From: Cymbomonas tetramitiformis
Lineage: Eukaryota > Chlorophyta > Pyramimonadophyceae > Pyramimonadales > Pyramimonadaceae
Reading direction: 5' to 3'
Assembly: GCA_001247695.2 (NCBI GenBank)
Contig: LGRX02028690.1
Coordinates: 1-64,000, forward strand
DNA length: 64,000 bases
Shown: in pieces, positions 1 through 64,000 of the stretch
Layout of the letters: every line of letters starts with the position of its first letter
Numbering within the stretch: position 1 is the first letter of the stretch
The notes under the pieces: model-generated
Seen by the model: only the letters and a program-made list of their open reading frames with translations
Told to the model about the DNA's origin: nothing
Database searches by the model: none
Position numbers and translations under genes: made by a program

Positions 1-1683
1 CTCATTCTCCAAGACAGGCATAGCAGGGGCCAGCACGGCGGATGCCGATGCCGCCGCACCACCTGCCGGAACCTGCTCCTCCGGTGTGATACCTGCGCCT
101 GCAGTGTCACACACCAGAGCCGAAGCCTGCGTCGCAATGCCCCCAGGCGGCGGGAAAGAGGCGTGAGTGTAATGTACCTTAGGCTCTACCGCCGCGTTGA
201 CCTCCGCCGCGAGGTCGTCCAGCCGCTGCAGGATGTCGTCACCGGACGTCACCGCCACCGGTGTCACCGCGTCAACGGAGAAGCCGTAGGCCGACACGTC
301 GATGCCCCCCACAACACCTCCGCACAGCACCGCTGGCGGACCGTACGCCGTCGCCGCGCGGGCAAAAGCCTCAGCACCATCATCTGCCGCCTCCTGGAAG
401 AGAGCACACATGGCTAGCGCATGGACTCCCTCTGCATCCTCCTCGTCGATGGGTACGCTGAAAGCCGCGGCGGAAGTAGGGGAATGTTGGCGACCGCCAA
501 GAGGGCAGTCGCGGTAGAAGTGGTAAAGATCCTTACCAGTCTTTTTGCAGCGGGTACACAGCGGCTTAGCCCGCTGCTCGTCACGATCGTAGCCCACCGC
601 CGGTGGGGATTGGACCCCCATGCGGAAGCCCCGCTGCGACTGCCCGCGCTGCTGCTGCTGCCGGCGCTGTCCGTGCTGCCGCTGCGGCGGGTCCTGCTGC
701 CGCTGCACCACCGGCGGAGCCGCCTCGTACCTCTGCTGAACCAGCGCGGTCAGCTCGTTGATCTTGTCCAGCAGCGCCTGGTGCTCGCTGCTGGTGAGCA
801 GGGCCGACGTGTCACCACCTGCGGGCTTGGCCAGGAAGGCCTTCCCGACGTCCGTCTGCGCCCATGCCTGGTAAATCTCGACGACCAAAGAGCGCAAGGC
901 CACAAGGGAAACCGACGCGAGGTCGGCCACCATGGGGTAACGCACCTTGACCGCGGCGTAGAACACCGGGTCAAGCCTGCTGTACAGGCCGAGCTTCCTG
1001 GTGGCCTCGGTGGGTGTCCAGTCGGCCGCCTTGTTATCCCGCACCAAACGTTGTTCCCGAGCCAAAATCGGCTGCGGGTCAACGTTCGCGGGATAACCAA
1101 GCGCGGCATGCTCCTGCTGGAAGGACTCCCGCAACGCCACCGGTACGCTGCGCTTCACGATGTCCACCAGCGCACGCCGTCCATCTCGGTCGGCAGACGC
1201 GTCCGTACCCGTAAGCCAGACGTGGGCGTTGCTGTGCTTCTCGACGATAAGCCCAAGCACGTCGTACAGCAGGGCGTTCACCTTGCTCACCACCAGAGCC
1301 TGGGGGTCGTCAAGGTCGAACGAGACGAGGTCCAGCCCAGCGGACTCAAACTCCGTACGCAGCTGAACCACCACATCGGAGAGGAGACCCGCGTCAGTCG
1401 TGCCGCTGAAGTAATGCTTCTTGTCGCCAAGGATATCCTCGCGGATACCCTTGGCCCATGTCCGATGGAGCCGTCCCTTGTAGACCTCGTCCACAAGCTT
1501 GGACTGCTCCTGCAGGTACTTCCTCGTCGCAACGTCGGCGTCGGTGTTGGAAGTAGGGTCGGGGCTCGTAACCGCCGGTGATCTAGCCGTCGGTGTGTTG
1601 CGAACCGCGTCAGTCAGCCTCAACGAGGCGTCAATGTCGGAGTCCCTCGTGAGGGACCTCTTCGCACGTGTGTGAACAACCAT
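1..1683 (-). CDS. Gag-like protein with CCHC zinc knuckle (partial)
   Basis: An ATG at 1683 opens a minus-strand frame of 561 codons without a stop, running off the window at position 1. Residues 376-393 form a zinc knuckle, C-x2-C-x8-H-x4-C, slightly different in spacing from the classical retroviral C-x2-C-x4-H-x4-C. It follows a Q/R-rich stretch (about 320-360), as in nucleocapsid regions of LTR-retrotransposon Gag proteins. The N-terminal 300 residues are helical and would be the capsid-like part. Downstream of the knuckle the chain is rich in A, V and P. The plus-strand open frame over 421-1581 is its mirror image. Gag coats element RNA in cytoplasmic particles. The superfamily cannot be assigned without pol. 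Confidence 0.6.
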   Translation of the reverse strand, partial: MVVHTRAKRSLTRDSDIDASLRLTDAVRNTPTARSPAVTSPDPTSNTDADVATRKYLQEQSKLVDEVYKGRLHRTWAKGIREDILGDKKHYFSGTTDAGLLSDVVVQLRTEFESAGLDLVSFDLDDPQALVVSKVNALLYDVLGLIVEKHSNAHVWLTGTDASADRDGRRALVDIVKRSVPVALRESFQQEHAALGYPANVDPQPILAREQRLVRDNKAADWTPTEATRKLGLYSRLDPVFYAAVKVRYPMVADLASVSLVALRSLVVEIYQAWAQTDVGKAFLAKPAGGDTSALLTSSEHQALLDKINELTALVQQRYEAAPPVVQRQQDPPQRQHGQRRQQQQRGQSQRGFRMGVQSPPAVGYDRDEQRAKPLCTRCKKTGKDLYHFYRDCPLGGRQHSPTSAAAFSVPIDEEDAEGVHALAMCALFQEAADDGAEAFARAATAYGPPAVLCGGVVGGIDVSAYGFSVDAVTPVAVTSGDDILQRLDDLAAEVNAAVEPKVHYTHASFPPPGGIATQASALVCDTAGAGITPEEQVPAGGAAASASAVLAPAMPVLENE

Positions 1684-2340
1684 AATTTTGAAAGCCTGAT
1701 GGGAGGTGGTACGCTGGGGCGCGTAAGGGTAATGGCGTGGGGAAAATGCGACGTCACAGTTGCGTAAGGAGCGGTAGAGCCATGCGAGCGAGGGGCACTG
1801 GAAGACGTCGTCGAGGTCGAAGGTGCTGCAGACACCAGCCCAAGAAGCGGTAGCATGCTGGGCCAAGGCAAGAACTATACCGTAAAAGGACATTGCGCCA
1901 ACGAAGCCCGGTCCAGGTCGAATCCCCATAGCGGCGGCTCAAAGACGCACTCACAAACTGCTCATCTCAAACTTCCCACTCGTACCCAAACGCGCCGCTG
2001 CGCACCACCTCTCAAAGCGGCTGTTTTAGCCAATCATGGCCAAACTAGCTGTGGAATATAGCGTGGAATGGGTCCACGACCTACTGGAATATCCCGGTTC
2101 AAGATATCAGACAGTCAGTGAACCAATATAGATAAACTCTTATAAGAAATAAACCCTAAGCTAGATATACCCGGAACGGTCACGGAGTCGGAACGGTCTC
2201 GAGTCTAGCTACCTGTGACACTCGGTGTGTCACAGCACAGGCTTACGGATCAGTCACGGTCCAGTGTTGGCTACCTAGGAATCTGTCATAGGGGCCTGCA
2301 CCGGGACTCCCGGTCAGGGCTGCCTATACAGATTTCAGCA
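1..2340 (-). mobile_element. LTR retrotransposon, 5' part only
   Basis: GC-rich block, unlike the AT-rich sequence that follows, holding a Gag-like reading frame (1-1683) and about 650 bp of non-coding leader upstream of it (1684 to about 2340) read on the minus strand. That leader is the expected place for a 5' LTR and primer-binding site. A TG dinucleotide near 2330 or 2340 could be the LTR start, but I could not fix the boundary because the 3' LTR lies outside the window. Composition turns viral by about 2345. The element continues past position 1, where pol would lie. The class is inferred from Gag plus leader only. Confidence 0.6.
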
Positions 2341-2881
2341 TGCGCTTCGATTTCCAAAACTACTTCACGTGTCGACGTGCAAGAATTCAAGAAAGCTTCG
2401 TGGGTTTTGCGATACTGGAGTGATGATAAATATGGTAATGTGTAACATTATCTTCGTTTAAGTTTATGCTATGTAACACAAATTAACCTTATGAATTTCA
2501 ATGTGCAACACGTATGTAATCGATTCGCTTACATTCATCGGTGCACAAGTGATTCAAGTCGAGAAACATCGATTATTTCGATTTAAAAATCAACGCGAAT
2601 CTTGTAATTACACACATGACTTTACGTCAGTATACTAAAAAAACATAACAATGAACGTGTGTAACAAATTTAGAAAGCGCTTGGTATATATAAGTGTATG
2701 CGATATCCTTTTCTTCAAGCTTTCGAATGATATTGATGGTCGTACTAAAAAATTCATGCATGATTCAAAGCATCAAGTAGGGCTGCGTATATATTTTTTA
2801 AATAGGTCACATGATTACCAAAGGTGTATAATTTTCCCAAACTGTCCTTATACTTCATCTCCTGCTTATTTATTTCTTTTA
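2341..2881. other. intergenic, AT-rich
   Basis: Viral-type AT-rich DNA between the retrotransposon and the convergent end of the F-box gene. I see no convincing gene. An ATG at 2651 opens a plus-strand frame, but it mostly mirrors the gene that follows. The stretch carries one copy of a 31-bp motif repeated beyond that gene (2730-2761). Confidence 0.4.
2730..2761. repeat. dispersed repeat flanking the F-box gene, copy 1
   Basis: Shares the core GGTCGTACTAAAAAAT, and the preceding ATATTGA, with 4348-4378. The two copies lie on either side of the F-box gene. Shorter related CGTACTAAAA strings occur near 26131 and 42124. The role is unknown; it could be a transcription element or a duplication relic. 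Confidence 0.4.
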
Positions 2882-3952
2882 TTATCTTACTCCCATTTGT
2901 TTCAAAAAAAGCAACTTTCTTTGCATATATTGTACCACCTGTTGAATTTCAGCTATAGTTATAGTATCGCTAGGGACCTGATTCACGAGTGCTTGAAAAG
3001 CTTCCTCGTGCAGCTCGAGAAACAAATTGTCCGGAATCGTGTAGTAAAATTGAGTGTTGATACTACCATGTTTGATCATTCTTGTAAGTATAAACCTCAA
3101 GGTATCATTCTTTAATTTGACATACTCCTCCTTTTCACCATAAAGACCGTTCATCATATCATACAAATCTCTATAAAAATTTAAGAAACGATCACAATTC
3201 GTATATAAAAGTACTTCTTTTTTAAAAACGTCACTCTCCAAAAAAAAATTTAGCACTTCACATAACACAAATATTCGATATTTTTCTGCATTTTCATCTT
3301 TCATTTTTGCCCCGTTATGATACCAGTCCAAACAACTTTTTACAAGATACCAAAACAAAACTGTTTGTTCCCAATACTCTTGGTGTATCGATGTATCGTG
3401 CACGAATTTTAAGATAGCATCTGAATATTCTTGGGGCATAGGTGTGTCAGTTTTGTCGGTCATAAGAAGTTTCATTATGAACTTCAAACACTTTGTATAA
3501 ATTTGCCCATAGCCTATTGCAACCTCAAATGCAATATATTTACAGATTTGAACAAAATTATACATGTTAACGATGTTTTTACTTTTCAGACGTATGAATA
3601 AAGCCTGATACACTAAATCTTCCTCTTTAGGGGTCATGGTGTCAAGTACTAATATAATAGTAACAAGCTGTATTGAGTTTGTAAACTTTATTTGTGCCAA
3701 TCGATCTGCATCCTCCGTTTCATTTGCATTTTCCGATTGATTTGCATCTTCTAATTCATTTACACGTTCAAATTCTTTGAATATCGTATCAATGAGCTCG
3801 CTGAAATCGTTACAATAGTCTTGTAAAACCTTTACTTCGTTTCTGTCGCTAAAACATCTGGTGTCAAGTTTAGGTGATTTACCATCGTTAAGCTTAGGTA
3901 TTTCGACGACGCCAGTAGATGGGTTCACTACGCAGCGACAGTTGTTATGCAT
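2882..3952 (-). CDS. C-terminal part of F-box-type protein (frame-shifted)
   Basis: A 356-codon frame, almost entirely helical, with an acidic D/E/N-rich linker at about residues 68-85. It follows the 89-codon F-box frame with only seven bases between, offset by one base. Immediately upstream of its first ATG its frame reads on as the end of an F-box helix. That suggests the two frames are one gene of about 445 codons, separated by one extra T in a T5 run at 3962-3966. The helical remainder would then be a substrate-binding domain. No motif identifies a target. The break may be a mutation, a +1 frameshift or a homopolymer error. Confidence 0.5.
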   Translation of the reverse strand: MHNNCRCVVNPSTGVVEIPKLNDGKSPKLDTRCFSDRNEVKVLQDYCNDFSELIDTIFKEFERVNELEDANQSENANETEDADRLAQIKFTNSIQLVTIILVLDTMTPKEEDLVYQALFIRLKSKNIVNMYNFVQICKYIAFEVAIGYGQIYTKCLKFIMKLLMTDKTDTPMPQEYSDAILKFVHDTSIHQEYWEQTVLFWYLVKSCLDWYHNGAKMKDENAEKYRIFVLCEVLNFFLESDVFKKEVLLYTNCDRFLNFYRDLYDMMNGLYGEKEEYVKLKNDTLRFILTRMIKHGSINTQFYYTIPDNLFLELHEEAFQALVNQVPSDTITIAEIQQVVQYMQRKLLFLKQMGVR

Positions 3953-3959
3953 AAATTCT

Positions 3960-4229
3960 CTAAAAACGTTTAGAAGTTGCGTTATTGTTTTGAGATATCA
4001 TGTTGGGTCTATTCATTATTAGTTCCATTACATTATCGGGTAATAAATTAAAATAATTTATATTTGGAGATTCTCGATTCTTCTTGGCCGATGATTCATT
4101 TTCTGAATTTACTTGTTGTTTAACGATCGATGATTTGTCATTCCGGTAGTTCATGTACAGGTAATTAGACTCGAACAACATCGATTTTTTTATTCCAAAA
4201 GTTGACGCGGTTTTTGCAATTATAGTCAT
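3960..4229 (-). CDS. F-box motif, N-terminal part of the same gene
   Basis: An 89-codon frame from the ATG at 4229. Residues about 60-89 read as an F-box: LLPDNVMELIM followed by a polar stretch and TSKRF. This matches the family pattern of LP-x-E/D-hydrophobic-hydrophobic then a conserved S-K-R-F-R helix. F-box proteins dock on Skp1 in SCF ubiquitin ligases, and large DNA viruses use such adaptors to redirect host ubiquitylation. The frame stops at TAG (3962-3960) in the middle of the final F-box helix, whose next residues are found one base away in the following frame. Family assignment is by eye on a short motif. Confidence 0.45.
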   Translation of the reverse strand: MTIIAKTASTFGIKKSMLFESNYLYMNYRNDKSSIVKQQVNSENESSAKKNRESPNINYFNLLPDNVMELIMNRPNMISQNNNATSKRF

Positions 4230-4771
4230 GATGCTACGTCTTGCGCAAGTATACTAGAAAAGATGATCTCGAACGCTGATAATTATTTAGAATAATGTTG
4301 AACGTACATATTTATATGCAATATCTTTTATTTAAAGGTTAGCATCATATTGACGGTCGTACTAAAAAATCGTGCATTAGTGAACAATTAGTAATAGGTA
4401 AAATTTTTATTTACAAGACCTTATCGACCTGCAAATACTGTTTTGTTACTGTGTCTCATTATGCATCATGTAAAAATCGCATCATCAAAGGCGCGAATAT
4501 TCAAAATTACATTGTTTTACTATCCGCATATTGATTTTAAAGCCCAAGTAAGTTACACCACGTCCGTCCGCCTGGTCGTACTTTGCGGGTATATGATATA
4601 TATTTGTATACGTTGTTGATGCTCTACACCTCACTCTTAGAATTGTAGCTCTGCAAGCGATGTATGCGTGTACGTATATATATATATCTAAAAATCGAAG
4701 CACTATGTTTGTGTACTGTATGCGCTGATAGACGTGTTGTGCGATTTCGGTCTGTGAGTAAAAAATAAGCG
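4230..4771. other. intergenic, divergent promoter region
   Basis: Separates the minus-strand F-box gene from the plus-strand gene at 4772. It holds the second copy of the 31-bp repeat (4348-4378) and an alternating TA run near 4674-4690 that could serve as a TATA element. A 99-codon minus-strand frame here (4485-4784) has low-complexity composition and overlaps the next gene's start, so I do not call it. Confidence 0.4.
4348..4378. repeat. dispersed repeat flanking the F-box gene, copy 2
   Basis: Partner of 2730-2761, in the same orientation, with the identical core GGTCGTACTAAAAAAT and small differences at either end. Confidence 0.4.
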
Positions 4772-5740
4772 ATGAATATAACAATGGAGCGAAGTGTCAG
4801 TGGTAACGCACGCAGTCTTTCGTTGCATAACGCTCAATCTTATGGTGCAGAAAATCTTCCTGCTCGTAACGTCAGTTGCGCTTCCATGTCTCGATCTGGT
4901 TTTGACCAGCTAATGCGCGAGTCGAGTAAAGAGGAGCAAGAATGCTCTTCCGAAATTAAACGGACTAAGATGCCACCGGTTAAAAAGCCTGCCATCTCAT
5001 CAAAACTTCATACCGTTTCACCCGTAAGAAACATAGCGTGCGGAGATCCGAATTGCAACGTTCGTGCTCCAGGTGATGATCCTCCTTACGATCAAATATA
5101 TATCGCAGATGAAGATTATGAACCGCAGGATCGTTGTATTGGATGCTTGTACGCTCAGAAATACGAAGAGGCGGATACGATCCAGAGATCTTTACAACTC
5201 GAAGAGCGCGAGCAGCGAGTCGTGTATAACGAAATGCTGGATCTTATCGAAACGCATTACAGCAAAGGAACCTCTAATCGAGAACTCGTAGAGATGGTTT
5301 ATCAATTTTACAATACGGAGATCAGACAGCATTGGGATTACGGAGAGTGGACAAGAAAGTCCATTTGGAATCACATAATGCATCACTCTAACAATGATCG
5401 AGTGCAAACAAACGAAATGAGAGCGAATCTGGTGTTTCAAATAGAAGGTTTGCGTAATCACGCTTGGAGAAGAAAGCGTGTATCCTCCGAGCATGATAAC
5501 GCCGCTTTGCGTAATGATTTTGATGGTATGGATCTTGTGGACGACAGTGCGGACACTACCGCTCGCGGACACAAAAAAAATAAAAAATCCGTCATAAGTA
5601 CAGGCACAAACGGAGTAAAGTACGTTTTGGAGCCGGATTATCGCACCATACGATTGATGTCCGAACTGATAAAGACGCACAATCTTCTTCAAGATAGTCA
5701 GTATAGAAGAACTGCGCAGCAAGGTCACGGAAACGTATAG
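4772..5740 (+). CDS. unknown protein with paired cysteines
   Basis: 322 codons from ATG. The N-terminal third is S/N/R-rich and probably disordered. Residues about 90-125 hold a C-x4-C pair and, about 35 residues on, a C-x2-C pair (DRCIGCLYA), which together could bind zinc. A helical region with conserved-looking W and H positions follows (about 185-215), then a basic linker around 265-272. I do not recognise the family. Read from its own promoter region, divergent from the F-box gene. A transcription-related or virion role is possible but unsupported. Confidence 0.6.
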   Translation: MNITMERSVSGNARSLSLHNAQSYGAENLPARNVSCASMSRSGFDQLMRESSKEEQECSSEIKRTKMPPVKKPAISSKLHTVSPVRNIACGDPNCNVRAPGDDPPYDQIYIADEDYEPQDRCIGCLYAQKYEEADTIQRSLQLEEREQRVVYNEMLDLIETHYSKGTSNRELVEMVYQFYNTEIRQHWDYGEWTRKSIWNHIMHHSNNDRVQTNEMRANLVFQIEGLRNHAWRRKRVSSEHDNAALRNDFDGMDLVDDSADTTARGHKKNKKSVISTGTNGVKYVLEPDYRTIRLMSELIKTHNLLQDSQYRRTAQQGHGNV

Positions 5741-6602
5741 CATTTAGTGTTATGTGTCAGTTTATGACTAAAAATCGTTTATAATCGGTTTTATTTGTAT
5801 GCTTAATTTTATGATTATTTCTTCATCGTGATGTGATGCCGGCGAAAACGGAAACTGTCGCAAAGACGAAATTTACATTGTGTATCTCGATTCGACATGC
5901 GAGCGCGGGAAGATTCGCAAGGCTCGGGCATGGTTATTTTAGTTCGTGAGATACTCAGATAATGGTTTTCGCGCTCATGGTCGTGGGGTACGAAGGATTG
6001 CACGAGCCGCTCCTGCGGCGACCTCGACATCACGCGGCTGGTGTACGATAGAAAAATCCCTTGCGAGATCGTCATATACGCGACGATACGTATTGCTTTT
6101 CGATACCTTCTGATGATACTGAATGGTGGCGTAGATGTTTATCACAGAGTATCACCTTTTCATTATCTTTGAAAAACTTCGAGGGGACTTTATAAAGAAA
6201 CTGCTTACAGACATTTTACACATTTTCGATACGTATATTCGTTCATGCAGGCATCCCATGAAAAAGCTGTTTTGTTTTCGTGAAAATTAGAAAATATTTG
6301 ACGAGGATACATCTGCGATTGTAGCATCAGATGGCCCGATGGTGACACCGATCTTTCTCTTGAAAACTTTCTGCGATGCGCTCTGTCCTGTTACTTGTCG
6401 TCGTAAGTGCAGGTTTTTAATTATTTACATTTTGACGCTTCTATGAAGTATAAGTATAAATATCAGCATTAACATCTAGCTTCGATTCGGTATAAACACA
6501 CACGTGAATTTCTACAAGATATTGGAGTGTGTGTAAGATTGTATACGATATAAAATATATCCCGCCGTCTAAATAGTAAAGGCGATAACTATTCGACTAA
6601 GT
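5741..6602. other. intergenic with possible gene remnant
   Basis: An 860-bp gap. The part from about 5826 to 6170 is GC-richer and has partly coding-like frames on both strands (plus-strand fragments of 30-70 codons without a good start; a minus-strand frame at 5815-6075). It may be a decayed gene. The last 150 bp are AT-rich and carry a TATAAATA box at 6456-6463, 140 bp before the next gene. Confidence 0.35.
6456..6463 (+). promoter_or_regulatory. TATA box of the 6603 gene
   Basis: TATAAATA, the same octamer found upstream of at least six other plus-strand genes here, 140 bp before the ATG. Confidence 0.4.
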
Positions 6603-8252
6603 ATGTCGTTAGCCTCAATAGGTCCAACTCATACGAAAAGTGTCAATGTGGATAAAAAAACAATCCAGAAAATAGATCCAGGAATGGTGTCTACCATTTT
6701 TGAGGGGTTTTCTGCTAGTTTGAAGACCGTCAAACGATGTAAGCTAACGGCATGTAAGAAAAGCAGTACCGGGTTTGAATCTTTATATGCTGTCGATCAC
6801 ACGGAACAGCCTAATGACTACTTAATGTCATATTTTAACGCGGACAATGTGCCTGCTTACTATAATGTAGTACAGTTAAAAGGATGGGGATCCGGTATGG
6901 ATGTGTTGAATTACTCTTCATTTTGCGAAATACCCGAATCATTAAGTATGCAACCACATAATACAGAATTTGATACACATTTCATTAATTGTATGCTTCA
7001 TACTCTTAAAAACTTGTTTAAGAACAGCGTCTACTTTGATGGCAATCCTGTAATAATTCAATGGGACGGCGACGGTTATTTCGATGACGAAAAACAAAAA
7101 TACGACAATTATACAGCCGGATTATTGGGTCTTATGAGTTTCTTATCTTATCTTGAAATACCTATCCACCGAATTATAATAACAAAAATGATAACTAAAC
7201 CTGAAGACAAGGTGAATGCCTACGCCGAATCATATGCCAGTACGCTATTTGATAGAAAATTAATACGTCAATTATGTAAAGCAGTACCACCAGGAACGGA
7301 TATACCTATGGATGTTTTTACTTTTTCACAACCGTCATTAGTCAGATACTTGAATAAAAAAAATCTTACAGAATGGTGTGTTGTTGGTCAACAACAGAAA
7401 GCCCGTCTTGCTGATGGACTTTCTGGAGCAATGATGAATCGCTTATTTTCTCATAACAAAACGCTTTGTATAATGCTTGGTGGTGGAAAAGTGCTTGTGC
7501 ATGAAGCGTTATCTTACAAATATCATCAGAATACTCATATTTTCCTTATTGACGTGATGAGGAGTACAGGAGACCAAGAAGGATTAGCTCATAATTTAAA
7601 GCAGGAAAAAGATACTTATTTTTTCCCAATACCTGAGACCTTGCTTGGTTGCGTTTATATTTATGACAATCCGAATGTCGGAATAAATAATTTTATTGAA
7701 TTTGTTGAATTACACGGGAATGGAAAAAAAACGATCAGCATCTACGGAATGACGACGGAGCAAGAAGAAAGAGTACAATATTATGGTGTGAGAAAACCGA
7801 CGTCTTATATGATAAACGGAACGATATCGAGCCTCGTTAAACGTAACGCGTACGACACGATCCTTGAAGTGGATGTTACAAATATAAGACCATATGATTA
7901 TGCAACGATGAACACGATATATAAGCGTTGCGAATCCACAATGGAACGAACAGACGGGCCGAAATTCGATGTGACTACTACGAACTTACCGAATAAAGTA
8001 TTCATTCGAATCACACAATTTGGTGTACAATTTCATCCCGGGATTATGATCCTTCCATTCGACTATGCGGACACGATGGTAGTATCACGTAATATTAGTA
8101 TGCTGAAAGGCCGCGCCTTCAGATTTATTCATGTAAGCAATATAAGTGTCAGGAATGAAGAAACAGAGCGAATAGACAAATTAGAGAATTTATTCAGTCT
8201 TCATGAAATACAACAAGAAGTCGTGAACGATATGTATGACACCTTAACATAG
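6603..8252 (+). CDS. unknown 549-residue protein
   Basis: ATG at 6603 behind a TATA box. A soluble alpha/beta-looking chain. Residues about 148-200 hold a strand ending in IIQWDGDG followed by helices and a second strand, a pattern seen in Rossmann-like enzymes. Residues about 290-300 contain a glycine run (MLGGGK). I found no catalytic motif I could name and no transmembrane segment or signal peptide. It stands alone, with its own promoter and a short gap to the next gene. An enzyme role is only a guess. Confidence 0.6.
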   Translation: MSLASIGPTHTKSVNVDKKTIQKIDPGMVSTIFEGFSASLKTVKRCKLTACKKSSTGFESLYAVDHTEQPNDYLMSYFNADNVPAYYNVVQLKGWGSGMDVLNYSSFCEIPESLSMQPHNTEFDTHFINCMLHTLKNLFKNSVYFDGNPVIIQWDGDGYFDDEKQKYDNYTAGLLGLMSFLSYLEIPIHRIIITKMITKPEDKVNAYAESYASTLFDRKLIRQLCKAVPPGTDIPMDVFTFSQPSLVRYLNKKNLTEWCVVGQQQKARLADGLSGAMMNRLFSHNKTLCIMLGGGKVLVHEALSYKYHQNTHIFLIDVMRSTGDQEGLAHNLKQEKDTYFFPIPETLLGCVYIYDNPNVGINNFIEFVELHGNGKKTISIYGMTTEQEERVQYYGVRKPTSYMINGTISSLVKRNAYDTILEVDVTNIRPYDYATMNTIYKRCESTMERTDGPKFDVTTTNLPNKVFIRITQFGVQFHPGIMILPFDYADTMVVSRNISMLKGRAFRFIHVSNISVRNEETERIDKLENLFSLHEIQQEVVNDMYDTLT

Positions 8253-8402
8253 GGTCGGGAATACAAAATAACCTATTGTTGGCTATGAAAGGATATGACT
8301 AAACTTATCGATCGTACCAGCGAAAGGGCCTTACAGTGCAGCAAAGTAATCGCAAAAATAGTGCTTAAAAACATCATTTCGTATTTTGTATTCTCCGTGG
8401 AG

Positions 8403-8410
8403 TATAAATA
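8403..8410 (+). promoter_or_regulatory. TATA box of the 8464 gene
   Basis: TATAAATA, 54 bp upstream of the ATG at 8464. It supports the small ORF there being transcribed. Confidence 0.4.
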
Positions 8411-8463
8411 TGAACGCCAGTGGTTTATAAATTTATGTACACAAAAAGGCGATACAAACAATA

Positions 8464-8673
8464 ATGTATAGCAGTAGGCAAGTTAAGAATCATCTTCGCA
8501 ACGAAAAAAACATCGTGCAAAGTGCATCTCATCGTGCATCGCATGATTTTATAAATAGATGTATATCGTCCAAATTGGTAAGTCTCGAGTATTGGGCGAG
8601 ACGTAATTCAAAAAATTCTTTTTCAAAAACGTTACTTAATGCAAAAATGTATCTAAAGTCAAAAGCGGAGTGA
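8464..8673 (+). CDS. small basic protein
   Basis: 69 codons from ATG, rich in K, R, S and N, with no membrane segment. The support is the TATAAATA octamer 54 bp upstream and the absence of a competing frame. The function is unknown; a small basic DNA-binding or virion protein would fit the composition. Confidence 0.4.
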   Translation: MYSSRQVKNHLRNEKNIVQSASHRASHDFINRCISSKLVSLEYWARRNSKNSFSKTLLNAKMYLKSKAE

Positions 8674-8796
8674 CTCTTCAATTGAGATTGCGTATATTGA
8701 TGTCACTTAGCACATAATTTATTTAATGACAGATTAGAGCCGCATGGAATCTCAATACAGGCATATAGAATAAATAGCGTGTACTATAGTGGAAGA

Positions 8797-9579
8797 TTAA
8801 GTGCAGCGATGCACAAACCATGTCGAAACCGTTTTACGACATCCGCTACATAACTTTTGGGATTGATAAGATCTTGATGGGCTTTTTAGCTTCATATAGT
8901 TTTGGATACTCGTCTTCTGCGATCGTATGCAAAGCGCCGTTTCACATCGTTTCGTATCGTGATATTCTTTGATATCGTATTTGATTCTTTTACTCACCTC
9001 TCCGCAAAATCCTGATCGTGCGTCCTTGAGAATACGCGTTAAGGCGGTGACGTCGGCGATCGCCGAATGAGCGTTAGGTGCCTCGTGACCAAACAAATAT
9101 TTGTATACCGTGGTCTGTTTATGATCCGACAGGTGAGGTAAGGCTGATCGAAGCAATTTTAACGTATCTATAACAAAGCAGCGCTTGACAACTACCGGAC
9201 GTGAAATACAAAGCTTAGAGAAGTGTCGCAGTAGAATCGGAACATCAAAACGATGACAGTTGTGACCGACCAAGGTGATGGTAGCGTCCTCAGGTTGACC
9301 GAGTACGGTATGTTGTAACCAATCACATATCAAAGGACCGACAACGGACCATGAGGAGCTCTTACTGAGAGCGATGTTCGTTAATCCGGTCAGTCGTGCA
9401 ACATGATAAGGGATTGGTAGGATCGGTGGTTTCACTAAGCTGTCAAAAGTTTGTCCCGTTTCCAATACGACGATCGCTATCGATATGATGTCAGTGGTAT
9501 TGACGTTTAGTCCTGTCGTTTCCAAATCGAATACGAGCGTAAAGGCTCGCGAGCAGCCTTTATCCTTTGTTGGTGGCAT
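8797..9579 (-). CDS. DEDDh 3'-5' exonuclease (DnaQ-like)
   Basis: 260 codons. Exo I is at about residues 18-22 (FDLET, the D-x-E pair). Exo II is near 103-112 (GHNCHRFDVPIL, with N, F and the second catalytic D). Exo III is near 170-176 (H-x4-D in NAHSAIAD). The histidine places it in the DEDDh branch of the DnaQ fold, which removes nucleotides from 3' ends using two metals. It may proofread for a separate polymerase, process recombination ends or degrade RNA. The C-terminus adds a C-x2-C ... H-x-C cluster (about 243-259) that could bind zinc. Single gene, convergent with the 8464 gene. Confidence 0.85.
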   Translation of the reverse strand: MPPTKDKGCSRAFTLVFDLETTGLNVNTTDIISIAIVVLETGQTFDSLVKPPILPIPYHVARLTGLTNIALSKSSSWSVVGPLICDWLQHTVLGQPEDATITLVGHNCHRFDVPILLRHFSKLCISRPVVVKRCFVIDTLKLLRSALPHLSDHKQTTVYKYLFGHEAPNAHSAIADVTALTRILKDARSGFCGEVSKRIKYDIKEYHDTKRCETALCIRSQKTSIQNYMKLKSPSRSYQSQKLCSGCRKTVSTWFVHRCT

Positions 9580-9866
9580 ATTTACGATTAAACTACTATC
9601 ACGATTTTCTTGACGTTTTCAAAACTACGAGCGCTTCATATCGTACTTCTGTTTGAGCATATTCGATCGAGTTTTTACGCGTAATCATATTTTTTGAGGA
9701 TGTAACATCAAGTATATATATTTGTACATGCGAATGTATATATAAGAACAACATTTTGCGTGTACTGTTGACTTCTTGATTGTGTCTGTATGCTTTTTTC
9801 AAAAATGAAACAAGATACGTGGTTGACGATGTAAAAGACCAAACGTCTTTGAAAAAAAAAACAAAA

Positions 9867-10631
9867 ATGCGAAATTTGTGCGACGTCGTACATGCAGCTA
9901 GGAGTGTGGTGAACAAAAGCGTAGATAATCATGGTTATCGATATCTGATTCATTGGAGTGATCCACCAACAACACATGATGTGGTGGAAATAATTGCCGA
10001 GTCACTACTCGGGCTTTTATCGTCTGACTTTTTTTCATCACTATACAATGTAATCGGTGAAAGAGGTGACATTGTTATATGCACAAAACCCGTATACAAG
10101 CTTTACATACGAGCACACGAAAAGTTGCTTGTCCGTACCGATACGCATACCGTACGCACCTTGAATGACACCTCTTTTAAGACTCGCGAGTCTGCATCAC
10201 CGTGTGCGCAAGACAACGCGTATGTGATTACCATTCTAAAACTATGCGCCAAAATAAGGAAAACTCGCTTTGCTACCATTATAGATAAATCGTTTCGTGA
10301 TCCTCTCCAACCCAAATGGACTACCACGTCCGAGACGGATATATTAGATGCATGCAGACGTTCCGATTTGGACGAAAAGGTTAGCTTTTATAACAAAGTG
10401 AACGAAGGACATGTGGGCATCATGCTCATAGAAAATGTGCATGTTGTGGATATTTTGGAGATATACTCTGTGATGCGTGCGATCAAAAACATCACCGGTG
10501 CCCAGTTTGTGTTTACGGTGGATGTGGATGTGCACGAATGCTGGATAAAGATTGTAGCACAAGTAATCATAAAACGTGAGACGGAATTACACCAAAGGGA
10601 AGGAAGTCACAAAAAATCGAAAACATCGTAA
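9867..10631 (+). CDS. unknown protein, basic C-terminus
   Basis: The first in-frame ATG is at 9867; the frame is open further upstream but without ATG, and a TATA-like run sits at 9736-9745. The product is 254 codons of mixed alpha/beta composition ending in a K/R/S-rich tail. I recognise no motif. The frame on the opposite strand is its shadow. Confidence 0.55.
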   Translation: MRNLCDVVHAARSVVNKSVDNHGYRYLIHWSDPPTTHDVVEIIAESLLGLLSSDFFSSLYNVIGERGDIVICTKPVYKLYIRAHEKLLVRTDTHTVRTLNDTSFKTRESASPCAQDNAYVITILKLCAKIRKTRFATIIDKSFRDPLQPKWTTTSETDILDACRRSDLDEKVSFYNKVNEGHVGIMLIENVHVVDILEIYSVMRAIKNITGAQFVFTVDVDVHECWIKIVAQVIIKRETELHQREGSHKKSKTS

Positions 10632-11274
10632 TATCGACGTACGCGTCTCATTTTTTTGTCTGACTGCGACGAGGTGGAGTACGAATGAGGCAAATCTGTT
10701 ATTTGTACGTGTCGTACAAGCTTTTGCACATTTTGAGTAAACGCGTATGCTTGTTTATAGATGCTTTTCAGTTTTGACGACCTCCTTTGTTCTTTGTTTT
10801 GCAAATATTTGCTATACGTATAGAATATATAATCGTTTTTTTTCCCGACTCATTGAAAACCGCGTTTGTTTAAATTAATTGACCAAGATATTACTGTGCA
10901 TGTTTAAAAGAAAACGATTCTAGTCTGGTTTTTACAACATCACGCGTAAATATAGTTCATTTTTTCATCCGTATGATTATCGTTCTTGAAGAAACACTCC
11001 TGGTTTTTAACCTTGGAATTGTTACCGTAATGTGCGTCAGTTATGTGTGTGTACTCGCCGCCTGAAATATATACGTTCGGTATACCCAAACATTGTATCC
11101 GCCGTATTACGCAATATCGACATGATGCGGTGTAATAGTATATTTTATCAGACAATGGAATTCGTTTTTGCGTGCTAAAGGTGTTAACGTACGCAAGACA
11201 AGCTCCGCATACGAAGCTGACAAATGAGCACGTCTCAGAAGCTATATATAATTTATAAAAACATCACATTACCT
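10632..11274. other. intergenic with a small CxxC ORF
   Basis: A 640-bp gap. A minus-strand frame ending at 10940 (coding-like from about 11246, but with no ATG in the relevant part) contains IYYYTASCRYC, which faintly resembles the start of a glutaredoxin fold with its C-x2-C. It could be an exon of an unrecognised spliced gene or a remnant. A minus-strand frame of 65 codons at 10607-10804 also starts without ATG. I do not call either as a gene. Confidence 0.3.
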
Positions 11275-11874
11275 TCACATAATGCGTATGTCGATCGTAT
11301 CTTGCATATCTATGATGCGAGAATTGACCGTATTGTCCGTTTTTGTGAACATCGATTTTCGTAGTTCAAGTACAGATTGTTTAAAACTTTTGTAGGCCGA
11401 ACTTGAAATGGGAAATTGTGAACCGCAAAGTCCTGCGGCCGCCCGAAAAATGTTGTAATCAAAACCGTGTTGCATAGCGGCGTAAGTGCACGCGCGCGAT
11501 GTCTTATTCGTGAGTCCTGCTCTGATACCCAATCGAATCACTTTTTGGAATTCGTACGATTCTATAACCGTCGTTTTTAGACGAATGGCCTTGTACCAAA
11601 AGCGAACGGCTCTATCTGATTGTTCCGGCCATGTACTTTCCACGATACCTCGCACATAATTTCTTGTATATTTTAAATAAGAGTAAAAGCACAGCACATT
11701 TCCGTTTGTGCGTTCCAACAAAGCGCACACTTTTAAAAATACGACCGGGTTTTTTGCTTGAACGCACATTATATACCAGGCATCCGATTGAAAACTGACG
11801 TTTGCAACACCCATGATGTGTTTACAAATATCTAGATCGATCAAACGTAGATGATCTTGATCATCAAGCATCAT
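11275..11874 (-). CDS. unknown 199-residue protein
   Basis: Starts at two adjacent ATG codons. Helical and basic in its second half, with several hydrophobic helices in the middle but no clear membrane segment. The helical pairs at about 75-160 are reminiscent of Sel1/TPR-like solenoids (a run of A/Y/F-rich helices with N and G turns), but I cannot confirm repeats. Function unknown. Confidence 0.5.
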   Translation of the reverse strand: MMLDDQDHLRLIDLDICKHIMGVANVSFQSDAWYIMCVQAKNPVVFLKVCALLERTNGNVLCFYSYLKYTRNYVRGIVESTWPEQSDRAVRFWYKAIRLKTTVIESYEFQKVIRLGIRAGLTNKTSRACTYAAMQHGFDYNIFRAAAGLCGSQFPISSSAYKSFKQSVLELRKSMFTKTDNTVNSRIIDMQDTIDIRIM

Positions 11875-12061
11875 ATTTGGTATGTATGTAAACGCAAACG
11901 CAAGAAGGTGATGTTATTCGACGTAGTCGTTACGGTTGAAAACAATTAAGTTGAACAACATATATATACAAAAGTTGTACAACTATATGGTGTACGATGA
12001 AAAGTTTTCTTAGGTGTGTACATTCAAAAAATAAAATTTATGCAAGTAGCGCATGTGTATA

Positions 12062-12069
12062 TATAAATA
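12062..12069 (+). promoter_or_regulatory. TATA box of the 12142 gene
   Basis: TATAAATA, 80 bp upstream of the ATG. Confidence 0.45.
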
Positions 12070-12141
12070 CGCACGCGTAAAGTACGACTAGAAATCCTAC
12101 ATACCGTTACTGTCAGTGTCGCACTAAGATTGAAAGTCATA

Positions 12142-13089
12142 ATGCAGAACAGTATATTCGACTACCGGACTTCCGATGAGATCAATAGTAAGATACGACA
12201 CGGTCTGGATAACGCATGCATGCAAAAAATTCACACAGCGATAGCTCATAAGCACGCAAATCTTATGCCCGGAGAATGCTTCATGAATGCACTGAAAAGC
12301 GTATACGATCAGATCTATCGTATACAGGAGATGTTGTGCGATATGGCAAGTCCAATGGTTAATGCAGAACCAAAAAAACTGACTGAGGCGCATCAAAACT
12401 TGGTAGTGCTGATGCAGACTCTAGAAGAAATGAATGCTATATGTAAAACAAGCTATTCCGGGCATGTCGTATATGCTGGCACCGACACCGAACATACAGA
12501 TTGCCTTTTTGGTATTCAAACCATGATCAATCAAGCTGATGCTGGAGGTATGGCGAAGTTAAGGGAAATGTGTGAAAATTTTGGTAGGTTTTGTAAAGAG
12601 CACGAAAATCTGATGAAAATTATGAAGGAAAAGGATAATGCAGACAAATCGATGGTTCAACATATATGTTGTGACGTCGCAAAACTATCTAAAGTTGCAA
12701 AGAGTTACGAGGAAATGCGTGGTATGTCAGAAGCTTTGGGCGCACTTTTTGGGCTTGAAATGTTATTTAACAAGAAAGCTATAAACACAGCTGCGTTGTG
12801 CAATTTCGTTACACTATCTCAAAAACTCGCGGCTGACTTCCGTAGTATCGACATTACCGCTTTTATACCTTTGATGATTGCATGCTGCTACCGTCAAAAT
12901 CAAACTTTTACGGCTTCAAAAAAAGAACGATTTGACAAGTCTCTCTTTACGGAAAGACTTGTTGATACTGTTGCAAAAATAGTTACACTATCCGGCAAAG
13001 ACAAAGTTCTGGTAGGTTCCTTGATAACGGATCTGCAAAAAAAGATGAGTATGCCCGAAATGTGTACCTATATGGAACATAAGATTTGA
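12142..13089 (+). CDS. unknown helical protein
   Basis: 315 codons from the first ATG after the TATA box; the longer frame from 12130 begins at TTG and is less likely. Almost wholly helical, methionine- and cysteine-rich, with long amphipathic stretches at about 15-110 and 150-215. No known motif. A structural or tegument-like role would fit but is not shown. Confidence 0.55.
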   Translation: MQNSIFDYRTSDEINSKIRHGLDNACMQKIHTAIAHKHANLMPGECFMNALKSVYDQIYRIQEMLCDMASPMVNAEPKKLTEAHQNLVVLMQTLEEMNAICKTSYSGHVVYAGTDTEHTDCLFGIQTMINQADAGGMAKLREMCENFGRFCKEHENLMKIMKEKDNADKSMVQHICCDVAKLSKVAKSYEEMRGMSEALGALFGLEMLFNKKAINTAALCNFVTLSQKLAADFRSIDITAFIPLMIACCYRQNQTFTASKKERFDKSLFTERLVDTVAKIVTLSGKDKVLVGSLITDLQKKMSMPEMCTYMEHKI

Positions 13090-13483
13090 AACAGAATCCG
13101 CGACAAAACAAGAATTAAATGTGATGTGGAGATATTCGTACGTATCATAAGCTGTAATATATGTTTGTTAAATGTGTAGGATTTACTATTTGTGTCAACC
13201 ATGTGTTTTATTACTATTTTTTAGTCTTGATAAGGTCACAATATATTGGATTATTATTTAATAAGAAAAGGAGCTAATAAATCTTGTTTACATACTCGCG
13301 TACTTCATGTCACACAGAATCGCATATTTTTGTATGATGGGTGTAAATCATAAATGTATATGTACAATAACATAATGTTCACTTAACATTTCATATGTCT
13401 GATAATATCTTTCACTCATTGCATACGTAGCATCGATTGCTGAAGTTTGTATGCACGTATTTACAACATAGAAACCGCACATC
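13090..13483. other. intergenic, convergent gene ends
   Basis: About 390 bp of AT-rich DNA between two converging genes. I see no gene or structure in it beyond A/T runs that could hold polyadenylation signals. Confidence 0.4.
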
Positions 13484-14767
13484 TTATTTTTTGCGTTCAC
13501 GATCGCTAAGCGATTTTGACAAAGAGTGGGCACGAATATCCTTGCGTACGCTTTTTATCGCTTTGAGCATCAGATTTGTCTTGTTGTTCATTTCAGAGCT
13601 CAGATCGTCCAGACGTTTTGTCAAATCAAAAATAATTTTGGTATACTCCTTTTTCAGATTATCCACGACTATTTGAGCGATTCTCTCCGCCAGATCCAAT
13701 TGATCGTTTTCTGCATCAAGCTCTTTGGTACGCGTCGTGGTGTTAAGAACGACGTCGTCGGTCACGTTATATGTATCTTTAAGACTGGTCTGTATCGTCT
13801 GCGCTTTCGGATGCGATCGATTCAAATTGTCGGATAATTCCAACTTTGGATCCTCAAGGTTTTTGTCGAGGATCCATCTGAGAGTATTCGGAATATCGTC
13901 TGTCGATATCACTGAATGTCCATTCTTATCGGGCAGATGAAACACTCCCGCAGGTACCAGATAGTCGTGAGCTGTGTTTGTATGTGACAATTCTTCTACA
14001 CACGAACGAACGTACATATTGTACATATCTTCAGTGGTTTTTTTTTGGATGGTGGTAGCATATGTACATTCACTCGAAGCACTCTTCTTATTTTTTACGT
14101 CCGTCATCACTCCATCAGTTGTTTTTCTTTTTCTGGTTTTATTTTCTGAATATTTTATCTCGGTTCTTTCAATATCCTTACGCGCAGTTCGATTTGCAAG
14201 ATTGGACCGAGGACGAATCTGATTGTGATAAAAGCGAACGCACGTCAAAGGATGCGTAGCCTTCTCCGGAAAGTTGTCGAACTCGGACCACTTAAAACTT
14301 CTATTCTCTTTCAAGCTTTTTATGATGCTACAGTTGTCGTTGATTTTGTCAACTAGCGTGATTGGTGCTTTCGTATAATTGTTCGACAACTTGTTATTCT
14401 TAATTGCGATAAAGCTTTCGTATAAATTTCCGTTATACTTTTTGACAAAAGGATTACTAATGTATTCTTTTTTTACGGTACGATAAGCATAACTCAGCGT
14501 AACTTTTTGAACGTTCACTTGTTCGACGTTTTCTTTGGATTTTCCACCAACGCACATTATTTTCTTTTGCTCTTCAGGGTCGTGAACAGACCCTGTATGC
14601 GCTAGTCTGTATTTTAACTTGTTAATAAATATGTAATCCTTATCGTTTCCTTCTGGAAAATCGGTACATTTTTCGACGTTCCTTACAATATTCATCCATT
14701 CGTCATGCGCCGTTTTTCTTGTGGTCGCATCATTCTCCTCATCGCGAGTTTTCTTCTTGCCGCTCAT
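13484..14767 (-). CDS. unknown basic, coiled-coil protein
   Basis: 427 codons from ATG. Lysine- and asparagine-rich. Residues about 195-225 carry a very basic K/R cluster that could act as a nuclear localisation signal. The C-terminal 90 residues, from about 330, form a heptad-like coiled coil and end in a basic tail. No enzyme motif. Likely structural or DNA-associated by composition only. Confidence 0.55.
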   Translation of the reverse strand: MSGKKKTRDEENDATTRKTAHDEWMNIVRNVEKCTDFPEGNDKDYIFINKLKYRLAHTGSVHDPEEQKKIMCVGGKSKENVEQVNVQKVTLSYAYRTVKKEYISNPFVKKYNGNLYESFIAIKNNKLSNNYTKAPITLVDKINDNCSIIKSLKENRSFKWSEFDNFPEKATHPLTCVRFYHNQIRPRSNLANRTARKDIERTEIKYSENKTRKRKTTDGVMTDVKNKKSASSECTYATTIQKKTTEDMYNMYVRSCVEELSHTNTAHDYLVPAGVFHLPDKNGHSVISTDDIPNTLRWILDKNLEDPKLELSDNLNRSHPKAQTIQTSLKDTYNVTDDVVLNTTTRTKELDAENDQLDLAERIAQIVVDNLKKEYTKIIFDLTKRLDDLSSEMNNKTNLMLKAIKSVRKDIRAHSLSKSLSDRERKK

Positions 14768-14928
14768 AATAATATTTGATTATCCGAAGTAGGCGGTCGA
14801 CAGGAAGATATGTGTAAATATAAGAGTGTATATATACGAGCGTAGATGAATATGAATATAACTTCTTTTGACTTTTAAAATCGTGTATATCTAAGTGCAA
14901 ATAGTTCACATTCGATCGATATTTACAG

Positions 14929-15399
14929 ATGCACACTTTGAGAGTAAAACTACCCGTTCATTTTTTGGCGATTGATACAATATGCATCGCATTTGAATTT
15001 TTTTTTACGGTTGTATCAGCTCTTTTCTTATGGATTAAATCGGACACGCATAAGGCGTTTCTTTTAATCGGTGCATCGTATATCATATCGTCCTTTAATG
15101 AAATATATCGATACGACTGTAGAAATACGCCCAATTTGTACAATAAATCCCATACTGCGCACTTCTTGTTTCAAATCTTACCCAGTGTGTTTCTCTTTGT
15201 AGATTATGGCGATGACTTGTTACTTCAATGTATAATTAGTTTTAACTTATTTTTTATTGCGTCTGAAGGCGTGTATGTACTATACAAATATTTTACTGGC
15301 GTTACAAAAGTGGACGAGTTTGCAATGCTGGATGTCACAACTGGAAATTTGATTAAAGAATCAAACTATAATTTTAACGCGGAGAACTACGATCACTAA
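14929..15399 (+). CDS. small multi-pass membrane protein
   Basis: 156 codons from ATG with about four hydrophobic segments (residues about 12-36, 42-57, 79-93, 99-120) and a polar C-terminal tail of about 30 residues. No known family. It is followed 158 bp later by another small membrane protein in the same direction. The pair may be envelope or host-membrane proteins. Confidence 0.55.
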   Translation: MHTLRVKLPVHFLAIDTICIAFEFFFTVVSALFLWIKSDTHKAFLLIGASYIISSFNEIYRYDCRNTPNLYNKSHTAHFLFQILPSVFLFVDYGDDLLLQCIISFNLFFIASEGVYVLYKYFTGVTKVDEFAMLDVTTGNLIKESNYNFNAENYDH

Positions 15400-15497
15400 T
15401 AGGTGGTCGCATTATAAAAACAGACGACTACATATCAGTCGGATTTTAGATGTTTCTTCTCAGTAACCATAGCTCATTATTAACCAAAAATTGTAAG

Positions 15498-15505
15498 TAT
15501 AAATA
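15498..15505 (+). promoter_or_regulatory. TATA box of the 15558 gene
   Basis: TATAAATA inside a longer open frame that begins at 15450. A promoter there argues for the downstream ATG at 15558 as start, 53 bp later. Confidence 0.4.
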
Positions 15506-15557
15506 CGGCATAAATCCGTCTATTAGAATATGCGGAAAAACTGTACGTTTTGTTTGT

Positions 15558-15908
15558 ATGGTACGCTTAAAGGGAAACACGTCAAAACTCGACGATAATG
15601 TGCGTTACGTTCCAACACCGTATATAGTTCCAAGGGTAAATGTGGATAACGTAAAAAATGTATCTTTTCATCTTCGATTCTATTGGCGTCCGGTTTACAT
15701 TTTTTTCCTTACGATATGTGTGGTCGGTATAGGATGCAATATGATCCATCTATTGTATATACGTCGAATGGACTTCGTAAGCGACGCGAAGCAAAGTCGT
15801 ATTGATTATACCAATAATAGAACGCTATTTCTTGACATTATTTTGTTTGAAAAGATATTTAATTCAATCGTATCTTTTTTAATAGTTATTAGCAGTTGTA
15901 TATTTTGA
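15558..15908 (+). CDS. small membrane protein, two transmembrane segments
   Basis: 116 codons from the ATG following the TATA box; a start at 15450 would add 36 residues. Hydrophobic segments lie at about residues 46-66 and 94-116, the second ending the protein. Function unknown. Last gene before the palindromic repeat array. Confidence 0.45.
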   Translation: MVRLKGNTSKLDDNVRYVPTPYIVPRVNVDNVKNVSFHLRFYWRPVYIFFLTICVVGIGCNMIHLLYIRRMDFVSDAKQSRIDYTNNRTLFLDIILFEKIFNSIVSFLIVISSCIF

Positions 15909-16139
15909 TAAGAAAGCTTATGAGTAAATATATTCGCTTATCCTGTAGCAAAAGTCATTTTATCATGTTGTATATATTAATACACAGGTAGCAAAAATAA
16001 GAATAACACAATGTATTTGTTTTATGATTTATGAATGTCGTTATGATAAGTTATATCGTTATGAATGTCGAACGTCTTAATGTCTTAATATGCAAATTTT
16101 TTAAATAACGTTTTTATCTTTGTACCAAAGGAAACTTTT

Positions 16140-17770
16140 CTAATTAATAAGAACGCGCGCGTTTTTTTGCTTCTTTATTGTGCTGAGATCGACCTACTCA
16201 TGTATGATGTTAATATTTTTCGCAAATTTTGATTGTCGACCTTGTAAATCTGCCGTGTATCAAACGAGATTTTTTGAGTGAAAAAAACGCGCGCGTTTTT
16301 TTTACATTGAAAAAAAACCGCGCGCGTTTTTTTGCTTTTTTATTTTGCTGAGGTTGACCTACCTACTCGTGTATGATGTTAACATTTTTTCGAAAATGTT
16401 GATTGTCGACTATGTACATTTGCCTTGTATCAAACAAACAATATTGAGTAAAAAAAACGCGCGCGTTTTTTTTTACATTGAAAAAAATCGCGCGCGTTTT
16501 TTTGCTTTTTTATTTTGCTGAGGTTAACCTACCTACTCACGTATGATGTTAATATTTTTCGCAAATTTTGATTGTCGACCTTGTAAATTTGCCTTGTATC
16601 AAACGAAATTTTTTGAGTGAAAAAAACGCGCGCGTTTTTTTTTACATTGAAAAAAAACCGCGCGCGTTTTTTTGCTTTTTTATTTTACCCAAGTCGACCT
16701 ACCTACTTATGTATGATGTTAATATTCTTTGGAAATTTTGATTGTCCATCTTGTAAATTTGCCTTGTATCAGATGAATAAAACTTGAGTTGAAAAAAACG
16801 CGCGCGTTTTTTTTTACATTGAAAAAAACCCGCGCGCGTTTTTTTACTTTTTTATTTTACACTGGTTGAACTACTTACTCATGTATGATGTTAATATTTT
16901 TCGGAAATTTGATTGTCGACCTTGTAAAATTGCCTTGTATTAATCGAAAATTTTTGAGTCAAAAAAAACGCGCGCGTTTTTTTTTCAACGTAAAAAAAAA
17001 CCGCGCGCGTTTTTTTGCTTTTCTATTTTACCGAGGCCAACCTACCTACTCATGTATCATGTTAATATTTTTCGGAAATTTTGATTGTCGACCTTGTAAA
17101 TTTGCCTTGTATCAATCGAAAAATGTTGAGTGAAAAAAAACGCGCGCGTTTTTTTTTACGTTGAAAAAAAATTGCGCGCGTTTTTTTGCTTTTCTATTTT
17201 ACCGAGGCCGACCTACCTACTCATGTATGATGTTAATATTTTTCCGAAATTTTGATTGTCGACCTTGTAAATTTGCCTTGTATCAATCGAAAAATTTTGA
17301 GTTAAAAAAACGCGCGCGTTTTTTTTTACGTTGAAAAAAAACCGCGCGCGTTTTTTTGCTTTTCTATTTTACCGAGGCCAACCTACTTACTCATGTATGA
17401 TGTTAATATTTTTTGAAAATTTTTATTGTCGACCTTGTAAATTTGTTTTGTATCAAACGAAAATTTTTGAGTTGGAAAAAACGCGCGCGTTTTTTTTTAC
17501 ATTGAAAAAAAACCGCGCGCGTTTTTTTGCTTTTCTATTTTACCGAGGTCGACCTACCTACTCATGTATGATAATAATATTTTTTGGAAATTTTTATTGT
17601 CGACCTTGTAAATTCGCCTTGTATCAAACGAAAAATTTTGTGTTGAAAAAAACGCGCGCGTTTTTTCTTCTTCCTATATTGATCTAGTTACTCGTGTGTG
17701 GTCTTAATGTTTTTTAAAAAAAGTTAATATGTCGTATCCTTGCAAAATTTGAAAGGTTAAAAAAACGCGC
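16140..17770. repeat. array of ~170-bp repeats with paired CG palindromes (candidate origin/hr)
   Basis: About nine tandem units with a period of about 170-173 bp. Each has a pair of short palindromes of the form A6-CGCGCGCG-T6, about 30 bp apart, separated from the next pair by a conserved AT-rich spacer. The spacer carries TACCTACTCATGTATGATG, then GATTGTCGACC and CCTTGTATCAA. Units differ by scattered point changes; the first and last are degenerate. Flanking DNA (15909-16139 and 17771-18110) is AT-rich and gene-free. Palindrome-bearing arrays of this sort act as origins and enhancers in other large DNA viruses (hr elements in baculoviruses). The role here is inferred. Open frames across it are by-products of the repeat. 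Confidence 0.75.
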
Positions 17771-18113
17771 CTTTTGGGCTATCATTAGAATGTCAAGCAA
17801 TCTGCTGTTCGTAAGTAAATGAAATTAGCCAGTATATAATGTAAAGGTAAAAAGAAATAACGTTTATACTTCTGGTGGTTGTTGATTACGTAATAGTGTA
17901 TTACTATAAAATTTGATAATATTTATACAACTTTATTAGGTTGTGTTGATGTTATTGTAGAGAGAGCCTAGCCTTCTATTATTTACACAAATGCTGAAAA
18001 TTTGAGAGTATACTTACTAAATTAATGACAAAAAATAAATTATTTTATACCCTTATGAAGTCGCGTAAGAAATAGCGTAAACCCGAATTGCAATTGCATG
18101 TTAAAAAAGAGTA

Positions 18114-18121
18114 TATAAATA
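18114..18121 (+). promoter_or_regulatory. possible TATA box upstream of protease gene
   Basis: TATAAATA within a T/A-rich stretch. A second TA-run lies at about 18236-18251. The latter is better placed for the ATG at 18341, the first ATG downstream of it. Confidence 0.3.
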
Positions 18122-18340
18122 AAATATACAATGTTTTTTAAATATGCAATCGTTCTCGTTAACAGAGCTCAGTCTTCTGTCGCATATTACAAGAGATACC
18201 AATTTGTTATAAATCTGTTCTGCGTAAGCTACAACTTGATATATATATACACACAAGTGTTTTTTGTGCATCGTGTATTACAACTTAGCAAGAAATTTAG
18301 AAATCTGCGCTTAAATCGTAATATTTTAAAGCCCGACATC

Positions 18341-18832
18341 ATGGTACAAAAAAAACGATTTAAGGGGTGCGTGTACGCTAATCCGCCTGAAGATTGTGGA
18401 ATAAATAATTTTATGGACATAAGCAAAAAAGAGTTGAGGGCGATGAAATTAATCGGCCTTCCGCTGAAAGTTGAGCATACCGGTCCTGATCGTGGAACCA
18501 TCGTTGACCAGCATACCGATGATGACACAGGATATACTACGGTGACATTTGAAATATTTGACGATTACGCCGGTGATGCGCTTTCGCATATGATCACCGA
18601 AGGACGTCTGCGAGATCTCAGTCTGTGTCACAATCTATACGCAAATCCCGAAACTTCTTTTGACGAATGGGCAAAAGAGCCTGTGGAAGTAAGTTTATGT
18701 TTGGAGGGAGCTCGTCCTGGAACGCACATTTGCAGTGTAGAATGCGCGAAACGCGGAGCATACGAGAAACCCACATATCTGGCGCGGGTAAGCGCGCCCA
18801 ACCTGAGCAAACTTTCATGCGTGTTCACATAA
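18341..18832 (+). CDS. assemblin-like capsid maturation protease
   Basis: 163 codons from the ATG at 18341; the frame is open back to 18131, but the upstream part is hydrophobic and unlike the family. The layout follows herpesvirus assemblin (peptidase S21): candidate catalytic His46 after a GLPLKVEH strand, Ser94 in LRDLSLC, then the EVSLC-x4-ARPGT block that matches the family's HVALC-x-x-RRxGT segment. The third triad position (His in herpesviruses) is Glu116 here, as in Ser-His-Glu HK97-type prohead proteases. It would cleave the scaffold during capsid maturation in the nucleus. A GTAAGC splice donor at 18788, on a codon boundary, can link residues 1-149 in frame to the scaffold gene; unspliced, it ends at 18832. 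Confidence 0.75.
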   Translation: MVQKKRFKGCVYANPPEDCGINNFMDISKKELRAMKLIGLPLKVEHTGPDRGTIVDQHTDDDTGYTTVTFEIFDDYAGDALSHMITEGRLRDLSLCHNLYANPETSFDEWAKEPVEVSLCLEGARPGTHICSVECAKRGAYEKPTYLARVSAPNLSKLSCVFT

Positions 18833-18921
18833 TGAGTATAAATACCTGCGCGAATTGATGGTCACTAAGCGTGCGCTGACGACGACTAACTCTATACAGA
18901 AATTTACGTGTTTTCTTGCAG
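18788..18921 (+). other. candidate intron joining protease to scaffold
   Basis: 134 nt with donor GTAAGC directly after codon 149 of the protease, and acceptor TTTTCTTGCAG ending at 18921. Both exons are in phase 0, so splicing fuses protease and scaffold in frame, five codons upstream of the scaffold's own ATG. The intron also contains the TATAAATA box of the scaffold gene and the stop codon of the unspliced protease. Confidence 0.6.
18837..18844 (+). promoter_or_regulatory. TATA box of scaffold gene, inside the candidate intron
   Basis: TATAAATA, 94 bp before the scaffold ATG (18931) and just after the protease stop codon. It would give a scaffold-only transcript. Confidence 0.5.
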
Positions 18922-18930
18922 ATTATTCGT

Positions 18931-19917
18931 ATGAGTTCGTCTCAGATGGAATCTGTGACAGAGCCTCAATCCGTACCGCAGCAAGCGGCCACGGCACCTG
19001 CGGAAATAGCAAACAAAGAAACTTCTGATCGAGCACGCGATTCTCAAGGGCGATTTGTACCGTTGGCAGTACAACCGACTAATCCCAACGTCGAGAATGC
19101 AAATCAAATCGAGCCTAATATGGCCATCGCAACTGCTGATACAAAAAATCAGGATAGTAAATCTTCTTCAAATTTCCTTTCCAACATCGCGGATCGTGTT
19201 GAAAAGCTGGCCAACAGTCTAACTCCGGAAGTCTCGGGAGAGCTAGTAAACACTTTTGAAGAGATCGTTAAGGCTCACGTGGACGTTCATAAGCTTTTAA
19301 ATATCGCCAACAACGACACCAAAGAGCTGCGATCAAAGTGTAAAACTTTGGAAGAAGATAACGAGAACATGCGCGCAGAACGTAAGGCGGAATTCGGAAA
19401 AATGGCGAGCCAGATTGCAGACGCTCTGAGCGATATATACATGCAGTACAATGGTTCTCCGATGGAACAATCTTGCAAGGACGAGCTTAAAATGGAATTG
19501 GACAAGAACCCTAAGATGGCAAAGACCTTGCAAGGTCTGCCTATGGCTACGGTTGCTATGAGCGCGCAACGTCAAATGGCGGAAATGGGATCACGCGTAC
19601 AATCCGCGCGCGTAGAAACGGCTGTGCGTAACGAGTCGTCCCTTACACAGAAGTTGAGGGATTATCAAATGGAGCTGTCTACTCTTCAAAACGCAGGAGC
19701 AACCCCTTCTATGTCTCAATCGGAAATAATGAAACCATCGTCCGTAGAGCCTATAGCCGTATCGGCATCGGAAAAAAAATACGGCGCGTCATATAAAATG
19801 TTACCACCGGCGCTCCGGGATTGTATTTCAAAGTACGACTCCTCCTGCGGATCCGGGAGACTCAATCCCGATGATTATACTAATGAAAACTTGGTAAAGC
19901 GTCCGCGTGTCGCGTAA
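18931..19917 (+). CDS. capsid scaffold (assembly) protein
   Basis: 329 codons from the ATG at 18931. The N-terminal 90 residues are S/Q/P/A-rich and disordered. Residues about 90-160 form a coiled coil; a helical Q/A/M-rich section follows, and the C-terminus is short and basic (VKRPRVA), a possible nuclear localisation signal. Position directly after an assemblin-like protease, coiled-coil content and co-terminal arrangement match herpesvirus scaffold genes (UL26/UL26.5 type), which form the internal core around which the procapsid assembles. No sequence motif alone proves this; the call depends on context. Confidence 0.65.
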   Translation: MSSSQMESVTEPQSVPQQAATAPAEIANKETSDRARDSQGRFVPLAVQPTNPNVENANQIEPNMAIATADTKNQDSKSSSNFLSNIADRVEKLANSLTPEVSGELVNTFEEIVKAHVDVHKLLNIANNDTKELRSKCKTLEEDNENMRAERKAEFGKMASQIADALSDIYMQYNGSPMEQSCKDELKMELDKNPKMAKTLQGLPMATVAMSAQRQMAEMGSRVQSARVETAVRNESSLTQKLRDYQMELSTLQNAGATPSMSQSEIMKPSSVEPIAVSASEKKYGASYKMLPPALRDCISKYDSSCGSGRLNPDDYTNENLVKRPRVA

Positions 19918-20046
19918 GTGTACGATGCAACATTTGCGCTGAAATTTTTACGACAGACGATTATGACCAATATGTCACTGTAAAGCTATGTAAGATTTTG
20001 ACATGTCCGTTCAAGCTTAAAAAGCTGTAGTAAAATAACGCTCATC

Positions 20047-21936
20047 TTACGACGACGCGGTATTGCGAAGCTGATCGTATTTGCTGTATAAAAGAGTACG
20101 TAAATCTTTGCGATGCGCATCCTGTAGCAAAAGAGCTTCGGATTGATAACTGGTGTAGTGCATTAAAATTTGTGTATCTTTCTTAATGTCGCTTTTGAAA
20201 CGCACATACATATTATTATCTATTGTTACCAGTTCCGCGTTGTACTTCATGTGCATGTCTTCTTCTTTGGGTTGTATGCGATCAGTAGCATAGGAGTACA
20301 AAACCGCATTTCTTTTATCGGATTTATCAAAATACGCGTTTTTCTTCAATGTGTACAAGGTGTTTATAAACATAGCACATATGCCGGCTTTTTTAAATAT
20401 GAAGTTCTCAAATTTTTTGTCTGTTTCCGTCTTCGTTACATAGTTACCTTGATCGGCAAGTATGGCTCTGATTAAACGTGCAAACTCGTGCGATCTTACC
20501 GTTATTTCGCGTATGTAACAGTATTCGTCCGCAATCCAGGGATGAAAGCGGCGCGCATTCGATATGTAATTTAAAACAGAATCATCTTCTAGCTTAAACA
20601 TGTTATGCTTTAACTGATCGACTACGATATCCGCGTCCGCGTAAAGCCCGTACTCTTGTAGTACGTGTCCGCTATGCTGCAAACGTAGAAATTCTTTACT
20701 TTGCACACTTTCCTTAGTTTTAATCTTTAAAGTCGCGGGCAGATTACTAATAGCATCTATTGTAGGTTTTTTATTACTGGAAAAACATACTTCATATTCG
20801 TACTCTTGCAAATTTGTGTGATCAAGGTTATCGTAAGTGCCTATCGATAAAGCTTTTTCAAAGGAGTTTTTCATGAATTTAAAAAAAAAGGATCGTGGAC
20901 AAAAGAGTTTGCTAAGCGAGTTATCGAATTGGACGAATTTGGCACTTCTGTGTCTTGTAATTATTAAATGTTCCATAAGTTTCTTGTTATCACTCTGCGT
21001 GAAAGGTGTTGGTATAGGTTCAACTCCCAAAGCGCACGTGTGATCATCGGGAAAATCGGTTTTATGTACTCGTTCTAAATCCCTCAATTGCTGTCCGTTG
21101 AAGATGAAAGATTCTGCAGACTGGTACATTATGATTTCGGAATCTTGAAAATTAGCAGAATGTGCCGGACAAAATCCTCGACATATTAACTCTTCGAATT
21201 GTTCGCTTTTAGATGTACACCTCGCATATACTATCTTGTTTTGTGTTTTTGTTAACATTGTGGATCTATTATTCATAATTTCATGGTATATATCATGATA
21301 TCCGCCGTACTCGCCTAATACAGTCATACGATATACAAAAAAATATTGCATATATTGCTTATCAGCTTCTTTTCTGACCTGCTCGACGTAGAAATCTATA
21401 CATAAGCCATCATCGATAATAAAATCCTCGGGTGATATTAACAAACGATAACTAGTTTTATTTTGGTCGTGTCTTTGTAATAGATTTGCCCGTACTGTCG
21501 TGAGGTCACGTGTAAAAATACCACATTCTCTTACAGAACTCGTTTCGTCGCTACGGAAAAAGCATACAGATTCATCATTTTCAATCACCTTATCGATACG
21601 ATGCCAAACGTCGATCACTGTCTGCATGTCGTAATACTTCATGAATAAATCGTACTTGTCGCAAGCGCAGCTTAAGAGGCGTAAATAATTTTTTAAAATC
21701 GATTTATATTGATCTCCTAAATCTGCAACTTTAGTATCAAATAAGCGAGGAAAATCGTTGTTGTCACTCTTTTCGGGTATGTCTTCAAGCTTTTGAAGTA
21801 TTTGACTCCAAATCTTGCATTCAATATTCTTTGCAAAGTGAAAAGTATCGATATTGTATTTTTTTGATTCTACAAATTCGTATAACTTGTTGATATCAAC
21901 ATATTCGTTCGTGTCGGAAAGTGTCGGAGATGTCAT
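20047..21936 (-). CDS. unknown 629-residue protein next to the capsid genes
   Basis: ATG at 21936. Soluble, mixed alpha/beta, with scattered cysteines. The last 60 residues contain YNAELVTIDNN...DIKKDTQILMHY, which faintly resembles the end of a SET methyltransferase domain (Asn-Ala motif followed by a D-I-x-x-G-x-E-hydrophobic-x-x-Y segment), but the key Gly and Glu are replaced and I could not find the other SET motifs. The size and place beside the scaffold gene would also suit a portal or other capsid component. I leave it unassigned. Confidence 0.5.
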   Translation of the reverse strand: MTSPTLSDTNEYVDINKLYEFVESKKYNIDTFHFAKNIECKIWSQILQKLEDIPEKSDNNDFPRLFDTKVADLGDQYKSILKNYLRLLSCACDKYDLFMKYYDMQTVIDVWHRIDKVIENDESVCFFRSDETSSVRECGIFTRDLTTVRANLLQRHDQNKTSYRLLISPEDFIIDDGLCIDFYVEQVRKEADKQYMQYFFVYRMTVLGEYGGYHDIYHEIMNNRSTMLTKTQNKIVYARCTSKSEQFEELICRGFCPAHSANFQDSEIIMYQSAESFIFNGQQLRDLERVHKTDFPDDHTCALGVEPIPTPFTQSDNKKLMEHLIITRHRSAKFVQFDNSLSKLFCPRSFFFKFMKNSFEKALSIGTYDNLDHTNLQEYEYEVCFSSNKKPTIDAISNLPATLKIKTKESVQSKEFLRLQHSGHVLQEYGLYADADIVVDQLKHNMFKLEDDSVLNYISNARRFHPWIADEYCYIREITVRSHEFARLIRAILADQGNYVTKTETDKKFENFIFKKAGICAMFINTLYTLKKNAYFDKSDKRNAVLYSYATDRIQPKEEDMHMKYNAELVTIDNNMYVRFKSDIKKDTQILMHYTSYQSEALLLQDAHRKDLRTLLYSKYDQLRNTASS

Positions 21937-22054
21937 GTTTGTTTAAATTAAAAAGCGCACTTATAGTCATCATTGAACACGTATATATATACTTTCGCGT
22001 ATACGATTCGCTGCATACAATTGATATCGTGGATCTAAATTTTTGATAGTCCGT

Positions 22055-22762
22055 ATGTCTTATCGATTGTGCTCAATGAAAAGAAATAATACTTTTCGCA
22101 AATGTCTAGCGTATTTCTTTCCAGTGTACAGCAAGACGCAGACCAAAGAGACTTTGGAAAAGCAAATATGCATACACGAGGCAGAAATCAGATCGATGGA
22201 GTCGCAATTAAAAGCTTTAGACGTAGCGATAAAGACATGCGTAGCCACAGAAAATCGTACTAGCGCATACATGAAGCTAGTGAAACGCAAAAGCGTCGAA
22301 AAAAAACTCGCGCGTATCCGCTCTTTATGCGACGTATGCAAAAATACGTTAGAGAGTATGCAGCAGAGCGATGAGATGTGCGTAACGATGGAAGTGTTGG
22401 ATACCGCTAACGTGTTTGTCAAAAGCGCCATATGCAACACCAACAACAATCTCAAAACCATCGACAACATATCCGACACTTATCACGAAATACAACAGCA
22501 AGCCCAGGAGGTGCACGACGCGATCGAGTCTACAGCCGATACCGGTATGAGCTACGACGATTTGGAGGACGAATTGGATGCGCTCTTTTCGTCTAATACC
22601 CCGCGTCTATTGCCGCCTTCGCATAGAGCCATCAGCAAAGAAGAGCCTGTAGTGTCGGAACCGGACGATCAGTATTTGAACGATGATATCGACGATACAA
22701 TATTTCCAACGGTTCCATCTACCGCTACCACGTACGAAGTTTTGTCCGACTTAAAACAGTAA
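22055..22762 (+). CDS. ESCRT-III protein of the Snf7/CHMP4 type
   Basis: 235 codons from the first ATG (22055). Residues about 28-110 form the two long basic helices of the ESCRT-III core, with the family rhythm of a start in TKETLEKQI, a KALDVAIK stretch and a KRKSVEKKLARI stretch. They are followed by the acidic C-terminal half with regular helices and the diagnostic YDDLEDELDALF at about 172-183, matching the Snf7 pattern D-x-L-x-x-E-L-D-x-L. The tail is acidic and proline-containing, as in family members that end in an autoinhibitory or MIT-binding segment. ESCRT-III filaments constrict and cut membrane necks, so a viral copy could drive budding or nuclear envelope passage. Divergent from the 629-residue gene. 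Confidence 0.75.
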   Translation: MSYRLCSMKRNNTFRKCLAYFFPVYSKTQTKETLEKQICIHEAEIRSMESQLKALDVAIKTCVATENRTSAYMKLVKRKSVEKKLARIRSLCDVCKNTLESMQQSDEMCVTMEVLDTANVFVKSAICNTNNNLKTIDNISDTYHEIQQQAQEVHDAIESTADTGMSYDDLEDELDALFSSNTPRLLPPSHRAISKEEPVVSEPDDQYLNDDIDDTIFPTVPSTATTYEVLSDLKQ

Positions 22763-22804
22763 TAATTTATTTGTCGCGCCGCACACAGATTTTCAAGAAC
22801 AAGA

Positions 22805-22984
22805 ATGAGTACCTCGGTTCACTGTATTTCTTGTTTGATGGACAGCTCATTAAGGGAAATCACCGGATGCTATCGATTCACGACTTACAGTAATTGTAAA
22901 ATACATGTATACAATACTTTACAAAATGTGAACGCGTCAGAATACTTTCATTTAGGACATGGATTATCGCATGAAATAGTCTGA
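22805..22984 (+). CDS. small cysteine-containing protein
   Basis: 59 codons from ATG, starting 42 bp after the Snf7 gene. Begins with a C-x2-C pair (HCISC) and has two more cysteines about 15 and 25 residues on, so a small zinc site is possible, though the spacing is not a standard RING. The downstream half is H/N-rich. A weak call, supported by an undisturbed frame. Confidence 0.3.
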   Translation: MSTSVHCISCLMDSSLREITGCYRFTTYSNCKIHVYNTLQNVNASEYFHLGHGLSHEIV

Positions 22985-23015
22985 GAATAACAATAAGCTT
23001 ACACTAGGTGTTGCC

Positions 23016-26009
23016 TTACATAGTCGCACTCATCTTTCTTTCGGGTATCAATATCAGCTGAGCCCGTAAAGATGGGGTAATCATGCGTAACATGCTACCT
23101 ATCCGAACGTGCTTTAAAGTCCATACACGTTTGTACTCCGTCCGGTCAAGCGTGCAGTCGTCCGTAGATTCATATGCAAAATGATGCTTATAACTTGTGT
23201 CGCGAACGTCGGATAGGTGCAAATCATTTGAAAAAGGTGATTGCACATCCTCTTCGTCTATATATATCCTCACGTCGTCCAATTTGAGATCGTACGACAA
23301 GATACGTACGCTTATGCTGATCGATCCGTCAGCGCACGACACACATGTCCATCGTAAGCTCGCTTTGTCTTCTTGAAGAGGCAGCTCACCGCATGCACCT
23401 TTTGTGCGCTGTATATCATTAGCATTTAATCCGGATGTAAATTGAAGCGTCGAATCCAGCAACAGCTGAAGAGGGTACAAATAGCATCGAGCGTACAACC
23501 ACGCGGATTCTGAGATAGCATCACAATTTTTGTACGATTTCACATCGGAATTTGGATACGAAGGTTCGTCACGTCTTTCGGCGTAAACGTGCCAATTCGT
23601 ATCCGATACGGACTTCGAGAGCAGTTCCTTGTAATCTTGCAACCGCTTATCCTCATCCGCGGCGCATTCGTAACCCAGAGTCAATTGTCGATGCGGTAGA
23701 CTTTTTCGCACGGCGTGAAAAAGGTACTCATGCAGGAATGTTCCTTGCGAATCGTAATACCCGTTCGTGTTTATCTGTATTTTTACTTCAGTCGTCCAAA
23801 TGTCGCCCTTCAACATGGGTGATGATCCTATATCCAGCGGTAAGCATACGCGATCCTCGTTTTTACCGATGAAGATCACTCTGGCGCCAAGAACTCGCTC
23901 GACGCAATGCGTGCATAAAGCGAAATCCATCAATTCCAAAAGCTCCAGAGCGCACACTGTTGAAGCTGTACCATAACGCATATCGGGAAAGAGATGGTCA
24001 TCGCGGTTCGAAGGGCGGTTGAGATTATCCATGACAACCTTAAGTTTATCACGAACTCGTTTGGGAAATGCTCGTGCAACATCCTCATCGGTCTCGGACT
24101 TCATTACGTAAGCCATCGGTGCTGACGACGTGTTTGCAAAGGTCATTTCGGAGCTCATGTCGATGGACATCGCCCGACTTATTCTTTCGTACGTTGCTTC
24201 AGGATGATGCACAGCCTTGGTGGCTAAGGATTTCCACAAAGCCGTGTCGGGTAGCCACACACAAGCGATTCGTGCTTCATTATAATAGACGTCCGCACGA
24301 ACGTTAGCATCCACAAACACCGGATACTTGATGTTGTTCGCTCCGTGGTTCCGTTCATCCCAACGTCTTTCCGGACCGTTCACTTCCGGTTCAATCGTTT
24401 TAAGGTGATGCGCGGTACCGATGGTACCGCACACTATCCGTGCGGCGCAAGTGTTTCCACCGTTCATCTCAGCGGTCGTAGGGTGAGCGGGATTATAGAG
24501 TATACCAAACAGGCGACAGCACAAAGAATTGTACGTATGAGTGCGATCACCGATCATCGTGCAACAGAAGAACCAATATGGAGAGGACGTCGAGGACACA
24601 CCGCATGTCGTGCCGTTAAATCGCTCCAAAAGTCGTCGATCAGCAATAGTGTGTTTCATGGAAGGAAGAGGGTGTGTTCCGAGTCCGTCCTTCGCGTGCG
24701 CCGCTGCGGAATCGACAAACATGGCCACAAATTGTTCTTTGCAAAAACCGTCTCGATTTGTCGTGTAAAACGCAAGCACATCTTTGTCTAATTTTCGTCG
24801 TTTGCTTGTCGATGTTTCGGACACTGCTGAAGCGTGCGCGGCGATTTGTAACCGATTTTGTTCCGCGATGACTCGGTTTTTCGTAAGCTGTATGCACGAG
24901 ACGTCTTCGAGTATTGATATCCAATTATTTTTTTTGTCGTCGAACGAAGGTTTTTCACAAGACGTGATGCGATCTTGAGTCGGTTTGTCTTTTAAATGTG
25001 CGGCTGCTAAGGAATAGGTCGTCACGTCGATAAGATGACGTAGCAGAATCGGTTTTGTGTACTGAGTCTTTTTTGCCTTCGTCCATACCAATTCCGTCTC
25101 AAACAAATATCGACACCTAGCCAGATATTCGCAGTACATATCCTTTGACAGCCACTTCTCCGGCGTCCTTTGAGATATGTACAACGGGTCCATCAAATCG
25201 TTATTGATGATCTTCTTGTTGGACGCCACATGATTTGCGCTTTCATAACAACGTATCATCTCAAAAAGCACGTCGTCGAGATCGCTCTGTACGTCATCTT
25301 TATTACTCTCGTTGATTCCACAATGAGCCAGGTTCAACTGCGTGATGCACACTTTTCTGACGCAGTCTTTGGGATCGTGCCAAACACGAGCAATAAAAAA
25401 TGCTGCGGGCAAAGGAAAGTCCTTATTTTTCCGAATCGTCGCATTGTGAATCACAGGAAATATGTGAATCGTCGTGACCGCCGGATAATCGTGCTGCTCG
25501 CACATCAAATTACGAGCATACGTCGACAAAAAAAAAGATTTCCATTTGTCAATATCGGTCCGTAAGTTCGACAACAACGCCAATGGGAAGAAGTGAACAC
25601 CGCGCATACGTCTGTCTATTACGAAAGCTGTGTTCAGACGATCAAACAAGGCAATCGCATACAGATCTGCCACGCCCACGGCGTTACAAATTTCTTGCGC
25701 TTGCGAATGATGCGTATACTGCTTATTCGAACATAATTCACGTTTTGCAATCTGAAACGCCGTGCTACTTTTTGAATATATTCGTAACGCTGCGATGGCA
25801 TTCGATTTACTCAAAACTTTGGCGTATCCATTGCGAGCAAAGCGAACGGCAAAGGCCACGTTTAAGGATCGCGTGTCAAAAGTGGCACAGGTCAAAATAA
25901 AGGGCAAGGCGCACTCGTGTTGAGATGTTTCGTGTGTCGAAATAAGATTTGCATCTTCGCAAAACTCTGTTTTCTTTTCTGCATCGTCCATCGTAGTTAT
26001 ATTTTGCAT
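23016..26009 (-). CDS. large unknown protein (about 997 residues)
   Basis: Start taken at the ATG at 26009; the frame is open to 26060 but from GTG, and a TA-rich box lies at about 26085-26095. Other ATG: 25991. A soluble, cysteine-rich chain with beta-rich stretches, particularly in the C-terminal 300 residues. There is no transmembrane segment and no nucleotide-binding motif. Among the largest intact genes in the window, it sits in the capsid-assembly neighbourhood, so a major structural protein is a reasonable hypothesis. I cannot recognise an HK97 capsid fold by eye, so it is unassigned. Confidence 0.55.
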   Translation of the reverse strand: MQNITTMDDAEKKTEFCEDANLISTHETSQHECALPFILTCATFDTRSLNVAFAVRFARNGYAKVLSKSNAIAALRIYSKSSTAFQIAKRELCSNKQYTHHSQAQEICNAVGVADLYAIALFDRLNTAFVIDRRMRGVHFFPLALLSNLRTDIDKWKSFFLSTYARNLMCEQHDYPAVTTIHIFPVIHNATIRKNKDFPLPAAFFIARVWHDPKDCVRKVCITQLNLAHCGINESNKDDVQSDLDDVLFEMIRCYESANHVASNKKIINNDLMDPLYISQRTPEKWLSKDMYCEYLARCRYLFETELVWTKAKKTQYTKPILLRHLIDVTTYSLAAAHLKDKPTQDRITSCEKPSFDDKKNNWISILEDVSCIQLTKNRVIAEQNRLQIAAHASAVSETSTSKRRKLDKDVLAFYTTNRDGFCKEQFVAMFVDSAAAHAKDGLGTHPLPSMKHTIADRRLLERFNGTTCGVSSTSSPYWFFCCTMIGDRTHTYNSLCCRLFGILYNPAHPTTAEMNGGNTCAARIVCGTIGTAHHLKTIEPEVNGPERRWDERNHGANNIKYPVFVDANVRADVYYNEARIACVWLPDTALWKSLATKAVHHPEATYERISRAMSIDMSSEMTFANTSSAPMAYVMKSETDEDVARAFPKRVRDKLKVVMDNLNRPSNRDDHLFPDMRYGTASTVCALELLELMDFALCTHCVERVLGARVIFIGKNEDRVCLPLDIGSSPMLKGDIWTTEVKIQINTNGYYDSQGTFLHEYLFHAVRKSLPHRQLTLGYECAADEDKRLQDYKELLSKSVSDTNWHVYAERRDEPSYPNSDVKSYKNCDAISESAWLYARCYLYPLQLLLDSTLQFTSGLNANDIQRTKGACGELPLQEDKASLRWTCVSCADGSISISVRILSYDLKLDDVRIYIDEEDVQSPFSNDLHLSDVRDTSYKHHFAYESTDDCTLDRTEYKRVWTLKHVRIGSMLRMITPSLRAQLILIPERKMSATM

Positions 26010-26124
26010 ACGATAACAAATTCTAATAATTAATCGATATGTTCGATCGATACGAAGCACTTTTTAGAAAAGAGGGTCATGCCACATATATATACATAAT
26101 GCATCATAAAGTAGGCAATAAAAC

Positions 26125-26550
26125 ATGACAATCGTACTAAAAGATAACATTAATGCTACATATTTTAAGTTGGATTGCGTCAAAGCTGAAGACGAAGGTG
26201 AGTCAAACGCGCCATGTGAGCACGTACGTATGGCACTTTACGAAAACGGTCGAAGTATGACGCAACTCTTGAACACGTGGATAAAATGTTCCCCACGTGG
26301 CTGTGGAAAAAACTTGAGCATAAATCAAGCTTATCGGCAAAAAGTAGCGGTTACATACAACACAGTACCATACTATCCTTAATGAACGAAAAACGTAAGG
26401 TGAAGGGAATTGGCATCGGACTGTTCGAAAGACATAAGTTGTATAAAACATTTGGTATGTCGAAGGACTTTCCAAATATATTTTATAAAAAACTTAACAA
26501 AATAATATATTCAAAAAGAGAGTGTGCGGGCATCGTGCTCTCTACTCCTA
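26125..26550 (+). pseudogene. N-terminal fragment of JAMM/MPN-like gene
   Basis: Two overlapping plus-strand frames, 26125-26382 (from ATG) and about 26220-26570, together make the start of the gene. They are offset by two bases. A GTGAGT at 26198 and a GTACGT at 26224 are possible splice donors, but no convincing acceptor partners them, so either a small intron or an indel separates them. The second frame ends in SKRECAGIVLS, which has the Glu of a JAMM domain in its usual E-x-x-G-hydrophobic setting. It is cut at 26550 by the MITE, and its frame continues at 27430. Confidence 0.5.
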
Positions 26551-27429
26551 CAGTAGTCTCTCAAATATAAGAATATCCGAATATAAGAAACTCGCCCCGG
26601 AAGAAACTCAAAAATCGCTTAGAATGCGTACCCCAAACTTTTTTTTTTTGCCATATTCTTAAATTTCGACCTGCAAAAAAATTAAGAATATATAGGGCAA
26701 ACTTCTCGAGGGGTATTCTTATTTTCATAATTGGTTTTGCGTGTTTAAGAATAAACCCCCGATGTTGAATGTATAGATTGATATCGACTTGAATTGGGTG
26801 ATGCAGGAAATAAACCCAGATTGGGACGTTGTGTCCGAGTGCTCCAGGAAATGTTTCGGTGGCTTTTTTGTTGAGAGGCGTGCAAACTTATTAGCACAAG
26901 TCGCAGTCGCCCGGTTCGGGTCGCTGACATTATTCGCCGAGGGCTCTACGTGGCTTGGTGCAGGGACCTGTATCGGGACCTGTTGTGAAGGGGGCTCAGC
27001 CGGTGTTGGGGTATGTAACACGGACTTGATCACCGAGCTGCGCAACTCTTCAAATTGAGACTGGCTAATTAATCCATCAGAGAAATCCTCTTTCAGAAGC
27101 CGAAGACTCTTCCGTGTCTGGTCGTCCATACTCGTTTCATAGTGAATTTTTACAAGTAAGACACGCTTTATTTTGTCGATTCAACTTGAGGCAGCCGCCG
27201 CAAATTTCGAATCGCGAAATTAAGAATAAATGGGGCGATCGATATTTGGTCGAATTTTAGGAATATTTATGCCCTTTTCCATGTTTAAGAATATATGGGG
27301 CAGATTAGCCCAATATGGATTCTTATCACGACCCACGTGTTAAGAATTAAATTGGCGAAATTCTCAAAATCTTTAGAATGCGCACCCCACACCTGATTCT
27401 CCGACATTCTTATATTTGAGAGACTACTG
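26551..27429. mobile_element. 879-bp MITE with TA target duplication (pogo/mariner type)
   Basis: Perfect 24-bp terminal inverted repeats, CAGTAGTCTCTCAAATATAAGAAT at each end, flanked by TA on both sides (26549-26550 and 27430-27431). TA targets and a CAGT start fit the Tc1/mariner-pogo superfamily. The interior has no transposase. It contains several scattered copies of a TTAAGAATA-x-A-x-GGGGC-like motif and a direct repeat near each end. It interrupts the JAMM-type gene. Confidence 0.85.
26725..27129 (-). CDS. ORF within the MITE
   Basis: 134 codons from ATG on the minus strand. The first 40 residues (LLKEDFSDGLIS...FEELR) form a short helical pair of the kind seen in small oligomerisation or SHOCT-like domains. 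A P/Q-rich linker and an unrelated tail follow. It is not a transposase. It may be a captured piece of a host gene carried by the non-autonomous element. Whether it is expressed is unknown. Confidence 0.3.
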   Translation of the reverse strand: MDDQTRKSLRLLKEDFSDGLISQSQFEELRSSVIKSVLHTPTPAEPPSQQVPIQVPAPSHVEPSANNVSDPNRATATCANKFARLSTKKPPKHFLEHSDTTSQSGFISCITQFKSISIYTFNIGGLFLNTQNQL

Positions 27430-28156
27430 TAACTCAAAATGCCTGGACGAGATATGCGTTTTTAACAAAGGACCGTCCTTTAAGGAAACTAAACGATTAG
27501 GTGTTATGCCAGTAGATTTAAATGAAGATAAACTTCTCTTCAGCGTAAGAGATTCTGTAAATAAAGATGAAATAGTATCCTTTCATTCGCATCCCTACGT
27601 TATTAGAGATTACTTAGGCAAACACGCTCCTCCAAGTTTTGAAGATTGCGCGTGTCTTTTATCAACGTTAAAGAGATCGGACTTTCATGTCGTGTTTGGA
27701 TACAGCGGCGTATATCTGATACGCAAGTTAAGAGGTAACAATTGGTCTGAAAACAAAGTCGTAGAGGCCTGCGTTCGTTATCTTCTTAGTGTGTACTCCG
27801 GATCGAATACCAAAGATGATGACAATTTAAAAAAAGCTTGCGTACAGTATTTACAAAATCAATCATCTGAGCAAAATAATCTGTCAATTCTTAAATGCTT
27901 TCCAATTCTCGATGATCGAATAAGACAAATTACAGAAATTCATGCTACTTTAGGAGAAGATGTGAATCCTGAACACTTATCGATTATGCGTAATATGAGC
28001 TTCGAGACTCACGAAAATGTTAAAAATTACTTGTTGACACTCATGCACCTCTTCAAACTCAGAGTCGCGATCGAATATTATCCGTACATATTTGAAACAA
28101 CTAAATCCGTTTCATCAAAAATCACCAAAAAAAATGTTATAAATCTAAATTTGTAA
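27430..28156 (+). pseudogene. C-terminal fragment of JAMM/MPN-like metalloprotease gene
   Basis: Continues the frame broken at 26550: one TA of the target duplication restores the reading frame exactly. It carries the rest of the JAMM signature, FHSHP (H-x-H-P) followed 12 residues later by S-x2-D (SFED), and then HVVFGYSGVY, a typical MPN core strand. With the Glu in the upstream fragment all zinc and catalytic positions exist but on opposite sides of the MITE. JAMM enzymes remove ubiquitin or ubiquitin-like tags. The C-terminal 130 residues are helical. As the copy stands, it cannot give the full enzyme without element removal. Confidence 0.6.
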
Positions 28157-28253
28157 TTTTTCGGAATACCGATTTGCAACAAAATACGTAACGTGAATAT
28201 TATTTTTTAGTTGATGTCACTATTGTATATTGTGCAATCAAAGACGTACATAT

Positions 28254-28261
28254 TATAAATA
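28254..28261 (+). promoter_or_regulatory. TATA box of the 28335 gene
   Basis: TATAAATA, 81 bp before the ATG at 28335. It rules out the longer open frame from 28230. Confidence 0.5.
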
Positions 28262-28334
28262 CACGATATTTTATGTGGATTTGAATCTTGCATATTACGC
28301 ATATCATATAAAGTTTTCTAGTTTTGTCTCAACG

Positions 28335-29843
28335 ATGAGTCAATCACAACAAAATTCAGACAGTGATGAAACCCCTAACCTTCAAGCTATTTTACAACAA
28401 ATAAATGATCCTGATCCAATTTCATTTAATTTGGAAGGTATTCATGAAAAATTATTTGAAATAATATCAAGTATACAAAATATACAGAACCAAAATATAC
28501 AAGATATTCTACAAAATATCCAAAATAGATTGCAACAGTCAGATCAACATTCTCAAGAATTAATTGTCCTGACAGGACTTTCTGAACGCATTAATGAAAT
28601 AAGCCAACATATGCAAAGTATACAGACCCAAATTATGGCAATTCGTGAACAACGTAACAATGAACCAGATTTGAACGGGCGCATGGACGAAGTTGTGGAA
28701 ATTCTCCAAAATATCCAACAATCAATAGCTTCAGGTACTGATATGCAAATAAACGAGTATGTTCCACCCGTACATGATGCATCAGTTTCGCAACATCCGA
28801 TTAATATGATGAACTTTGTAACCAACCCTAATGAATATGTATTAAGGATAATACCTTTCTTTCTTACATACCCAGACGTACTTGCAGCAGTAATAGATTA
28901 TGGTAGATCGGCCAAGACTCCTTACCATATTTTTTCATTATTAACGTGCATATACAATCTTCTTATAGATGAGAACAAAGCAATAAAATTTATAAACCTT
29001 ATATCGCTTTTATTGCATGCAAAAGGTATAATTGAATCAGTGTTAAACGTTGATATATGGGAAATTTTTTGTAAAATGATAGGAAACCCTTCATTTGATT
29101 TTACTGTCTTAATCGAGACATTTTCAATAGAAAGCGTTACAGATATGGTAAAAATATTGGTTAATGGTGCTAAAGCAATCATGGAAAATCGAAATAAAAA
29201 TACGTCGGATTCATACACCAATGCGATAACGGGAAACGAAAGTTTTGTTACAGATATGAAAATATCAGAGCTAATGGTTAGGATGTGTAGGAACCTATAC
29301 TGTGAATTGGCACAACAAGAAAGGATACAATCAAAAAATAATGATAATTTATATACGTGTGTTCCAAATAATGAAGATATAATTTTAGAGTTACAAAATA
29401 AATTTGAGAATGCTACTGAAGTACAACGCTTAATTCAAGAATGTAATCTTACATCTGTTTTTTTTGATAATGATTATTGTAGTCAATTTTTAGCGGATGG
29501 TTCATCACCAACAAAGGTATTAGATTATTTTAATTTAACTGCTATTGCTCCGGAGGATTCACCCAACATGAATTTTATGAATGATGATACTTATACAGAA
29601 AACCGGAAGTTTGAGAGAAATTTTAAAAGTGCAAAAGCAAGGCAAAGTAATTTTCTAATGTGTACTATATCGCTTTTTTTGACTAAATCTACCAAACTAC
29701 CGTTTCAACCATTTTTATGTTTAGCTTTATCGCAGCCTTGGCGGACTAGCATGCCAATGTCGACGCCCCTAGGTAAGCAAGATGTAGATGAAATGGCGAT
29801 ACAGATTTTGCTTGAAATGCTTAAAGAAAAGAAGAAAGCATAA
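28335..29843 (+). CDS. coiled-coil structural-type protein
   Basis: 502 codons from the ATG after the TATA box. Residues about 15-145 are a Q/N/I-rich coiled coil with repeated QNIQ blocks. The middle (about 165-330) is a hydrophobic helical domain and the rest is mixed. There is no enzyme motif and no membrane segment. A long N-terminal coiled coil plus a globular body would suit a tegument or scaffold-like protein. Function unknown. Confidence 0.55.
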   Translation: MSQSQQNSDSDETPNLQAILQQINDPDPISFNLEGIHEKLFEIISSIQNIQNQNIQDILQNIQNRLQQSDQHSQELIVLTGLSERINEISQHMQSIQTQIMAIREQRNNEPDLNGRMDEVVEILQNIQQSIASGTDMQINEYVPPVHDASVSQHPINMMNFVTNPNEYVLRIIPFFLTYPDVLAAVIDYGRSAKTPYHIFSLLTCIYNLLIDENKAIKFINLISLLLHAKGIIESVLNVDIWEIFCKMIGNPSFDFTVLIETFSIESVTDMVKILVNGAKAIMENRNKNTSDSYTNAITGNESFVTDMKISELMVRMCRNLYCELAQQERIQSKNNDNLYTCVPNNEDIILELQNKFENATEVQRLIQECNLTSVFFDNDYCSQFLADGSSPTKVLDYFNLTAIAPEDSPNMNFMNDDTYTENRKFERNFKSAKARQSNFLMCTISLFLTKSTKLPFQPFLCLALSQPWRTSMPMSTPLGKQDVDEMAIQILLEMLKEKKKA

Positions 29844-30007
29844 TGAGATAAGGCAGCAAGACGCGACAGCTCGATTTACGAAAAAGTGTACGATATTCCA
29901 TTACATGTGCAATTATGTGTTTTAAATTACTGATTATATAATTAGGTAAATATAATAACGATCGAATGTGACGAATGTGAACAATGTGAGCGTATGGATA
30001 TGTAAAA

Positions 30008-31936
30008 ATGATTCGACTACATCTAAGATTGCGCGTTCGATTCGAATGTTTTATGTCACGCGTGTGCGGTGATGCTTTGTGTTCCGCGGAAGGCTTGCGC
30101 ACGTTATGTTTTTTACGCGACGAGCGAGTCCGGTCTATTTTTTGTGACACGAATGCTACCACGGAGGCCTTTATGAAAATGATGGGTCCGGAGCAAGTGA
30201 GCAAACTTTTCGAACCGGCGAGCATATGGTGGCGTGGTGTCGGATCCTTTAGAGCTGCCACCGGCGCTCACAATGATCTAATCGAGCATGCATTAAACGT
30301 GAGCGCTGAAAGTGCAGATCAGCCGGCGACTATTGAACGTTGCACGGAGCTGCTGCCGGTACTAGTCGGACACGACACTACCGGTATCGACGCCGGGCAA
30401 GCGAAATTGTATGCGATCGTGCCTTGGGTTAGTTTTCTATGCTACGCGGCAACGCCCTTCGCGTGTCGTGACCGGGTCGCCGTAGAAAATGGGGTGTACG
30501 ACTGCACGCACATTCCTTGTCCTAGCGAAGGTTTGAAACTTGGTGTCAAGGACACTCCAACACGTTTTTTTCATACGACACGACACGAAGGACGACCGAT
30601 TCATATGTTACTTCTCGATTTTGACTTTCCAAAATTGGAAGATACGACGTATTATGCCGAGTTTATGAAGGACGTCGACGCTTCGGACGAAGCGGTGACG
30701 AGTACGCAGAGATGCGACGCGGCCTGGCGAGCGGTTCGTGATGAAGCCGGGCCGGTTTCGCGCGCGTGTCGTGCGATAGAGAGCGCATGGTCTCGTTGGT
30801 TTCCAGGTTGCACCGCGCATATATTGTTATTGGAGACCAAAAGAGACAAACAAGAAAATCCGGGAAAACCTTCCGTGCATGGATATGTGTTTCAACGATT
30901 TGTTGATTGTCGAGAGATTGCGGATACGGTATGGCCTTTTCATGGACCGGTGTTCCAAGACAAACGTGCTTACATTACGTTTTTTAAAACTTATTTGCAT
31001 CCGTTACTGCGTGAAGATTCGTGGTTTGCCGAGAGAGGTATAGTAGCGGAAAACTTTTTGGATCCGGTGTGCGGACCCACCGCTCGTGCGGTGGGTATGG
31101 CAAAGTGGGAGAGTCGAAAGGATTCCGCGGCATATCCCAGATACTCGCACACGGAGCGACCGATGGCGATCAGCGATTCTTTAGCAGCAAGAGTTTATAC
31201 TTCTTATAGACCTTTCGCTTTGGGTCGTATGTTAGGTCTCCTCACGGACGTGCCCGTCGCAACAATAACGCGTAGCGACGGTATCGATGGATCGGTACAC
31301 GGAGTTTGCGGACTCGACGAGTATTTGAAAAAACTCGTTGCCTTATGTGGCGCAAGTATCGACACGCACAGAGCGATATCCGCGTCACCAACGAGTAACG
31401 CCGTCGTGACAAAATGTTCAAACCCCGAATTCGTATCGCAAACGCTGCCATTATTGTATCGAGTGATCGCATGCGTACTACGCGGTCTAGGAACCGAGCA
31501 GGATGAGATCGACAACATTCAATTGGACGCGAACAGATTGGATGTGATGATACTAAAACGTAGTCAGCACGATTGCCGAGCGCTCGTGGTCGCCAAACAG
31601 AGCTCGCATTGTTTTTTTTGTCCTATAAGAGATTTAGGTATAGAGGAAGTACCACGTTTGCGAATTGAAAATGCGTGTTCGGAGGTGCATTTACCGACAA
31701 GCATACTAGGTCGAAGAAAGAGAAGTACGCCGCATACATCAGGTGGAGACAAGATGAGCTTTGTTTTTAAAATAAATACCGGCACTTTGGAAATGCGAGA
31801 AAATAACGTTCTGTCTCATATGTGTATGAAATGTTATGGTCAAGGCCGGAGCGAAAAAAGCAGACGAGTGTTAGGTTTGATACCTAATCAAGCCGTCACG
31901 GCTGTAGGTGATCTTATAATGAAATACAATCCTTGA
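30008..31936 (+). CDS. AEP-type DNA primase with C-terminal zinc site
   Basis: 642 codons from ATG. Catalytic motif I is LLLDFDF with Asp204 and Asp206. Motif II is the S-x-H in KPSVHGY (Ser289, His291). A later G-x-A-K block near residue 364 fits motif III and the nucleotide-binding region. The C-terminal part has HCFFC (about 534-538) and CMKC (about 608-611), a zinc-binding arrangement comparable to that of herpesvirus UL52 and eukaryotic PrimPol. Archaeo-eukaryotic primases lay down primers for viral DNA replication. No helicase domain is fused; the SF2 helicase 1 kb downstream is a separate gene. Confidence 0.75.
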   Translation: MIRLHLRLRVRFECFMSRVCGDALCSAEGLRTLCFLRDERVRSIFCDTNATTEAFMKMMGPEQVSKLFEPASIWWRGVGSFRAATGAHNDLIEHALNVSAESADQPATIERCTELLPVLVGHDTTGIDAGQAKLYAIVPWVSFLCYAATPFACRDRVAVENGVYDCTHIPCPSEGLKLGVKDTPTRFFHTTRHEGRPIHMLLLDFDFPKLEDTTYYAEFMKDVDASDEAVTSTQRCDAAWRAVRDEAGPVSRACRAIESAWSRWFPGCTAHILLLETKRDKQENPGKPSVHGYVFQRFVDCREIADTVWPFHGPVFQDKRAYITFFKTYLHPLLREDSWFAERGIVAENFLDPVCGPTARAVGMAKWESRKDSAAYPRYSHTERPMAISDSLAARVYTSYRPFALGRMLGLLTDVPVATITRSDGIDGSVHGVCGLDEYLKKLVALCGASIDTHRAISASPTSNAVVTKCSNPEFVSQTLPLLYRVIACVLRGLGTEQDEIDNIQLDANRLDVMILKRSQHDCRALVVAKQSSHCFFCPIRDLGIEEVPRLRIENACSEVHLPTSILGRRKRSTPHTSGGDKMSFVFKINTGTLEMRENNVLSHMCMKCYGQGRSEKSRRVLGLIPNQAVTAVGDLIMKYNP

Positions 31937-32040
31937 ACGCGTATTCTGTGATTAAGAGTGATCGATGAGCGGTTCGCAACATCATTTCAAATTATCATAT
32001 CCTGATTGAATGGTGCTTTACCAATTCAAATTTTCTTGCA

Positions 32041-32700
32041 TCAAGGATCTCTTTCGTGTCTATAGAACGTTCTATAAATTGTTTCTTTATTATTTGTAAT
32101 TTTTGTGAAGTTGATGTGCGCTGGTACCTCGTATTTTTCTTTTACCGGTTTACATTTAAGTATTAAAACTCGAAAAAGGTCACTCAGATCTAGCGTTTTG
32201 CCATTAAAATTGTTGAAGTACTTTTTTTTTACAACTGTAGATACGTCATCAGGATTGATTTCGAACACATTGAAAAGATGTTTGTTATTGTTTTTGTCTT
32301 TGTAAGCGTATACGGTACTCTGTTCCCGATACATGTCCAAATTATTGATCTCGACATTGAGAGTGCTGACGAGCAATTTGTTGTTTTCGTGCGTCGCGTC
32401 CAAGGTCGAATCGGTGACTTCAAATTCAAAGGTGTCGGAAGGAACAATCTCTGGCAAACGACAGTACACTGCGCGCTCTTCATCGTTCATCTGACATATC
32501 CAATGCACACGAATCTCGGTCACATCGCGGGATGAAAGTTTCTTGATTATATGCACGAGCTCATCGTACATAGGTTTGATGCTCCTATTTATATTTTCTA
32601 CATAATCTTGCGCTTTCTTTCTGCTCGCCTCGTCGATGCAATCTGGGAGGCTCATTAGCTTATCGCGCATATCTTTGATTTCGTTTAATTTCGCAACCAT
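32041..32700 (-). CDS. unknown protein
   Basis: 219 codons from the ATG at 32700, the first after a TATA-like run around 32758-32768; a start at 32772 would precede the transcription start. The N-terminal 70 residues form two long helices; the rest is beta-rich and acidic. No recognised motif. Divergent from the helicase gene, with which it may share a promoter. Confidence 0.5.
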   Translation of the reverse strand: MVAKLNEIKDMRDKLMSLPDCIDEASRKKAQDYVENINRSIKPMYDELVHIIKKLSSRDVTEIRVHWICQMNDEERAVYCRLPEIVPSDTFEFEVTDSTLDATHENNKLLVSTLNVEINNLDMYREQSTVYAYKDKNNNKHLFNVFEINPDDVSTVVKKKYFNNFNGKTLDLSDLFRVLILKCKPVKEKYEVPAHINFTKITNNKETIYRTFYRHERDP

Positions 32701-32855
32701 GGCGCGCGCGCAAAAAATATGAGATTGGAAAATGTTAATGTAAAGGTGAGTAATACATGTATATATATACATACAAAACCGTACACACTACAATAAGTAA
32801 GTAACACTCATTTGTCTACTGATCCGAGCATATCCTTGTCGTCGGTTTTGACAAC

Positions 32856-33470
32856 ATGTCTTTCGATGTGGCGTCCATGGAAAGTCGACAGAATTTAAAA
32901 GCAATAGACGTCCGTAATGATCACCAAACATCAGACCTAATTCGTGAAAGTACATTCAAAAATTGTAGAATCGGGACTGTTGCTGACCCAGATAGTAACA
33001 CGTGTAGGATTGTGCCTCATCAAATAACCAGCAATTTTACCAAGTTAAAAAAACGCACCAAAATATATCTGCAAGAAGACAGATCACGAAAAGATCTTTC
33101 TGAAGATCCTTTTACGAACAATTACGCTTTTACGATTTCGATGAACACAGACGAACTCAGGCGAACTTTTGACGAGTTCATACGCGAAATCGCAAATACC
33201 GAATTCGTGACACATCAAATTTTGGCCACTGACGCGGCAAAAGGTTGTTCGGCGTGTACGTTTATAAGGAACATCGACGACGATTTGCACGAGAATGACT
33301 CGCGCGATACTCGAATCAGAATGCTAGATTTCTTTCAACGTCGATCGGATTTACCTCTACCGTGGCAGCGTTTCGCCTCACAGTACGTGCTCGACATCGC
33401 GAATAACATACAACATAGATTTGGGGATGAATTGAAAAAAAAATTCATACTTTTTTTGTGCATCATATGA
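32856..33470 (+). CDS. SF2 helicase, N-terminal part (frame 1)
   Basis: 204 codons from ATG. The chain leads directly into helicase motif I of the next frame: residues 160-200 contain LPLPWQRFASQYV, resembling the Q-motif-like entry of viral D6/D11 helicases. It ends 12 bases after the next frame opens. The overlap lies on T_TTT_TTG (33452-33458) in the correct phase for a -1 shift. With the next ORF it makes one protein of about 1430 residues. Confidence 0.6.
   Translation: MSFDVASMESRQNLKAIDVRNDHQTSDLIRESTFKNCRIGTVADPDSNTCRIVPHQITSNFTKLKKRTKIYLQEDRSRKDLSEDPFTNNYAFTISMNTDELRRTFDEFIREIANTEFVTHQILATDAAKGCSACTFIRNIDDDLHENDSRDTRIRMLDFFQRRSDLPLPWQRFASQYVLDIANNIQHRFGDELKKKFILFLCII
33452..33458 (+). 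other. candidate -1 frameshift heptamer
   Basis: T TTT TTG, of the X-XXY-YYZ slippery form and in zero-frame phase. Slipping back one base enters the helicase frame at its first codon (GTG at 33458). An A9 run just upstream (33435-33443) is a second slippery spot. I see no strong downstream hairpin, only a short CATCATATGATG palindrome, so a homopolymer error remains possible. Confidence 0.4.
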
Positions 33471-36400
33471 TGGGAAGCGGTAAATCAGACGTCGTTTTCA
33501 ACATACTTCGATTGATGTGTTCCAACAGCAAGGCTTATCATGGACATCGCGTTTTCATTATGTCGGAGAAGGATCAGGTAGATTTTTTGAGTACTTTTGA
33601 GACAATGATCAAATTACGTTCCACCGGTAATTTCAATTCTAATAACGCCAAATATCTAACCGATAAAAACGAGTACAAGCAACTAAGCGTGGGATCGGAT
33701 CCCGCTTTTATGGTCGAAAAAAGTTACGCGCGTGTGACCATGTCTACAAAACCGGATGAAGTAAAGGAGGTTTTTGATAAATTTTATGATCACGTCAACG
33801 ATAAAACCAAAGATCGCAAAGCAAAAAACGAACAACGTTATGAGACTATTGTTTTTGTTTTTGATGAGGCGCACATGTTTACCGAAGATGATGATAAGAT
33901 GAAACATTTAAACGATTTCATCGATAAACTTAGATTGTTGGACAGACCTTTAAACGTTGTGTTCGTGTTTCTTTCCGGCACTTTGTTGAGTGAAGCGGAG
34001 TCTTGTAAAAAGTGGAAGGCGCTCATCGAACGTATGACAAAATTTCAGGCATTGAGTACCACCTTTTCGGTATCCTGTCTGAACGATCTGCCGACCACTC
34101 TTCGACCGGTATATCAAATTAAAAAGTTGACGACGCCGACCCAAGTAGAGGATTTAACAATCTCTCGGGTGGAGAAATGCTTACAAAAACTGAAATATGT
34201 GATGGAGTGCATAATGAGAAGTCACGAGGGAAATGCAAACAAAAAATATGTTTTGTTTTTACCTACGATGCAAGACGACACAAATAAATGGTTCGATCCC
34301 TTGAGTAGTGACGCGATACGAAAATACGATGTGTACACAAAAATCAAGAGCATCGCATCAGACTTAAATCGAATGTCGCAAACTGAGAAGCTAAATTTTG
34401 AATACGAGCTCTTATTGGAAGGTACACAGGGCAGTAAAAAACTTATGCTCGATCTTGATAAGCGAATACAAAGCATCATCGATGGTCAAGGAACCAATCC
34501 AAAACAGATAGTCAACTTTGGCATAGCAAAGGCAGACGATCCGGAATATAACGATGTTTTGCTACGATCGTTTGGTCGAATGAAGGATATAGAGTCCGAC
34601 GTTAATGTCGATCGACCCGAAGAAAATCTCATGCGCATACAAATGTTAATTACCACAAAGTGCACTACGGGTGCCGATTTTGTCGGTGTCTCCGACGTGT
34701 ATTTTGTCGAACCTTCTCCAGACAGAGATGAATTCGAGCAGAATATGTACAGATCGATTCGAATGTGTAGTCACGCACTTCCTGATACAAAAGAGGACGT
34801 TCGGGTGTACACCTTGGACTTTAATCCGGATGAATTATACTCGACCATGAATGCCATAACGCGTAACGAAGATTTTAAATTTCTTATGGAACAATGTATC
34901 GATGCTTATGTGGATGACAGCGGCACGATAAAATCATTATACAGAGTGACCGGTGCCGCGCCCACGACCTTTGGTAAGACTTTGAAAGCGTACATCTGTA
35001 ATGACAAGGAGGATGAATATGTCAAAAAATTGCAGGACAGGCGTATACTTCAAATTCAGGGAGACACGGATCGATATTCGCCGCAATTCATAATCGACAA
35101 CGAAGATGACTTGAGCCATTTTTTGAATTACACGCTCATACCTTCTAAGTCGAATATAGAATTTGTGAGAGAGTACGACAATTGCAATGATTTACTGCAA
35201 AAGATGTTATGCGTGATGAAATTTTATTATCGAGATCAGGACAGAGATCGGGAGATGACGGAAAATCACATCGGTGATTACAATTTTGATGTCGCCCGTG
35301 AGATATCGATAAACGAATTTAAAGATCGCATGCAAAATTTTATGCAGCACTTTAAAATAAAGGAAGCTGAATTGTCTTCGGAAATGGATAATACAAAGGT
35401 GTTTAACATCATATTGGAATTAATGTTAGAGACGCTCAAACAACTGACAGATGCGCAAAAAATTAAACTGAATGATGCAGATTTTAACGACTCGCATTAT
35501 TTGGAGAGTCATCGCATTCTCAATCTGATCGAATTCCATGTCAGTAAATTGATCAGAGGTAGATACGCTTACGTGATAGAAAATGAAGATAGTATTCAAA
35601 ATATAGCTACGTACGGAATATTGTTACCTGAATCGACTGGGGACTTCAATCCTTCATACGAAAGTAAAAATATTTATATACAAAACATCGATTATACGCC
35701 AGAAATACGTGACAGTGATAACCCCATATCGAATTACATCAAAAAGGTGCGTCAAGGAAACGCAAATAACATATACTTACATCTGGCCAGAAAAATATAT
35801 AGGACATTAACCGGAACACGGAAAAACATACTGAATATATACATCTCAAAGCCTACTCTGACGACCGTTTGGCAGTATAGCGTTCTTTTTGATGTGTCGG
35901 CGCTGCGAAATTATTGTCAAAAAAATACGAGCATCGTGCATAAATTGATGGATGTTACCATAGTGACTCCTTCGGATACATGCGAAGAGGTGTTTCGTGA
36001 AAAGGTTATGCGGCATACCTTCGATTACAGTGACAATTTTCCGTCAGATCAAGTATTGCTATTACAAATGTTAGAGCGATGTAAGCCGTGGCTCAATATG
36101 GTTAAGTACTTAAGCGCTGATCAATCCAAAAAATACGTGAGTAATCACTTCAAAACAGAAAATTTGATGCAAATACCCGATGCAAAACCGACTGAAACGC
36201 AACTTATTGAAACTGTCAATAAAAGCAAACAAAAATATTTACCTGCTTGTCTGCAAGAATATGATAACACGGATAGCAAGGAATGGTATACCAATAAAAC
36301 AAGCTTAGACACCCTAAAATTTGCAGACGAGTTTGTTCGATTAGTACTGCGCGATTGGGATACGATTTTCGCAAATTTTGAGGAGACTTTAAACGGCGTT

Positions 36401-37162
36401 GAGGACATCAATGAGATTCTTAATTTTTGCCAAAAGTATGTAAGTGAAAATAACTCCGCGGATCACGATTATGCTTCCTTGCTCAACGATTTTTTGACTC
36501 AAGAGGAAAAAGATATCAAAAACATAAAAAGAGCACAATATCCAAAATATTATATCAACTGCTTGTCCTGCGTGTACACCTACGAAAGTATAGTACGGAA
36601 AGTCATAAGTCATCTAAAACAGCTTCATAAAGTGTTGAGACGACGCATATTTAATATTGACGGGATCCTTATGCTTATAAAACAAAAGCAACATTTCATA
36701 AATGCACTGCAGGAAGGAATTAATGAATTTCCAGATGATAATTTTTGGGTAATATTTATACAAGATTTACAATCGCAATCAGACATCTTCGACTTTATCA
36801 GAAATTTGACAGATAATGCTCAGAAACCAACCAAACTTGAAAATGACGTGCAGATGAATACGCAAGAGTACTCCACTACACAGGCGATCACAAATACTCT
36901 TCTCACTTATATGAAGTCAAGTAAGACGACACCAGATTTCAAGGAAGCTTCCAATAATGATATTTATGATTACAACAAATCTCATCGCGCTGTAATAGAT
37001 CATATCAAGAGTAACTTGGGAAGTTCGAGATCTTACCTGAGCGTGAATTGTAACAAAAAAATGGAATGCTCTCAGGCTATTCAAAAGTTGCTAGACTTAG
37101 TTTTCACATCTTATCACAATGGTACAAATACAAGTTTTAAAAAAAGGAGATTGCAATCCTAA
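33458..37162 (+). CDS. D6/D11-like viral SF2 helicase
   Basis: 1234 codons, opening at GTG at the frame overlap. Residues 6-10 are motif I (GSGKS), 136-139 motif II (DEAH), 173-175 motif III (SGT) and about 403-423 motif V (TGADFVGVSDV). Residues 432-439 (RSIRMCSH) are motif VI in the form typical of poxvirus D6/NPH-I-type helicases. The 800 residues after the helicase core are helical and unrecognised. Such proteins act in early transcription initiation or termination in poxviruses and relatives. No ATG precedes the core in this frame, which fits dependence on the upstream ORF. Confidence 0.8.
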   Translation: MHHMMGSGKSDVVFNILRLMCSNSKAYHGHRVFIMSEKDQVDFLSTFETMIKLRSTGNFNSNNAKYLTDKNEYKQLSVGSDPAFMVEKSYARVTMSTKPDEVKEVFDKFYDHVNDKTKDRKAKNEQRYETIVFVFDEAHMFTEDDDKMKHLNDFIDKLRLLDRPLNVVFVFLSGTLLSEAESCKKWKALIERMTKFQALSTTFSVSCLNDLPTTLRPVYQIKKLTTPTQVEDLTISRVEKCLQKLKYVMECIMRSHEGNANKKYVLFLPTMQDDTNKWFDPLSSDAIRKYDVYTKIKSIASDLNRMSQTEKLNFEYELLLEGTQGSKKLMLDLDKRIQSIIDGQGTNPKQIVNFGIAKADDPEYNDVLLRSFGRMKDIESDVNVDRPEENLMRIQMLITTKCTTGADFVGVSDVYFVEPSPDRDEFEQNMYRSIRMCSHALPDTKEDVRVYTLDFNPDELYSTMNAITRNEDFKFLMEQCIDAYVDDSGTIKSLYRVTGAAPTTFGKTLKAYICNDKEDEYVKKLQDRRILQIQGDTDRYSPQFIIDNEDDLSHFLNYTLIPSKSNIEFVREYDNCNDLLQKMLCVMKFYYRDQDRDREMTENHIGDYNFDVAREISINEFKDRMQNFMQHFKIKEAELSSEMDNTKVFNIILELMLETLKQLTDAQKIKLNDADFNDSHYLESHRILNLIEFHVSKLIRGRYAYVIENEDSIQNIATYGILLPESTGDFNPSYESKNIYIQNIDYTPEIRDSDNPISNYIKKVRQGNANNIYLHLARKIYRTLTGTRKNILNIYISKPTLTTVWQYSVLFDVSALRNYCQKNTSIVHKLMDVTIVTPSDTCEEVFREKVMRHTFDYSDNFPSDQVLLLQMLERCKPWLNMVKYLSADQSKKYVSNHFKTENLMQIPDAKPTETQLIETVNKSKQKYLPACLQEYDNTDSKEWYTNKTSLDTLKFADEFVRLVLRDWDTIFANFEETLNGVEDINEILNFCQKYVSENNSADHDYASLLNDFLTQEEKDIKNIKRAQYPKYYINCLSCVYTYESIVRKVISHLKQLHKVLRRRIFNIDGILMLIKQKQHFINALQEGINEFPDDNFWVIFIQDLQSQSDIFDFIRNLTDNAQKPTKLENDVQMNTQEYSTTQAITNTLLTYMKSSKTTPDFKEASNNDIYDYNKSHRAVIDHIKSNLGSSRSYLSVNCNKKMECSQAIQKLLDLVFTSYHNGTNTSFKKRRLQS

Positions 37163-37753
37163 ATAATGTGAGTTTTAGATCGACTAGAAAGAAGAAATTA
37201 TAAGAGAAGATTTAAAACAGCAACGTTTATTTAAATTGTATATTTGACAAGTAAAAATACCTCATCTTATTTTTCACTAGTATACGGTATTTTATTTCTC
37301 ACTCTATTTTTCGACATAGGTGTGTTCAAAAATGTTAGCCGGATACCTCGTTTTCAGAAAAGCTCAATCTTTACGAAACACCATTTAAAATTGCCGTGCG
37401 TCCCTTTGACGATAACGTCTTCGTTATCGAAACAGGTGTACGTCCACTCGTATATTGTTGATGTGAGATACACTTAGTCATCATCGGTTTTTTGTGTGTT
37501 TGATTCTTCATAATTAAAGTGTGAATTTCATTATTTACAAATTCTACATGATTAAGAGAGAATTTTCTCTTTATCTCTACACCATGTACAACGTATCACT
37601 CTTTTCGATATGTACTAAGAGTAAGTTGTCAATGTATCGCATAGATGATTCGTATGATTGATCGAAAGAATTTTTTGTATAAATTACGAGCAACTGATAG
37701 CGAGTTGTATCTATCATTATCCTGCTGCGCGTATTCAGATCTGTACACCGTGC
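37163..37753. other. intergenic
   Basis: About 590 bp without a gene I can support. Minus-strand frames of about 38 codons near 37360-37480 look partly coding but have no ATG. The rest is AT-rich. Confidence 0.35.
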
Positions 37754-38875
37754 ATGAATCCCAACGCAGAAATATTTTCTCCGTTTGTCGATGGCATAGA
37801 ACGTTTACACGATTACGAATCGTACATATGCTCTCTGCAAGGACAGATTCTTCTCTTAAGAGAGATCGCCGGACTTCCACCCATAAGCTTTCCTCCGCTC
37901 GTGTCAAAAAAATATAAAAAAATATCGCATAAGGATATAACCGAAACGGTTGCGACCATAATGTCATCAGCCAGTAAAAATCACGCGAGCAGTAAGGGTA
38001 AGTGTTCCGGCAGCTCGATCCAGATCCGGGAGGATAAGTGCACCCAGATTGATTTCGATACCTTGTCATCTGTACCCAAAGTTTCGTACGCGCATGTCGC
38101 GGTGCAGAACACGAACGAATACTCGCATATCGGAGTGCAATGCACCGAATTGTGCGAAGTAAAAGGAAACAGTCGGACAGATGGACGTCTTATCGACCCA
38201 ACTGATATTGATTTACCACGCGTTGGTTTGCTCTTTTTCGTTTGGAACCTCTTCGCTAAAACCGCTAAGAATGCGAGAAATCGTGAAGTGAACGACCGTA
38301 AACGCATCTTACCCATCACGCGCATGCGCCACACTTTTTCAGCGCAAAACGCTTTTCGAACTTGGGCGTTAGCGATGGTTGTCAAATCCTACAAGATGTG
38401 CCGTGTGTCATATAATTTCTTCAAATGGAAGAGTATAGTGCTGCAGGACGCACAACTGAAATTGAGACAACGAGAAAGTAAGCTGTACGAACGAGAGGAT
38501 GATCATCATATGATGATCGAGCGCAATAAAGATTTGTTGTTGACCGTGGATACTCTTAAATTTGAAATCAAAGAACAAGAAACGCGTCTGGCCAACTCGA
38601 GGGGAACAAGCGCGGAATTATTGAGAAGACTCAAAGTTTCTGGAGAATGCATCAAAAGTATGCAGAAAGGATTTGAAATCTACTGCAACAACTGTCGTAA
38701 GACAATGCTTCGAATGGAGACAGGCTCGGAGAATAATGATTCGGTCTGTACCATACAAGCATCAGAGGATTGTGATGACGAGGCACAGAATCAGAAAATA
38801 TTAGATTTCACACATATGCATCTCATGCACTCTACGATGTCCGAACTAGTTCCTATTAACGATCCATCCTTATAA
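37754..38875 (+). CDS. unknown protein with central coiled coil
   Basis: 373 codons from the first in-frame ATG; the frame is open from 37658 at TTG. Disordered at 70-150, then a basic helical section (about 170-240, possible nuclear targeting) and a coiled coil at about 240-320. A cysteine pair C-x2-C appears near 324-327. No recognised family. Possibly a structural, DNA-associated protein. Confidence 0.5.
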   Translation: MNPNAEIFSPFVDGIERLHDYESYICSLQGQILLLREIAGLPPISFPPLVSKKYKKISHKDITETVATIMSSASKNHASSKGKCSGSSIQIREDKCTQIDFDTLSSVPKVSYAHVAVQNTNEYSHIGVQCTELCEVKGNSRTDGRLIDPTDIDLPRVGLLFFVWNLFAKTAKNARNREVNDRKRILPITRMRHTFSAQNAFRTWALAMVVKSYKMCRVSYNFFKWKSIVLQDAQLKLRQRESKLYEREDDHHMMIERNKDLLLTVDTLKFEIKEQETRLANSRGTSAELLRRLKVSGECIKSMQKGFEIYCNNCRKTMLRMETGSENNDSVCTIQASEDCDDEAQNQKILDFTHMHLMHSTMSELVPINDPSL

Positions 38876-38917
38876 ATTAAATTGTCCGATCGATCACGTC
38901 GTTATATATATATATGT

Positions 38918-39100
38918 TCATTGATTCGAAGTGGTTTCTATTTCCATGTCCGTTAGAGAATCGTGTAACTGTTTCACTAATATATGGTTACACGCCATAC
39001 GGTGTGAGAATCTGCAAAGAGACACGAAAGTTTTTATTGCAAACGTTAGCAGAATTCTATAATAGTTCAAAAGCTGACTAGAATATATTTCATCCGCCAT
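38918..39100 (-). CDS. small hypothetical protein
   Basis: 60 codons from ATG. Helical, with one moderately hydrophobic stretch (about 10-28). A TATAAAT-like sequence lies about 70 bp upstream on the same strand (near 39171). A weak call resting on start, promoter and isolation. Confidence 0.35.
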   Translation of the reverse strand: MADEIYSSQLLNYYRILLTFAIKTFVSLCRFSHRMACNHILVKQLHDSLTDMEIETTSNQ

Positions 39101-39450
39101 TCGATAACACCTTATGATTTTATGTCCGATCCATCGAGTGCATTCCGAGATTTGGCAATCGAAATTTATAAATGACTATCTATTTATGGTCATGGTCCGC
39201 TTGTGCTACATCGATTGCGAGTTAGTGTTCGAAAGTTTATCGAGAGTCTCGAGCGACTTTGATTGAGATTCAGCGATCGGTAATGATCCGTTAAGGCACC
39301 GCAACGTTTGCTTTATAAGGAGAATTACTCTTTTTCATTAATCGATTATGCATGGCTTTATATAGTACAACTAAGGATTATGTCATAATGTGGTGTTTAG
39401 CATATTTTTTTGCACAAGTTATATCGAAAACTATTGTGACGATCCATGTT
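39101..39450. other. intergenic
   Basis: 350 bp holding the presumed promoter of the small minus-strand gene at 38918-39100 and the 3' end of the 39451 gene. Nothing else seen. Confidence 0.3.
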
Positions 39451-40479
39451 CTAGATGGAGTCTGACGTTATTGTAAATCTGTCTAAAAGAAAGTCGGTAA
39501 ACATCGGTTCGGGTCGCTTGTACATATGTGTCCATACCATAGGTATTTTACAATTTCCGTTTAATCCTAGGGGTCCGCGAAATCTTTCCAACAGACGAGC
39601 GATAGCGTTCACTTGTTTACTTTTATACCATCGCGTAGGGTCATCTTTACGAGGAAGCTGTTCAAAGCCTGCGATGGCCAAATTCTTTAAGGTCATGTAA
39701 AAGTAAATCTGCAAATTGAAATTCAACAAGTCGGAAACAACGAATTCGTCGTTTATAGATCTGTACACGCCAGTTTCTTTCATCAGTGCGATTGTCGAAG
39801 ATGATGAAAAGTCCGGATCTAACCCGTACGTATTCATATACGTTAAAATCGTAACGTTTTTTTGCTTTTGTATGCAATTGATTGTTACTTTGTCGTGATA
39901 CGATTCGTAAAAATATTGGCGTTGGTAGTACGTAGGTCTGTCTGCCAATATGTTCCATGCCCGTTGTCTACATCCTTTTAAGCATATACTATGTCTGAAC
40001 GTGGCGGAATCGTCCAGTGAAATCATTATAGGTACTTCATATCTGGTGAGGTCAAAAATATAATTCGCAAAGCCGGCGTTCAAGAGACGTATAAAGGAAA
40101 TGACCGTGTGCCCTGCAGTGTTTTTATCGCAATACAACAAATCGATAAAAGTAGTTACAGACAGAATATCAGGTTTATCCGCATCGTGCGCATACGTTTT
40201 ACTCAATTCTCTTAAAGACTTTTGCAAGCTCAATTCAAACTCTACATTTGAGTAGAGGTGATTCAGTCGAAAGTTATACACAGTACTTTCGGTGTTTATA
40301 CGAAGCTCCCATTCTAAAAAGGTCGAGTGCACCTCGTCCGTCACTATGAGATTGCAGAGAACGACTTCATTAGGTTTGTCTAAAGAAATTAGCTGTGCTA
40401 CTACGTTCTTAGCCTTCAAAATGTTGATATGCGCACACGCGTCGTGTGAAGCATGCGCATTTTCTTTAAGCGTCGACAT
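39451..40479 (-). CDS. unknown 342-residue protein
   Basis: ATG at 40479. Soluble, aromatic-rich, beta/alpha. It sits immediately downstream of the spliced gene at 40589-41979, in the same direction. Two adjacent mid-sized, beta-rich genes could be capsid triplex subunits, but I cannot recognise that fold by eye. Confidence 0.5.
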   Translation of the reverse strand: MSTLKENAHASHDACAHINILKAKNVVAQLISLDKPNEVVLCNLIVTDEVHSTFLEWELRINTESTVYNFRLNHLYSNVEFELSLQKSLRELSKTYAHDADKPDILSVTTFIDLLYCDKNTAGHTVISFIRLLNAGFANYIFDLTRYEVPIMISLDDSATFRHSICLKGCRQRAWNILADRPTYYQRQYFYESYHDKVTINCIQKQKNVTILTYMNTYGLDPDFSSSSTIALMKETGVYRSINDEFVVSDLLNFNLQIYFYMTLKNLAIAGFEQLPRKDDPTRWYKSKQVNAIARLLERFRGPLGLNGNCKIPMVWTHMYKRPEPMFTDFLLDRFTITSDSI

Positions 40480-40588
40480 ATTCGATGTCTTATTTGCACG
40501 ACAAATAATATCATGCTTATCAAGCGCTGCATTCGCGGTTTAAATCAGAAGCGTCGACACGACATATACTTATACAAATTTATCGAAA

Positions 40589-41979
40589 TCACGATAGCTC
40601 CCTTCGGCGTTTTTTGGTGACGACGTCTGTGATGAGATCGCTCCAGACAGCTTTCTGCCACGGTTGAAAAGTCTCCGTCACCTTATCTATAAAGACATCC
40701 GCGATGACCTCGTCGCATGTCTTGTACGATTTTAAGATACGTTGAATCGTCGTCTGCAGGATTCTGTCTTCAAAATCTATACAAACATTTTCTTGACGCA
40801 TTTCGTAGTAGAATTTGTACAATTCGCATAACTTGTCGGAGTGTCTATATTTGTTTAGAAGAAATAAGGAGATCATACACTTAAGCCATTCCATGTCGTT
40901 GAAAACTGCAATCCGATACAGATTGCACAGCTTTTCAAAAGGTATGTTACTATTTAAACTGTCCGTACAAGTGATAGTTATGATCTCCTCCTCAAAGTCA
41001 ACATTCTGATCTGAATTGTAAAGATTCAGGATTTTTCTTTGAGTATCGTCTAGCACGCAGTCTCCTATTCGATCTCCTAAGCGCGCGTCTCGTTTGTCGG
41101 ACATGCGTTGAACCATGGTAATGAAATCGGAATCGCCAAACATGTTTAGCGGTAGCGTGCCGTGCTCAAATTTGCTGTCATCCGGTTTCTTCATGAATAA
41201 TCTTGACTCGCATTTGAAATAGCCTTCGTACAATGGGTAAGTCATATTTATAGGTCTTGGGTATTCGTGTAGTGTAATACGAGGAGTCAGCAGCCCTCTC
41301 AGACTGCACGAGTTCGACACCAGGTGCATATCGTCGCGTATATGTCTCAAATCCATAACTACGGGTAACGTCGCATGCGTCAATTGGTTGTTGCTGTAAG
41401 GTTCTTCCACGCGGTGCACCATAATGGACGCCCTTTCACAGGTTTCCATAAAGGTTTTTCGTGTCAGTCCTTCGCACAGTTTGAATCGCGCGAAGCACTC
41501 TCCTTTAGCAATGAAATGTTCCACGCCGAACGTTTTAGATTGATTGTTTAAACTAAAAGGGATCATCTGTTTCCACGGATATGCATCTTGCCAACCGCGT
41601 AGACGCATATTTATGATGAACCGCACATCTTTTCTCCACTCTGCGTTTATAATAAACACGTCAGCACCGTCTGTCGTTTTGCTCCATTCCGCCCACACGT
41701 TTAATTCTATACGTCCGGAATCCAGATTTATGTCCACACTGCAACAAGTGCGCTCTTCGGCGTTATCGTCATCCGCGAAAGGAATGCAAACGTAAAGCTT
41801 ACCCATGCCGTTTGAAAATCGTAAGCGTTTGTATGATTCAACGTACAGTCTTTCGATCGTAAGACTGAAGGTACCAACATAGTGATCGTCGCCCAGAGAA
41901 TTACGATGCAAGCGATACAGCCCGGATCAATGCAAACGTACCATCGATAAGGTTTACTCGATTTGCAAGGGATCAGCAT
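40589..41979 (-). CDS. unknown protein with one intron
   Basis: Spliced gene: exon 1 is 41979-41942 (12 codons plus two bases), exon 2 is 41864-40589. The exon 2 frame has no usable ATG before residue 36, which favours the split start. Exon 1 opens with an ATG and ends at GGTACG, and the 77-nt intron ends CCTTCAG; the join is in phase. The product is about 438 residues, beta-rich in the first half and helical later, with no recognised motif. Neighbour of the 342-residue gene. Confidence 0.55.
41865..41941 (-). other. candidate spliceosomal intron
   Basis: 77 nt on the minus strand with donor GTACGT and acceptor CTTCAG. It joins a 38-nt first exon in frame to the long exon. Similar in length to the intron at 46024-46099. 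Confidence 0.5.
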
Positions 41980-42188
41980 CTATCAAGCGATCGAATTGAT
42001 TACGCGAGATAATGTCTCCGCAACGCCCTCGAAAGATATTTAGTCACCAACGACATAAACCGACACACGTCACGCGCTAGTCGTTTTTTTTGTCATTTAC
42101 ATCAAACTTTCAAATTCACAACCCGTACTAAAAAATATTCTTTTGTAAAAAGTCTAGGTTTGTATCTTGTTCGTGAACAGTTATAAAC

Positions 42189-42196
42189 TATAAATA
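42189..42196 (+). promoter_or_regulatory. TATA box of the 42238 gene
   Basis: TATAAATA, 42 bp before the ATG. Confidence 0.45.
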
Positions 42197-42237
42197 CGCG
42201 CTCCTAACTTTTAAGGTGTGGTTCATTTTAAAGCGTT

Positions 42238-43179
42238 ATGTACACCATAAAAAGTACAGGGGTCGTCAACAAACGGGCTACAAATACTGGCAACAGCTCC
42301 GGAGATACATACGTGGACATATCGAAAGACAACACGATGCACTCACCTTTGCATGTCATAAGAGAACATTCCAATATCCAAAACGAAGAGCAGTCCGATG
42401 AGGATTATGTAAGCTTGAGCGTTAAGCGCGCGACTCGATCGATAGATCGAAAATTGTGCGTGGTTGTGGCCATGGTGTGCGTCTTTGTCGTGTGCAACAT
42501 CGCCACCTTGCTTGCGGTAGGTTTGACCTTTATGAAGTACGAGAGTGTCGTCAACGTGTACATTCAAAACTTGACATCACCGAACGATCCTGACGCGCCC
42601 TTCTCAGCACCGCGACTGCAACGTGCGAGCCTCAAAGTGGAAAACATGTTGTCCGTCGCAAATATGGCTGCGCAAGTACTCAGCAACGAGAGCACAGTAT
42701 CGCAAGAGGAAGCCGCATCCGACGATGCGATCATGCTGGCTCGAAGGCGGGGGCTCGAATCGAAACTCTCACGTCTGAACGAGACGCTCTTCGCTGCTGA
42801 ACTTTTGGCGAAATTCGCTGCAGGTCCTCAGGTTACAGCGTTAACCGAAGCCTCCGCCTCATTTTTGACGGATACTGTGTCCAAAGTGGACATGGAAGCA
42901 GTAAATAAACTATTAACGACATTCGGTAAGGACGAGTACGTGAATCATTCGCTGTCATTGGCGGACAAAGCGATGGGAAAGGTGGACACATACGAAAGTG
43001 CGATGCGTAGCGTAGCACTTATGATGGCTCGAGCTTGGGCACAAAATCAGTCTCCAACATCCGTGGACGAATTTCCGACCTACGCTTATGCATCCGCGCG
43101 AGAACAAGCATTGGACAGGCGCGAACCTTTGTACGACACGCGAAATATGATCCGGAGAAGGGATGTATACGGACAATAA
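42238..43179 (+). CDS. type II-like single-pass membrane protein
   Basis: 313 codons. The N-terminal 75 residues are polar and end in a basic cluster; residues about 78-101 are one strong transmembrane helix. The remainder, which would be lumenal or exposed, is helical and A/S/L-rich with several N-x-S/T sites. The layout suggests an envelope protein with an extended helical ectodomain. No known family. Confidence 0.6.
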   Translation: MYTIKSTGVVNKRATNTGNSSGDTYVDISKDNTMHSPLHVIREHSNIQNEEQSDEDYVSLSVKRATRSIDRKLCVVVAMVCVFVVCNIATLLAVGLTFMKYESVVNVYIQNLTSPNDPDAPFSAPRLQRASLKVENMLSVANMAAQVLSNESTVSQEEAASDDAIMLARRRGLESKLSRLNETLFAAELLAKFAAGPQVTALTEASASFLTDTVSKVDMEAVNKLLTTFGKDEYVNHSLSLADKAMGKVDTYESAMRSVALMMARAWAQNQSPTSVDEFPTYAYASAREQALDRREPLYDTRNMIRRRDVYGQ

Positions 43180-43438
43180 GTACTTTTATTATACAGGTAG
43201 TATATTAGAAATATATACACAATATTTTTTTTTGTCATTCATAAATTTACGACATATATTCGTCGTCAGTTGTAAATCATCATCGTGCAGTGTGTGAACT
43301 TTTAGGTCAAGTCTATTTTTGGTTTTATCAATAAGAGACAATTCGTAAATGGGAAAGACGCGCTTACTTGTATACAATATTTACAAATACGCGCGACCAC
43401 GATTTGTGTCATAACAAATGTTGCAACATAAGATATTT

Positions 43439-44983
43439 TTAGAAACCTTCAGTTTCCCAAGGTTTTACTGACCGTAATTTTTTTAATCGTATATCTTGCA
43501 TCATATTACTTTCCAGACCGACAACTTTTAATAAATCATCGATTTCGCTTGGAAATAACGTAACCCACTTATCAAGCTTTAACAATCTCTGTACTGTTTC
43601 TTTAATCAATTCGAGTCGTATGTCCAAATGTTTCATTAATACTTTGTTGTCTGTTAAGAATGTGAGGATGTCATTTATATTAAAAGGTTGTTGGATATAT
43701 TTATTCTCTTGTGCTAAAATAATACATTCGGCCGCCTTCTTTATGTGCTTGTATGTAAAAAACTCTGTATTGAATAAGTGGAGAATCTTATGTGTCACAT
43801 TATATTTAGCATATTCATGATTATTCATGACCATGTGTGAAAGCCTAATTTTATTTAGTAAAACCTTTAGGAAAATATTAAGAAAATCTTCAAATTTAGA
43901 AGAGTGATTTTCAAAGTTGCAATGCTTATACAGATGTAAAAAATTGGCAATCTTGTTTATATCAATATGCGACTTGTATTTTTGTTTCATGTATTTTTCA
44001 ATGAACTGCTCAAAATAAATATCGCACACAATTTGCTTTACAAATTTAGGAATATCTCCACATACGATTATGTCGCATACGTCATCACAAGTTAGCTCAA
44101 GATATTTTGACAATAGGTTACATGTCGTTATATAAGAATTATTTACTGAATGTTGGAATGTTTTAAAAAGTTCATAAAATCTCATATAACGAGATTTCGA
44201 TTTAATTTCGTCAAGATATACATAGACATCCTCACATATTACTACATCATGAAATTTACTGACATGGATGTGCATCCCGTATTGTCTAAGCAAATATGTA
44301 TGCATTGTTTTGTAAAAAGAAAATCCATATACATTTCTAGTAATGTGTATTGACAAATGGTCTAATATAGAGAATTGTAAAGCCATATCATGTTCCTCAA
44401 AAGTTACGGGTATATATTCTTCTGTTTTTTCTTTTTGAAACCAATTATCTTGATAATTAAGATAAAGATTATTTTGCATTTCAGTGCGAAAAGAAAAAAA
44501 TGGACTTGCTAATGACGTTGTTGTATTCATATCTGTAATAAACGGGGTTCCTTCGTACAGTTCTTCTTGCATATCGTATAAATAATCCTTAACAGCGCAC
44601 GATATCAAACGTCGCAATCTTTCATCGTTTTTAAGAAAAGGATTCTTGTATATCTGATAAATCTGATGAATTGACCACCATATTCTTTGCTTAGCCACAT
44701 CCATATCTGGTATTGAGATATATGTTTCATATTCCTGTTTCAAATTATTTTTTTGTCGATTCCACCATTCTGTCAATGCGCTGCAGTAAAAGCAATAAGA
44801 CTCGTACATGTCCTTATCGCTTACACATTTCTCTTCTGGTCTTGAGATTTCACGTGGTATCAAAAATCTTTGCTCTGCATTCGACCATTCACACTCGCAT
44901 GCACCCAACACTGCATCGGTATATTTAGAGCCTACAACACGTGCGATTACTATCGTGCGCTCGTAATACGATCCTATTGACAT
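43439..44983 (-). CDS. unknown 514-residue protein
   Basis: ATG at 44983. A helical, tyrosine- and histidine-rich chain without membrane segments or enzyme motifs. Cysteine-rich near the N-terminus. The 259-bp gap before it (43180-43438) contains a weak minus-strand frame without ATG that I do not call. Function unknown. Confidence 0.55.
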   Translation of the reverse strand: MSIGSYYERTIVIARVVGSKYTDAVLGACECEWSNAEQRFLIPREISRPEEKCVSDKDMYESYCFYCSALTEWWNRQKNNLKQEYETYISIPDMDVAKQRIWWSIHQIYQIYKNPFLKNDERLRRLISCAVKDYLYDMQEELYEGTPFITDMNTTTSLASPFFSFRTEMQNNLYLNYQDNWFQKEKTEEYIPVTFEEHDMALQFSILDHLSIHITRNVYGFSFYKTMHTYLLRQYGMHIHVSKFHDVVICEDVYVYLDEIKSKSRYMRFYELFKTFQHSVNNSYITTCNLLSKYLELTCDDVCDIIVCGDIPKFVKQIVCDIYFEQFIEKYMKQKYKSHIDINKIANFLHLYKHCNFENHSSKFEDFLNIFLKVLLNKIRLSHMVMNNHEYAKYNVTHKILHLFNTEFFTYKHIKKAAECIILAQENKYIQQPFNINDILTFLTDNKVLMKHLDIRLELIKETVQRLLKLDKWVTLFPSEIDDLLKVVGLESNMMQDIRLKKLRSVKPWETEGF

Positions 44984-45649
44984 CTTAGATATTATAAGTT
45001 CTATAAGGTTATCCGGTAGAGTGGTAAGATTTATCTGAGTAGTATTTTACTATTTTTCGGTGTAACGATATTCCGCTCACCTGATGAAGCACTCTTAGGT
45101 TTTTTTATTGTCATTATTAATATTTTTATTTGCTATACTTTAAAAAGTCTTATGGTGGTTTCATTGTGCTGCATATATATATGTATATTGTTATATTACA
45201 CGCTCCGAGGATTGTGCGTGTGTGTGTTATGTGGCAAATGCTGTAACGTGTGACCGAAAAGCACGTAAGTCAAAGTACGACTCAAAATTGTGAGAGACGC
45301 GCATGCATTGATAAGTCTCACAGGTAGTCACGTTCACGGTTTGTTATGTAACAAGCACACTCGGCGCACATCAGCATAACCTGTATACTTGTACGTCAAA
45401 AACTTTAGTGACGCCTAAAAGTAATCATCGCAACCTTCGATACAAAAATACATATTATCTGATCGAGTTATCGCGTATGATCAAGGGTGAATGGTCTTTA
45501 CACTATGCCCGACACCTAATAGAATATATGCAAGAAAAAAAATATGTGGTTAGAAAAGTTACAAATTTACATATATAATATATATAGCACAATTTTTATG
45601 TCCCACATTTTTATTTCAGTTAATATTTGTATCGGCATACCATGCTAAT
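44984..45649. other. intergenic
   Basis: 670 bp. GC content varies; an alternating TA run at about 45176-45186 and a second near 45570-45586. Nothing gene-like beyond short frames. Confidence 0.35.
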
Positions 45650-46778
45650 TCATTTGCCGTTGATGGGAACAAAAAATGCAAACTTCATGCCAATAATGCC
45701 GTTGACGCTCTTTTCTTGGCCCTCAAAGTCTGTAAATTGCAGTTTGACCTCTTTCAAATTGTGCGTATACCGAAACTTGGATCTCAAAGTTTTGTAAGTG
45801 TCCTTAATTTTGCTAAAGACGTTCCAAGGCATAAATTTAAAACCATCTCGATCGGTGTACAGCTCATTATCTTTCCAAGCGTAAAACTCTTTTTTATCGA
45901 CATCACCAAAGTCGAAAAGTTCAGATTCGCAAGCGTAATTTAAAATGTTGATTGTATCCTCGGCCGATTTGGAGATGACGGCGCGGACTTCTCCGTTGGG
46001 CAAAGGAGTGTGAAAGACGTACGCTGCGAAGTATGACATTCGGAATGTCAGACACTTGGAGCATACGAGAAAGCCAATACGTTGCGAAGCGAGACTTACC
46101 TTTCATCCGGTATCCGAGGAGGCCGGGGCTGATCTCGTTGGTATCGGTAAGGTGCGTCATGTTAATGTTAGCAATATAACGGTGCCTGCTGGAAACCTTT
46201 TCCTTGTTTTGATAAACGATTTGTTCTTGTTTGGTCAGAAGAGGCGATAGGATGCAGCCGGTGATCACTTTGGCCAATTCCGACTGCTTCGGATTTTTTA
46301 CGACGATCCCAGAAGTTTGAGACAAAGATGCACCGTTTCCGTCCATTACTTTCAAAACACTTTCGTGTATATTGTGAATCGGCGTCGCGCGATTGGCTTC
46401 CGTACTTTTTGTTTCGTGTGCAAGAGTGACCGTAATCGCTTCTACCACGCACATATCGAAAGCAAATTCAACTTCATCAATACCGACATAGCTTGCGTTG
46501 TGTTGACTATTCTTCAGTCGCTGAACAATCAAAGCTTGTAGCAGATGTTCCTGAAAAGTAATAGATGAATGACCATTGATATTGAAAAAAATGTCAACGG
46601 ACGTGTTAAGACCTTCGAGTGTTGAAATATGTTGTTTTATGTTGCTCTCGTGTAAATCTTCTTCTTCTTCTTCATTTGTAGCATCTGGAGCACGCAAAAC
46701 ATCCACCTCCACACCTGATTTTACTAATGAATCTTCGTTCGGTGGCTGTGATGGTACAACTCTAACGTTGGCGGACAT
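45650..46778 (-). CDS. unknown protein with one intron
   Basis: Exon 1 runs from the ATG at 46778 to 46100, exon 2 from 46023 to 45650. An earlier ATG exists at 46829, but it lies inside the presumed TATA-to-start interval. The unspliced frame runs into a basic, unrelated tail, while the spliced frame continues as a compact beta-rich domain of about 125 residues, which supports splicing. The N-terminal region is acidic and disordered; the middle is alpha/beta with a repeated I/V pattern. No known family. Divergent from the zinc-ribbon gene at 47441. Confidence 0.6.
46024..46099 (-). other. candidate spliceosomal intron
   Basis: 76 nt with a strong GTAAGT donor and CTTCGCAG acceptor. Splicing keeps phase 1 and joins two open frames that otherwise overlap in different registers. 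Confidence 0.65.
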
Positions 46779-46876
46779 TATGTAAAATGACTCGACGGAA
46801 CAATCTTTGGTATCGCCTTCGCGCGACATTAAAATATATAACGTGTATATATACATAGTCGTCGCTTGTTAGCGTA

Positions 46877-47428
46877 CAGTAAACACTCATATTTAATGAA
46901 ACAGATCCGGCTCCAGCCAGCCAAATCACTAAAATCGTGACCTCCCGCCGGCGCCAGCGTGCTAATGAATTGTTCATTAGAAGGAACGCGATTCATGAGC
47001 CAGCCAGCACCATTCGTTATTTTCCTCACGTCAGCCTTACAAACTGAAATTTTCGAGAAAACTGTGTGCTGATTTTTCGAAGTGATAAAATGGACCCAGC
47101 GAGTAGGCAACAGCTTAGAGAGCTGCACACAGACATGAAGACAGACAGACAGATATTATGGTGTAGACACCATAACACCAATAATTGCCTACAGTAATGC
47201 CATGTGCAATAATTAGCCTAAAGCCATGTGCACCGCGTCAAGTTATGCCAGCGTCAATTCCTTATGTTAAGATTGCCGAAAGCATGCCAGCCAGCGAGCG
47301 CCTTCCTTATTTTGGACCTCTTCCTTATTTTTTTGGGTCCAGCCAGCCAAATCACTAAAATCGTGACCCCCCCCCAAAACGCTGGCTGATTCCTTAACGG
47401 TGAATTCCTTAATACTGAGTGTCTACTG
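46877..47428. mobile_element. 552-bp MITE with TA target duplication
   Basis: Ends are imperfect inverted repeats: CAGTAAACACTCA on the left, CAGTAGACACTCA on the right read inwards, flanked by TA at 46875-46876 and 47429-47430. An identical 31-bp segment beginning TCCAGCCAGCCAAATCACT occurs near each end, in direct orientation (46912-46942 and 47338-47368). It is different in interior from the MITE in the JAMM gene but of the same superfamily type. Sits in the divergent promoter between two genes, 12 bp before the ATG of the zinc-ribbon gene. Confidence 0.75.
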
Positions 47429-47440
47429 TATTTTTGGAGT

Positions 47441-47845
47441 ATGACTCTCTCTCCCAAAGTTCAGCTACCAAATGGAATGCGTGTTATGCATCGACACGAG
47501 AGAATGAGCCACATGTTGTTGCACGTAGAATGTGACAACGAGGGATGTAGAAGAGTGACTGATTGGTGCAACCTTTTGCCTCCATTAACAGAAGTGTCCA
47601 TACCCAAGTCTGTTTGTCCGAACTGCGACGGAAAACTAAGATTGCAATTGTACTTGCCCAAAACTGGCGCTGACCAAACTTTACGTGCGTCAAAATCTAG
47701 CGTCTTCGCATGGATTGGTCGACAACGGCTTGTCGTGTGTGTCTTCATTCTGCTTTGCGACCTCTTATTCAACTGTTTAACTCTGCTTGCGCGTCATCAG
47801 TTTGTGCACGATGATCACGATCGATACGACGTTTTCAGGTTTTGA
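47441..47845 (+). CDS. small zinc-ribbon-like membrane protein
   Basis: 134 codons from ATG. A cysteine pair C-x4-C near residues 31-36 and a C-x2-C near 59-62 give a zinc-ribbon-like arrangement. A single transmembrane helix follows at about 97-118, with an H/D-rich C-terminus. The MITE immediately upstream has displaced its promoter. No known family. Confidence 0.5.
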   Translation: MTLSPKVQLPNGMRVMHRHERMSHMLLHVECDNEGCRRVTDWCNLLPPLTEVSIPKSVCPNCDGKLRLQLYLPKTGADQTLRASKSSVFAWIGRQRLVVCVFILLCDLLFNCLTLLARHQFVHDDHDRYDVFRF

Positions 47846-48054
47846 TCGCGGAACCTTCATCGAAAAAAAATTTGACTGCTGTATGTGAACGTACGATCAT
47901 TTTTAGCATACCTCATATGCATGACAGGTTCTTCCGACATATTTACAAGGCGTGCGTGCGTTTGTACGATTATATATATATAAGCGAATGGACTCGGTGG
48001 AAGGCCGATTTTTAATGGTAACTAAAACGGCGCAAGACCGAACAAGAGGGAGAA

Positions 48055-48150
48055 ATGCAAACTTTTCAAATCTCCGTGCATGGAGGCGATGTGTATACTA
48101 AGAATGATATGTTGCCAAAAATATTTGATTACTACTACCATACAAAATAA
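48055..48150 (+). CDS. short ORF of 31 codons
   Basis: A short ATG frame following a TA-rich box at about 47972-47984. It overlaps a minus-strand coding-like fragment. Too short to judge; listed as a possible small gene. Confidence 0.2.
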   Translation: MQTFQISVHGGDVYTKNDMLPKIFDYYYHTK

Positions 48151-48345
48151 AAATCAGGTAGTTGAAATATGCCGTTACGGTCATATCGCGCCAAAATCGG
48201 TGCAGCCGTAATCCCGATTCGTGTTGATCTTCCAATCTCCTTCCTTAAATTCGGGAAATCCTTACACAGGGTACATTTGAATTTTTTGAGTGCGGCGAAA
48301 TCTTGATCTTCCTTAATAATTTTTAGCAGTACGATTCCGTTATTA
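48135..48345 (-). pseudogene. coding-like fragment without start
   Basis: About 65 codons on the minus strand ending in TAG at 48137-48135, containing a C-x2-C pair and a balanced, natural-looking composition, but no ATG up to the TA-rich stretch upstream (48345-48375). It may be the 3' exon or relic of a gene. Confidence 0.3.
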
Positions 48346-48459
48346 TAAAGAGATATGTATATATATAAACATATGACGGGTATGTATATATATATGTGGA
48401 CGATCGCGCGGAATTGATGCGTCCATAAAGTGCGCGTTTTAGTCTTTAAAAATATAGTG

Positions 48460-48764
48460 ATGGTCGAATATACGGCTTACGCGCTGCTACCCACCGCCAT
48501 GGTGTGCGCGTCGATTTATACGCTTTTGTCGTACTTGATGGTGTACTACGTTTATGTGGAGATATACAAGCACGCGCAGCATAAGGTTTCTTACCATGAC
48601 TATCGAGGTTACATAGATCATATAGTGGAAGATCAAAGTCGTGAATTTCTGCAAACATTAACAAACTCTTGTATGTGGATCTTTAATTTATGGTATCAAT
48701 CATTTCAACGATTGTACACATATCTCGTGCAATACAGATACGTCATTGTGGGTATTGTGCTGGT
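48460..48764 (+). pseudogene. giant glycoprotein gene, N-terminal fragment
   Basis: About 100 codons from the ATG at 48460, with a TA-rich box about 100 bp upstream. It has a hydrophobic helix near the start, then a polar section, and a second hydrophobic stretch that begins just before the mobile element. The frame can be matched to the next fragment at 54307 if two bases at the left boundary are of host origin. As it stands it reads a few codons into the element's terminal repeat and stops at 48789. Confidence 0.5.
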
Positions 48765-49479
48765 TATAAAAAATAAACTTTCGCTGTAATACGGTATGTG
48801 CTCGAAAGCTGCACGTAGTAGTGTAGTGTAATAAATACGACCGCAGTGACGGCTCGAACACAGCAAGTCAGAACAAGTAGCTTTTGTAATAACAGATGTG
48901 ATAAAGTCGTGCTGAGATAATAATATAAAAACCAAAATACTCTGTACAAATAACGATATGAAATACCGGAGCTAATGCTGGCTACTCATAAGCTTTTCGG
49001 TTTGAGCCACAAACCTTCCTCAGTGAGCTTTGCAGGAACTAAAAAGTCAGTCCCAATGTTGGCTTAATATGATGCGAAGAACCAAGCTACTGTTGACCAT
49101 AGTGATAAGATGTACAGTCACAGGCAGTTGGGATACACTCCGATTTCTCTCTAGGCGAGCTGGCAAATAATTTCTCAAGCAGTTATGCCGTCATAGTCAG
49201 ATAGCCTAGCACCATACAAAACTCAAAAGCAACTGGGTTGTCACCAAGGCAGTGAGCTGGAGAGTCTCAGTCAAATGTCTCACGTAATAAGTTCTAAAAT
49301 CTTCCACGCTTTTGTAATACAAAGTGACAAAAGTGTCTTACGTAAAAACTTCTGAAAAACTGTCACGAGTGTGTAAGACAGTTTGAAATTCTCAACATAA
49401 AAGAAAGTAAAAGATAGTAGTCCCCATAAAAACTGAACCAAGTCTCACCCAGGACTCACCAACCAGGATCACTACCCCA
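48763..49479. repeat. left terminal direct repeat (717 bp)
   Basis: Nearly identical to 53589-54306. I can see four substitutions and one single-base indel. At all four substitutions this copy has T where the other has C. Begins GTTATAAAAAATAAAC and ends ACTACCCCA; no TG...CA ends, so it does not look like a conventional LTR. Confidence 0.85.
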
Positions 49480-49632
49480 GTGCACCGGCCCGTAGGCCCC
49501 TCATTTTCCACCCCACCAGTGCAGACCCAACACAGCCCCCACTTCACTGCATCACCCACCGCCCTCCGCCGTCCCGCCAGGTGTCTGCCCCATTCATTCC
49601 ATAAATCAACACTACATTTCTCTTCTCCATTG

Positions 49633-52113
49633 TCACTCACAGCCGAAGACCACACTTCTCCATTCGTCGTAGGAGACGGCGCCAGAACCCATCAGGAGAG
49701 CGGGACACCATCCTCTCCAGTGCCTCAAAGAGCCAACCCTGCGGGTAGCTTTGCCATCGAAGCTCACGGCCGAGTATGTCACCCCCGCATCACTCACCGC
49801 CGATCCGAACGCTCCTGACACCCGAGCCAACCCCTGCTGTGTCACCGGCCGGTGTTTCGCAGCCGCGCGGTTCTGAATCAGCAGTATGCTCACGTCGAAC
49901 TTAGCACCGGTTGAGCGATCCTTAAAACCCAAGGCACTCTGCGGCGCAAGAAAAGCGAACTTCTTCTTCTTCAGAATACAAACCAGCTCGACGCCCTCTC
50001 TTTCATCCCAGCGTTCCCAATACGGGCACACCAGCACAACACGGCACGGTTTACGAGTAGAACGAGCAGAAAAGAGAGCGTGATCAATACACTTTCGGAT
50101 ATGAGCAAGGGTATAAATCGGGTTTCCCAACGCACAAAGGTGCCAAAGAATACGATAAGAGTTTTCGACTGCGCCAAAGCAAGTGTCCTCAGAATATGGA
50201 GTGCAGAAAACTGCGCTGTTAACATTCACGTCAAGAGGTGAAGCGAAAAGTTCATCGCGCAAAGAAAAGCAGAATCGGAGCGCATCCTGTTTCGTATAAG
50301 GAGTAATCCAATAGTCTTGTGTGACTAACCTCGCCCACGCTAGTAGTCTCCGCACTGCTGAGTAAAGGTGAGTCATTACAGAAACTTTCGGGTGGCCCAT
50401 CGCAGTAGAGTATGCGTCTAGCCTCTTTAAAAGAAACACAAATCTGTCCCAAAGTACCTGAACAACCAAGCCAGTAGAGCCACAAATTGCAACGAAAAAA
50501 GTGTCCTCAGTCACGTTTTCAACCACAGCGAAGTGAGCTCCATAAACAGTGCATTGCCACGGCAAAAGTTTGCGCAGCGCAGCCATTGACACCGTCTCGA
50601 AGTGGCGAAGCTGCCGTAAATAATCGGAAGTACTAGTCAGTAAAAAATCAGAAGTACCCACAGAGTGCCGGGGAGTGTCCTTAAGACTGCGGTTGAGGGC
50701 TGCAAACTTCCCATCGAGCTCAGTGGTTCGAAAGCACACGTGCCCATTACGTCGAGGCAAGTCAGGATCCAGTCTGTCACAGCGGCACTCAGCATTGTCA
50801 ACGCAAAGAGACACAGAGGAAAGATTACAAAATATGTCACGCAGCTTCTGCTTTGCAGTTCTTACCACCCTGGTGCGTCGTCGTACAAAAGATCTCGTTG
50901 CGCCCTCTGGATACTTCGTGTCCACACACTGAAGGAGAAACTCTCGCATCACTGCTGTGCCCAAACTGTCAGGAAAAGAGACCTTACAGACATATGTCGC
51001 TCTAATCACAAAGTCGTGTACTCGATTTGCCACTGCTGACAGAGACGTTCTGATTTTAGAAAGCTGCTGTTTCTCAACTACCGACGCCGCTGCCTGCCAC
51101 AAGCGCACAATTCTGTCTAGAGTGTACTTCGGTACTCGCTTCCAGGCCTTCGCAGGTCTCCGCACCAGCTGTTTGACCTCTCGCTGCGCCCATAAATCGG
51201 ACTCACTGATCTCTATGCGCGTAAATCTCAGTCTGGCATTGTCTCGCTTAAGCAGAGGGATAAGCTCGCGCAGTGAACTACGCAAACCGTCTGACTCGCC
51301 CCCCACAACCTCCACGCGCGACCGCCCATACTTCAACTTCAGGCAGGTCCAGTCAGTAAAGTTCCACGACCCTGCAGACCACTGTAAGTCCCACGAAGCC
51401 TCACAAACTGTCTCGCCTTTCGTCAGTCGTCGAAGTGCAAGGTCCAGCGCGCCACCGTTATAGCCCTGTACCTCAGCGCTTCCATACACCCTCCGCTTCG
51501 CAGCTGTCTCTGCGCCCCGTGCTCTGTCGCGCATGCCGCGTCGACCCCCTCGATGTCGTGACTGTCGTGCCAGCTGTCGCGTCCTCCGATAGCGCTCACG
51601 ACCCGCTGTCACCCTCCGCCGCCAAACTCCAGCTGTGTTCAAAGTGTCGGCTGGTCGCTGAGTTCGTCTAATAATCAGCTTCTCGTCAGCGTCACAGTCG
51701 CTTTTCCCACCATAGGTCTTCAGCGGCAGCATGAAAAACTTGTGCACACCGCGAGCCCGCAGACCCCCATACAGTCGTCTCCCTCCCCGCATAGAAGGGT
51801 CCATGGCTGTCTTCAAATGTTTTAGCATCCTCTCCCGCGGGCCTGACCAAAACTTCCCCACGTAAGTCCGTCGGGATCCCACCGACGCCAACACATATGT
51901 CCCGTACCGAACATCACCTGACAACCACCTCCTTAGCTCCCCCGCTCCCAAAACATTCCACCACGGCAAGAATCTCCGCAGCCACCACCTCGGCTGCATA
52001 CCAGCCCATTCCAAAAAAATCAGTGACCCAAACATTGACAGCCGGACCGCTAGATCCCACTGCTCCCCCCCATCCTCCGTGCACCTGGCGACGACCTCTT
52101 CCAGCACCTCCAT
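49633..52113 (-). CDS. GIY-YIG endonuclease with PCIF1-like methyltransferase domain
   Basis: 826 codons from the ATG at 52113; TTG at 52128 would add five. A complete GIY-YIG nuclease lies at about 68-163: G-T-Y at 71-73, Y-V-G at 84-86, then Arg93, His99, Glu144 and Asn159. After a long basic linker comes a C-x-C (443-445) with GHV (457-459), a pattern I associate with protist retroelement linkers. Residues about 620-720 resemble the methylase domain of PCIF1, the cap-adenosine N6-methyltransferase: FASPLD at 623-628, then FG-x-V, the catalytic NPPF position as NPIY at 664-667, and a CPYW strand. The altered NPPF suggests reduced or changed activity. A reverse transcriptase, expected after the linker, is missing. 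Confidence 0.65.
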   Translation of the reverse strand: MEVLEEVVARCTEDGGEQWDLAVRLSMFGSLIFLEWAGMQPRWWLRRFLPWWNVLGAGELRRWLSGDVRYGTYVLASVGSRRTYVGKFWSGPRERMLKHLKTAMDPSMRGGRRLYGGLRARGVHKFFMLPLKTYGGKSDCDADEKLIIRRTQRPADTLNTAGVWRRRVTAGRERYRRTRQLARQSRHRGGRRGMRDRARGAETAAKRRVYGSAEVQGYNGGALDLALRRLTKGETVCEASWDLQWSAGSWNFTDWTCLKLKYGRSRVEVVGGESDGLRSSLRELIPLLKRDNARLRFTRIEISESDLWAQREVKQLVRRPAKAWKRVPKYTLDRIVRLWQAAASVVEKQQLSKIRTSLSAVANRVHDFVIRATYVCKVSFPDSLGTAVMREFLLQCVDTKYPEGATRSFVRRRTRVVRTAKQKLRDIFCNLSSVSLCVDNAECRCDRLDPDLPRRNGHVCFRTTELDGKFAALNRSLKDTPRHSVGTSDFLLTSTSDYLRQLRHFETVSMAALRKLLPWQCTVYGAHFAVVENVTEDTFFVAICGSTGLVVQVLWDRFVFLLKRLDAYSTAMGHPKVSVMTHLYSAVRRLLAWARLVTQDYWITPYTKQDALRFCFSLRDELFASPLDVNVNSAVFCTPYSEDTCFGAVENSYRILWHLCALGNPIYTLAHIRKCIDHALFSARSTRKPCRVVLVCPYWERWDEREGVELVCILKKKKFAFLAPQSALGFKDRSTGAKFDVSILLIQNRAAAKHRPVTQQGLARVSGAFGSAVSDAGVTYSAVSFDGKATRRVGSLRHWRGWCPALLMGSGAVSYDEWRSVVFGCE

Positions 52114-52170
52114 CACAAGGTATAACAAGTTCTTTACCCTGTAGAGCCGCCGCCGCCAGTTGCCACCCTG

Positions 52171-53421
52171 TCAGAGTTTTCGAAGATCGAAGTGCCCAGC
52201 ATTGTGGGCATCAGTCGCAGCAACCAGCACCTCCATTTTTGTCATTTCGTGTGCTGTCTCGGGTTCAATCACGCCGTGTTTGACGAGCTGCAAAGTAAGA
52301 GTCCCCCATTTAGGCTTAGTCCTGTAATTCTTAGACATATAGGCCGCATCGACCGGCACAACACCCCTCGCGGGACAGGGTGTCTTCGGTGGTGCTGACG
52401 GTTTTTGCACGGGCGTAGGAATCGGGAGAGCTGGAGGTCTCGCTGCTGGCCTTCCGAACGCGGCCGCCATCCCTGCAGCCTGGGCTGCTGTTTCGTCGAG
52501 GCCTCTGTTTAAAGCATCCGTGTATGCTTCCTCGCGGGCGCTGAGCATTGCCCTGAACGCCGCCCCCTTCGGATCTGGACTTGTGCCTGTGCTCGCACCC
52601 CTCTGGCCGCTGCCACTCTGAGTTGCTTGGGCGCGGGACGCACCCTTCTCCCTCTTGTGTCGCTGGCGGCTCCTACGGCTCCCATCGCTCGTGCCCGTGG
52701 TTTCAGACGACTCGCTGTCTGAGCTGGAGCTAGATCTCTTCTTTTTCTTCTTCGAGGACTTCTTCCGCTTCTTGTCCTTTTTCTTCTTTCGACCGTCATC
52801 GCTGCTTCCATCCAGCTTGTCGATCTCGAAGTGGACAGCCTTCCCCTTCGCAACTGTCTCACGAGCGCCCGCCGTCGCTGCACCCGCCAGTACTCCACCC
52901 AGTTTCTGCAGGTCGGTGTCCCCCCTCATTGCTGCGATCTCCCTCGCCAAACGCTCTCCGTACTCTTTGTCGCGAACTGCCTCGGCTGTCGCTGCGTTTG
53001 ACTGGACCAATCGGGTCTCCATTGCCATAATTGTGCCACGTAACTCCACGATTTGTGCCTCGAGTGCTGCCGTTCTTAATTTCTCTTCTTCGTAGTCACG
53101 TTTGAACCTCGACACGTATGGCCGGTTGGTCATTGGGTCTATAGGAGGACCATTGTTTTGCTGGAATCCTGCCGCATTCTGCTGCGGAATCGGCGGCTGA
53201 GGAAGGGGAAGCTGATACTGCATTCCTCCTGTTGGTGCTGGCTGAGTTTGGGTTGGGGTGGTGTATGAATTGTAGGCAGAGAAGCTGCTCGGAGTGTACT
53301 GCCCAATCACGTGCTGCGGCTGTTGAATTGGAGGCGCCGCCGCCGCCATAGGTGTAGTTTGCTGGGGCACTCCCTGCGGTGTCACTGGCGTCCCTGGAAC
53401 TGGTTGTGGTGGTTGAGACAT
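52171..53421 (-). CDS. ORF1 of the element, Gag-like/RNA-binding type
   Basis: 416 codons from ATG, 57 bp upstream of ORF2 on the same strand. The first 90 residues are P/Q-rich; a coiled coil spans about 105-165, then a lysine- and serine-rich region (about 210-260) likely to bind nucleic acid, an A/P-rich section and a small C-terminal domain. Composition and position suggest an element nucleocapsid-like protein. No zinc knuckle. Confidence 0.5.
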   Translation of the reverse strand: MSQPPQPVPGTPVTPQGVPQQTTPMAAAAPPIQQPQHVIGQYTPSSFSAYNSYTTPTQTQPAPTGGMQYQLPLPQPPIPQQNAAGFQQNNGPPIDPMTNRPYVSRFKRDYEEEKLRTAALEAQIVELRGTIMAMETRLVQSNAATAEAVRDKEYGERLAREIAAMRGDTDLQKLGGVLAGAATAGARETVAKGKAVHFEIDKLDGSSDDGRKKKKDKKRKKSSKKKKKRSSSSSDSESSETTGTSDGSRRSRQRHKREKGASRAQATQSGSGQRGASTGTSPDPKGAAFRAMLSAREEAYTDALNRGLDETAAQAAGMAAAFGRPAARPPALPIPTPVQKPSAPPKTPCPARGVVPVDAAYMSKNYRTKPKWGTLTLQLVKHGVIEPETAHEMTKMEVLVAATDAHNAGHFDLRKL

Positions 53422-53588
53422 CGTGGTAGTAACTGTAAATTTGAAAAATAGTAAGTGTTGAAAACAATTTGTCCCTCCCGTAAATTGAGAGTTCTCGATC
53501 CGGTACCTACAAAGTAGCCCGCTGGATCTTTAAGCAGTCTCGTGGGCGATCGTCAGAAAAACGTCCCTGTGAGTACTGTAGATAAAAA

Positions 53589-54306
53589 GTTATAAAAAAT
53601 AAACTTTCGCTGTAATACGGTATGTGCTCGAAAGCTGCACGTAGTAGTGTAGTGTAATAAATACGACCGCAGTGACGGCTCGAACACAGCAAGTCAGAAC
53701 AAGTAGCTTTTGTAATAACAGATGTGATAAAGTCGTGCTGAGATAATAATATAAAAACCAAAATACTCTGTACAAATAACGATATGAAATACCGGAGCTA
53801 ATGCTGGCTACTCATAAGCTTTTCGGTTTGAGCCACAAACCTTCCTCAGTGAGCTTTGCAGGAACTAAAAAGTCAGTCCCAATGTTGGCTTAATATGATG
53901 CGAAGAACCAAGCTACTGTTGACCATAGTGATAAGATGTACAGTCACAGGCAGTTGGGATACACTCCGATTTCTCTCTAGGCGAGCTGGCAAATAATTTC
54001 TCAAGCAGTTATGCCGTCATAGTCAGATAGCCTAGCACCATACAAAACTCAAAAGCAACTGGGTCGTCACCAAGGCAGTGAGCTGGAGAGTCTCAGTCAA
54101 ATGTCTCACGTAATAAGTTCTAAAAATCTTCCACGCTTTTGTAATACAAAGTGACAAAAGTGTCTCACGTAAAAACTTCTGAAAAACTGCCACGAGTGTG
54201 TAAGACAGTTTGAAATTCTCAACATAAAAGAAAGTAAAAGATAGCAGTCCCCATAAAAACTGAACCAAGTCTCACCCAGGACTCACCAACCAGGATCACT
54301 ACCCCA
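53589..54306. repeat. right terminal direct repeat (718 bp)
   Basis: Partner of 48763-49479 in the same orientation, with the four C and one extra A that distinguish it. The giant gene's frame resumes directly after it. Confidence 0.85.
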
Positions 54307-57300
54307 CTTTGTTGCATTCGTTTTTAGTCATCAGGGGCACGTGCTTTTGCGAAAATTCGACATGTTTTATGAAGATATGCACGACATTTTTATTTGCGGC
54401 GTGAAAGTGATCGTGCACTCCATTTCTTTGATCTGCTCGGCTCTTGTTGGTGTGTACGACTCTACGATCATCCTGACACGCGGTGTTTCTACGATCGCTA
54501 CAAAATTGCTTTTAAAGTTGGGAGTCAAGCTGATAATCGAAGGCGTGTCTGCTGTGGCCAATTTTTTGTCCGACCTTATGAGCGCGCTTCACCAGTGGTT
54601 GGTCGTGGACGGATTTATCGACGGCAATCCCGATTTTTTTCGGGTTTTTTTGTCTCTTCAACGATCTCTGTGGGTGTCTCGAGAGCTTCTCATCGAACCT
54701 TGCGATATGCTTCGTAATTTTTGGGAGAGCTTTTTGTCTCCATCTTCCTACTATCCACCGCAAGGCGCGCAGGTACGACTGGACGATTACTATTTTCCCG
54801 AACCTGAGATTCTGCCGCAATACGAAGTCTTCAACAAATGGTGCTTTTCTCAAAACTTGACCGGGCTGAGCAGATCGAGCGACGCGCATATTCCCGAGCT
54901 GACTTCGTACGACCCGGAATATCAATATTGCGCGATGTGTGATTACGACGGAGGCGTCCGCAAGGATTGCGTTCCTTACGCTTACAACCTGCCCTTGGCC
55001 TTAAACTCGATAGTGGTTTTGGCCTGCAAATTGTTTCAAATGCCGATACAGTATCTGCTACGTTCCCGGTCGATCGCGAGCAACCTTGCGAGCACAGTAA
55101 CTCGACGCACTCCGATTAGAAAATCTAAAGAGGTGGCGGATTTTGTGTTGCATTTGAGAACATACGGTAGCGCCGTCGCGCAACCATCGGACTCTCGTGA
55201 ACGATTTTTTACGGGTGACGGCGTGGAGATGAAATACTGCGTATGCTGGAATTCGTACACCGGATATGACGATATTCATCCTCACGGCGTTCCGGTGGAC
55301 AAGTACTTGCATCACGCACCGTGGCTGTTGTGTCCCTCGTATGCGGAAGGATACAGAACTTACGACATGGACGGATTTTTTACTGCGTACCTCGACGCGG
55401 TCGGATTTCTTTTTGACGCCGGCGACGAATGGTTTTTGAACGTGTTTAACTACTTGCAGTACGTCATGACCGTGGATGTCGTCGGAAACGACATTGAGGT
55501 CGCGTGCGAGGAGCTGTGGTCGGTTCCGAAGGCGACGTACAACGAGACGAGTGATGTCTGTTACGTGACACCGCCCGCGTTGATGGCGTTCAACAGACAC
55601 TTTTTACAGAGCACGGGAGGCGTAGCTCGTATTGTGGGGCGAAGCGTGGCATACCTTCCTACGCTCTTGTACGAGATAGCAGATTCGTGGGCCGAACTGG
55701 TAGACGGTAGCGCGTCGCAGGATCACAGCAATCAGGAGGGTCTTTCGCATCAGCTATTAGAGACGCCCAACACTATCGGCTGTCTTCGTCAAGATGAGGC
55801 GGAGTATCCGAGCACCACGTCTCAAGAGAGCGTCGACGTCGACGTAGAGCATTACTGCGCCAGAAATTATGTTATAGACTCGATGGAAGGTTTCATGCAG
55901 CGCTTCGCGGATGTGGTGCGAGCGGTTCATCTGGAAAAAGAGGCCGCGGTTCTGCGATCCGGCATACGGGCGATCGTCGGCAAACTGCGTTTCTCCTATC
56001 GACTCGGCATGGTGTCCCTTTTCGGTCCTTATCAAGTACCGCCGGCTCCACCCGCGTACCCGGCTCCTCCCGCCCCACCTCCGTTTCCACCGTTAGCACC
56101 GAAATGCTTGATACCCGCCGTTCGGATTACTAATATTTCTGATAGCAGCGATCAGTTCGAGGTCATTGGCCTGGAGGGATGGACTGCCTACGAGTGCGGT
56201 CTGCGTGAGGCCAATCCGATGGCGAATTATGCGACGCATCTCCAGGCTTCGAATCCGGACTTTAATTATTCCTTCACGTACCAAGACAAGCAATGGTCGT
56301 ACAACGAGGCGCCGAACGATCTGTTGGTGGATTGCTTCTTTCTTTCCGCTTACGACGCGTACCGTGCGAACGGATCGACCCATAATCTATGTCCCGTCCC
56401 GGAAGGACACGAGCAGGATCTGGACGTGGAGATGTGCACGCTCGCCGGTTATCCGTCCCCTCTCGATAGTGAAAATGTGGACACCTCTAACCTTCGAACG
56501 TCGCCCAACGTCTTTACTTTTTCCGACGTCGAACAGGAGCAGTGCCTATGCGACGACGACAAGTCTCGTCCGGTCGACGAGCGCACTCTGTACACCTGTC
56601 CCACGTCCGAGTGGTACGCTCCTCGGCGTACGCGTTTGGACGACAAAGCGGATACGCTGCTGTCGTACCTGGTATCCGCCGATGGCAGCGGATCGGCATG
56701 GGATGAATCCTTGGGATACTACACTCGCGAGGGCCAGTCGGATGTTATGTATCCGGTATGTCGAGGTCTTCAGGTTACCGTGCTGGATCGAATCGGTCAC
56801 AACGTCAGCTACGATTTCATGATGAGGCAGCGGTGCAGTCTCAGCTCATCGGAATACGTGGACGGCTTGATCTTTGAGGGTTACGGCATTCAGGTAGAGT
56901 GCAACCTCGTGGCCATCACCGACATCGCCAACGATACGCTTCGACGCACGGCCACCTTCATCATCTCGGACGAGGCGAGAGTGATGCGTTTGCCGGTACG
57001 AACGATACGACGACGACTGAACGCCACCGACGACGAAACAATGCTTTCGAGCTCTGTGGAGCTTCTGGCGCAGGGTCCTTCGTGGACGGCTCGCTTCCCG
57101 GAGCAGGCTTTTAACGGATCGAATAGTCTGGCGGCGGATCCGGCCTGGAACGAGTTTATGAGCATCGGTGGTACGGGCGCGGGTATGCATCAACCGTTGT
57201 GCTCCTGCGATCCCTTAGAATACGTACCCCCCGAGCCGGTGAGGGAGGTGCGCCATTGCGCTCCTCGCGTTTTCGAAAACGTACCACCACCTCCTTTACC

Positions 57301-59042
57301 GCCCGACCATCCGACCTCTCCGCCGCCTCCTTACCCTAATTACCCACCTCTAAATAATGACACGATCTGCCGTAACTCCGCAGGCCAGGTTATGGCGGGT
57401 TACTACATGCGATACCATCCTCGGGATGTATTCCCTACAAATTGCGTATGCGAGTTTTCCGGACTCGGTCCGATATCCAGCAACAGCGGTAATGTGGACG
57501 ACACGGTGTACTGTCCGCAAGAGTGCGACGACAGCTCGACCGCCGAGGGACCAACATGCATTTGTCGTGTGCGCGACATTTCGGATTTTGAAAAAGCGGC
57601 CAACGGAGGCCGCGCGGTGCCGCATTACAACGAGACCAACGTTGTGGATAGCGCGCTCGAAGACGTTCTGGCGGCTCTGAACGCGCTGGCCGTGGACGTC
57701 GCATCCCCCGAGGCTGATACACCCGCGTACGACGCCACGTCTCAGGGAAACGATCTGGAATACGCCTTCAGCTTCGACTTCGAAACGGAAGTGGATCGCT
57801 TTCCGGATTTGCATCGAGCCACCGCCGCATCTTTTTGCAAGGATCATCTCGGGCCTGGGTGGATGATGCATAACCTGCTCGACGACGAAAGCACGTCGGC
57901 GAACGACTTTCGAGAGCGACTTCAGGCGATGGTGGACTCCCGCGTGAACGATTACGTGATGTCCGCCACGGGCGCCGCTTTCATGGATGCGCATCCCCTC
58001 TGCGCGGATCGATACCGAGTAGCGTTGCCTCCACGCTTCAATCGGGTTTATACCGGACAGGTTAACCACACGGTGCGACGTGAGGTCGTCGGTCCGGCGC
58101 GGCAGGCATGGCGCCTCGCTTCGCCTCGAAATCTGGGCGATCGCAACCGCTACAACGTAGACGACAGGGACTACCTGTCTAAAGCGTTGTACTCGCAGCT
58201 GATCGGTGCCTCGGACACGGCCAGTGCGACTTTCACTCCGTCGTCATGTCGGGTGAGCGATGTCGAACTCGCAGATATGCCGCTGAACTCGCAGATCGAG
58301 CTGCTGGCTTCATCGGACGGAAGCGCGTATCATCTTCACAACGTTTCGATGAACAGCACGTGCAATATGAACGAGGAGGTGACGCTGCACAAAGCGGCCA
58401 TGCAGAGTTACTACCTCGCGTGCAAAGGGCGTACGCACGATGCGACCATGTACACCGCTGCCGATGCTCACAATCAACGCTTCGATTGGACGAACGCTCT
58501 GTCGCGGCGAGCCCAATTTACCTTACGACCTCGTTCCACGACCTTCGGGTTTATGCACTACATCAACTCTGAAGGTCGTGTCTCGCTGTTAAATCAGTCG
58601 GATCAAGTGTCCGATGTCGACGATTGCGCGCTGCAATTCGCGTTCGCGGACACCTTTTCGATGACTGAGTTGCGCGATTCACACTCGAGGGTATGCGAGA
58701 TGTACGCGGACGAAACGTATCTTCACAACGGATTGAGCGCGGACCAACATCCTAAGGGGCGATACACGCATGCTCAGGGGCCTTTACTGAAACGTTACGA
58801 GGTCAACCTGAACCATTCCGCTTGCTCGAACGAGAGCGTATCCGATACGCAGGTGCTCTGCCACGATGCGAACCTGTTGAGTCCTGAGCAAATGGCTCAG
58901 GCGGCCACCTTCTGCGGTTTTTCTGTCTCGTCCGAGAGCGTGCAACCCGTCAACGCTCGCACAAGCTGCCGCTCTATTCCGTACGGTTTCATCCTTCGAC
59001 AAGGCACCTCAAATAATCAGCATCTTGTGTTCTACCCGTTAA
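54307..59042 (+). pseudogene. giant glycoprotein gene, middle fragment
   Basis: Open frame from inside the right terminal repeat to the piggyBac MITE at 59043; the first possible start, GTG at 54341, is probably not used. GC-richer than other viral genes here. Hydrophobic helices near its beginning are followed by long, cysteine- and N-x-S/T-rich stretches. Two proline-rich spacers lie at 56039-56104 and 57286-57353 and separate domains. The combination points to a large membrane-anchored surface glycoprotein. In its present form the frame reads into the MITE and stops at 59125. Confidence 0.6.
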
Positions 59043-59282
59043 CCCCTAAGCCGGTGTTTGGGTCATTTTTGACCCAAAGGGCGTTTGACCCAAAGGGCAA
59101 TATGTGCATATATAAGTTGATATAATGAACAAGATGGTGGATGTTCGTATCAAACTGTCGGGTCAATCGACACCTCTCACATGATGACTTTATTTGACAT
59201 GTTTCCGCAAGAAATATTGCATATATGCAACGAAATGCACAACGACCCGAACATACCCAAAAAAATAAAACCGGCTTAGGGG
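59043..59282. mobile_element. 240-bp piggyBac-type MITE
   Basis: TTAA at both flanks (59039-59042 and 59283-59286) and 13-bp inverted ends CCCCTAAGCCGGT. The interior contains short GACCC-type internal repeats and no coding capacity. TTAA targets and CCC-starting ends are diagnostic of the piggyBac superfamily. With one TTAA copy the host frame is intact. Confidence 0.85.
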
Positions 59283-62200
59283 TTAAAGGCCCCTTCGGAG
59301 GCCGTAGGAACCGTGCAAGATCCGGCGGCGCGCAGGCTGCGAGTCGGCATGCCCATCGCGTTGAGTAACGCCGAAACTTCTCACTTATACGATCGCGGGC
59401 ATCGCTTGGTGCCCGTATGCTCGCGAAAGGTCTCGAATGTAACGCGCACTCGGATTGCCACCAAGGATGGCGATACGGAGAGCTCTACGGACGGCCGCCG
59501 GTTCCTTGCGGACGATGTTTTGCTTGCCGCCAGGGCCGCGGTGGAGCGGGTTCGGTCTCGATCCGCTAAATGCGCCCTGAATACGTTACGCACGTTTCCT
59601 CATCTCGATGGTTCCTCGACGAAACAATTTGGACAGCTGTATAGAAGCGCTCGGCCCAACTCGGTGGAGCGTATGCTCGTCTCGGATCTGACGAGCCACC
59701 CATCGGCCACTCCCTGGCCGTACCCTTGGACGATTCGGTCGAACGCGGCAAACCTTACGCGAGTGACCATCGGCGCGGTCCTTCGAGGCGCGGAGGGTGA
59801 GCGCATATACTCCGACCTGAGCGCGATCGGTGCCACCACCGATCGACTTGACGTTCACGGTGAAAGTCGCAGCGCGAGATCCACGGGTCCCACCCGCACT
59901 TCGCGAGGTTTCGTCGGAAACGCGCAGGGCGGTTACCGTATGGATCCTTTTGTGTACAACGACGAGGTGGCTTTTACGATGTCAAAGGGGTCGGACGTTC
60001 TTTTCGGTACGTCCGTCAGGAGTCCTTTGTCGCAGCACGTTTTTGTTATGGAACGATGCAATCAGGATAACTCCTCCGAGCACGCCTACTTTCGTATCCG
60101 GTCACTCTCGGACAATCGTTTTCTGATGTCCAAAGGTACCTTTCCTCACCCGAACATGCCGTCCAAATCTTCCAACGCCACGCAGTTTCCGAAACGTTCG
60201 CGTCTCACCGCTTATCAAGCCGATCCCGGACTTTTGCACGAGCGCTACCACACGGATGGCGCTTTCGAAGCCTTCACCCCATCCGAAGCGACGCTCGTGT
60301 TGGGACAACCGCACGAAGGCATCGAACCGGCCGCCGCGCGTTCGAGCACGATGTACATGATCGAGCAGCACGACGAGATGTATCTGGTGCAATCTCAAGA
60401 TCGATTGTACGAATTTGGTGGTTACCTCTTCGAGAACGATGTGCACCTGTCTCACGGTGCGACGGCTGACACGAGGCTTGCTGAAAACGAGGAGGTGATC
60501 GCTGGAGATTTTGACGCGTTGGGCAACGTCGGGCTGTTCGGACTTTCCATTCGTGATAAGGACCATCTTCCGCGAGCGCGTCTGGAAGACGGGATCCCGA
60601 TCGCGCCGAAAGGGCGTCCCCGTTCGTACAATCGACAGCTGTTCACCGGTCTGGATCGTTCGCGAAACCCGGACGCCTTTTGTACTCGTCGCATGGACAA
60701 TTTCGACAACACCACTGTTTTTGAGGTGCCTCCTTATCCTCAAGATTCGAAGGTCGATATAGGCGATTGCGACGTCCTCGATCGTAAAGTGTACAATAAT
60801 TGGGCCAAGGGGTACCCCACTCACGGTCTGGGTGTCGGTCGTGACGGACTAGAGACCACTTTCATCGCCGGAACTTTTGATTGCGTCGCGCTTAACGTAC
60901 TCTCGGGATCACACTGCGCTATACACGCCGAGCACGAATCCGAGCCGTGCCTGATAGGTCGTGACGTCGACTTTTCGGAATGGGTGACGCTGCCGTGCTC
61001 GCAAAAGAAACCGTTCGTCTGTTCGAAAGGCAACAGCGATTATCATGTCGTCACTAATCCTCTAAACTTTGACGCGGCGCGCTTATACTGTAAAAGCTAC
61101 TACGGGGAATCCTACGACTTATCTCCCGCACCAACCTCTTTCGGTCAGAATACGGACTTAGCGCGACAGGCTCGTAAGGCGTTGTGCTCCGAGGACTTGC
61201 TCAACGTCTACGGCAGCGCGCGCACATCCGTCTGCGACCTCAGCGTTTTATCGAGCGGCGCAGACGTCCACACCATGTCCAGCTTGCAAAATTTGACGAG
61301 CTCGGGCTGCGGGGCATCACGAATCGACCCGCTCGACGGATACGCGTGCTGCGATACCACGTCCGCTTTTCTGGTCGGCAATTTTTCCGGCGAGGTGGAA
61401 ATCGTTCGCAATCGCGTAGGCGTGTATACGGCGGACGGTTCGTGCGAACGAAAGGAGGCCGGTTCTCATGCTCGAGGATCGTTTTATTCCAACTCGGATA
61501 GCATCACGTACGAGGACGAAATCGCGGGCGGCAGCGCCTGGAATTTGCAGTTCGGTGATGTGTGGATCGGCTACAGACGTCACACCGTGCACGAGGGTTT
61601 TTCCGATCAGCGATTTGGTCAGTGCGATGTCTCGAACAGCGATGCCACGGCCAATTCCATGCTTTTCGAGATCGTTCCGTTAAAGGATGACATGGACGCG
61701 CACGTATCGGGCGAGTTCTCGATCGTAGGTAAAGACGGCTCCGGTCGTTCGATAGTTCTCGCGCTGCACCAAGCGGCTCATCCTTTCGACGTCCGAGCTT
61801 TGGGTTCGGCGGTGGCGACGAATAACGCCGAGGCGTATCTGTATGCTATCAATGAAAATCGAACGCTCTTTGCACCCAACTCGATATCCAACGCGCAGGT
61901 GTTGCTCGACGATTACCGGACCATGTTCGAGGAAGTAGACGCAGAGCATCCCTTACGCCCTTCGGTGTGGACAAGTCGCGGCAGCACGCTGAAACTTTTG
62001 GAGCATGGCTATCGCTCGGGTGTCAGCGTGGCGAACGCTCGTTCCGGCCGTTGTTTCGAATCTCCATCCAACGAGGCGTCTCAGTTACACAATGTGTCCG
62101 TGATCGCATGCAACGTCGAGAAGAAATGCGGCACCGTACAGTTCTCGGTGAAGGTCGGAGTTCGTACCGGTCTGACCCTTCTCCCGACGGACGGCGAGAC

Positions 62201-64000
62201 GACGGAGGAAGTCTTGCAAAATATGTATCCCGATTTGTCTTTGCAGCGTCCTCGTATGCGATCGATTCATTCCACCTCCTCGCGATATCGTCGCCTCCTT
62301 TCGCAGTCGGTCAACGCGGAGAGTTTGCTCAATTGGACGCACGATGCAAACGCTACGCTCTCCGCGAAGGATGTTTTCATCAGAGACTCCAGCTTGAGAT
62401 CGAGCGGTTCGCGTAAGCCTTTCGTCGTGAATACCAGCTACGGTACGAGAGGAGCCGCGGACACGGCGCTACAACCTGGAGATCGAATACGATCGCTCGT
62501 GTTCGGCGGACTGCACGCTTCGGCGGATACGACTGCGTTCTCGTCTCGTCGGGGTGTGACCGACTTTCGGACTTACCTTCACGCCCTTAACTCGTCCACA
62601 TATCCTTGCAAAGACTTTTCTGAACATGACGACACCTACGCGTACGATGTTTGCGCCGAAATCGTCGATGCCGGGTTGTCCGCGCCACAGATATCGGATG
62701 TCGTGGCTCCGTCCAATTGCGGCAATCTTGCGGAACGTTCCGACTCACGATGCACGCTCCTGGCGCTGGTCACGGGAAGAAGTCTCGGTTTTGTGGAAGG
62801 CGTGCACCAGCCTCCCGATACAGCTGAGACGATCTTGCTGCGTCGCCTAGATACCGTGTGGAACGCTTCCGAAGACTCGGACGTGCCATCCTTTTTTCCC
62901 GAATCCAAAGACGCGCGCCATTTGCGCGTACTGGCATCACGAAGCAACCGACGCAGTCTCTGGTACCCGTCCATGCAGACGACGCGAGATGAAATCTTGG
63001 CTTCGGATATGCAGAAGGACGAAAACAACATTTTGGCATCGCAGGGTTGGCTTTACACCTGCTCGGGTCGCACGCTTAAGTTCGAACCGGCGGCTTCTTT
63101 GGATAATCCGCCCTTTCCATCCGTGCCGCACGCTCCCATGCTGACGGACTTGCAAAACACGAATCATGGTCGTTTCCAAGTTAGCTCGGGCGGAGTGCTG
63201 ACACAGGTAAGTTCGACCGGCGAGTCGCTTCTACGAAGAGATGTAAGCGAACCGTATATCGTATCGCACGCGGATAGTTCGGTCGTCTCGTTTCAGCGTG
63301 CGGTGGACGAACATCAACCGTATCGTCCTCACTCCGGATACAACGCGTACGCTTTTTTCGGAGTCGAAGCGCTCTCGGCCACCGTAGAGTACGGTGCACC
63401 GGAACGGTCCTCGGAAACTATAAGCGATTGCAAGACGACGGGAGAGCACGACCGACGAGCGTGCGAGCTGTATTTGGAGGACGTATATCTTAAAGGGGAG
63501 ATGTCCGATCAACGGGCTAAGGTCGATATGCGAATCACTCACGGCGCGAGCGAAGCCAGCGATCAGAAGCCCGCTCTGGATCTGCATCACGTGGGAGGAC
63601 CTCGTCTGCGATTACCGAGCGAATACACCTCCGGATGGCAGATACCGGAAAAAAACCTGAATCGAGAAAACGTCGATCTGTGGATTAAAGGTTACTCCTT
63701 AAACGAAACGGGCATCTGCGGACCTCGAGATACGGTGCGAGCGTACAACGTGGAATGCGACTCCACGTCGGGTGTATGCACAAGTTATACTACCGAGCCC
63801 ATATCCAAGTGTGTGCAGGAGGAGAGTGCTTATTTGGAAACGACGGCCGCGTCGGTGTGTGGCTCCTACAAAAATGAGGAAGCCGTCGACGACGAGGACG
63901 GACTAAACAATGATCCGGTTTTAACGCAGATCAGTCAAACAAATCCACTGTTCTTCGATGACATTCCTAAAGCGTTCAGACGCGTCGGATGCACTTTCGA
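59283..64000 (+). pseudogene. giant glycoprotein gene, C-terminal fragment (partial)
   Basis: Frame resumes at TTA (59283) and stays open to the window end, at least 1570 codons. Cysteine- and glycosylation-site-rich. The region 60878-61024 has the spacing of a C-type lectin-like domain (Cys, a W in EWVTLPC, and a final FVC). An FRIRSLSDNRFL-like strand near 60090 resembles a beta-trefoil repeat. The frame is in register with the middle fragment once the MITE and one TTAA are set aside. The complete gene would exceed 3200 codons. Likely an attachment or surface protein; the C-terminus is outside the window. Confidence 0.6.

Follow-up and report, generated by a model that had tools for sequence, protein, structure and literature searches.

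A protease-like open reading frame and a scaffold-like one lie side by side on the forward strand, and the question they raise is whether they are two genes or the exons of one. A preliminary description of this DNA proposed that the two can be fused by splicing across an intron that carries the scaffold promoter. We followed up this proposal in the window, by which we mean the whole 64-kb stretch that was analysed, part of a contig of 137,786 bases.

The window is most likely, judging from its sequence, a mirusvirus-like (CHeCME-type) element integrated in the green alga Cymbomonas tetramitiformis. Its GC content per kilobase is 31-50% over 2-49 kb versus 46-66% outside, that is, an AT-rich element lies beside GC-richer DNA. 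All named relatives of the scaffold and the protease are hypothetical proteins of C. tetramitiformis (six of the eight relatives from a first search, plus P0011, P0012 and P0014). The CHeCME elements of Cymbomonas have been described as putative relatives of mirusviruses (PMC10675990); among open-licence PMC papers, a single one uses CHeCME as a whole word.

Anatomy of the protease-scaffold locus

The anatomy of the locus (Table 1) is real. The DNA of the window does not hold a continuous protease-scaffold frame: a TAA at 18830-18832 interrupts it, the protease ORF without splicing has 163 aa and stops at 18832, and the scaffold ORF, which is coiled-coil-like by weak family matches, is likewise closed. 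We rejected an upstream ATG (18131) as the protease start because P0003, P0005, P0006, P0007 and P0010-P0014 begin near the position of 18341 (the models of P0002 and P0004 begin further in).

Table 1. Positions in the window of the features discussed in the text
Feature	Position	Strand	Remark
Two overlapping TATATATA boxes, -101 and -99 of protease ATG	18240..18249	+	candidate long-transcript promoter
Exon 1, capsid maturation protease-like domain, 149 codons	18341..18787	+	invariant H46, S94; E116
Proximal alternative donor GAA/GTAAGT, phase 0	18689..18694	+	within coding sequence (Val-Ser)
99-nt (33-aa) segment, VSLCxxGxRxGTHIxxVE	18689..18787	+	kept by distal donor, removed by proximal
Candidate intron, 134 nt, GTAAGC ... 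CTGAC / ACTAAC ... TTTTCTTGCAG	18788..18921	+	
Unspliced read-through, protease + 14 residues, then TAA (18830-18832)	18788..18832	+	possible protease-only form
TATAAATA box in intron, 94 nt before scaffold ATG	18837..18844	+	
Exon 2, three codons + scaffold ORF (ATG 18931, 328 aa)	18922..19917	+	
V-S-A-S, candidate M-type maturation cleavage site	19759..19770	+	leaves 49-residue tail

By these sequence signs 18788-18921 would qualify as a U2-type spliceosomal intron, with a GT donor, an AG acceptor with pyrimidine tract, and a branch point. The donor (CGG/GTAAGC, the slash marking the exon boundary) lies directly 3' of codon 149 in the frame that starts at 18341, at a codon boundary as had been claimed, and the acceptor TTTTCTTGCAG ends at 18921, from where exon 2 runs in phase 0 with the scaffold ATG. 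The phases of donor and acceptor do match, both being phase 0; the distance from acceptor to scaffold ATG, given previously as five codons, is three (ATT ATT CGT). A branch-point-like ACTAAC stands at 18885-18890, its branch A 32 nt from the intron end, and a CTGAC at 18876-18880, its A 42 nt from that end. The intron has 45% GC and is thus not AT-rich, and as an introner repeat it has no further copy in the window, where matches of 12-16 bases were all that we found. Splicing 18788^18921 is predicted to yield a fusion of 480 aa.

As for the 3' end, TGTAA (at 19979 and 19989, 3' of the scaffold) was tried as a poly(A) signal and discarded: the 150 nt downstream of a gene contain it in 9 of 27 cases and the 150 nt upstream in 8 of 27, with no enrichment.

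A fused relative fits the predicted spliced product

The fusion of the two frames that had been proposed finds its counterpart in P0005, a protein of 479 aa from a contig of 5,842 bases, which carries protease and scaffold in one chain with the same spacing. P0005 reads ...KEPVE-VSLCLQGARPGTHICSVECSNRNDEGKPTMLAR-IIKMSASQ..., and the window spliced 18788^18921 reads ...KEPVE-VSLCLEGARPGTHICSVECAKRGAYEKPTYLAR-IIRMSSSQ..., so that the two align without a gap over the junction (LAR/IIRMS versus LARIIKMS). The spacing from E to I is 33 aa in the window, in P0005 and in P0010 (CAQ-IVKMSAG). When all 23 in-frame, stop-free GT-AG pairs were compared, 18788^18921 gave the best fit to P0005 (score 368), followed by one at 351.

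An N-terminal protease is fused to the scaffold in the protein models of P0005 and P0010 and also in the more distant P0011 and P0012; in the window the fusion arises only after splicing. The scaffold start is visible as an internal Met-Ser in all seven nearer relatives with a protease (P0002-P0007 and P0010), and the models of P0008 and P0009 begin at this Met-Ser. Scans of viral contigs and genome contigs for this gene returned no confirmed relative. In P0005 the frame may run straight from protease into scaffold; a continuous frame there would confirm the fusion as a genuine product without refuting the intron. On this sequence evidence, we consider it highly probable that splicing fuses the two frames, which is our best reading of the locus.

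TATA boxes and the candidate intronic promoter

A TATA box had been reported within a 134-nt intron; the length is right, and TATAAATA does lie there. It is promoter-like in position, -94 being a distance found for many of the element's genes. The pattern TATA[AT]ATA stands between -150 and -40 of 15 of the 26 genes; the corresponding frequencies are 11 of 593 for internal ATGs and 2 of 26 for downstream regions (Fisher p versus genes 1e-16 and 1e-4, respectively), and 6.4% for random places. Patterns and distance range were picked after the upstream regions were inspected. Genes in this count are ORFs of at least 150 codons with little overlap, the protease being taken from 18341 and the scaffold left out. 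The looser TATA[AT]A[AT][AG] gives 15/26 genes, 21/593 internal ATGs, 4/26 downstream regions and 8.2% of random places. For the strict TATAAATA the enrichment is small (4/26 genes, 9/593 internal ATGs, 2/26 downstream regions, 1.9% of random places).

A single ATG, at 18858, lies between the intronic TATAAATA and the scaffold ATG. Transcription starting near 18862-18875 would make the scaffold ATG the first, and a start before 18858 would add one ATG. Position -3 of the scaffold ATG is not a purine. In Marek's disease virus, the distance from a putative TATA box to a transcription start site is 24 bp, and from that site to the UL26.5 start 133 nt (PMC10284419).

Alternatively, the intronic TATAAATA could be a chance match, and the scaffold alone, if made, could come about by other means, for example, proteolysis of the fusion. 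Both strands of 2.6-48.9 kb together contain 16 copies of the box, and the low strict count in genes beside those in downstream regions and internal ATGs, together with the post hoc choice of TATA[AT]ATA and its distance range, favors such a reading; the agreement of the -94 position with the element's other genes and the GC content of the intron weigh against it. We give it appreciable, though less than even, weight. Fusion by splicing combined with an intronic promoter is, on the sequence, a likely arrangement.

Over 2600-48900, the TATATATA and TATAAATA forms of the TATA box might mark different gene classes.

Intron-like motifs by chance and the two-gene alternative

We scanned 2-49 kb (~47 kb), on both strands and in all phases, for GTAAG[TC] paired with a pyrimidine-rich CAG over 50-400 nt, requiring that the pair rejoin across a stop two frames, each with a minimum of 80 codons. 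The scan returned two candidates, both at this locus and with one common acceptor. With permuted donor and acceptor motifs as mock pairs, at least one candidate appeared in 26 of 179 runs and at least two in 3 of 179 (mean 0.16). Motif and frame alone are therefore only moderately unlikely by chance and no more than suggestive; the main argument is that the product matches a fused homologue exactly.

These numbers bear on the possibility that protease (163 aa) and scaffold are two separate genes without splicing, the scaffold having its own promoter and the splice motifs being fortuitous or left over in an integrated element that is decaying. That both ORFs are closed, that the scaffold has a TATA box to itself, that mock motifs yield at least one candidate in the 26 runs just given and that elements of this kind are mostly silent would all agree with it. 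On the other hand, the spliced product fits the fused relative without a gap, and an I-x-x is conserved just upstream of the scaffold ATG, which would be useless if it were never translated. We judge two separate genes to be quite unlikely.

The putative protease and its candidate cleavage site

The assignment of the protease rests on motifs, one sub-threshold profile match and low-confidence structural models. His46 and Ser94 are invariant and in the right order for a Ser-His-His triad, whose third position would be Glu116, not His. We infer that E116 is placed at the third catalytic position of herpesvirus proteases and that the 33-aa segment which follows it occupies the position of their oxyanion-hole loop.

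Pfam gave no S21 or S78 match to the protease and PHROGs gave no match, and sequence searches of the PDB found no protease of the herpesvirus maturational or prohead kind. The HK97 prohead protease profile (TIGR01543) reached E=0.18 with the window ORF, sub-threshold at 11.9 bits versus a cut-off of 59; among the five proteins scanned, the window ORF alone matched it, the four relatives giving no match. Two AlphaFold models are of low confidence (pLDDT 52 and 45), and neither had a Foldseek match in the PDB at E<=0.001. Among the best 50 matches of the first model, a KSHV protease appears at ranks 34 and 42 (E 0.29 and 0.40); among the matches listed for the second there is no viral protease. 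Structural similarity to T4 gp21 and to herpesvirus proteases is weak in these low-confidence models.

Of 14 protein models, that of the window among them, 11 carry V-x-A-S at a distance of 48-70 residues from the C-terminus; the three that lack it (P0009, P0013 and P0014) are models that skip that stretch. The motif of the window and its relatives resembles the predicted herpesvirus M-site VQA-S (PMC4498786). We also considered IxxM-S-[AS] at the scaffold start as an R-site; its residue pattern is variable.

A second donor within the protease

A second donor, at 18689, had been missed in the earlier reading; it is in phase, and its GTAAGT is a full six-base donor match. The join equivalent to its use, KEP[VI]E/[IV][IV][KR]MS, is seen in the models of five of the 11 protease-bearing relatives (P0002, P0003, P0004, P0006 and P0007), and the other six (P0005 and P0010-P0014) retain VSLC, with all 33 aa or a part that includes their beginning. 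Among NCBI-named protease models the proximal join occurs in five of eight, including all five of the nearer clade, and the farther ones (P0011, P0012 and P0014) keep the segment. Twelve of its first 20 residues are invariant in all six sequences compared (window, P0005, P0010, P0011, P0012 and P0014, with P0011 and P0014 near-copies of each other). Judging by its sequence, this segment clearly codes for protein.

P0007 and P0010 are identical for 114 residues upstream of the junction and for 195 downstream of it, and of the two only P0010 has the 33 aa; they are thus seemingly two models of one locus, for which two pipelines chose differently. The NCBI models are apparently BRAKER2 predictions with RNA reads as evidence (PMC10675990), and since the same source calls most viral elements silent, they are no proof of the proximal donor. 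Val-Ser is encoded as GTAAGT in 2 and as GTAAGC in 5 of its 54 occurrences in the window, this locus's two pairs included, so that a chance donor at 18689 would be unremarkable by itself.

The two in-phase donors with their common acceptor might compete as a switch in capsid maturation, between a complete protease and a fusion without the oxyanion loop. Intron retention would then give free protease, the intron would also hold the promoter for scaffold alone, and one segment of 134-233 nt would set the ratio of active protease to dead-protease scaffold to scaffold. We regard such a switch as unlikely. That the proximal donor is the main one, 18689^18921 joining E116 to the scaffold in a fusion whose protease is truncated and probably inactive, so that only unspliced RNA or splicing at 18788 supplies an active one, is distinctly improbable: its six-base match, its phase and the equivalent join in the NCBI-named models of the nearer clade speak for it, but six of 11 models retain the segment, the start of that segment is conserved, the fit to P0005 is worse (262 versus 368, a comparison that is partly circular because P0005 keeps the segment), P0007 and P0010 look like conflicting models of one locus, and the NCBI models are predictions from largely silent elements.

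Other features of the element

The 35 ORFs scanned with Pfam (of 58 with at least 100 aa in the 64 kb) gave no match to an HK97-fold major capsid protein (MCP) or to heliorhodopsin. A TREX1/ExoIII-like 3' exonuclease is encoded at 8797-9579 on the reverse strand (PF00929, E=5.8e-16), and a TREX1-like exonuclease is on the list of mirusvirus functions (PMC10132985). At 22055-22762 (+), an ORF of 235 aa matches Snf7/ESCRT-III (PF03357, E=8.1e-12) and has no sequence match in the PDB at 0.001; it is possibly an ESCRT-III-like protein with a role in membrane scission in a herpes-like, presumably nuclear virus.

Upstream of the protease, a 171-base unit with CGCGCGCG stretches bounded by A and T runs is repeated in tandem some nine times over 16154-17666, which could be an origin or an enhancer-like region. 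A helicase-like ORF of 1231 aa (33467-37162, +) has sub-threshold DEAD and ResIII matches. At the element's right edge, in GC-richer DNA, two ORFs (49633-53421, -), one with a stretch that looks like GIY-YIG by eye, are perhaps from a retroelement or host DNA. Scans against viral contigs found no confirmed relative of the helicase-like ORF or of the other window ORFs scanned.

A proposed capsid-assembly gene with a promoter in its intron

We propose, as the probable explanation of the whole, that the locus is a single gene for capsid assembly, belonging to a mirusvirus-like virus that most likely sits integrated in Cymbomonas. A long transcript would, very probably, start from a TATA box 5' of 18341 and be spliced 18788^18921 to encode the 480-aa protease-scaffold fusion. 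A second transcript, starting ~25-30 nt 3' of the intronic TATAAATA, would encode scaffold alone (328 aa), since the donor would be missing from that RNA and the scaffold ATG would be its first. Unspliced long RNA might give the protease alone with its 14-residue tail. By analogy with herpesviruses, the fusion would assemble together with the scaffold beneath the capsid shell, and cleavage of V-S-A/S near the scaffold C-terminus by the protease would release the scaffold. Use of the competing donor at 18689 could yield a fusion that lacks the oxyanion-loop segment and probably has no protease activity.

The five relatives whose models follow the proximal donor, not 18788, argue against this explanation, as does a report on the Cymbomonas elements, according to which heliorhodopsin genes and those next to them seem to lack introns and the majority of the alga's viral elements are transcriptionally silent (PMC10675990). 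In its favor, GT-AG introns are enriched in the virion morphogenesis genes of mirusviruses, and WCTAAC and CTGAC are the branch consensus in two mirusvirus orders (PMC12768974); the window, which most likely belongs to the same broad kind of virus, shows ACTAAC and CTGAC in its candidate intron. That survey annotated MCP, terminase, portal, jelly-roll and triplex genes, and its main text does not contain the words protease, scaffold or promoter (PMC12768974).

The closest known parallel would be UL26/UL26.5 of herpesviruses, where a protease-scaffold fusion and scaffold alone, the latter from an internal promoter, share a common 3' end (PMC4498786, PMC12474303, PMC10284419); here, this pair of products is predicted. 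The herpesvirus frame is continuous, whereas that of the window is interrupted by stops, and joining its parts would require removal of a spliceosomal intron with an internal TATA box. For HSV-1 UL26/UL26.5, a GC-AG intron of low efficiency has been reported (PMC6597130). By analogy, the locus may work like the UL26/UL26.5 pair without the layout of that gene, the continuous frame being absent. The prohead proteases of phages (HK97 gp4, T4 gp21) act with scaffolds, whereas in the window the scaffold would instead be fused to the protease; phages are not known to have spliceosomal splicing. Among open-licence PMC papers, we found none that describes a maturation protease being spliced to its scaffold.

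If this explanation is true, an algal relative of herpesviruses would obtain its pair of protease-scaffold and scaffold-only products through splicing and an intronic promoter, in contrast to the nested promoters over one frame of herpesviruses. The use of introns in mirusvirus virion genes would extend to the maturation protease, which is not among the genes annotated in the intron survey (PMC12768974), and a single intron would control the stoichiometry of capsid assembly.
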